Shown here one piece after another: positions 1-31,901 of a stretch of DNA of 31,901 nucleotides. A program made the translations under genes and the position numbers. Numbering within the stretch: position 1 is the first letter of the stretch; each line of letters starts with the position of its first letter. Source of the stretch: a virus; IMG/VR virus record IMGVR_UViG_3300046328_000518, positions 1-31,901 of that record; one strand, given 5' to 3'. The notes beneath the pieces were generated by a model. The model was not told where the DNA came from. It was given only the letters and a program-made list of their open reading frames with translations, and did no database searches.

Positions 1-1353
1 ATACCCCCCTAAATCTTTTGTAGTGGTATTTGCTAACAAATATTGAGGTTTTAATGACGGTGTACCAGCTGTATTACCTTGTAAATGATAAACAGGCGTT
101 ACAGTACCGTCTTTCAATATAAACATTATACCAAACGCATATACTTCTCCACGTAAATAACCTATTTTATTAGCTGAGTAATCTGGTAACGAATAATCTC
201 CTCTTTCGGAAGATAAATCAACTGTCATATCCTGCCACCCTGCGGTTTGTGGAGCTGCACTACTACCATTAATAACGTTTGTTTCGTTATATGTAACTTC
301 TTCTATAAAGTATTTTAACTTAACAGTGTTAGCTACTGCTTGGTAATTATCAGTGGGCTTTGTTTTTAAGTTAGACCAAAACAGTCTATTGTCTTTTTGT
401 TCAACGCATTTAGCATGTGTATACAATACAAGCGCCTGATTAAGCTCATTAGCATTACTCGTAGTAATCGTTTCTTCATAACCAGTATACACAAACGGTA
501 TACTACTTCTATTATCAATACGCTCTCTACGAAATAAACGTATATCAGGGGTAGTAGTAGCCTCTTTGTACGTTATAACTGCTATCTCTACGTATGTAAA
601 ATCTACGTCTATATTTTCTATAATAGCTTCTATTGATTTTCTACACAATGTGTTAAAATCTGCTCCGTCGTAATCTTTTCTATTCGTTATGCTTTCGTTA
701 TCGTCTGTTATACATACAGACGGCGACACTATTCCAAACGTAGTAGGATTTAAGTCTTCGTTTAAATATCTCGCTACAAATTGCACCCTACCTGCATATA
801 TGCTACCACCGTCTAAAACCGTTATAGGTGTGATATAAGGCACTTTCTGAAAATTGTTAATTTGTATTGCTTCTAAAAAGTTAATGGCTGTAATTGGCGG
901 AAAATCAATATTAATAGCCCTCATAGGGTTTACGTTATCGGTAAAGTAAACCACTACGTTATTATTAAATAGCTTCCTTGCTGAAACGTCTATTTGATTA
1001 AGCACGTTAAACCCTAATTGAACATTTGGCGTTACAATTAAATTTCCTACCTTAGTAGTATATACACCTACGTTATCTACAACACCTATTTCACAATTAC
1101 CGTTTGTTGTAACGTCGTCGTTATCCGTACCAAACAGTATAATGTAGTCGTCTATAACAAACCTACCTACTATATACTTAAATGGTAATTGTAAACTAAA
1201 CGGAGTATTTCCGCTTTCGTTGTGTGGTTTTAATAGACCATAATTTCCAGCATTTATTAAATTTAGGGCATGTATATAAGAATTAGTGTGCGTATCGTAT
1301 ATACCACTATCAGACACCATACCCTTTTCAAACGTGTTTATAGATGTTTCCAT
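1..1353 (-). CDS. Tail muzzle / stabilisation protein, N-terminal part (cut by window edge)
   Basis: An open frame starts at an ATG at 1353 and runs off the left edge without a stop, giving about 451 residues. It begins METSINTFEKGMVSDSG and is rich in beta-forming and Asn/Thr residues. This opening, an Asn-x-Phe-x-Lys-Gly-Met-x-x-Asp pattern, is typical of the large protein that crAss-like genomes call stabilisation or muzzle protein, which closes the tail tip. It starts 7 bases after the stop of the ring protein upstream, as expected when connector and tail-tip genes are transcribed together. The family assignment is from memory of the N-terminal pattern and context. The remaining portion lies outside the window. 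Confidence 0.6.
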   Translation of the reverse strand, partial: METSINTFEKGMVSDSGIYDTHTNSYIHALNLINAGNYGLLKPHNESGNTPFSLQLPFKYIVGRFVIDDYIILFGTDNDDVTTNGNCEIGVVDNVGVYTTKVGNLIVTPNVQLGFNVLNQIDVSARKLFNNNVVVYFTDNVNPMRAINIDFPPITAINFLEAIQINNFQKVPYITPITVLDGGSIYAGRVQFVARYLNEDLNPTTFGIVSPSVCITDDNESITNRKDYDGADFNTLCRKSIEAIIENIDVDFTYVEIAVITYKEATTTPDIRLFRRERIDNRSSIPFVYTGYEETITTSNANELNQALVLYTHAKCVEQKDNRLFWSNLKTKPTDNYQAVANTVKLKYFIEEVTYNETNVINGSSAAPQTAGWQDMTVDLSSERGDYSLPDYSANKIGYLRGEVYAFGIMFILKDGTVTPVYHLQGNTAGTPSLKPQYLLANTTTKDLGGY

Positions 1354-1360
1354 ATCGTTA

Positions 1361-2014
1361 TTAGTTTGACGTTTGTTGTGTGTAAACTGTTGCAAAGTTA
1401 TTATAATACGCATTAACGTGAGGTATTAACTTTCCTTGCATTAATCGTATACGTTCTTGTGTGTCTTTATCAGGCATGTTACCTACGCCTTTTGCTTCTC
1501 TCGCATACCCTCTCCAATCTTGCTCTAATTTAGCATACGTTGAGCCTGCTATGTCGCCATTTAGAAATTTCTTATACATTAATTTATATATAACATATCT
1601 AAAGCATGCTTCTACATAAGCTATGTGGTCTGGTATTAAAGGGTAGCCGTCTTCGTCTAATGGTATTGCTATATACGATATAGTTAATGTATCAAAATTA
1701 CCTACACGTAAATAAGGTGCTTTATACACGTAAGTATTACTGCAACCGATAGCTACACGATTTGCAGATGAATATACGCTACCATTTGACGAAACAACAG
1801 ATTGTATTTTATGTACGCCACAAGGCATAATTACTTGTCCGTAATTATCTGTCATAGCAACATACGTATTATACTCATATTGACTGTGTCCCCCTATCTG
1901 CTCTGTTGCTTCAGCTACCCAGTTACCAAAAGCATTTCTATCTACGGTAAACATATCTTGGGTATCACGTATTACTTTATCAATTATTGTATCTATTGTT
2001 AATAAGTTTTTCAT
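1361..2014 (-). CDS. Ring (neck/tail connector) protein, copy 4
   Basis: 217 residues. It has a helical N-terminus with a short Asp-containing start (TIDTIIDKVIRDTQ), a middle beta region, then a pattern of YIAIPLDEDGYPLIPDHI followed by a long helix (YVEACFRYVIYKLMYKKF). A beta strand, a Pro-rich turn and a helix beginning with Ile/Val-Glu-Ala is the usual layout of the small ring or adaptor proteins stacked under the portal in crAss-like podoviruses. Its ATG overlaps the TGA of the upstream gene (ATGA), and the muzzle gene follows at once. It probably forms a dodecameric ring in the tail barrel. The exact level in the stack cannot be told from sequence alone. Confidence 0.55.
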   Translation of the reverse strand: MKNLLTIDTIIDKVIRDTQDMFTVDRNAFGNWVAEATEQIGGHSQYEYNTYVAMTDNYGQVIMPCGVHKIQSVVSSNGSVYSSANRVAIGCSNTYVYKAPYLRVGNFDTLTISYIAIPLDEDGYPLIPDHIAYVEACFRYVIYKLMYKKFLNGDIAGSTYAKLEQDWRGYAREAKGVGNMPDKDTQERIRLMQGKLIPHVNAYYNNFATVYTQQTSN

Positions 2015-2646
2015 ATAGGGTATATTATTTTTTTAGAAAGATAACTCGCTCTTAACCTTAATTTATGTTTTTTACATGGTATAATTCTGTATTTATATAA
2101 AATACTACGCCTAACACCTATTTTATGCCAACGTACACAAGTTCTATATTCGCTTAACAAATAATCTTCGTTTTTAAGTGGTATAACTTCTTCTGTTAGC
2201 TTATAGTGTCTATAATCTATTGGCGTTTTTATAGGGTTTACTATACGCTTAGCTTCTAACGCTCCAAATCCACAAGGTAATCGTACTACAACTGCTTTAT
2301 CAATTAATATAGATATTACGTTATCAAAGTACGCTGTCATTATATCTATGTATATAGAATAAGGAACTTGCATAGTCTTAGCTGTTTTATTTCTATAATC
2401 CATGTAAGCATCTTCTAACGTATAATCATACTCTCCTCGTTTAAGTGCTGTTGTTCTACTCGGTCTTTTGCGTCTTTCTACATACACTCCGTATTTCTTT
2501 GCTCGCCTTTTTCTCGGTTGCGGTTTAGGTAATTTAGGCATGTATGATATACCATTTCGCACAACGTATAACGGATTATTATACCAATTATACAAGTGTT
2601 CATCTTTCATACGTTGTATAGCTGCTACTATCTCTGACTTTTCCAT
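2011..2646 (-). CDS. Conserved IHF/HU-like virion-region protein with basic N-terminus
   Basis: 211 residues. Residues about 35 to 70 are very basic (KPQPRKRRAKKYGVYVERRK). A central part reads helix, then LIDKAVVVRLPCGFGALEAK, resembling the HU/IHF pattern of a dimerisation helix followed by 'L..G..V.L.GFG.F'. The C-terminus is rich in Tyr, Lys and Arg. crAss-like phages are known to encode IHF-like proteins near structural genes, so a DNA-binding role in packaged or ejected DNA is possible. It sits between two ring-protein genes, overlapping the downstream one as ATGA and the upstream one by one base, so it is co-transcribed with the connector. The fold assignment is an inference from a short pattern and could be wrong. 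Confidence 0.4.
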   Translation of the reverse strand: MEKSEIVAAIQRMKDEHLYNWYNNPLYVVRNGISYMPKLPKPQPRKRRAKKYGVYVERRKRPSRTTALKRGEYDYTLEDAYMDYRNKTAKTMQVPYSIYIDIMTAYFDNVISILIDKAVVVRLPCGFGALEAKRIVNPIKTPIDYRHYKLTEEVIPLKNEDYLLSEYRTCVRWHKIGVRRSILYKYRIIPCKKHKLRLRASYLSKKIIYPI

Positions 2647-3305
2647 TAGTTATCTTGATTAGCGTTGTTCAATGTGTCTGCTGTTGTAGATTTTAATAGT
2701 CTAATTTCTTGTACTGTTAATCTACGTATAATTTCTTGTAAATCAGATAACGGCATAGGATATTCATATTCAGTAGCTTTACAGCCTGTAACAGTTCCAC
2801 ACGTATTTATGCTTGCTATTTCTTTTGGGTTTTCAAATATAGCTTTAATCCTTATGTTCTTTAGCATAAGTGTATTCATTACATAAATATATGTATCGTT
2901 GCCTACTTTATTATTAAACCAAAGTAACTCATTCTTACCGTATCGTTTGTATGGTGTGTATTGTGCAGTTTCACTACTTGTTTTAGATATACTATCCCCA
3001 TTAACACTGCCCACAAACAAAGTTTCTATAAACATAGGTATAGGGTTTTGTGTACGCAATATTCTACACTCTACTGGAAGATTACAGCAGTTATAGGCAT
3101 CTACTCTAACTAACGGTATGCAATCAAGTGTTTGTGCATATACATTTCCTATTGATTTATTTGCTTTTACTTCGGCTTTAACGTAAGCTGCACGTATGTA
3201 ATCGACTATAAATTCAAGTTGTCGGTTAGATAGCAACGTATCATCTGATACTCCTCCACGATTAAGTAAATTTTGTACGGTATAAATTATTTCTAAATTC
3301 GTCAT
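2646..3305 (-). CDS. Ring (neck/tail connector) protein, copy 3
   Basis: About 219 residues starting at the ATG at 3305 (MTNLEIIYTVQNLLNRGG). An upstream in-frame ATG at 3347 would add 14 residues, but it lies inside a perfect 7-base-pair stem-loop (3323 to 3349), which looks like the terminator of the gene before, so the shorter start is preferred. The protein has an N-terminal helical pair ending in an Asp-Tyr-Ile-Arg-Ala helix, a beta region (CIPLVRVDAYNC, then NLPVECRILRTQNPIP), and a C-terminal MPLSDLQEIIRRLTVQEIRLL helix. This 'strand, Met/Leu-Pro, amphipathic helix' layout matches the other ring proteins here. It contains several Cys residues. It probably forms a ring between portal and tail hub. 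Confidence 0.55.
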   Translation of the reverse strand: MTNLEIIYTVQNLLNRGGVSDDTLLSNRQLEFIVDYIRAAYVKAEVKANKSIGNVYAQTLDCIPLVRVDAYNCCNLPVECRILRTQNPIPMFIETLFVGSVNGDSISKTSSETAQYTPYKRYGKNELLWFNNKVGNDTYIYVMNTLMLKNIRIKAIFENPKEIASINTCGTVTGCKATEYEYPMPLSDLQEIIRRLTVQEIRLLKSTTADTLNNANQDN

Positions 3306-3322
3306 GTGCTTATATGATAATA

Positions 3323-3349
3323 GCGTGAACAGTATTACACCATTCACGC
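3323..3349 (-). terminator. Stem-loop between small late gene and ring protein 3
   Basis: GCGTGAA at 3323-3329 pairs perfectly with TTCACGC at 3343-3349 around a 13-base loop. Read on the minus strand the stem is followed by TATTATC, a weak U-rich tail. It lies just after the stop of the 132-residue gene. It may be an intrinsic terminator or attenuator, and it decides against the upstream start of the next gene. Confidence 0.5.
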
Positions 3350-3363
3350 ATGATTTATAATTA

Positions 3364-3762
3364 TTAACTTAATCTCCCTGCCGTTATTTCAGTGAGTTTA
3401 TCTTCATACGCTTTGTTTTGGTCTAACGTAGCATCATCTTGCGTGTGTACTGTGCTAATAAACATAGCTGCTAATGTATCTAACATAGTCAAAATTAATA
3501 GTAACCTGTCTTTGTCTTTTATTAGCAATTCTGCTACGTAGGTTAATACGCCGATTACAGAACGAATAAAACTTTCAGCGTTGTTTTTAAAGTACGCTTT
3601 AAATTGTTCTCTATCATTTTTATCTTTGTCTGTCGCTATTGACACAGACGACACTAAGACTGTTGATAAAAACGTAATAAACTGCCCAAACTTTACGTCT
3701 AAGCTCTTTACTAAGTTTGGTACTAATACCGAAATAATTGTTTTTAACAATGCTAAATACAT
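3364..3762 (-). CDS. Small protein of the lysis/late region, unknown function
   Basis: 132 residues, not recognised. The N-terminal 50 residues are hydrophobic and amphipathic (MYLALLKTIISVLVPNLVKS, then FGQFITFLSTVLVSSVSI), and a second hydrophobic stretch lies near 70-105 (VIGVLTYVAELLI, LLLILTMLDTLAAMFIST), separated by a charged segment (DKDKNDREQFK). Two to three possible membrane-interacting helices and its place after the DUF5675 and holin-like genes suggest a membrane-active or lysis-associated role, but this is only contextual. It is followed by a stem-loop. It could equally be a small virion protein. Confidence 0.6.
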   Translation of the reverse strand: MYLALLKTIISVLVPNLVKSLDVKFGQFITFLSTVLVSSVSIATDKDKNDREQFKAYFKNNAESFIRSVIGVLTYVAELLIKDKDRLLLILTMLDTLAAMFISTVHTQDDATLDQNKAYEDKLTEITAGRLS

Positions 3763-3809
3763 AGTTATAAAAGTTAATACTGTTATGTAACTGCTTATTA
3801 ATCAGTGAG

Positions 3810-4361
3810 CTACTTTAACTGGTTACTTGGTACTTTCGCTGACGAGAAGATACGTATATACGCTTCTTCATATTTGTCTAATACATCAAATACTGCCTTG
3901 TTAAACGCTGATACTGCCCCACGACTATTAAATTGTGATAGCCTAAACGCCTTTTTATCTTGAGTAAGGGCTTTACTCGTTGAAGTTTGCATAGATACAC
4001 ACCCCATTAAATCAATATCGTTGTCATCTACATCTAATATAGTGTCTTCAGGCGCTAAAACTTTAGCAGCTGCATGTACAAGTATCCAACTCCTGTTCGG
4101 TACTTTGTCTATCATAATGTGCCAACCTCGCTTTTCAGTAAAGCGTTTTACTAATGGATAAATGCCCTCTGGTATACACGATATACCACGTTTGTTATCC
4201 TTCCACAGTAGCTCTAACGACACGCATATAGGTACAGGCGTCATTTTTTCTGTAACGTCTTCTACACTTTCGTAGTAAACATAACCTTCTGTCCCTAATG
4301 TTCCATATGTTCTATCGATAGCAAACATAGTATTAGGCTTATACACTTTCTTCGTTTCCAT
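3810..4361 (-). CDS. DUF5675 family protein
   Basis: 183 residues. The middle carries the DUF5675 hallmarks in order: LELLWKDNKRGISCIPEG (about 49-66), a Gly-Trp-His-Ile strand, VPNRSWILVHAAA with the conserved His (about 86-98), and an Asp-x-Met-Gly-Cys-Val block (about 115). The family is common in phages and bacterial mobile elements. Its spaced His and Gly-Cys motif resembles the active-site layout of YkuD-type L,D-transpeptidases, which has led to the idea of a cell-wall-directed function; that is my inference, not established. The usual Gly-Asn after the His is replaced by Ala-Ala. Position beside a holin-like gene supports a lysis or envelope role. The family call is fairly sure, the enzymatic role is not. 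Confidence 0.7.
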   Translation of the reverse strand: METKKVYKPNTMFAIDRTYGTLGTEGYVYYESVEDVTEKMTPVPICVSLELLWKDNKRGISCIPEGIYPLVKRFTEKRGWHIMIDKVPNRSWILVHAAAKVLAPEDTILDVDDNDIDLMGCVSMQTSTSKALTQDKKAFRLSQFNSRGAVSAFNKAVFDVLDKYEEAYIRIFSSAKVPSNQLK

Positions 4362-4366
4362 AATTA

Positions 4367-4651
4367 TTATTGTTTACAAGTTTTTTGTTCTCCCATACTT
4401 TTACCTAAAGCGACAGTAATAACAAGCCCTAACGCTGTTTTTATTGCGTCAAACCATACAGTTATTAATTGTAGTATTTCTTTACTCTCAAACGTAAAGA
4501 AAACGTTTAACAATATAAGCCATGCTGGAAATAAAGCTACTGTTACTACAATTACTGTCGTAATACCCAATTTCGGTATTGTTTCCCACCAATGCGATTT
4601 AATATCAGCAATACGGTCTTCTTCGTCTTTTTGTTTTTCTTCTTCAGTCAT
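4367..4651 (-). CDS. Holin-like small membrane protein
   Basis: 94 residues with a highly charged N-terminus (MTEEEKQKDEEDRI), a Trp-Trp pair, then two hydrophobic segments: about 27-52 (LGITTVIVVTVALFPAWLIL) and about 63-84 (TVWFDAIKTALGLVITVALG). It ends in a short polar tail. Size, two membrane spans and charged terminal tails fit class II holins, which open the inner membrane at the time of lysis. It lies 5 bases upstream of the DUF5675 gene and 4 bases after the membrane-anchored protein gene, which makes a lysis cassette plausible. Holins are too diverse for sequence alone to settle it. Confidence 0.5.
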   Translation of the reverse strand: MTEEEKQKDEEDRIADIKSHWWETIPKLGITTVIVVTVALFPAWLILLNVFFTFESKEILQLITVWFDAIKTALGLVITVALGKSMGEQKTCKQ

Positions 4652-4655
4652 AATG

Positions 4656-5405
4656 TTAATTAAATGTAGGTAAAGTTATCATATCATTTACTAAGAAATT
4701 ATGCACAAGATGCAATTTACGTTCTATATACACGTTTAACGGCTTATTCATTACATCAGTAACATTCTTTAACATAACGCTTGGTTTAGCTGTTACGCTT
4801 TTAGTTGTTCTAAAATAACACATAATCATTAACAGCGGTTCTCCTTTGTCGTTATTATGTGTTATAATCGACAATTGTTGCCAATTATGCTTAATCATTT
4901 GTGTACGTATATCGTTATTTAACGTATCAACATAAATGTCTATTATTTTTTTATTTTTGTTATCGTGTATAACAGCCATTAACGACGCAGTGCTTATGTT
5001 TTGATTAGATATAATAAACGTATTATCGTAACCATGTTCACATAGCATTGAGAACTTATCAGCGTATTTACCGTATATTTTCTTATCGCCATTGTGTGCG
5101 TAATACATAGATATATGCGTTATATCGTACGCTCTGCCGCTTGCGTATCCGTATATTTCGGCTAATATAGTCTTTGCGTTACTCCTGTTCCTTATCAAAA
5201 CGCCAGCTTCATAGGTTATAAGGCTCTTTCTCCATAAATCAAGTCTTAACGATAATCTGTCTATTTGGCGCAATACACTCGGAAATCGCCATATAAGTAT
5301 TACTATACTTAAAACCCCAGTAACAATAGCTGGGCGTATTTCTAACATAAAATCGTACAAGAACGCTAAAGCTAAGTTTCCTATACTTTCAATAAATTCT
5401 ATCAT
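4656..5405 (-). CDS. Membrane-anchored protein with GAF/sensor-like domain
   Basis: 249 residues. Hydrophobic N-terminal segments (about 5-20 and 25-42, IVTGVLSIVILIW) probably anchor it in the membrane, followed by a basic Arg-rich linker with coiled-coil character (RQIDRLSLRLDLWRK). The rest looks globular: a segment ITHISMYYAHNG (about 97-108) resembles the 'YxFHNG' signature of a family of phage membrane proteins that carry a GAF-like ligand-binding domain and often sit near lysis genes. Here the Phe of that signature is Ala. It precedes the holin-like and DUF5675 genes. A role in sensing or timing lysis is an inference. The family link is from memory of the motif only. Confidence 0.5.
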   Translation of the reverse strand: MIEFIESIGNLALAFLYDFMLEIRPAIVTGVLSIVILIWRFPSVLRQIDRLSLRLDLWRKSLITYEAGVLIRNRSNAKTILAEIYGYASGRAYDITHISMYYAHNGDKKIYGKYADKFSMLCEHGYDNTFIISNQNISTASLMAVIHDNKNKKIIDIYVDTLNNDIRTQMIKHNWQQLSIITHNNDKGEPLLMIMCYFRTTKSVTAKPSVMLKNVTDVMNKPLNVYIERKLHLVHNFLVNDMITLPTFN

Positions 5406-5424
5406 AGTGTTAAGTTAATTATCG

Positions 5425-7446
5425 TTACCATCTATTCTGTGGGCAATGTTGATTAGGGTTTTTTACTTTCTTTACTAATTCGCAACCACAACTAACACCA
5501 GCTATAACGCCTTTACCGCAGAAACCGTCTGTATACACCATACATTCGTTTGATTTACAAATAGCCAGTCTTTTTTCAGACTGCTCGGTTACAGGCGCTA
5601 CTACTGCGTCTACGACAGCTGTTACTGCGCTGATACCGTTTTCTTGTACGTTAGTCATTAAGGCTTTAGCGGCATCTGTGTATCTACCTAAAATAGACTT
5701 GTTTTCTATTATACCTGCCTTTTTTCTCCAGTACGCAGTTATGTCTGCAAAGTAATCTTTTCTGAACGTAGGAGTAAGCAGTCTATGTCCTGTGTAAGTA
5801 TTATGATTATCTTTGTATTCTTTCATACGTATAGCAGCAGTTTCTTCGTTTTCTTCTACCCCTTTACCGCTAATACGATACACACCATTATTCAACTGGT
5901 AGCATATAGGGGTCATCTTTAACGTAATATCCCTTGTGTTATCGGGTAAATGTGTAGCTATCATATAATCTTGACTTACACACACCCACTTCGGCAATGC
6001 TAATTCGTTAAAGTATTCACGTTTATACAGCCCTGCGTATTTACCTGCGTTAGTATTATGTATTTCTTGTAACGGTACAAAGTTTTCCATGTGTAACATA
6101 GATGTAGGTAACACAGCTAATGTACGTTTATGATGTACTACGTTATTAACCCTATCTGTTTTTTCTTCAACGCTAAACGCTTGTTTAAGTATAAACAATG
6201 TTTGCGGTAATCTTAAGTCGTTGTCGTCCATAAAGTGAACGTAGTCGCCTCTAAATTGAGGTATAGCTTTATTTATTACATCACCTATACCAGATGTTTT
6301 AGCGTAATTCAATATCCTTACGCTACTAAATTTTGTAGGTATATCAGCTTTGTAATCAGCTTCATCTAATCTATACGTAAGTTCAGAATTATTGTTTATA
6401 ACAAGCCATTCCTTATTAGGATAATTAAACGACACAAAACATTTATATGCTTCTTGTAATTCTATCGGTCTATTAGACGTTAGAGTTACAACTGTAATTA
6501 ACGGCTGTTGTGTAACGATTTCATTTATTTCTTTAACGTACCACCAGTTTGCAAACCTTGTATCAACGTTATGTGTACGTACAAGTGGCGATTTTTCCTT
6601 AAAATGTAGTTTGTTAAACGACGTAGTGTTGCTTGCATCAATACCTGCGTTGTGGTATATTTTATTAACATTCCACATACTCGCTTTGTCTGTTGCCCAA
6701 GTAAAATTAAGCTCGTTAGATAATTCAGTATTAACATTGTTTTTCCACAACGTCCATAAAACTATCCACATATCGGCACACCAACTTTGTAACGCATGGT
6801 AATCTCCTTCAACTTCTTCTCGTTTTATTCTATAATCTTCCGCTACGTTGTAAAAATTATGTACGGCAGATAAACACTGTAACCAAAATTGTTCATTAAC
6901 AGTATTAGGCTTAAAATAGTAATGACACCCTCCGCTATTGTTATTGTTTGCTTTAACAACGTCTTTACGTATCCCAACAGTTAAACATAACTTATCAAGT
7001 AAATCTTCTTCATTCTTTATTCTACCTTTAGACGCTATGTAATCGTAATTCAAATAACTATTACAATCAGACATATAAACAGTGCTATCGTTAGCAAATT
7101 GCGTTTCGTCTAACCATTCTCTAAAGATTACGTCGCTATCTATATACAATACAGATTTAGCGCTAAGTTCTCCATTTACGTTGTACTGTTTGTAGTATTG
7201 TGATAATAATTCAAACCTTAAGGCAGGTACGTATTTATGCAAGTTAATTTCGTAAACAACTATATTAATCCCTTCGCTAATACGTTCTTTAGCCCAACTG
7301 CTTAACGTATTGCCTTTAAATACGCCTAACAGTATAACGTACTGTTTGTCCTTGTTATGCTTCTTTAGGTTATGCAGTTGTATGTCTAATTGCCAATGAA
7401 AATATTGCTCATCAGGTTGCGCTGAAACTATCATTATTTCGTTCAT
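5425..7446 (-). CDS. Two-domain glycosyltransferase with Cys-rich C-terminus
   Basis: 673 residues. Domain 1 (about 1-300) begins like a GT-A fold (MIVSAQPDEQYFHWQLDIQL) and carries a DSDVIF motif near residue 121, the metal- and nucleotide-sugar-binding DxD. Domain 2 (about 310-600) starts PLITVVTLTSNRP, as GT2 enzymes do, and has YVHFMDDNDLRLP near 415, again an Asp-rich metal site. The last 50 residues form a Cys/His cluster (CKSNEC, FCGK, SCGCEL, HCPQNRW) that could bind zinc. It probably transfers sugars to a phage or cell surface acceptor. It follows a Thr/Ser-rich protein gene, which could encode its acceptor. A leader of about 175 bases separates the two. Glycosyltransferase class is secure; donor and acceptor are unknown. 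Confidence 0.75.
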   Translation of the reverse strand: MNEIMIVSAQPDEQYFHWQLDIQLHNLKKHNKDKQYVILLGVFKGNTLSSWAKERISEGINIVVYEINLHKYVPALRFELLSQYYKQYNVNGELSAKSVLYIDSDVIFREWLDETQFANDSTVYMSDCNSYLNYDYIASKGRIKNEEDLLDKLCLTVGIRKDVVKANNNNSGGCHYYFKPNTVNEQFWLQCLSAVHNFYNVAEDYRIKREEVEGDYHALQSWCADMWIVLWTLWKNNVNTELSNELNFTWATDKASMWNVNKIYHNAGIDASNTTSFNKLHFKEKSPLVRTHNVDTRFANWWYVKEINEIVTQQPLITVVTLTSNRPIELQEAYKCFVSFNYPNKEWLVINNNSELTYRLDEADYKADIPTKFSSVRILNYAKTSGIGDVINKAIPQFRGDYVHFMDDNDLRLPQTLFILKQAFSVEEKTDRVNNVVHHKRTLAVLPTSMLHMENFVPLQEIHNTNAGKYAGLYKREYFNELALPKWVCVSQDYMIATHLPDNTRDITLKMTPICYQLNNGVYRISGKGVEENEETAAIRMKEYKDNHNTYTGHRLLTPTFRKDYFADITAYWRKKAGIIENKSILGRYTDAAKALMTNVQENGISAVTAVVDAVVAPVTEQSEKRLAICKSNECMVYTDGFCGKGVIAGVSCGCELVKKVKNPNQHCPQNRW

Positions 7447-7520
7447 ATATTTGTAAGGTTTAATTTAAACATTAATGTAATAGATTAACAAATAAAAAAA
7501 AATAGTGGCGTATATCAAAG

Positions 7521-7571
7521 CAAACAGCGAAATAATAAGCAAAATTAATATACCTACTACTTCGCTATTTG
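7521..7571 (-). terminator. Imperfect long stem-loop followed by a T run, between Thr-rich gene and glycosyltransferase gene
   Basis: CAAACAGCGAA at 7521-7531 pairs with TTCGCTATTTG at 7561-7571 with one mismatch, around a 29-base loop. On the minus strand it is followed within about 20 bases by a run of T residues (plus-strand A run near 7494-7502). It may terminate transcription ahead of the glycosyltransferase gene, or be part of its leader. Confidence 0.3.
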
Positions 7572-7582
7572 ATTACTTAACG

Positions 7583-7600
7583 GTTTATATTACTATAAAC
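7583..7600. terminator. Perfect AT-rich stem-loop 3' of the Thr-rich gene
   Basis: GTTTATA at 7583-7589 and TATAAAC at 7594-7600 form a 7-base-pair stem with a TTAC loop. It lies about 20 bases past the stop of the Thr/Ser-rich gene on the minus strand. It has low GC content and no good U tract, so it may be a transcript-end or processing signal rather than a strong terminator. Confidence 0.3.
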
Positions 7601-7621
7601 TATTATTACGCTCTATACACA

Positions 7622-8410
7622 CTATACACATACGCCTTCAATATCTAACCCTGAACAGCAATCATCAACTGAATTAACAAATGGCACAAACGGAGGTAAA
7701 CAGCTTACACATTTACCTGCGGCAGCTAACCCTGAACAACAATCTATTGCGTTACCAAATGCTTCATTCGGTAGACAATCTACGCATACACCGCTAATTG
7801 ATAACCCTGAACAACAATCAAGCCCTCCTCCAGTAGTCCCACTTGATAAACAATCTACGCATATACCTGCTTCTACTAATCCTGAACAACAAGTATTTGC
7901 TCCACCAGCTGAGCCAGTAGGTAAACAAGGTGGAACAGTCGTTGTACTCGTAGTGGTAGTCGTCGTTGTTGTAGTTAGTGGCGGCTCAGTAGTAGTAGTT
8001 GTAGTACTTGTACTTGTTGTAGTAGTCGTAGTAGCTGGTTCACATATACCATTAACGGCATAGCCCGAACAACAACTAAAGTTTGTACCTACACCCCCAT
8101 TTGGCGTACAACTTGGCGGTTGCGTTGTCGTAGTTGTAGTGGTTGTGGTTGTAGGTGGCAACGTAGTACTACTTGTACTGCTTGTGCTTGTGCTACTGGT
8201 CGTACTACTTGTTGTAGTGCTCGTAGTCGTAGTGGGCGGTAAAGTAGTCGTACTTGTACTGCTTGTAGAAGTAGTCGTACTCGTAGTAGTAGGCGGAAGC
8301 GTTGTTGTAGTCGTACTACTCGTACTTGTTGTAGTACTACTCGTTGTAGTACTTGTTGTTGTGGGTACAACATACCCACAACAACATGATGATACTAATG
8401 ATTGTCCCAT
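7622..8410 (-). CDS. Mucin-like Thr/Ser-rich protein with five CCSG cysteine modules
   Basis: 262 residues. It starts MGQSLVSSCCCGYVVP, followed by about 80 residues of almost pure Thr/Ser with LPP spacers. Cysteine modules follow, the first isolated by a second Thr tract. Each module is a Cys, 10-12 residues, then CCSG, four residues, Gly-x-Cys; I count five, the last four joined by Val-Asp-Cys or similar. Spacing of this kind suggests small disulfide-bonded knottin-like domains. The Thr/Ser tracts look like O-glycosylation targets, and the next gene encodes a double glycosyltransferase. It follows fibre genes, so a surface-exposed virion decoration is likely. Thr codons are mixed, so the tract is probably selected at protein level. 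No exact family is recognised. Confidence 0.7.
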   Translation of the reverse strand: MGQSLVSSCCCGYVVPTTTSTTTSSTTTSTSSTTTTTLPPTTTSTTTSTSSTSTTTLPPTTTTSTTTSSTTSSTSTSSTSSTTLPPTTTTTTTTTTQPPSCTPNGGVGTNFSCCSGYAVNGICEPATTTTTTSTSTTTTTTEPPLTTTTTTTTTSTTTVPPCLPTGSAGGANTCCSGLVEAGICVDCLSSGTTGGGLDCCSGLSISGVCVDCLPNEAFGNAIDCCSGLAAAGKCVSCLPPFVPFVNSVDDCCSGLDIEGVCV

Positions 8411-8794
8411 TTATAACAGTAAGTTTAATTGTGTTAAGTAACTATCTTTAAACGCTTGAGTTATATACACGTCGTCTGTCGGTAATTTAATTAATAAGTC
8501 TATAACAGCGTCTATCCTATTATTAGATAAAGCAAATTCCAATCCTAATAATTTTCCAGCTACGCTATTATACAGACTTAACGGCATTCCTTTTGCTTCT
8601 AACTCAACTTTAAACTCAGCAGCTAAAGTTGCTAACGGTTTAATTATAGCTTCTACTGGAAGTACGTAATCTTTTACGTATGTGTAACCCTCTCCGTCGC
8701 TATCTTGAAATGTATCTATTTCTTGTTGCGAAAGTTCTCTATCAAACGAATAAACCTTATTACTCGTTTTGTGTATTATTTCTACGTTTATCAT
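8411..8794 (-). CDS. Small fibre-region protein, unknown function
   Basis: 127 residues. The N-terminal 40 residues look like a beta-hairpin domain (MINVEIIHKTSNKVYSFDRE, then a Gly-Glu-Gly-Tyr turn), and the rest is helical with Leu/Ala-rich amphipathic segments (LATLAAEFKVELEAKG, LLGLEFALSNNRIDAVIDLL). It abuts the Thr-rich gene and starts one base after the end of the second fibre paralogue, so it is part of the same transcription unit. It could be a fibre chaperone or an assembly factor, by analogy with small genes following phage fibre genes; that is inference only. Confidence 0.65.
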   Translation of the reverse strand: MINVEIIHKTSNKVYSFDRELSQQEIDTFQDSDGEGYTYVKDYVLPVEAIIKPLATLAAEFKVELEAKGMPLSLYNSVAGKLLGLEFALSNNRIDAVIDLLIKLPTDDVYITQAFKDSYLTQLNLLL

Positions 8795-8795
8795 T

Positions 8796-9659
8796 TTATA
8801 TACGATTAAGTTTTACGTTTAAAGTTACATAATCCGCTTCAATGGAAATATTTTGAGTATTCGCTGCGTCAGCTCCTTCTTTATACAAAGTTATAGACAT
8901 ACCTAAAAATTGATTATACGGTATGTTAGTGTCTATAGTTGCAGCAAGTACATTATCAATATAATATTCACATACAGCGTTACTACCTACTCTACTTATT
9001 TTAATGTTAAATAACGTATACGGTATAGTACCTACTGTAACTGTTTGTGGGGCTATACCAGTAGTAACAGTAGTCGATACGCCTCCAGCAGTAGCTACGC
9101 ATTGATACGTACTCGCTATACTTTCATTGTAATTAAAATACAACCCTTGTATAGGCGGTATGCCAGCTATATACCTTAACATACCTAACATTACTTTGTA
9201 TATTCGTGTTGTAGGTACAGTATTTCTTGCTACCCTAACAAGCGCTTTATAGTCATATTGAACAAACTCGGTAGTAGCAATCGGTATAACAAAAAGGTTA
9301 TTAGACCCTAAATTTACTCCAGACGATATACCAACCCCTGAGCTTAACACAGCAATGCCCCTTAAATTAGCTAATGTAGGCGTTACAGGGTTATTAGTAA
9401 TTGTAACAGTTCCACCTGTCGCAGTAACTACTCCTGACGTGTAATTAAAATACCTATTGTCGCCAGTAGTGCTTATAAAATCATTTTCAATAGATATATT
9501 ACTAAATATGTCTTTGCTCGTTTGATTAACACTATTCGATAATTTTGATACAGCCTGTGATACTGTATCAGTCGGTAGAACAGCTCCTATTAACGTAGGG
9601 GCTAATTTTGTGCCTAATACTTTATTAAGCACGCTTGGTATTTGATTTGAACCTGCCAT
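8796..9659 (-). CDS. Fibre protein, second of two tandem paralogues
   Basis: 287 residues. The first 45 residues (MAGSNQIPSVLNKVLGTKLA, ending AVSKLSNSV) match the opening of the gene upstream nearly position for position, while the rest is different. After the anchor comes a beta-rich body (FISTTGDNRYFNYTSGVVTA onwards) that looks like a lectin-type jelly roll: strands alternate with Asn/Thr-rich turns and a Tyr-Tyr-Ile-Asp-Asn hairpin near 235. A conserved attachment end with a diverged outer domain is the usual sign of a head or tail fibre that binds host surface glycans. A 61-base AT-rich gap separates the two copies. Confidence 0.6.
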   Translation of the reverse strand: MAGSNQIPSVLNKVLGTKLAPTLIGAVLPTDTVSQAVSKLSNSVNQTSKDIFSNISIENDFISTTGDNRYFNYTSGVVTATGGTVTITNNPVTPTLANLRGIAVLSSGVGISSGVNLGSNNLFVIPIATTEFVQYDYKALVRVARNTVPTTRIYKVMLGMLRYIAGIPPIQGLYFNYNESIASTYQCVATAGGVSTTVTTGIAPQTVTVGTIPYTLFNIKISRVGSNAVCEYYIDNVLAATIDTNIPYNQFLGMSITLYKEGADAANTQNISIEADYVTLNVKLNRI

Positions 9660-9720
9660 TTTTGCGTAGTTATTTTGTTATGTTGTTATTATGATTATAT
9701 ATTACGTATAACTATCATAC

Positions 9721-10551
9721 CTATCTACTGTATTTACCTTTTATTTCTACGTAATCTATAAGCACGCCGCCGCCTGAAGAATTACTGTTAATTGAGCTTG
9801 TTTTCCTACAAAAAACAGCATGACGTAGCAATTTACCTGTCGGTATATTACTCGTTATCGTCCCTATAATAGCACCATTCATATAAAATTTACAAGTTAT
9901 AACACCTGACAGCGTTTCTATCGTTATAGAAAATTTATTTATATTACTGTTCGCTGTTACTTGTATTCCTGTATCGATTATAGTGCTTATATTGTTTGAT
10001 ATACACACACATACGTAATTAGGAGATAATCCACCGTTATACCTTATAAACACGCCATCAGTCGGCTGAACGAGTATAGTATTTGTTAGTCCTATTATGT
10101 TTTCATGTAAAGCAGAAGAAGCATTGTACGGTACAGTAAATAAACTTAATCGGTAATTAAATTCGTAATTCGTTATACTTTGCATTACAGCTTCTATAAG
10201 AAACGTAAGCGTAGAGCTTATACTTACGTTCGCATTAACAGTAGTAGAACTACCTAACGAAAGCCTAATTATTCCGAATACTGCGTTTGGCTCAATCGAC
10301 GTATTAAACGCTAACGCAGAAGTAGCTCCGTTATTTGTTGTATAAATGAAATATCTTGTATCAGACGTTGTCGTAACCATATCAGAAAATGCGTATAACG
10401 AAACTTGATTACTTAACGGTGCGTTATTCATTAACTTTGAAATAGCCTGTGAAAGCCTATCGGTGGCTAATACTGCGCCACGTAACGTATAATCTAAAGT
10501 CGTACCCAACGTCTTGTTGAGTACGCTTAATACTTGATTTGAGCCTGCCAT
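9721..10551 (-). CDS. Fibre protein, first of two tandem paralogues
   Basis: 276 residues. It begins MAGSNQVLSVLNKTLGTTLD and then GAVLATDRLSQAISKLMNN, an anchor shared with the next gene (Ser-Asn-Gln, Val-Leu-Asn-Lys, Leu-Gly-Thr, Gly-Ala-Val-Leu, Thr-Asp, Ser-Gln-Ala, Ser-Lys-Leu all coincide). A 'T(T)SDTRYFIYTT' segment also matches 'TTGDNRYFNYTS' of the paralogue, so similarity reaches at least residue 75. The C-terminal part is beta-rich and ends in IDYVEIKGKY. It is probably a host-recognition fibre or spike. The plus strand here has a long open frame in the same place, which I regard as a shadow. Confidence 0.6.
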   Translation of the reverse strand: MAGSNQVLSVLNKTLGTTLDYTLRGAVLATDRLSQAISKLMNNAPLSNQVSLYAFSDMVTTTSDTRYFIYTTNNGATSALAFNTSIEPNAVFGIIRLSLGSSTTVNANVSISSTLTFLIEAVMQSITNYEFNYRLSLFTVPYNASSALHENIIGLTNTILVQPTDGVFIRYNGGLSPNYVCVCISNNISTIIDTGIQVTANSNINKFSITIETLSGVITCKFYMNGAIIGTITSNIPTGKLLRHAVFCRKTSSINSNSSGGGVLIDYVEIKGKYSR

Positions 10552-10557
10552 AATGAT

Positions 10558-11544
10558 TTATCCGCTTATAACGTCTGTAATCACTGAACCTGCCGCTATT
10601 GAAAAAGAAATCTGTTGTAATATTCTAAATTCAGACGCATTAAACGTATACGCTGTGTCCGCTTCACGAAATATACCGTTTATAGTCCCAACAAAGTCTG
10701 CTGACGTTTTAAACGTAACAGACCTCGCATTAGCTATTCCGTTTGGGACTGCTGCAACCCCTATTGAATTGTGTAACGTACTTGTTATTGTTTGCGTATT
10801 AACGTTTGCTAACGGTGCATTATTTTTTATTGTCCCAGTATTGCTTTCTATTGCAAATAATTGTGATAATTGGTCGTATAATGTGTTATTAGTTGTGTTT
10901 AACAGTCCGACAATAGGAGAAACTGCGTTAAACACTTGTTGTTGTGTTCCTTCTTTGGTTAATCCTAACAGGGTACTTACTATTGTGGCTAATTGATACA
11001 TTAACGTGCTGTCTATGGATAATAACGTATCTTTTACTTCTATTTGCGTAGTTTCTTTATTTAACAGCGCACTTGTAGTTTCAATACTTGTTATTGTAGT
11101 CGCTATTTGATTAATAGCTGTTTTTAAATCAGTCAATATGCTTAATACAGATAACTGCGTAGCTTCTTGATTTAACGTAGTAGTCATTGTAGTTAATGCA
11201 GAGTTTGCTGTAACTAACTCTGAAACTACGTTATTAAGCGATTGTCTTATAACAGTCAGCTCTAACGACGTATTAGAATACGAATTTATATCATTACTAG
11301 TCATAGTCGCTAATTGATTAACTATCGCAGTTAATGTCGTTTCTACGCTATCAATTAATGACGTATATTCAGGTAATGCTTGTACGCTTGCATCTACGTT
11401 ATTAAGACTACTTAATATATTGTTTAATATAACGGTATAATCTATATTAGTACCACCACCAGTACCACCACCGTTGTTTACGTTACCTATGTTAATAGAT
11501 ATTTCTTCTAACAGTTTTGATATTTTATCACAACAACATTTCAT
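10558..11544 (-). CDS. Coiled-coil fibre protein with triple-Cys N-terminus
   Basis: 328 residues. It starts MKCCCDKISKLLEEISINIG, then has a Gly/Asn hinge (VNNGGGTGGGT) and about 200 residues of heptad-like helix rich in Leu, Ile, Val, Thr and Asn. Three internal repeats of the form Lys/Gln-Glu-x-Thr-Gln-x-x-Val followed by a Leu-rich helix start near residues 130, 168 and 200. The last 60 residues form a beta domain (ARSVTFKTSADFVGTINGIF onwards). Anchor, hinge, trimeric coiled coil and beta tip is a typical phage fibre layout. In the crAss group head and tail fibres lie in this part of the genome. It starts 30 bases after the 124-residue gene. Confidence 0.6.
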   Translation of the reverse strand: MKCCCDKISKLLEEISINIGNVNNGGGTGGGTNIDYTVILNNILSSLNNVDASVQALPEYTSLIDSVETTLTAIVNQLATMTSNDINSYSNTSLELTVIRQSLNNVVSELVTANSALTTMTTTLNQEATQLSVLSILTDLKTAINQIATTITSIETTSALLNKETTQIEVKDTLLSIDSTLMYQLATIVSTLLGLTKEGTQQQVFNAVSPIVGLLNTTNNTLYDQLSQLFAIESNTGTIKNNAPLANVNTQTITSTLHNSIGVAAVPNGIANARSVTFKTSADFVGTINGIFREADTAYTFNASEFRILQQISFSIAAGSVITDVISG

Positions 11545-11574
11545 ATCGTTTTGTATTTTATGGTTAAAATTAAT

Positions 11575-11949
11575 TTAATTTACACATTTAATTTGTGCTA
11601 ACGGCTCTAACTCAAATACACGTAATATTTCTTTGTAATTGATGTTTTTGCATGCTAACGATTTATATACACACTCTAAATTATAGAGTATTACGTAATC
11701 TTTATACTCTATACCTGTCTGTGCAATATCACTCTTTATCAACGCAACTAAGTATATAAACAGTATAACGTCTTCTTCATTATCTAATTCTATACCTACT
11801 TGATTTATTTTTGATTGCTTAACAATAAGCGTTTCTTTATTTAGTGCTTTTTTTATGTTAGTCGTTAATCTGAACTTAACCAAATCAAACGCTTTTACAA
11901 TCATTTTTTCTATCTGCGGTGCGTGTCTATAACAATTAAGCCTTTTCAT
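11575..11949 (-). CDS. Small helical protein of unknown function
   Basis: 124 residues, not recognised. Mostly helical: a basic start (MKRLNCYRHAPQIEKMIVKA), a Lys-rich middle (RLTTNIKKALNKETLIVKQ) and a hydrophobic helix (EEDVILFIYLVALIKSDI). It begins 4 bases after the stop of the cysteine-rich 607-residue gene and precedes the coiled-coil fibre gene, so it is co-expressed with virion proteins. A role as adaptor or assembly factor is possible but nothing in the sequence shows it. Confidence 0.6.
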   Translation of the reverse strand: MKRLNCYRHAPQIEKMIVKAFDLVKFRLTTNIKKALNKETLIVKQSKINQVGIELDNEEDVILFIYLVALIKSDIAQTGIEYKDYVILYNLECVYKSLACKNINYKEILRVFELEPLAQIKCVN

Positions 11950-11953
11950 ACAT

Positions 11954-13777
11954 TTAACAAGTTTTACAGTGATTTAACGTAGGCGTATCATTACACCCAC
12001 ATATAGCCATACCTCCTCCACAATTGGCTAAGTCTGCACATAACTGTTTTAATAGTGTTAGCCAATCATTAGCTGCGTATAAATCGTTTGTCAATTCACT
12101 ATTTAACGCTGTATACGCATAATTCAATGCTAAGTCTTTTTCAACGTAGTTAAAATACATTAATCCAAACAAAAACATCTTCCTAAAGTCGTGCTTATTC
12201 TCTTCTGAACAATTAACGGTATCACAGGATTTACATAATACTGTGCTTAACGCTGTCATTGCACATCTCCTAACATTACAGAAATTGTATATAGGATATA
12301 CAACTTGTTTAGTGCCGTCGGTTATAGTTATTATATATGTGCCGTCTTCGCCATTGTTTAAGTTATACGCTCTTGTTGATGCTGGAGCTAAACTGTCGTT
12401 AGCTACTAACGTAGCGCCTGTACTAACAGTTACTATATTAACTGTCATTGTTCTACTTATTGAACAATTTTCTAATACAAATACGTTACAATCTTGTTGT
12501 ACTACTCTATACGCATTACAGAAATTAATTATTTCTTCCTTAACGCATTTACTGTAACAATCTTCGTAAGTAACCGTTACTCGTTGTTCAGTTGGGCTAT
12601 TAATAGTAAACGTATAGTTAGCCATGACTGACGCTGTAAAACAAACGCTTCTATCATAAACAGCATTAACAACCGTTGTATTTATTAGTACATTATCTTT
12701 ATCGTATCTACGAAACGTAACAGTACCACTTGAGCAATAAGGTTCACATACGTTATTACGTTTTACACACGGCGTTTTTACAGTTATACTCGCTCTTACT
12801 GTTATAGGTTCTCCAGTTATGTTATATTCGCAATCTTCGGTAGCACAATGTTTATTTTGGACTAAACTTGTAGTCATGTCATTTATGTAATCTTCGATAC
12901 AAAGTTCATGCTCGTCATACTCTGAATACGCAACAAAAGTGCCGCACGTACTACATTCGTCTTCTAACGTAAGTGTTATTGTTTGTCGTCCTACTAAGTC
13001 GCAGCCAATAAGTTTACAGTCCTTTATAATGTTTTCTCCAATACCTATTAATTTATTATCTATTGTGTATGCTACTCTATCTCGTATAGATGATGTAGCA
13101 TTATAAAAATATAACTCTGACGTAACTATATCTTTATACACTATAAAATGTGGAAATATAAATTTATAATTATATACAGGATTGCCAGTTATAGCACTAT
13201 TGCCATTTATAACAGTAACTGTGTTACCGTCATTATCTTTTATAGTGTTTAACAATAAATCATTGTTCCACGTAGGGGCTATACGAACACCATAATAGTA
13301 TAACTTGTTTTCAGTTATTCTGTTTTTAAGCACCATTACAGGCGGATTAACAGTATTATTTGAGTTTATACGTGTAAATGTCTTATTTGTAAAAGGTGTC
13401 GGATTAATAGCCGTAATGAAGTTATCCCAATAAAGATTTTGTTCTCCTATATTGTTTATGCTATCTTGTTTCCATTCTTGAGTTCTTTCTACGTTACGTA
13501 TAAGCGGTAACATTATAGTAAACGGTACATTACCAGTTACATTATTAACTACGCTATTACCTAAATCGTAATTCGGTAATTTAAAGTTATTAACATAAGG
13601 AACACGACCGTAGTAGTCTATTTCAACGCGTATTAAGTCGTTTGCTGCAAACGTATGTTTGTACTCCGACAACGAACCTAAACTACTAATAGTAACTCCG
13701 TTTATTTTAACGGTAGTTGCAGGCGACGCTGTCAGTATGTTGTGGTCTTCGTCTATTAATTGTATATTGAGAAACAT
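11954..13777 (-). CDS. Large cysteine-rich virion protein with Ig-like/beta domains
   Basis: 607 residues. The N-terminal 300 residues are beta-rich (MFLNIQLIDEDHNILTASPA opening, a domain of about 90 residues like a carbohydrate-binding or Ig fold). From about residue 272 onward Cys is frequent: CSTC, CATEDC, CVKRNNVC, CYSKC, CNVRRC, CKSC, and a C-terminal CGGG, CGC, HCKTC cluster. Two or three Ig-like repeats seem present (strings such as ITVRASITVKTP and MTVNIVTVSTGATLV). The last 100 residues include a helical segment (HDFRKMFLFGLMYFNY). It is probably an external head or tail protein; the number of Cys residues suggests disulfides or metal sites. No specific family is recognised. Confidence 0.6.
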   Translation of the reverse strand: MFLNIQLIDEDHNILTASPATTVKINGVTISSLGSLSEYKHTFAANDLIRVEIDYYGRVPYVNNFKLPNYDLGNSVVNNVTGNVPFTIMLPLIRNVERTQEWKQDSINNIGEQNLYWDNFITAINPTPFTNKTFTRINSNNTVNPPVMVLKNRITENKLYYYGVRIAPTWNNDLLLNTIKDNDGNTVTVINGNSAITGNPVYNYKFIFPHFIVYKDIVTSELYFYNATSSIRDRVAYTIDNKLIGIGENIIKDCKLIGCDLVGRQTITLTLEDECSTCGTFVAYSEYDEHELCIEDYINDMTTSLVQNKHCATEDCEYNITGEPITVRASITVKTPCVKRNNVCEPYCSSGTVTFRRYDKDNVLINTTVVNAVYDRSVCFTASVMANYTFTINSPTEQRVTVTYEDCYSKCVKEEIINFCNAYRVVQQDCNVFVLENCSISRTMTVNIVTVSTGATLVANDSLAPASTRAYNLNNGEDGTYIITITDGTKQVVYPIYNFCNVRRCAMTALSTVLCKSCDTVNCSEENKHDFRKMFLFGLMYFNYVEKDLALNYAYTALNSELTNDLYAANDWLTLLKQLCADLANCGGGMAICGCNDTPTLNHCKTC

Positions 13778-13794
13778 AGCGGTATGGGTGTTAA

Positions 13795-13826
13795 AATAGC
13801 TACCTATCGTTAGACAAGTAGCTATT
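13795..13826 (-). terminator. Intrinsic terminator-like stem-loop after the 321-residue virion gene
   Basis: AATAGCTAC at 13795-13803 pairs perfectly (9 base pairs) with GTAGCTATT at 13818-13826, with a 14-base loop. On the minus strand the stem runs into TTTTAACA. It lies between the 321- and 607-residue genes and probably reduces read-through from capsid and connector genes into the fibre genes. Confidence 0.6.
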
Positions 13827-13850
13827 ATTAATTAAATTGGTTTCTACATA

Positions 13851-14816
13851 CTAAACGAATGGCGCAACTGGAGCTAATGCTCTCAATGTAGACGCCATCC
13901 ACGGATTGAGTACTGCTAACAATGAGTTAAGTACTCCTGAACCAATAGGGCTTACAATGTAAACTAACAATGGTTTAACAATAAACGCTGCTCCACCAGT
14001 GCTACCAGTTTCATAGGTATTGTTGTGCGTAATAACGATTACGTCGTAGCATTTAGGGCATTCAACGTAATTAACATCTGAAGTTACAGGGTAATCTCTA
14101 ATGTTATCAAAGCCTAACAACGCTTTAAGTCTTTCTTCCATGTCAAGCAATGTATCACACGTACCGTTACCTTCTCTCCAAGAAGTAGTTTCTGTAATAG
14201 TCGCTAATCTTACGTAAGCGGCGTCGCCACAATCGTAACAGCCAGTAAATTCAAATACAGAAACAGTATGCGCTGCATAATCAGTAGTAGCTGTAAACAC
14301 AAGTGTAGTTGCCGTAGCTGTTACTACGTACTGCCTTTCAGCACCTAACCCTACCTCAACAGTATTTAGATACAACGCTATACTTGTTAAGAACGAAGCT
14401 AATGTATCTGTCGATAACGGCTTAAACACGATAGCAGTTCTTGGTCTAAGCGCTGGCATATCAAAGAACGGTAAAATCTGTTCTACGATAATTTGATAAT
14501 CTTTGCTCGTATCGAATACCCAATTACCAGCAGTAACTACTTGTCTTTGTGGCGCTCTATACGGTCTACCAGTGAATGACGTAACATGTACGCTTTTAAT
14601 CTCTCTTGTGTCGATTACTTGCTTACTTGGGCTATTGTCTGACGTACCCTGCACAATGCGCAAATAGGGCGTATCAGTTATAGTCGCACCAACAGTGGCA
14701 TTTACGTTGTCGTCTGTGTATATGCCTATCTCTTTAGGCAATAAATCAGCAGGTTGCTTTGTAGCAGAGTATAACTCACCTACTAATAGGACTGGTACTA
14801 ATTCTCCGTTTCCCAT
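13851..14816 (-). CDS. Virion structural protein candidate, 321 residues
   Basis: Not firmly recognised. The N-terminal part is Val/Thr/Asp-rich and looks like beta structure (MGNGELVPVLLVGELYSATK). A motif TREIKSVHVTSFTGRPYRAP lies near 70-90 and a Trp-Val-Phe-Asp strand near 98. A Cys pair (GCYDCGD, about 191) and another (ECPKC, about 253) may bind metal or form disulfides. The C-terminus is hydrophobic and rich in Ala, Leu and Pro (LLVYIVSPIGSGVLNSLLAV). It starts 7 bases after ring protein 2 and has a strong terminator behind it. Candidates are a head-auxiliary, tail-tube or connector-associated protein. It ends with TAG. Confidence 0.55.
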   Translation of the reverse strand: MGNGELVPVLLVGELYSATKQPADLLPKEIGIYTDDNVNATVGATITDTPYLRIVQGTSDNSPSKQVIDTREIKSVHVTSFTGRPYRAPQRQVVTAGNWVFDTSKDYQIIVEQILPFFDMPALRPRTAIVFKPLSTDTLASFLTSIALYLNTVEVGLGAERQYVVTATATTLVFTATTDYAAHTVSVFEFTGCYDCGDAAYVRLATITETTSWREGNGTCDTLLDMEERLKALLGFDNIRDYPVTSDVNYVECPKCYDVIVITHNNTYETGSTGGAAFIVKPLLVYIVSPIGSGVLNSLLAVLNPWMASTLRALAPVAPFV

Positions 14817-14823
14817 GTTATTA

Positions 14824-15444
14824 TTAATAATTTAATTGTTTCTCGTTATTCTTTGTATTATAATCCTTTCCTAAAGCTGCTATATACATACGTACAGCTA
14901 TATCAAGTATTTTGTTACTATTTAACAGTAAAGTATCTGTGTACGTAATGTTTGCATATTGCTTAACAGTAGGTTCTATCTTCATTTGCTCGTGCCTTTT
15001 AACGTAAGTTAGATTAATTGACGTAATTGTTCTATTACTGTAAAGATTTATTTCGTTCTCTTTTATAGTAAAAAGTAACGAGCTACTATCAGGACGCTTA
15101 AAAGGGTCTAACATAGCATGGCTAATCTCACCATGCGTAATTTGCTCTACGTTACTAATTTTACAACCAGTATCTGAAACGCATAACGACACAAAATGTT
15201 TGTAATCGTCGGGTAGTTTTACATTATTCAAGGCAGGTATAAGATTAACCACAGTTACTAACGCCTGTATATCGTCTATACGCTGTTGGTCTTTCTCAAA
15301 CGAGACAAACACTTCCTCTATAAAAGCGTCCACCGCCTTATTAATAAATACAAATACGTCGTCAGTGCGTATATCAGTTACGTTTACGTTAACTTCTCCT
15401 AACAATGTTAAAAAGTCAATGTATAATTTATCAGCTCTTGTCAT
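14824..15444 (-). CDS. Ring (neck/tail connector) protein, copy 2
   Basis: 206 residues. It begins with a helix (MTRADKLYIDFLTLLGEVNV), then a second helix 'VFIN KAVDAFIEEVFVSFEKDQ', then 'RIDDIQALV', then a strand with KLPDDYKHFVSLCV. This order (helix pair, Asp-Asp-Ile/Val motif, Leu-Pro-Asp-Asp/Ile-Asp-Tyr strand) matches ring copy 1 upstream, where RVDDVQVLI and VLPIDYQFCLDVY occur at similar places. crAss-like podoviruses stack several rings of this fold below the portal. The start at 15444 lies 2 bases after the previous stop. It probably assembles as a dodecamer. The exact ring is uncertain. Confidence 0.6.
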   Translation of the reverse strand: MTRADKLYIDFLTLLGEVNVNVTDIRTDDVFVFINKAVDAFIEEVFVSFEKDQQRIDDIQALVTVVNLIPALNNVKLPDDYKHFVSLCVSDTGCKISNVEQITHGEISHAMLDPFKRPDSSSLLFTIKENEINLYSNRTITSINLTYVKRHEQMKIEPTVKQYANITYTDTLLLNSNKILDIAVRMYIAALGKDYNTKNNEKQLNY

Positions 15445-15446
15445 TA

Positions 15447-16118
15447 CTAAGTTTGTCTAACAATTTGTGTAGGCATTGTTTGTACTCTCGTAGTGTTAGC
15501 GTAGCTTTCTACTATACCTAACACAGCTTCGTTTACTATATCTATGTGCAACTGTTCTGGTAAATTAGTAAATGTTCCTAACGCTATATTAAATTTAATT
15601 AATTGAGTAATATACGATAATTCAATAGCATTTACAGTAGTACGCTTATCAACTACAACTAACAGCTTATTATCATATATGTTGTATAAAGGTTTTCTCA
15701 TATACCGCACATTTGTAACATTGTCGCTTACGTCGTTAATATAGTTAATAGTTGCGTATAAAGCCCCTTCACGTTGTTGAACACCTGCATACGGGTCTGC
15801 TGTTCTTGTTACAGTACAATAAACATCTAAGCAGAACTGATAATCTATCGGTAAAACAGCTGTGTACCTATTAAAAAGTTGCGCAGTAGCAAGTGTAACC
15901 TTACGAATAAGAACTTGTACGTCGTCCACTCTTTTTAGTTTACTGTCGTATCCTACGTTATCGGGCATAGTACCAAATAGTCGTTGTTTTAATACACGTA
16001 TAGCAGCGTAGTTTAGCCATGTATCTATTTCAAACTGTTCTAAACTTGAGTATGTTTGGCTACCTACGCTGTCTAATTGTAGCATTAATTGATTATGAAA
16101 TTCTGCTGTCGATGTCAT
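15447..16118 (-). CDS. Ring (portal-adaptor-like) protein, copy 1
   Basis: 223 residues. Features in order: N-terminal helix (MTSTAEFHNQLMLQLDSVGS), a helix 'FEIDTWLNYAAIRVLKQR', the block LKRVDDVQVLIRKV, the strand AVLPIDYQFCLDVYCTV, a beta region, then the C-terminal helix 'LPEQLHIDIVNEAVLGIVES'. The 'IDxWLNxA' helix and 'LPxxLHxDIVxxAV' helix are characteristic of crAss ring proteins and recall P22 gp4-type adaptors that dock to the portal. It lies between the capsid-adjacent gene and ring copy 2, and is the most likely to contact the portal because of this order, which is inference. It ends with TAG. Confidence 0.6.
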   Translation of the reverse strand: MTSTAEFHNQLMLQLDSVGSQTYSSLEQFEIDTWLNYAAIRVLKQRLFGTMPDNVGYDSKLKRVDDVQVLIRKVTLATAQLFNRYTAVLPIDYQFCLDVYCTVTRTADPYAGVQQREGALYATINYINDVSDNVTNVRYMRKPLYNIYDNKLLVVVDKRTTVNAIELSYITQLIKFNIALGTFTNLPEQLHIDIVNEAVLGIVESYANTTRVQTMPTQIVRQT

Positions 16119-16137
16119 GTCTTGTTAACGATTATTA

Positions 16138-16962
16138 TTAGTCTAATGATGAAAAATACTGTTTTGTACGCTCTCTAATTGTAGTTAACAATACAGCGTT
16201 TTTACCGTCTTGTAAATACGCTATCGTACTATCAATGTCCATACCTATAATATCTTCGCCTATGTAGAACGCCCTACCTGCTTGAGTAATTACATTAGCT
16301 ATACACGCTCTTTGTAACAAAGCACGATATGTTAGTGTTTTACTTTCTGACATTGTTATAAACGCTTCTACTGTTATTTTAGGGTTTTGGCGTTCTATAA
16401 TCGTAATAATAGTCGCTCTTACTTGAGCATCTGACATTGTAACAGCGTTATTCACTAACAGTGCTATTAAAATAAATCTTAACGTCTTAGTGTCTGCTGT
16501 ATTAAGTACGTTATATGCTTTAGCGCTTTGCTCTCCACGAACATTAACAACAGCGGTTTCTGCTTCAGTGTCATGTATCATTACAGCAGCCATAGGCGAC
16601 TCGTAATCATCTTTACTTTTCATTACTTCTTTACTCTGCATAAGTACTTTGTATTGTAGTAATTGAAACTTGTCGTTTAAGTTTAGCGTAATACCGTTAT
16701 ATGTAACTGGTACGTCAAACGTATCCCAATACGCAGACCGCTCTGATAAGTCATTATCTTTAAGCCCTAACGCTTTTTCAAATTCAACACGCTCTGCGCT
16801 ATCTTTAAATAGATTTACTACCGCACCTGACGTTGAACGTGGTGCTGGTATGTGATAAGCCATATCACCGATAACACTTAAAGGTACATTGTTTAATGCT
16901 ACCCACGATGAATTACCCACTATTCGTTTTACTATTACCGATTGTTCTTTATTTTGTGTCAT
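16138..16962 (-). CDS. Capsid-adjacent conserved protein, probably virion-associated
   Basis: 274 residues. The N-terminus is beta-like (SVIVKRIVGNSSWVALNNVP). The C-terminal half is helical and contains KTLRFILIALLVNNAVTMSD, an array of short helices with 'NPKITVEAFITMSESKTLTY', then 'FYIGEDIIGMDIDSTIAYL'. Phages of Bacteroidota often carry a gene directly behind the capsid gene with this arrangement: a small N-terminal beta domain, helices that track residues from a short repeat, and a 'YYxGxxIGxxxxxTIxYLxD' ending. It may be a head-completion or capsid-decoration protein. It is separated from the capsid gene by a strong terminator, so it may be made at lower level. The precise role is not known to me. 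Confidence 0.5.
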   Translation of the reverse strand: MTQNKEQSVIVKRIVGNSSWVALNNVPLSVIGDMAYHIPAPRSTSGAVVNLFKDSAERVEFEKALGLKDNDLSERSAYWDTFDVPVTYNGITLNLNDKFQLLQYKVLMQSKEVMKSKDDYESPMAAVMIHDTEAETAVVNVRGEQSAKAYNVLNTADTKTLRFILIALLVNNAVTMSDAQVRATIITIIERQNPKITVEAFITMSESKTLTYRALLQRACIANVITQAGRAFYIGEDIIGMDIDSTIAYLQDGKNAVLLTTIRERTKQYFSSLD

Positions 16963-16998
16963 TTTCGTATGATAAGTCTAATGTACGATTATTAAAAT

Positions 16999-17033
16999 AA
17001 TAGTAGCGTTATACACTATACAACGCTACTATT
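16999..17033 (-). terminator. Intrinsic terminator after the major capsid gene
   Basis: A perfect 12-base-pair stem, AATAGTAGCGTT (16999-17010) with AACGCTACTATT (17022-17033), encloses an 11-base loop. Read on the minus strand it is followed by ATTTTAATAATC. It stands 7 bases past the tandem TAG-TAA stop of the capsid gene. This is the best terminator in the late block and probably uncouples the very abundant capsid mRNA from the genes downstream. Confidence 0.75.
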
Positions 17034-17039
17034 TATTTA

Positions 17040-18482
17040 CTACGCTTTCAAGATTAATTGTCCGCAAGTAAATGGGTTCTCAATATGGATACCCTCTTCA
17101 GACAACGTGTGAATACTGTAACTGTCTTGATTGTGTGAACGGTTAGTTCCGAATGATGACGCTGTACCAGTTGGCGACGTAGCACCAGACACGCTAAACA
17201 TTACGTTTTCTCTATCCATTTTAGCCATTTTTTTAATGTTAGCTCTCCCACTTTCGGTAGTAAAGTCAAGGATAGTCATTTTGTATGACTCTAACGGTCT
17301 ACCGCTAATAGAGTGCTTGTTAAAACTCCTTGCGTCTGTATTGTTATCGTACATAGGAAACGGCATTAATGTTAGTTCAGTGCCATTTACGCCTCTAAAA
17401 GTTGTGTACTGATTAAACGTAAGCGTTTCGCCTTTACCGTTAATAAACGTAGTATCAATCTTTTGGAATTGAGATGCACCATTAATTAACGCTTTAGAAA
17501 ACTCTATCATACCGTACTCGCCAGTAAACGCTACAAACTTTCTTGCACCTTTACTTTTCTTATTATAAGATAGCTCCATTAAAAAGTTTTGTATAATATC
17601 CACAGTGTATTTAGGAACAGTCCACACTACACCAGCACTAATCTGCTGTTCAACGCCTGCGCCTGAATACATGGGTCTACCGTTTACAGACTTTTTGTTA
17701 CTCATCTTACCTCTCCACAACGCTTTTTCTCTTTCACAGTACCACTGTTTTAACATTTGATATTCAGCTAACGTAGCCCACTTATCTACATAAGTTACCT
17801 TGTCGCTGTCTTTAGCTTTAACAGGAATTTTAAATACCATAACGTCGCTTGCGGCACTGCCAGTAATAGACGCTGATTTTACTAACGTAGTTAAACAGTT
17901 TTCAAACCCTAATGGTGTTGAATACGTAGTGTTACCTCCACCTTCTCCTTCTGCAATTTTTGTGTAGTCCTTAGACCACATGCTACCAGTTTTCAACATA
18001 CTTGGCGCTAACCATGCGTCTTTGTTGTCGTCATCTAACGTAAGTTTATACGTATAGCCTGTACCAGTAGGCGTTCCGTCGTCCATTAAACGTACTTGCT
18101 GTCCGTTCTGCGCAGATAATACGTCTGCTAACGCAAACTCTTTTTCTGCAAATTCAATCTCTCCTATTTCTCCGCCTAATAACGGCTTGTTTACATTACC
18201 GAACTTCCCTGAACCTATAACAGGCATTGCACGTTCTGCTACTCCCATCATGTTCCATCTCCACTTTCTGTTCGTAATAATTTCTGTTTTCCCTAAAGAT
18301 AACAGCTTTGATAACGGAGTTTCATTGTTTACGTTACTGAACATGTAGTCCATTAACATACCAGCCTTTACTGGCTCTGTAAGCGCATAATTACTTAAAT
18401 GCGCACTTGACGTTAAGCCTGAGTGGTGTTTACTTTGCAATATTTGTAAACCGCTTACTTTGTTATTTATCGCCTTTGGCAT
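17040..18482 (-). CDS. Major capsid protein (HK97 fold, crAss-like)
   Basis: 480 residues. The N-terminus (MPKAINNKVSGLQILQSKHH) lacks a long scaffold-like delta domain. A segment NRKWRWNMMGVAERAMPVIG (about 72-91), followed by a Gly-rich strand and EKEFALADVLSAQNG, matches the capsid 'W-x-M-x-G, R-x-x-V, GxG, EK-x-F-x-x-x-D' layout of crAss-like phages. Later come 'EYQMLKQWYCEREKALWRG' (about 248-266), the spine-helix region, and a C-terminal strand ending TCGQLILKA. Its place directly after scaffold and portal is the conserved order. It is 27 bases downstream of the scaffold gene and ends TAG-TAA before a strong terminator. It would form the icosahedral shell. Confidence 0.85.
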   Translation of the reverse strand: MPKAINNKVSGLQILQSKHHSGLTSSAHLSNYALTEPVKAGMLMDYMFSNVNNETPLSKLLSLGKTEIITNRKWRWNMMGVAERAMPVIGSGKFGNVNKPLLGGEIGEIEFAEKEFALADVLSAQNGQQVRLMDDGTPTGTGYTYKLTLDDDNKDAWLAPSMLKTGSMWSKDYTKIAEGEGGGNTTYSTPLGFENCLTTLVKSASITGSAASDVMVFKIPVKAKDSDKVTYVDKWATLAEYQMLKQWYCEREKALWRGKMSNKKSVNGRPMYSGAGVEQQISAGVVWTVPKYTVDIIQNFLMELSYNKKSKGARKFVAFTGEYGMIEFSKALINGASQFQKIDTTFINGKGETLTFNQYTTFRGVNGTELTLMPFPMYDNNTDARSFNKHSISGRPLESYKMTILDFTTESGRANIKKMAKMDRENVMFSVSGATSPTGTASSFGTNRSHNQDSYSIHTLSEEGIHIENPFTCGQLILKA

Positions 18483-18509
18483 AATCTTTGTTCGTTATAA
18501 TTGTAAATA

Positions 18510-19550
18510 CTAAAATGCAAGTTCGTAATCCCCTTTATTTGTACTCTTACTGCTTTTACCGTTCTTTTCAGCAAGTCGTTTTTCAAACGCACTTACTTGT
18601 TCTGTTTTATTCTTTTTATCAAGAACGCTTAATCCGTAACCATTCATTGCTATATAAGCTGCTGTAACTAACTTAGTTTTTCTTTCAACGTCTGTGCCAC
18701 TTTCAATAGACGTTTGCCAATCAGTTTTGCCACTCGCTCTTACAGTAAACATAAAATCTTTTAATTTGGTTTTTTCTGCTGTCGATAACGGTTTACCTAA
18801 CAACGTAGGTATCGTATCTATATGAGAATTAACTGAGCTTAATCGTTCTTTTGCTTGTGCATCAGCTTCTGCTTTCTTTTCGGCTTGGGCTTTAATAGTC
18901 GCTTCTACTTCTTTATTAGTCAATGCAATCAACTTTGATTGCGCAGCTTCAGCTTTAGCTTTTAACGTACCGTTAGCTTTATACGCAGTTATAACGTCGT
19001 TTATTTCTTCTGCGTCTGCTCCTTGTTTAATCTTTAGTTCTTTTATAAGCCATTCTTGCGTAAACTCGTCTTCAGGCTCGTAGTCGCCGTATTCTCTATA
19101 TTCGCTTTTTAAGAAATCTTCAGCAAGTCCGCCAGCTTGTATATAAGCGTGTAATTTACCGACGTAAGGGTGAAGGCTACTAACGTATTTATCTGTTTTT
19201 TCCTTAACAGTGTTTTCTATGGCTGTAAACAAATCATTTACGTTTTTTATGCCTTTACTTTCGCCAATGATACCTTTACTCGCTAATTCACTTGCAAAAT
19301 CAGAATACACTGTATCTTCGCTATCGTCGTCATCAGCGGTTTCTTCTTTAACAGTTTCAACTTGCTTTGCTACTTTTTCTGTAACAATCGGTACATCAGC
19401 AGGTTTACTATCACTTTCGTCTTCTTCGTTGTCGTAGTCTGCTGTTATATCAGCATCTTCTTCGTCTTCGTCAGAAGTGTCTAACGACAACCCGCCTGTT
19501 AATAGCGATTGGAAGTCGTTTACGTCTATATTTTCATCAATATTCGCCAT
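18510..19550 (-). CDS. Scaffold-like acidic coiled-coil protein
   Basis: 346 residues. The first 95 residues are strongly acidic (clusters such as SDEDEEDADITADYDNEEDE and DDDDSED), then comes a mixed helical region and a Lys/Ala/Glu/Gln-rich coiled coil (about 195-240, AEAAQSKLIALTNKEVEATI onward). The C-terminus is basic (KNKTEQVSAFEKRLAEKNGK). Highly charged, low-complexity, helical proteins encoded between portal and capsid genes are typical tailed-phage scaffolds or internal head proteins, which organise capsid assembly and may leave or be processed. Length is usual for such proteins. No protease gene is visible in this window. The role is inferred from composition and gene order. Confidence 0.6.
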   Translation of the reverse strand: MANIDENIDVNDFQSLLTGGLSLDTSDEDEEDADITADYDNEEDESDSKPADVPIVTEKVAKQVETVKEETADDDDSEDTVYSDFASELASKGIIGESKGIKNVNDLFTAIENTVKEKTDKYVSSLHPYVGKLHAYIQAGGLAEDFLKSEYREYGDYEPEDEFTQEWLIKELKIKQGADAEEINDVITAYKANGTLKAKAEAAQSKLIALTNKEVEATIKAQAEKKAEADAQAKERLSSVNSHIDTIPTLLGKPLSTAEKTKLKDFMFTVRASGKTDWQTSIESGTDVERKTKLVTAAYIAMNGYGLSVLDKKNKTEQVSAFEKRLAEKNGKSSKSTNKGDYELAF

Positions 19551-19631
19551 AATTTGCTATGAATTTTTTAATGTGTATGTATGCTTTAACAATGTAATTA
19601 AATTACCTTATTCATTATACTATTACTTAAT

Positions 19632-21950
19632 TTACGGTTTACTTTTCTTTAGGCGCTCTGTTTCAGCTATCGTTTTGTTTATATTCGCTAACTCTTGCGC
19701 TGTTGCGTTAAACGTATTGTCGTTATTTGTTTGCAAGTTTACATTGTTTTTTTGATTTTCAAGCGAATTTGCAGATTTTTCATTAACGGTAAGATTAGCT
19801 ATCTTCAGTTTAGTGTCGTTATCTCTTATGTTATTTTCACGACTTATAGCTAATTTCTCTCGTTCTAACGCTATTTTTTCAAGCTCTATCGTTTTATTAG
19901 CTTCTTGCGCTTGCATTGCCGCTGCCCTATCTGCTTCTTCCTTAGCTTGTTGCCTTTCTATTGCAGCTTGTTCTTCTGCACGTATCTTAGCTACTATGCC
20001 CGCTACATCTTCTGCTTTACGCAATTCAATAGAAGTAGACATATTTATTATACCTGCCTGTAAAGCCCTATCAATACTTTCTACCGCTTTATCAAGCACT
20101 AACATATCTCTTGACGTTGTAGTTATGAATATACCAAATTTAGCATCATTGAACAAGTCTGCGTCATACTCAAGAACAGCAAGTTCGTTATCGTCACCTA
20201 TATATGAAAACAGTTTATTTTCTCTATACGCACCTTTAGCTACATGTAGTAGCTTTTCGTCAAGTTCTTTCAGTATTTGTTCGTGTCTTGTAAACATAAT
20301 TTCTGTTATATGCGCAGATTGCACTACCGCAGCATTTACATTACCTACTAATTCGTCTTTGCTTATAGTTGCTTCACGCTGTGGTGATATACCAGACGCT
20401 TGTGCCGCTGTATTCATAAGGAACGATATCATTTCTATATACCTACCTATACTGGCACTTAGCGATAAGTCTATTTCTTTTATCCCTGTATACCCGCTCG
20501 GTCTTCCTGTATCTTCCCCGTTTTGCATGGGGTTTATAAAGATTATTCCGCTATTCGATATGTAATGTAACCATTCTTCAATAGTAAGCGCATTATCGCC
20601 CATTCTTGGTAGTTGTGTTACGTCCATTAACAGTTTTTTTCCTACTTCGCTTTTCATTAACTCTAATTCTAACTTATAGTTTAGTCCGTTAATAAAAAAC
20701 TGTATAGGCTTTAACACATCTACTAACGACGTAGCTTTACTGTTCAAATCAGAATATGTACCACCTACATAGTTTAATGTACAGTCATTAGACATGTCTT
20801 CTATATCTACAAATTGGTAGTCTATCGGCTTAACATTTACTACTATGTCATTTAAAATTATTGTACCCTGCCAAGCTATAACTACGTTTAATCTATTTAT
20901 AGTAGCTCTACCTTTAAGCTCTATCGGCATTTTGAAGTTATTAGGAACAATCTCTTTAACTTCTACGCCATTATCGTCTGTATATGTAATACTTTTTATT
21001 ACAATAGCTTGTTTCCATTCAGTATGAGTTACTGATAATCCGTGTTCATATACACCGTCGTGCACTGCGCCTACGCTATTATACAGCTCACTAACAAAGA
21101 AATTACCTTGTATGTTACCGTTTTCCGTAGGAGTATCGTACCCTAATGACATAAAGTAACCATTGTACGTTTCTATACGCTGTATTTGTTCTTTAGTTAG
21201 TTCAGTTTTAAACTCATCTATAATGGCATAAGGCATACACACACGACGTTCTTTAACCCAATCAGCATGACTAATTGACGTTTGTTCTTGATTTTTGTCG
21301 TATTCAATGTTTATAGGATTAACAACACGTATAGCTGGTTTGCCGTTTTTTACTGTAACGTGATAAAATTCTTCTGCTACGATAGCTGCGTGTTGCCAAC
21401 CTAACAGCGTTAATGTATCTAAATTAAGTCGCCTACGTTCCATAGTTCTTAACTTAGCTGCAAGTTTTTCTCGTGTATCTTGATACGTGTACGTACTTAA
21501 TTCTTTTAACGATTTAGGCTGTTCTTTTGGTTGTTCTGCCATTCCTACTTCGGCAGCTGTTTTTTGCAAATCAAGCATTAGTTGTTCTTTTATGAACTTA
21601 GCTTTCTGTTCGCTTTTAGTATTAAGTATATTATAACTAATGCCTTGAACAGCGCACCTAAAAGGGCGTTTTTTTTGTTCACCTATCAGTACATTTACTT
21701 TGCTTCTCGTTATATCTAAGTGGCGTACTTTTGCAGGTAGCGATATATCAGGAATATATTGATTACACGTTGTAATAATATCTTCTACTCTTACTATGCC
21801 GTTATACAAGTCGTAATTAATACGCTTGTCTTCTATACTTGCACGTCCTCTATACGTATCAACAGAGCTAAACCCGCTGCGAATAGTTAATATCCTTTTT
21901 TTAGCTTCTTCAATGTCAGCGTCTGTTACAAACTGTGATAAATCTATCAT
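19632..21950 (-). CDS. Portal protein
   Basis: 772 residues, a size usual for crAss portals. The early part contains VRHLDITRSKVNVLIGEQKK (about 77-96), the stretch preceding the wing seen in crAss-like portals. The middle has a long beta region; about 500-600 is helical (IGRYIEMISFLMNTAAQASG, then ISPQREATISKDELVGNVNA, then TRHEQILKELDEKLLHVAKG), consistent with the crown/stem helices. The C-terminal 130 residues are Ala/Gln/Glu-rich coiled coil followed by an Asn-rich tail. Its ATG overlaps the terminase stop (ATGA at 21947-21950). It would form the dodecameric vertex through which DNA is packaged. The ring proteins further on are its tail-side partners. Confidence 0.85.
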   Translation of the reverse strand: MIDLSQFVTDADIEEAKKRILTIRSGFSSVDTYRGRASIEDKRINYDLYNGIVRVEDIITTCNQYIPDISLPAKVRHLDITRSKVNVLIGEQKKRPFRCAVQGISYNILNTKSEQKAKFIKEQLMLDLQKTAAEVGMAEQPKEQPKSLKELSTYTYQDTREKLAAKLRTMERRRLNLDTLTLLGWQHAAIVAEEFYHVTVKNGKPAIRVVNPINIEYDKNQEQTSISHADWVKERRVCMPYAIIDEFKTELTKEQIQRIETYNGYFMSLGYDTPTENGNIQGNFFVSELYNSVGAVHDGVYEHGLSVTHTEWKQAIVIKSITYTDDNGVEVKEIVPNNFKMPIELKGRATINRLNVVIAWQGTIILNDIVVNVKPIDYQFVDIEDMSNDCTLNYVGGTYSDLNSKATSLVDVLKPIQFFINGLNYKLELELMKSEVGKKLLMDVTQLPRMGDNALTIEEWLHYISNSGIIFINPMQNGEDTGRPSGYTGIKEIDLSLSASIGRYIEMISFLMNTAAQASGISPQREATISKDELVGNVNAAVVQSAHITEIMFTRHEQILKELDEKLLHVAKGAYRENKLFSYIGDDNELAVLEYDADLFNDAKFGIFITTTSRDMLVLDKAVESIDRALQAGIINMSTSIELRKAEDVAGIVAKIRAEEQAAIERQQAKEEADRAAAMQAQEANKTIELEKIALEREKLAISRENNIRDNDTKLKIANLTVNEKSANSLENQKNNVNLQTNNDNTFNATAQELANINKTIAETERLKKSKP

Positions 21951-23977
21951 GCTCTTTGTTTAGTTATAAATGCTTTTAAATTCCAATTATTAGGTGTTGC
22001 TTCTTCGTCGTCGTTTACTACGGCTTTAACCTTAGCTAAATTAGACATAAAGATAAATATAAGGAACAATGCTATCGCTCTATCGTAATTACCTTTATCT
22101 TCGTAAGCTACAAGTTCTTGTAGAGTAGCTCGTTCGTACAGCTTAGATGTATTATACACTATTTCTTCTCCTCTTGTTGTATATTGTGTGAGTAACCAGT
22201 CCCTTAATAACATTTCTCCAGCGTCTTTAATAGCTTTAGTCATGTGTATTCCTTTTCCACGATTAACTGTACTACGTGATATAATTGTCTTTATAAACAA
22301 GTCGGGAGTATCTGCTAACATATGTCCTTTATTCTTATTTTCAAAATATACTTGTACGCCTTTGTTTTGGTTTTCAAACATTGTGATAGCGTTATAGTAT
22401 ATTACTAAATCAAGTGCGATTTGATAAAACTCTTCAGCTTTATCTGGTCTTCCTACGTAGGTAGCTACAAGCATATCATTATGTGGGTCGCCTGCCTTAT
22501 ATCTTTTCCATATACACAATGCACCTAATGAGCCTGTATTAGATTTATCTAAATCGTAACTATCAAGCCCTCCTATATAATCATACATATTTGGGCGTTT
22601 ACTTACAGGCTCAGCAATTATAATTACGCTCCCTTTAGGGTTAGTCCCACTCTTTACTGGATACTCTAACATTACGTCTTTCCCCTCAATAAAGATAGGT
22701 CTATTATCGTCATCATATATCGTTTTTCCTTTTAAGTCTGTTTTAAAATAACCGCTCTTAACAATATTACTATACTCACGCTTAACGGTAATTTCTGATA
22801 GCTGTTCTTTTAGTAAAGTTATAGGAAATACACTACCGCTACTCCTTGTAAACGCTTCTTGCGGTGTTTGTGGTTCTTGTGATTTATTTAAGTCTTGTTC
22901 TCCTTTAGACTTTCCGCTTAGCCCTTTACGCTTTTCTAACGTAGAATTTTTAGCATTATCTAATAAACTTACCCCTTCGTTGCTTACGTGTGGCAATTTA
23001 TACCAATTATCACTAACAAAGTACCCACATTCTCCTACAGCATTTTCATCATACACATTTGTATAACTTCTTAGTCCGTACGCACTTGGAGAATAATACA
23101 TATCACAGAAATCAACAGTACCTTTTTCCATATCGCCGCCTGTACCGAATATGATAGGTGTTCCTATCATTATCTCCCCATCTTTAAACAAGTGTTTAGA
23201 TATTTCATACGACGCTTTAAGCGTGTCCCATTTACCTGCTTCTTCAAACAGCATGATAGACGCTGATTTACCAATAGACTTAAACGCTGTCTTTTTAAAG
23301 CCCATACACAGTATTTCAGATTTATATCCGTACTCAATAGCTTTACCGTTTTGAAATTCTATGTAACCAGATTTTATATGACTTGTAGATTTATCTATTA
23401 ATCTACGTTTAGCAAACGCAGTTGCTTCGTCTAAATGGTTTACCATATCAACAGCCATAGCCATAGTAGCCTGTGAATACGATAACTCGTATGCGCCTAC
23501 GATTGAATAACTGTCTCTAACAAAAGCATACTGGTACACCATGCTAAATGCCCCTTTAAATGAAAAGCCTTTACGACGTGCTTTTGCTATTATCATGCCC
23601 TCCCCTGCTAACTTTGCAAGTTCGAGCTCGTGATAATAGTAATAGTCCATGTCAAGGAAACGTGGAAGTCCTCTCGCTTTCTTTACGCCAGTAGGTGTAC
23701 TTACGGTAGCTTTAATTATACCGTAATTTAAGTACGCATAATGTTCTCCAGTTATTCTTACGCCACCTACTGTATAACCGTTACGTATCCGTTCTTCTTC
23801 TGTATCCCAAAAGTCGTTATATTCTTTGCTGTTTACTGGCGCTGAACAATACACTCCTTTACCAGTTTTGTTATACGTTTCCGTCCACTTTAGTCCGCTT
23901 TCTTGGAATAAGCGTGTATTTACAAAATGAACGGGGTTAGATATATGTAACGGTATATGTTTTGTTATGGTTGTCAT
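21947..23977 (-). CDS. terL: Terminase large subunit (ATPase-nuclease)
   Basis: 676 residues. Domain 1 (about 1-370) is the packaging ATPase: 'AKARRKGFSFKGA' (about 131-143) is the divergent Walker A of crAss-like terminases, with Ser/Phe in place of Gly-Lys-Ser/Thr, and ASIMLFEEAG (about 239-248) is Walker B with its catalytic Glu. A Gly-Gly motif follows (GTPIIFGTGG). Domain 2 (about 400-676) is the RNase H-like nuclease: YIGGLDSYD supplies the first Asp, 'TMFENQNKG' and 'DRAIALFLI' the later acidic residues. It would power DNA translocation into the head and cut the concatemer. The start at 23977 overlaps the previous stop as ATGA. The call is secure. Confidence 0.92.
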   Translation of the reverse strand: MTTITKHIPLHISNPVHFVNTRLFQESGLKWTETYNKTGKGVYCSAPVNSKEYNDFWDTEEERIRNGYTVGGVRITGEHYAYLNYGIIKATVSTPTGVKKARGLPRFLDMDYYYYHELELAKLAGEGMIIAKARRKGFSFKGAFSMVYQYAFVRDSYSIVGAYELSYSQATMAMAVDMVNHLDEATAFAKRRLIDKSTSHIKSGYIEFQNGKAIEYGYKSEILCMGFKKTAFKSIGKSASIMLFEEAGKWDTLKASYEISKHLFKDGEIMIGTPIIFGTGGDMEKGTVDFCDMYYSPSAYGLRSYTNVYDENAVGECGYFVSDNWYKLPHVSNEGVSLLDNAKNSTLEKRKGLSGKSKGEQDLNKSQEPQTPQEAFTRSSGSVFPITLLKEQLSEITVKREYSNIVKSGYFKTDLKGKTIYDDDNRPIFIEGKDVMLEYPVKSGTNPKGSVIIIAEPVSKRPNMYDYIGGLDSYDLDKSNTGSLGALCIWKRYKAGDPHNDMLVATYVGRPDKAEEFYQIALDLVIYYNAITMFENQNKGVQVYFENKNKGHMLADTPDLFIKTIISRSTVNRGKGIHMTKAIKDAGEMLLRDWLLTQYTTRGEEIVYNTSKLYERATLQELVAYEDKGNYDRAIALFLIFIFMSNLAKVKAVVNDDEEATPNNWNLKAFITKQRA

Positions 23978-24540
23978 TTTTCTCTACTGGTTATATCTCC
24001 TCCACCTAACAATTTATTTTTAGCTGTTTCAGCAGCGTCTTCATTTAATACACGTAATTCAGCATTATCTATTGTATCAATAATATCACATATATCTGTT
24101 AATACTGTCGTTACTGTTTTTATAGTAGTTGCTGCATCATCATCAGTTGTGTTTATTTCTACATCTTCAAGGTATTGTACTACTTTCATAGCGGCTGTAT
24201 ATGCGCTTGCAAGTAATTTTTGCTTAACGCTTTTAGTAGCTTCTATATGCACTATAAGCGAATTAACGGAAGCTACGTTATTATTCGTAGGGGATAACGA
24301 ATAATCTACAAATAGTTTTGCTACCCTATCTATTAATGGCAGACCTACGTAATCAGATTTATTACAAGTTGCCCAATATGCTATCGCTATGGTTTTTATA
24401 GCTACGGACTTATTCTTACTTGTATCGTTTTGCCAAATAGAATTAAAGGCAGGTATAGTCAGCACATCTGCACTAACACATAGCTCGTTGTCTTTAACGA
24501 CAAATAAATTACTGCTTATCAATGTTGCTTGCTTTTTCAT
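23974..24540 (-). CDS. Conserved TerL-adjacent protein, candidate small terminase
   Basis: 188 residues. The N-terminal half carries DVLTIPAFNSIWQNDTSKNK (about 25-44), then a helix with AIAYWATCNKSDYVGLPLID. A pattern of 'P-x-F-x-x-I/L-W-x-x-D-x-S-K-x-K, A-x-K, Y, D/N-x-S-x-Y' is found in proteins encoded immediately upstream of TerL in many Bacteroidota phages. The rest is helical with Thr/Asp-rich linkers (NTTDDDAATTIKTVTTVLTD). Place and size suggest a small terminase or packaging-site recognition protein, but I see no clear helix-turn-helix. It overlaps TerL as ATGA, and its 5' end overlaps the zinc-ribbon gene by 32 bases. Confidence 0.5.
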   Translation of the reverse strand: MKKQATLISSNLFVVKDNELCVSADVLTIPAFNSIWQNDTSKNKSVAIKTIAIAYWATCNKSDYVGLPLIDRVAKLFVDYSLSPTNNNVASVNSLIVHIEATKSVKQKLLASAYTAAMKVVQYLEDVEINTTDDDAATTIKTVTTVLTDICDIIDTIDNAELRVLNEDAAETAKNKLLGGGDITSREK

Positions 24541-24886
24541 CGTTTGGTTGTATTGTTATAGTGAAATTACAATTAGCACACGTTCTTGTTCTGCTATTGT
24601 CCTCGTTCTTTACAGTAGTAGTAAACCCACGCTTACAGTTACTACATCTTTTACTTATTACTGGGGCGATAACTCCAAAGTTCCTTATGCGCATCTTTAA
24701 CGCTGTATGACTATTGCGCTCAAGAGTTTCGCCAATATGATTAAAACAGTGGCGCACAACATGATTTATTTGTTCTATACTGTATAATCTATCATGGTCT
24801 TCCTTTATAGTAGCCACTACTTTGTGTAAAGCTGCTACGTATTGATGCTGTCGTTTATCTACTTCTTCTTTCGCTGAGTTTTGCAT
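24509..24886 (-). CDS. Zinc-ribbon protein with HU/IHF-like N-terminal region, first gene of the late block
   Basis: 125 residues. The N-terminal 80 residues are helical and finish in NSHTALKMRIRNFGVIAPVI, recalling the beta-arm strand 'V.l.nFG.f' after the dimerisation helix in HU/IHF-type proteins. Residues about 82-107 form a zinc ribbon: CSNC, 16 residues, CANC. The C-terminal tail is polar. A two-CxxC ribbon with a possible DNA-binding base suggests a regulator of late transcription or packaging. It is the leftmost-reading gene closest to the divergent control region, and its 3' end overlaps the next gene by 32 bases. The zinc ribbon is clear in sequence; the rest is inference. Confidence 0.55.
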   Translation of the reverse strand: MQNSAKEEVDKRQHQYVAALHKVVATIKEDHDRLYSIEQINHVVRHCFNHIGETLERNSHTALKMRIRNFGVIAPVISKRCSNCKRGFTTTVKNEDNSRTRTCANCNFTITIQPNDEKASNIDKQ

Positions 24887-24955
24887 AATGAATGTTGTTA
24901 TCGTTGTTAATACACACGTATCAGTATGTATATAGAGAAAAGCTAATTATACCTT

Positions 24956-24994
24956 ATACATGCCTTTTAGACATAGTTCATCTAAGACATGTAT
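24956..24994. promoter_or_regulatory. Inverted TACATG element upstream of the late block
   Basis: ATACATGCC at 24956-24964 faces TCTAAGACATGTAT at 24981-24994, making an imperfect stem. Read on the minus strand, the right arm gives TACATGTCTTAGA, the same 13 bases as the site at 28673, and it points toward the late genes starting at 24886. It may be a promoter or regulator site used in both directions. Confidence 0.4.
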
Positions 24995-25365
24995 GTCTGC
25001 TATCGGTGTGTACTGTATCTAACAATGTGTGTAGCTGTATCGCTGGGTTTAATAGCTCAAATATACAAGGTGCAAATAACAAATCATATACAAGTATCAT
25101 TTTTAATTTACGATTGCATACAAGCCAAATAAACCACCAAAAAACAAAGAATTATAAACTAATTCTAATACGTAAAGCATAACTATTTATATTGATACGA
25201 CTTGTTATGCTGTTAGGCGTTGTGTGTTACGTGTATAGTTGCTATATGTTGTGTATTGTTACTTGCTAATACTGTTACGTGATGCTGCTTGCTGTTACAT
25301 AAAAAATTTTATGGAAATTTTAGAAAATTGGTGTATGTGCTTTCTACTATGGCGTATGGGATACC

Positions 25366-25476
25366 ATGAAACGTGAAAGGGAAACTCCCCCACCCCTGTT
25401 TGCAAAACGAGAAAGAGGATTAGGAAAGAGGAAAGCTATTGATGCAAGGAGGACAACAACCGTAAGCACTTACTAA
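25366..25476 (+). CDS. Possible 36-residue basic peptide
   Basis: An ATG at 25366 opens 36 codons ending in TAA at 25474-25476. The peptide starts MKRERETPPPLFAKRERGLG and has about 12 Lys/Arg, with a Pro-Pro-Pro core flanked by two Arg-Glu-Arg segments. No ribosome-binding site is evident, though hosts of this group do not need a strong one. The last codons overlap an operator-like palindrome (25462-25473). It may be a small leader peptide, a nucleic-acid-binding peptide, or chance. Nothing else supports it. Confidence 0.2.
   Translation: MKRERETPPPLFAKRERGLGKRKAIDARRTTTVSTY
25462..25473. promoter_or_regulatory. Operator-like palindrome GTAAGCACTTAC, site 1
   Basis: A near-perfect 12-base palindrome followed by TAA. 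The same sequence, with a G or A at one centre position, recurs at 27327 and 27362 and in a looser form at 25676. All copies are non-coding or nearly so, and all precede plus-strand genes. They fit a binding site for a dimeric repressor or activator. Confidence 0.4.
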
Positions 25477-25496
25477 TCAACAGCTGAGCGTTGTGG

Positions 25497-25638
25497 CGAG
25501 AGCAGAGCATAATCACTGAGAGTGGGGCTTTGCATGTAGAGATAGAAGCTATGCAACGAGAGCGGAGCTTAATCAATGTGTGGGCAGTTACATGCCTAAG
25601 GACAATCATTCCACACAAAGAGCAGAGCAGTACGCAAC
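25497..25638 (+). repeat. Three direct repeats with exact 60-base period
   Basis: A core of about 22 bases occurs at 25497, 25557 and 25617. The first two copies agree in all but four positions (CGAGAGCRGAGCWTAATCAM), and the third keeps RAGAGCAGAGC and then diverges. Spacing is exactly 60 bases. Between cores lie arms that can pair: TTGCAT (25530-25535) with ATGCAA (25551-25556), and TGTGTGG (25577-25583) with CCACACA (25611-25617). It may be a structured RNA, an iteron-like origin element, or an array of protein sites. Confidence 0.5.
25590..25600 (+). promoter_or_regulatory. TACATG element inside the repeat region
   Basis: TTACATGCCTAAGGAC starting at 25588 matches TTACATGCCTAAAGAC at 27826 in 15 of 16 positions. 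It lies in the loop of the TGTGTGG/CCACACA stem, about 200 bases before the first plus-strand gene. It may be a promoter or regulator site. Confidence 0.35.
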
Positions 25639-25675
25639 GCTTCAGCCTTGTGCAATGTTTATTGGATAACGAAAC

Positions 25676-25688
25676 GTAAATCACTTAC
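25676..25688. promoter_or_regulatory. Operator-like palindrome, site 2 (looser)
   Basis: GTAAATCACTTAC followed by TAATTTTT resembles GTAAGCACTTAC with one inserted base. The following TAATTTTnGTGTGT also matches the sequence after the site at 27327, so homology extends beyond the palindrome to about 30 bases. Confidence 0.35.
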
Positions 25689-25718
25689 TAATTTTTGGTG
25701 TGTATTCATATGCACTGT

Positions 25719-25741
25719 TATATCGTATACGCAGCGATATA
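25719..25741. promoter_or_regulatory. Dyad in the leader of the first plus-strand gene
   Basis: TATATCG (25719-25725) and CGATATA (25735-25741) form a perfect 7-base-pair dyad with a 9-base centre; the embedded CGTATACG is itself a palindrome. It lies 53 bases before the ATG at 25794 and may be an operator. Confidence 0.35.
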
Positions 25742-25761
25742 TCCAAGCTAATATATCACAC

Positions 25762-25778
25762 ATAGGTAGCGTACCTAT
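25762..25778 (+). promoter_or_regulatory. Perfect stem-loop with 3-base loop just upstream of the first plus-strand gene
   Basis: ATAGGTA, loop GCG, TACCTAT: a perfect 7-base-pair stem with a 3-base loop, ending 15 bases before the ATG at 25794. Phage N4 virion RNA polymerase recognises promoters that are DNA hairpins of 5-7 base pairs with a 3-base loop and starts transcription about 11 bases downstream. crAss-like phages also carry large virion-associated RNA polymerases. The match in geometry is visible; the function is inference. It could also be an ordinary operator. Confidence 0.4.
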
Positions 25779-25793
25779 ACAACTCATACCGTT

Positions 25794-26540
25794 ATGGCAA
25801 ATCAATTTGCAGTAATCACAAGCGCAGGCATAAGCAAAGGCGCAGAACAAAGCGTAGTAGTTACCGCTAAAATAGCAAGTGGCGAAGAAGTAGCTGTATT
25901 TGTGAATAAAACCGTAGCCAACGTAATGTTAGGCGAAGTGCTTATTCATACTAAGAATAAGGTTAGCGCACCTTTATTAGCAGCGGTGCTTGTAGGCAGC
26001 GAAGTGAACATCACACTCAAAGTTGAGGGTGAAGATTACGCTGATAAAAGCGGCAATATTTTAGGACAGCACACCTCTACGTACTATACAATAGAGTTAG
26101 AGGATGCACGTCCTGTTCAGTGCGACAACGTAGCAATAGTGTTAGACTTTGCGTCAGGCTACTTAGCTAAACAATCGCCAACAGCATTGACAGCGTTAAG
26201 CGCTACTAAGTTATTGAAAGACAATAAGGCAGATTACGACATGCTCAGAAGCATGGAGTTAATACCAGACGCTACGTCGTTCATGGCTATCTTAATGAAA
26301 GTGGCGGTAGCCCACTATCGTAGCCCTATGTTTGACCTTGACATTACTACGCCTATATCTGTACCAATTGGCGGCGGTAGCAATAACAACGAGCTTGATG
26401 ACTTCATAGCGGAAGCCAAGTTGTTACGTACAACAGCGCAGCCCGCAGAGCAGCAAATGATTGATACTATGCTTGCTGAATTGCTTAATCAAACAAAATC
26501 GTTAGATGATTGCAAAGCGATACTTGCTACTATTAACTAA
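25794..26540 (+). CDS. First plus-strand gene, 248 residues, unknown function
   Basis: Not recognised. The N-terminal 100 residues look like a small beta barrel: alternating hydrophobic strands (SVVVTAKIASGEEVAVFVNK, then GSEVNITLKVEGEDYADKSG, then STYYTIELEDARP). That layout could suit an OB-fold DNA- or RNA-binding protein, but this is only an impression. The middle is helical (LLKDNKADYDMLRSMELIPD) and the C-terminal part, after a Gly-Gly-Gly-Ser hinge at about 197, is an acidic, helical segment. It is the largest gene next to the control region, has a well-isolated leader with two dyads, and is followed by a stem-loop. It is probably expressed early and strongly. Confidence 0.75.
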   Translation: MANQFAVITSAGISKGAEQSVVVTAKIASGEEVAVFVNKTVANVMLGEVLIHTKNKVSAPLLAAVLVGSEVNITLKVEGEDYADKSGNILGQHTSTYYTIELEDARPVQCDNVAIVLDFASGYLAKQSPTALTALSATKLLKDNKADYDMLRSMELIPDATSFMAILMKVAVAHYRSPMFDLDITTPISVPIGGGSNNNELDDFIAEAKLLRTTAQPAEQQMIDTMLAELLNQTKSLDDCKAILATIN

Positions 26541-26551
26541 TATATATATAA

Positions 26552-26587
26552 ACTATACGTTGCGTAGAGCATTACACAACGTGTAGT
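26552..26587 (+). terminator. Stem-loop after the first plus-strand gene
   Basis: ACTATACGTTG (26552-26562) pairs with CAACGTGTAGT (26577-26587) over 11 positions, one being a G-U pair in RNA, with a 14-base loop. TAATTTTCAC follows. It lies 12 bases past the stop at 26540 and fits a terminator or processing signal. Confidence 0.5.
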
Positions 26588-26616
26588 TAATTTTCACACT
26601 TTAACCGTAAGCTACT

Positions 26617-26847
26617 ATGCGACGATTAGATACAGTAAAAGGCATAATAGACGCACTGATAGTTGCGTCTATTATATCACTTATCCCTGTTGATTACAGA
26701 AAAAGCAGAGATAACACAGTGAAAAGCATTACGTGTGTTAATTCACTAATGCTTACGTGGGGAAGAGATAGTATAAGCCGCAAGCTCCGTTACGTAGAGA
26801 TACAAAACGGCAGTAACAGCTATACGCTCTACGAAAAGAGCAAATAG
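26617..26847 (+). CDS. Small protein, 76 residues, unknown
   Basis: A short gene starting MRRLDTVKGIIDALIVASII, with a hydrophobic stretch of about 14 residues (IIDALIVASIISLI) followed by a basic, polar tail (DYRKSRDNTVK, then SISRKLRYVEIQNG). It ends at TAG, 25 bases before the next ATG. The hydrophobic segment is short for a membrane span, so a small soluble protein is as likely. It is isolated between a stem-loop and the next gene, with no other candidate frame. Confidence 0.5.
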   Translation: MRRLDTVKGIIDALIVASIISLIPVDYRKSRDNTVKSITCVNSLMLTWGRDSISRKLRYVEIQNGSNSYTLYEKSK

Positions 26848-26872
26848 TATTCACCATATAACAACTACCGAT

Positions 26873-27205
26873 ATGTTAAAAGTACAATTAATAGAAGCAA
26901 TTGAACGTACAATACGCTTAGAAGAAACTGACCAAGCAGACTTCCCATTGTGGATTAGCAATACACACAGGAAAGAAAATTCCAGTAGCAATGCGTTGTA
27001 TATCAACCTGCATTATACGTGTATTGAGCTTGCACTTGATGACGAAGTGTTCTTATACATAATGGACAGAATGAAAGACTTTGCAGTAAGCGTAATAGAC
27101 GAAGAGCTTCGTAACGAAGATAGCGCTATTGCAGCGTTTTATCGTGTGCGTAAAGCCGTATGTGATAAACTATACGGTGTATTAATGCAAGTTTATACGC
27201 AATAA
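26873..27205 (+). CDS. Small protein, 110 residues, unknown
   Basis: Not recognised. It starts MLKVQLIEAIERTIRLEETD and appears to be a helix, a beta hairpin (NALYINLHYTCIELALDDEV) and a C-terminal pair of helices (FLYIMDRMKDFAVSVIDEEL, then IAAFYRVRKAVCDKLYGVLM). Net charge is slightly acidic. It follows the 76-residue gene closely and is followed by a perfect stem-loop, so the two form a small unit. This mixed alpha/beta layout of 100-150 residues recurs in the next genes. Confidence 0.65.
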   Translation: MLKVQLIEAIERTIRLEETDQADFPLWISNTHRKENSSSNALYINLHYTCIELALDDEVFLYIMDRMKDFAVSVIDEELRNEDSAIAAFYRVRKAVCDKLYGVLMQVYTQ

Positions 27206-27223
27206 TTTGTATATAGCAATAGA

Positions 27224-27265
27224 AATGTAAGGTTGTGTGCTTGTATAACAACAACACCTTACATT
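27224..27265 (+). terminator. Perfect 10-base-pair stem-loop after the 110-residue gene
   Basis: AATGTAAGGT (27224-27233) pairs with ACCTTACATT (27256-27265) around a 22-base loop, 18 bases past the stop. No U tract follows. It may end or stabilise the transcript. Confidence 0.5.
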
Positions 27266-27326
27266 CCATACCACAACAAATATACACTACGTCGTAACTG
27301 TATATCTGTTAGCAGTATAACCAATA

Positions 27327-27373
27327 ATAAGCACTTACTAATTTTGTGTGTAAAACACAACGTAAGCGCTTAC
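27327..27373. promoter_or_regulatory. Pair of operator-like palindromes around a stem-loop (sites 3 and 4)
   Basis: ATAAGCACTTAC (27327-27338) and the perfect palindrome GTAAGCGCTTAC (27362-27373) are direct repeats 35 bases apart. Between them TTGTGT (27344-27349) pairs with ACACAA (27355-27360) with a 5-base loop. They lie in the 290-base gap before the gene at 27497, which otherwise holds only the stem-loop at 27224. A dimeric regulator binding both sites is plausible. Confidence 0.4.
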
Positions 27374-27496
27374 TAAGAAAAGGTGCAGAAAAACACAGAT
27401 AACGATAGATAACGCAGAAATTGCCTGTTATCCTTTAAATTCGCACTGAATAAGCAAGTTTCAATTAATACTGTACAACTAAAACCAATTACAACT

Positions 27497-27802
27497 ATGT
27501 TACAGAATACAGTAATACTACCAAAAGACAGAACAATAACAAACAGCCCCTTGTTGTTTATGTCATATACAACGCTAACAAATGAAATAGCGTTTATGTT
27601 ATATAACTTGTCCCCAACAGGTGTGTTTCCTACGTATATAACAGATGACACTGAAGTAGAAGTCCGTATAAATAACGGCGTAATAACTGTAAGGGCAATT
27701 AATCACACAGACTTACTATGTGCAATACAGCATTTAATAACGTTCATGCGAATGTTACAAGTGAATAGCTACGTAGAGCTATTAAAAATACAATACGAGT
27801 AA
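27497..27802 (+). CDS. Small protein, 101 residues, unknown
   Basis: Not recognised. It starts MLQNTVILPKDRTITNSPLL and has a beta-like middle (TEVEVRINNGVITVRAINHT) and a C-terminal helix (LLCAIQHLITFMRMLQVNSY). It has a long leader (27374-27496) after the operator pair. The ATG at 27497 is the first in frame. The minus strand is also open over most of the same stretch, but the neighbours are on the plus strand and the plus frame continues their compact pattern. Confidence 0.6.
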   Translation: MLQNTVILPKDRTITNSPLLFMSYTTLTNEIAFMLYNLSPTGVFPTYITDDTEVEVRINNGVITVRAINHTDLLCAIQHLITFMRMLQVNSYVELLKIQYE

Positions 27803-27826
27803 CAACGCAAATAGCGTGTACATAGT

Positions 27827-27838
27827 TACATGCCTAAA
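27827..27838 (+). promoter_or_regulatory. TACATG element 35 bases before the 133-residue gene
   Basis: TTACATGCCTAAAGAC begins at 27826, 36 bases before the ATG at 27862. It matches the sites at 25590 and 28673 and so is a candidate promoter or leader element. Confidence 0.35.
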
Positions 27839-27861
27839 GACCTCACACATACTCTTATAAA

Positions 27862-28263
27862 ATGGAACTATACCAAAAGTATCGCACCGTTACGCTCAGT
27901 ATATTAACTACAATAGAGTTACTACTCGCTAACAAAACGCTTACTGAAAACAACAAGCATATGTGGCTACCTGTTGTTATACAGGCAACAGAAGTACCTA
28001 ACAAGATAATAGACATAATACTGTGGAAACACAAACATTATGTCTATACAACAGACTTGTTAAAGGTATTTCCTTTACATAAACAAATTAAGCGTAAACG
28101 TGGAGTACCTACTATTGTAAGGCTTACAGACCTTGAAATGATTAACAAACTGATTAGTTTGTTAATACTCAAAGTGATAGGTTTAGAGCCATACAACGAC
28201 ATTGCACAACTAAAGCGTATAATAGCAGAATTTCATAAAGACTTAACTAAGCAACAACAATGA
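27862..28263 (+). CDS. Small protein, 133 residues, unknown
   Basis: Not recognised. It begins MELYQKYRTVTLSILTTIEL and is probably mostly helical, with a basic central part (KHKHYVYTTDLLKVF, then HKQIKRKRGVPT) and a C-terminal helical segment rich in Leu, Ile and Lys ending KDLTKQQQ. A basic patch between helices could bind nucleic acid, which is only a guess. It overlaps the next gene by the ATGA at 28260-28263, so the two are translationally coupled. Confidence 0.65.
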   Translation: MELYQKYRTVTLSILTTIELLLANKTLTENNKHMWLPVVIQATEVPNKIIDIILWKHKHYVYTTDLLKVFPLHKQIKRKRGVPTIVRLTDLEMINKLISLLILKVIGLEPYNDIAQLKRIIAEFHKDLTKQQQ

Positions 28264-28625
28264 ACATAAACGAACTACGTAGCGTAAGAAAAGAACTTGC
28301 ACAGCATATACTTGACGCTATAAAAGACGGACAAGTAAACGATAACAACGTGAAAGATGTACTATACGTGCTGTTTATGAGTACGTATTACATAATAGGC
28401 TACCACGAGTGTAAATTATGGCTCAAACGTTATAACATTGATACGTTTGACACTATCAATTATTACTTTGAGGTGTACGGATTGAGTAATAAATCTATAC
28501 CGTTAGATGCAGAAGTAATTGTTAATGGCTTAATAGACGACTTAGCAGCACAAATGCTACATAGCGTAAAATACAAAACAGCAAGAACGCTTAAAAATGC
28601 AATGAATAAACTACTTAAAGCATAA
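28260..28625 (+). CDS. Small protein, 121 residues, unknown
   Basis: Not recognised. Mostly helical: MNINELRSVRKELAQHILDA, then a helix rich in Tyr and Leu (VLYVLFMSTYYIIGYHECKL), and a C-terminal basic helix (MLHSVKYKTARTLKNAMNKL). It overlaps the gene before as ATGA, and a perfect 12-base-pair stem-loop follows 2 bases after its stop. The pair 27862-28625 thus looks like a two-gene unit with its own leader element and end signal. Confidence 0.65.
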   Translation: MNINELRSVRKELAQHILDAIKDGQVNDNNVKDVLYVLFMSTYYIIGYHECKLWLKRYNIDTFDTINYYFEVYGLSNKSIPLDAEVIVNGLIDDLAAQMLHSVKYKTARTLKNAMNKLLKA

Positions 28626-28627
28626 CA

Positions 28628-28666
28628 ACTACGTTACGCAACGTACAACACACAGCGTAACGTAGT
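28628..28666 (+). terminator. Perfect 12-base-pair stem-loop after the 121-residue gene
   Basis: ACTACGTTACGC (28628-28639) with GCGTAACGTAGT (28655-28666), 15-base loop. AAAACTTACATG follows rather than a U tract, and the TACATG element starts 7 bases later. This is the longest perfect stem in the plus-strand block, joint with the one behind the capsid gene in the whole window. Confidence 0.6.
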
Positions 28667-28672
28667 AAAACT

Positions 28673-28686
28673 TACATGTCTTAGAT
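28673..28686 (+). promoter_or_regulatory. TACATG element 31 bases before the 132-residue gene
   Basis: TACATGTCTTAGAT starts at 28673; 13 bases are identical to the right arm (minus strand) of the inverted element at 24981. It follows a strong stem-loop and precedes the ATG at 28704, so it is well placed for a promoter. Confidence 0.4.
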
Positions 28687-28703
28687 AACTGATAACAACC
28701 ATT

Positions 28704-29102
28704 ATGGAAACAACAAAAAGAGTTATAACGCTAAAAGAGATATCGGCGTTAATAAACAGCTGGACTAACCCAGCAAGCATATGCGAAGATATAGTCGCAA
28801 GCATAGACGAAAACGCAGTAGCAAGAGAATACTTGCATATCGCTGGTACACCACTTAGCGTAGCAAACAGTATTAATCAGGCTATGATTAAACTATTCGT
28901 AGAAGTAAGTAACCAACCGTTTATAAGTACTCAATTCAACAAGGTAATTATAAGAAGCGAAGAAAACTACAATGTAGTAGCTATAAGCGTAAGGTTACGT
29001 ACAGAACGTAAATTACTAATGATAGATATAAGCTACGAATATGTAGCAACTATGCAATATTGCGACATTACCAACGGTATGCTTACCGTTAAAACACGAT
29101 AA
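28704..29102 (+). CDS. Small protein, 132 residues, unknown
   Basis: Not recognised. It starts METTKRVITLKEISALINSW with a helical first half (ANSINQAMIKLFVEVSNQPF), then a beta-rich C-terminal region: KVIIRSEENYNVVAISVRLR and LLMIDISYEYVATM, two or three strands of alternating hydrophobic residues. The same helical start plus beta end occurs in several of the following genes, suggesting a shared fold. It is followed by a 2-base gap and then the next gene. Confidence 0.65.
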   Translation: METTKRVITLKEISALINSWTNPASICEDIVASIDENAVAREYLHIAGTPLSVANSINQAMIKLFVEVSNQPFISTQFNKVIIRSEENYNVVAISVRLRTERKLLMIDISYEYVATMQYCDITNGMLTVKTR

Positions 29103-29104
29103 TC

Positions 29105-29509
29105 ATGGACAAGGAAAACCCACTGTTAAAAGAATTTCTACGTATATACAATACAGGGCGAACAGCACAAGAATTTAATGAAGTGGGGACTATAAAAGGT
29201 ATATGTAGAAAAAGAATTACTACACCTAATGTAGAAACGCATCAAGGCGGAATATCGTTAGCTATGCTATACGATATAATTACAGCAGTCCCCGAAAGTC
29301 GTGATGTAATTATTAGTAAAGAATACGACACTGACAACGAAAGTCTATTACGATTGCCATTTGCAAATGCGTATAGAACAATTGTAATAATAGAAATAGT
29401 AGCTGAATTAGGTACGGCGCAAATAAATACCTACATAACAACAGCATTTAACGATAGTGGAGAAATGCTTGCGTTTAATGCTATAAGTACATGGATAAGA
29501 TTAGAGTAA
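29105..29509 (+). CDS. Small protein, 134 residues, unknown
   Basis: Not recognised. It begins MDKENPLLKEFLRIYNTGRT, has a basic stretch (KGICRKRITTPNVE), a helix (ISLAMLYDIITAVPE), and ends with beta strands (YRTIVIIEIVAELGTAQINT, then YITTAF). The 'LLKEFLRI' start resembles 'ILREFKRI' in the gene at 29630. A stem-loop overlaps its stop codon. It is tightly coupled to the gene before it. Confidence 0.65.
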   Translation: MDKENPLLKEFLRIYNTGRTAQEFNEVGTIKGICRKRITTPNVETHQGGISLAMLYDIITAVPESRDVIISKEYDTDNESLLRLPFANAYRTIVIIEIVAELGTAQINTYITTAFNDSGEMLAFNAISTWIRLE

Positions 29510-29526
29510 CTGAATATAACAGTTAC
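29506..29526 (+). terminator. Stem-loop overlapping the stop of the 134-residue gene
   Basis: GTAACTG (29506-29512) pairs with CAGTTAC (29520-29526), 7 base pairs with a 7-base AT loop; the stop codon TAA lies inside the stem. It is short and lacks a U tract, so its termination role is uncertain. Confidence 0.4.
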
Positions 29527-29563
29527 ATATAACGATTAGCAGATAGAAACAGGAGTATAAAAG

Positions 29564-29597
29564 TACATGCCTTGAGTAGAGAGATTTAAGGCATGTA
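29564..29597. promoter_or_regulatory. Perfect inverted TACATG element before the 148-residue gene
   Basis: TACATGCCTT at 29564-29573 and AAGGCATGTA at 29588-29597 form a perfect 10-base-pair inverted repeat with a 14-base spacer, ending 33 bases before the ATG at 29630. This is the cleanest copy of the element. Confidence 0.45.
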
Positions 29598-29629
29598 TAA
29601 GATATTTATTCACTAAATTATAGAAAACC

Positions 29630-30076
29630 ATGAAAAACTTATTAAATTTGAAACGCTTAATAAATGCAGCTTTACCAAATAAAGCTACATTAAGCCGAGA
29701 AGCACCAAACAACACACAAATACTGCGTGAGTTCAAGCGTATAAACGCACACGAAACAACGTGTGTGCAATTGTGGGCGTTAAAAAGATTGCAACAATTA
29801 CAAACAAGCCACATAATTAATACGTGGGGCAAACTAAATAGCTCATTAACAATGAATAGCAATAACGCTGATGTTTTAGATATGCTAAAGTACCACAACC
29901 TGACAAAAGCGACTATTGATATTGAAAAAGCACATAACGTGATAATAACACTCTGTGTAGAAGAAAATTTCAATAAATCAACTACAATCGTTATTGCATT
30001 GTCTATTGAAAAAGAAACTGATAACTGCGTCTTGCAGATATTGATTACAACCACCTTTAAAACCTACGCAAAATGA
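29630..30076 (+). CDS. Small protein, 148 residues, unknown
   Basis: Not recognised. It starts MKNLLNLKRLINAALPNKAT, has a helical middle (TQILREFKRINAHETTCVQL, then ALKRLQQLQTSHIINTW) and a beta-rich end (NVIITLCVEENFNKSTTIVI, then LSIEKETDNCVLQILITTTF). The minus strand is also open over most of this stretch, but the plus-strand reading fits the run of genes and its ATGA overlap with the next gene at 30073-30076. Its ending resembles those of the two genes before it. Confidence 0.65.
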   Translation: MKNLLNLKRLINAALPNKATLSREAPNNTQILREFKRINAHETTCVQLWALKRLQQLQTSHIINTWGKLNSSLTMNSNNADVLDMLKYHNLTKATIDIEKAHNVIITLCVEENFNKSTTIVIALSIEKETDNCVLQILITTTFKTYAK

Positions 30077-30258
30077 GTAACAGCGAAAAAAACAAGACAT
30101 TAAGAGATATACTAAACGGACACGTATGGCATGCCGCTAATAAAGAGGATTACGAGCAAATCAAGCGAATAATGCTGAATGATTTGTTTGTAGCCGTAAC
30201 TACGAACAGAGCGTTACTGACGATTAGTAAGGCTAACGTAAAAATGGATAAACTATGA
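30073..30258 (+). CDS. Small protein, 61 residues, unknown
   Basis: A short gene, MSNSEKNKTLRDILNGHVWH at its start, largely helical and charged, with a second helix KEDYEQIKRIMLNDLFVAVT. It overlaps both neighbours as ATGA (30073-30076 and 30255-30258), which is good evidence that it is real and co-translated. No family is recognised. Confidence 0.6.
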   Translation: MSNSEKNKTLRDILNGHVWHAANKEDYEQIKRIMLNDLFVAVTTNRALLTISKANVKMDKL

Positions 30259-30650
30259 CACCACAAATATTACCGTCGTTGCTAACGCTACCGTTAGACA
30301 GCGAGCATATGACGTATGCTAATAACGTGATTAATGTATTGTTTACTAAAGCAAATATTGAACAACTCATATTTACTACACGTATACAGGAATTTGCACC
30401 GTTGTTCATACTTGAAACGAACTTAAATTTAAGCCCCGTAAAAACTTACAAAGTGTTTAGGTATTCAAGTTCTTTACGTGTAAATTCTACACCGTTTACA
30501 CAAACAATAATAGGACTTGCGTATGAAAATACAAAGATAGGTTCTAATATACACGTATACGAGCAAAATCATACACCAGATATTCAATACTTGTTCACAA
30601 TAGACGCAACGCTTAAAACAACTCAAAATAATGACAAAGGAACAAATTAA
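30255..30650 (+). CDS. Small protein, 131 residues, unknown
   Basis: Not recognised. It starts MTPQILPSLLTLPLDSEHMT, then shows helical segments (YANNVINVLFTKANIEQLIF) and a beta-rich second half (PLFILETNLNLSPVKTYKVF, FTQTIIGLAYENTKIGSNIH, QYLFTIDATLKTT). The arrangement again resembles the other 130-150-residue genes of this block. It overlaps the following gene by 20 bases (that ATG is at 30631). Confidence 0.6.
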   Translation: MTPQILPSLLTLPLDSEHMTYANNVINVLFTKANIEQLIFTTRIQEFAPLFILETNLNLSPVKTYKVFRYSSSLRVNSTPFTQTIIGLAYENTKIGSNIHVYEQNHTPDIQYLFTIDATLKTTQNNDKGTN

Positions 30651-31455
30651 ACAATTAATAATAGCTGACGAGCTTGATGTATTAGACGTTATAGACGCAA
30701 TTATTGAAGCAAACGGTATTATAGGTGTAGGGCTAATTACGCTTGGCGAAGATTTAAAGTCGCATTGTACAAGTTATGCTCACAGACAACGTGAAGAATA
30801 CGTAGCTACGCCTATTGATGAGCTAATTGCTATACAATATAAACAACGTGAGTGTGAAAAAGTAATGAACAAAACAGCGTCTATATCTATTTTTACTGAT
30901 AAAAAAGTAAAGGAAATAGAAGCTGATATGGAAAGGTTCTTTGAACAGCGTAAACACGCTGAAACCGTACAAACAGATGTAATCAGTATGTACGAAGAAA
31001 TGTCGTTAAACGAACTATTGCTGTATAGTATTGACTATGCAGGAATTGTTTCGTTTGAAAGGCTTATACGTAACGTTAATTCAAAAAAAGAGCTAATAGT
31101 TGTATTGCAACGTGTAGTACAACAGCTACACAAATCCTACATAGAGGATAGTATAAAGCATATGATAAAGGATATTGACAAAATAGACACCACTTCGTCG
31201 TTAATAACTATATCGTATATGTATACATATTGTAAATTACCACTAAACTCTATGTATAATAACTTCGCTACCGAACTAGCTAAAGAACTAAGCCTAAACG
31301 TAAGTGAACTACAAGAAAATCTCTTTGAGGGAGTAATTAAGTCAGTCGTAGACAAACAAGACTTAACTACAAAATTGATATCGTTAAAAACAATACTTAA
31401 CGAATACAAAGTGTATGGCGTACAATATTTAAAACATTATTTATCCACCAAATAA
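30631..31455 (+). CDS. Helical protein, 274 residues, unknown
   Basis: Not recognised. It starts MTKEQIKQLIIADELDVLDV and seems helical throughout: a region of high Lys/Glu with coiled-coil character (about 85-115, TDKKVKEIEADMERFFEQRK), then Leu-rich helices (MSLNELLLYSIDYAGIVSFE; ELIVVLQRVVQQLHKS). It is the second-longest plus-strand product here. The overlap of 20 bases with the gene before and 5-base gap to the next suggest one operon. A structural or scaffold role in the infected cell is possible, but nothing supports a specific one. Confidence 0.65.
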   Translation: MTKEQIKQLIIADELDVLDVIDAIIEANGIIGVGLITLGEDLKSHCTSYAHRQREEYVATPIDELIAIQYKQRECEKVMNKTASISIFTDKKVKEIEADMERFFEQRKHAETVQTDVISMYEEMSLNELLLYSIDYAGIVSFERLIRNVNSKKELIVVLQRVVQQLHKSYIEDSIKHMIKDIDKIDTTSSLITISYMYTYCKLPLNSMYNNFATELAKELSLNVSELQENLFEGVIKSVVDKQDLTTKLISLKTILNEYKVYGVQYLKHYLSTK

Positions 31456-31460
31456 CTACA

Positions 31461-31808
31461 ATGAAAGCAACAACCCCAAACGCTAACAGATTGACAGATG
31501 AGCAATTTGAAGCACAAAGACAAACTTGCAGTATAGACTCGGCAGAGCGTATACACGCAGACAGGCAACACGGACAAGGACAATCTGATAGTGATGAGCC
31601 TGACGAAGAGCCTGAACGTGAACTTGATGACGACGAAACGTATGACGAGGAATATGATGAAACTACGTATGATGACGAAGATGATGATGACGACGTATAC
31701 ATAGCTGAACCATACTTTGATGATGACGAAGATTTTGACGACGTTGATTTAGATGACGACGAAGACGATAATTATGCTGATGAGCATGACGCCTTCGGCA
31801 ATTACTGA
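31461..31808 (+). CDS. Extremely acidic small protein
   Basis: 115 residues. The first 36 residues are ordinary, with a helix (LTDEQFEAQRQTC). The remainder is dominated by Asp and Glu with Tyr (runs such as DEEPERELDDDETYDEEYDE and DDDEDFDDVDLDDDEDDNYA). More than 40 of 115 residues are acidic. DNA-mimic anti-restriction and host-inhibitor proteins of phages (Ocr, ArdA and others) are small and highly acidic, so such a role can be suggested, but plain acidic tails also occur in chaperone-like proteins. No family is recognised. It is the last complete gene of the window. Confidence 0.6.
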   Translation: MKATTPNANRLTDEQFEAQRQTCSIDSAERIHADRQHGQGQSDSDEPDEEPERELDDDETYDEEYDETTYDDEDDDDDVYIAEPYFDDDEDFDDVDLDDDEDDNYADEHDAFGNY

Positions 31809-31854
31809 ATACTACAAACGCTAACAAGCGACGAAATTAACAGACAATAACCTA

Positions 31855-31881
31855 TACGCTGTTTACACAATAAGCAGCGTA
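31855..31881 (+). terminator. Stem-loop after the acidic gene
   Basis: TACGCTG (31855-31861) pairs with CAGCGTA (31875-31881), 7 base pairs with a 13-base loop, followed by CTTAAATTAAT. It is either the end of the operon or the leader of the gene whose ATG is at 31899. Confidence 0.4.
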
Positions 31882-31898
31882 CTTAAATTAATATCACT

Positions 31899-31901
31899 AT
31901 G
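31899..31901 (+). CDS. Possible start of a further gene, cut by window edge
   Basis: The window ends in ATG after an AT-rich leader (TTAATATCACTATG). The spacing to the gene before (about 90 bases) is normal for this block, but only the start codon is visible, so nothing can be said about the product. Confidence 0.3.

Follow-up and report, generated by a model that had tools for sequence, protein, structure and literature searches.

Bacterial serine-rich-repeat adhesins and eukaryotic mucins carry long Ser/Thr tracts that are densely O-glycosylated, together with folded ends, and the adhesins have dedicated glycosyltransferase (GT) genes nearby. Glycosylation of phages matters for their recognition by antibodies, their adsorption and their stability, and experimental cases are so far few. 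O-glycosylation of the mycobacteriophage virion is reportedly the subject of Freeman et al. (2023, Cell Host Microbe), and the phage Che8 is, we presume, from that work. Phage-encoded GTs of mycobacteriophages are reported to place O-glycans on capsid and/or tail proteins, at the C-termini (PMC12619734, PMC11652166). This system is like the cassette that we propose below, with phage GTs and O-glycans on capsid or tail proteins, and it is a precedent for effects of virion glycans on antibody shielding or adsorption. The major capsid protein (MCP) and major tail protein of Che8 are without a poly-Thr tail, the first 20 kb of Che8 have no match to PHROG 4417, the family of the GT studied here, and mycobacteriophages are absent among the organisms in the PHROG 4417 matches listed. 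The pairing of poly-Thr with PHROG 4417 was not found in the literature searched in full text, which is not proof of its being unpublished.

The window, i.e. the whole stretch of DNA that was analysed, is a virus record of 31.9 kb in which the MCP (17040-18482), the portal (19632-21950) and the large terminase subunit, TerL (21947-23977), are all encoded on the minus strand and are covered by matches to PHROG 11589, 6547 and 6681. Against Crassvirales and FpV4-like phages, TerL and MCP show identities of about 29-35%. With the TerL, portal and MCP of Crassvirales all present, the window is, judged by its sequence, a crAss-like phage fragment; an earlier reading of the sequence only had also spoken of a crAss-like phage, and these three genes support it. 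Within the same gene run as the Thr/Ser-rich protein discussed below, and upstream of it, lie two paralogous genes (8796-9659 and 9721-10551, minus strand), the products of which both start with MAGSNQ and share 32.8% identity over 296 columns (E = 8e-34). These are likely tail or fibre proteins, the match of the pair to a tail-fibre PHROG being weak (0.012). The structural run also includes, at 11954-13777, a protein of 607 aa with 27 cysteines and no family match.

The proposed O-glycan acceptor is encoded at 7622-8410 (minus strand, as are all the tracts and modules within it) by a reading frame that is open from ATG to stop and specifies 262 aa, among them 81 Thr, 41 Ser and 23 Cys. Thr and Ser together make up 47% of the product versus 15% in the other structural-strand genes of the window, and a 20-aa stretch reaches 20/20 Thr/Ser while those other genes never exceed 10/20. 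Consecutive Thr/Ser runs, 10-24 residues long, are found at aa 17-37, 41-56, 60-83, 87-96, 127-141 and 146-158, forming a first tract region (aa 17-96; 8123-8362), in which the runs are separated by LPP, and a second one (aa 127-158; 7937-8032). The protein has the long Ser/Thr tracts of mucin-like and serine-rich-repeat glycoproteins, and its likeness to such adhesins and mucins would be one of architecture alone. It could be argued that the tracts arose by neutral expansion of repeats and lie beside a GT by chance, and the DNA does hold weak tandem repeats. However, the Thr codon proportions in the tracts equal those of other genes, and identical neighbouring codons number 20 against 16.5 expected, which is no clear excess; therefore the tracts of the window are kept at the protein level. 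The codon use shows selection on the protein and rules out triplet expansion, and the linkage to the GT described below is far above that in shuffled loci, so that neutral expansion with chance adjacency is virtually without probability and already refuted as a general account.

The next gene downstream in the same run (5425-7446, minus strand, with all its domains) encodes a two-domain GT of 673 aa. Its N-terminal domain (aa 1-312; 6511-7446) belongs to PHROG 4417 (E = 1.4e-43), a family that carries the annotation 'unknown function' ('prophage pi2 protein 34'), the match covering aa 7-310 and profile positions 4-291 of 293. The structural model has pLDDT mostly above 90 over aa 1-310 and finds its best PDB matches among GT-A enzymes, namely WbbM, UGGT, the GT6 blood-group and alpha-1,3-galactosyltransferases, and glycogenin; the query included the low-confidence C-terminal half, which keeps the TM-scores modest. 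The domain is thus predicted from the model to have a GT-A fold, and it has a DxD motif, D103-S-D105 (7132-7140), in which both Asp are invariant in 36 homologues. Profile match, DxD motif with the modelled fold, and a Thr/Ser-tract neighbour directly upstream all mark the window GT as a member of the PHROG 4417 family. The N-terminal domain is followed by a Glycos_transf_2 domain (aa 318-429; 6160-6495; PF00535, E = 1.2e-6), which belongs to GT family 2 with a score of 29 bits versus the curated cut-off of 23.3, and by a Cys-rich C-terminal tail (aa 620-673; 5428-5589; PHROG 13558, E = 4e-6). The sequence-only reading, which placed a Thr/Ser-tract protein with five CC modules beside a double GT, is confirmed by the ORF, its composition, and the PHROG 4417 and PF00535 matches.

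We propose, with a probability of about 0.7, that 7622-8410 and 5425-7446 encode, respectively, the acceptor and the enzyme of a phage cassette for protein O-glycosylation. One non-significant domain match aside, the acceptor has no relative in Pfam, PHROG, NCBIfam or the PDB, and therefore its assignment in the window depends on the adjacency of the two genes and on the general rule that connects GT and tract. For the latter, viral-contig homologues of the GT were gathered by an alignment-based search. In the phage collection, PHROG 4417 homologues occur in Enterococcus, Lactobacillus, Staphylococcus, Lactococcus, Chryseobacterium and a few other phages, mostly adjoining capsid or tail genes, and 10 of 11 loci with the GT have a poly-Thr/Ser tract on a structural or nearby protein. 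Phage 9183 has the GT and no tract. Tails of this kind are carried by named structural proteins, for example the MCP and major tail protein of phiFL1A, the MCP of Lactococcus phage CHPC836 and the major tail protein of nattely; Lactobacillus phage PLE3/iLp84 is another laboratory phage that bears the cassette. The GTs of Firmicutes phages share the N-terminal domain with the window GT (26-31% identity) and lie beside poly-Thr structural proteins, but they are mostly single-domain, and their acceptors are tails of MCPs or major tail proteins, in contrast to the free-standing tract protein with CC modules found here. Taking as criterion a Thr/Ser run of at least 6 in the gene directly beside the GT, and as expectation the outcome of 20,000 shuffles of tract genes within each locus, we found such a run in 32 of 39 dereplicated phage and viral loci (9.8 expected; reached in 0/20,000 shuffles) and, in an independent set, in 24 of 32 dereplicated bacterial and prophage loci (5.6 expected; 0/20,000). 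In the bacterial and prophage loci, the tract gene is always the gene before the GT, and a second tract peak lies 5-6 genes upstream of the GT, where the gene sizes fit major capsid proteins. GT and tract are thus linked across unrelated phages, and tracts of this kind are nearly confined to places where the GT gene is present.

Homologous proteins with and without the tract allow a closer comparison. When viral loci were scanned with the core of one major tail protein family, trimmed of its tail, 80 homologs were found, of which 16 had both a poly-Thr tail and the GT, 64 had neither, and none had the tail only or the GT only; the association (Fisher, 2e-15) is that of a first tally, in which one locus (L233) counted as GT without tail. 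On the tree of the cores, tail and GT each change state 9 times, and they change together in 4/4 independent pairs on supported branches. Since a sign test on four pairs can never get down to 0.05, this is agreement and not proof of independence. At one locus (L238, 6619-7403), the GT gene is broken into two or three fragments and the adjacent major tail protein has kept its poly-Thr tail, as expected from a recent loss of the GT. A second family, which comes from environmental phages and is recognised by a DPDYIAP leader, had 20 loci with both tract and GT, 2 with the tract only, 4 with the GT only and 42 with neither (Fisher, 2.5e-11, with loci that were not dereplicated). The two tract-only cases are short contigs, whose ends lie no more than about 2 kb from the leader. 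All four GT-only loci belong to a single lineage (L310-L313), in which a Pro/Thr-rich sequence (TPAPTPAPTTTPAP) replaces the pure Thr tract. On homologous proteins, tract and GT are gained and lost jointly. Together with the cross-phage linkage, this joint appearance and loss gives good support to the earlier suggestion that the tracts are targets of the neighbouring GT. It also bears on a different explanation, in which the tracts would serve as flexible linkers or spacers that carry no modification, the GT having some other target such as host surface glycans, teichoic acid or DNA. Low-complexity linkers are indeed common in phage fibres, and GTs with which phages alter DNA or the host surface are well known (PMC12619734), but such an explanation does not account for a poly-Thr tail that is present only where the GT is the next gene (16/0/0/64), nor for the 20/2/4/42 of the second family, and we regard it as improbable.

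In the O-glycosylation cassette that we favour, a phage-encoded cytosolic GT would modify Thr/Ser tracts on structural proteins, of which the window protein would be an unusually tract-rich example. In the cytoplasm of the infected cell, the N-terminal PHROG 4417 domain, with its GT-A fold and DxD motif, would add the first sugar to the Thr/Ser hydroxyls of the tracts; that the fused Glycos_transf_2 domain would then extend this sugar is our guess. The product could be envisioned as a dense, stiff, sugar-covered stalk that bears the CC-rich C-terminus and is displayed on the particle, and in related cassettes the acceptors would be the poly-Thr tails of MCPs and major tail proteins. Computation establishes the domains, the linkage, and that tract and GT are gained and lost jointly; what we infer is the transfer of sugar to the tracts, the addition of two sugars, their identity, the order of the domains and the virion location of the window protein. 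The benefit would presumably be shielding, adsorption or stability. As for restriction camouflage, which had been put forward from the sequence, it concerns modification of DNA and does not suit a GT paired with protein tracts.

That the window protein would be part of the virion is suggested by its place within the structural gene run. A related possibility is that the tracts are glycosylated but that the protein is a cytoplasmic or released decoy, or a superinfection factor, encoded in a late operon. A search for a recognisable virion-anchoring domain found none in the product of 7622-8410, which would agree with such a role, as would its short N-terminus and its want of relatives; yet the gene sits in a run of structural genes that all lie on one strand, and in other phages the acceptors are proteins with a named structural function, and we consider a non-virion protein unlikely, if the more credible of the alternatives. 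In a wider sense, we lean towards seeing in PHROG 4417 a widespread, horizontally moving two-part cassette of the tailed phages of Firmicutes and Bacteroidota, consisting of a dedicated GT and a poly-Thr/Ser tag that may be placed on different virion proteins (tail tube, capsid, fibres), of which the window would be an extreme form, with the tag turned into a mucin-like protein with repeated CC modules and the enzyme into a two-domain one. A phage protein family annotated as unknown would thereby acquire a function open to test, and a sequence rule would allow one to predict, from the genome alone, the phage proteins that are glycosylated and the enzyme responsible. The poly-Thr/Ser tag could moreover serve as a genetically encoded site for bacterial O-glycosylation.

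The five CC modules have CC at aa 113, 174, 199, 224 and 251 and follow the consensus C-x(11-13)-CCSG-x4-G-x-C, with an additional CCC at the N-terminal side of the protein. Module 1 (aa 101-123; 8042-8110) lies between the two tract regions, and modules 2-5 (aa 162-262; 7625-7927) are in tandem, about 25 aa each. No relatives of the modules were found by tblastn in phages, by three approaches on viral contigs (where two pattern matches lacked such a protein), in crAss-like records or in two bacterial genomes, and AlphaFold without an alignment gave pLDDT 44 for the region, which is no usable model. A knottin-like three-disulfide knot was rejected, each module having four Cys and not six and there being no PDB match of note, and a six-Cys knot minus one disulfide pair was dropped for want of supporting relatives. 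The product of 10558-11544 begins with MKCCC, which recalls the N-terminal CCC of the tract protein.

From the sequence only, the modules had been taken for binders, and modules and glycosylated tracts together for a system by which a gut crAss-like phage would adhere to mucus. The crAss-like backbone and the glycosylation part of this idea find support here. Against it, neither an Ig-like nor any other known binding or adhesion domain was found in the product of 7622-8410 with Pfam, PHROG and NCBIfam, the CC modules have neither relatives nor a usable structure that would speak for binding, and none of the crAss-like relatives searched, which comprised 80 MCP loci and 26 whole records, many of them fragments, has the GT/tract pair; the GT, Thr/Ser tracts and CC modules were likewise not found in the searchable crAss-like relatives, again with many fragments among them. 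We therefore reject the cassette as a crAss-like trait and regard it as an accessory cassette of the window phage, and mucus adhesion seems to us very doubtful. The expectation that the two genes would stay together in relatives is thus borne out as linkage across phages but not among the crAss-like relatives searched.

The N-terminal GT domain also occurs in Bacteroidota such as Pedobacter (L180), Niabella (L184) and Mucilaginibacter (L191), where it adjoins LanC-like genes, a lantibiotic dehydratase or C39-peptidase-type transporters, the Niabella and transporter assignments having been made by eye. In Pedobacter, the neighbour is a Lant_dehydr protein (E = 2e-131), LANC_like genes also being present in these Bacteroidota loci, and the GT domain shares its protein with a further, fused GT domain, Glyco_transf_7C, in parallel with the architecture seen in the window, while in Cricetibacter (L206, 9965-11167) it is fused to PqqD (5e-10), a link to peptide-recognition modules. 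As in the window, the N-terminal GT domain of these lantibiotic-type clusters is thus joined to further sequence, but their neighbours lack Thr/Ser tracts and the second GT domain of Pedobacter is of another Pfam family. With Lant_dehydr and LANC_like genes as its neighbours and PqqD as a fusion partner, the family acts in peptide-modifying settings, and a role in peptide or protein modification fits the phage tracts and the lantibiotic-type clusters alike; with peptide-modifying enzymes as neighbours, the clusters agree with our reading of the window GT as a protein-modifying enzyme. Possibly these clusters make glycosylated lanthipeptides. Around the GT (about position 10000), clusters with LanC-like, LanB-like and C39-peptidase-type genes recur at L180, L184, L191, L220 and L178.
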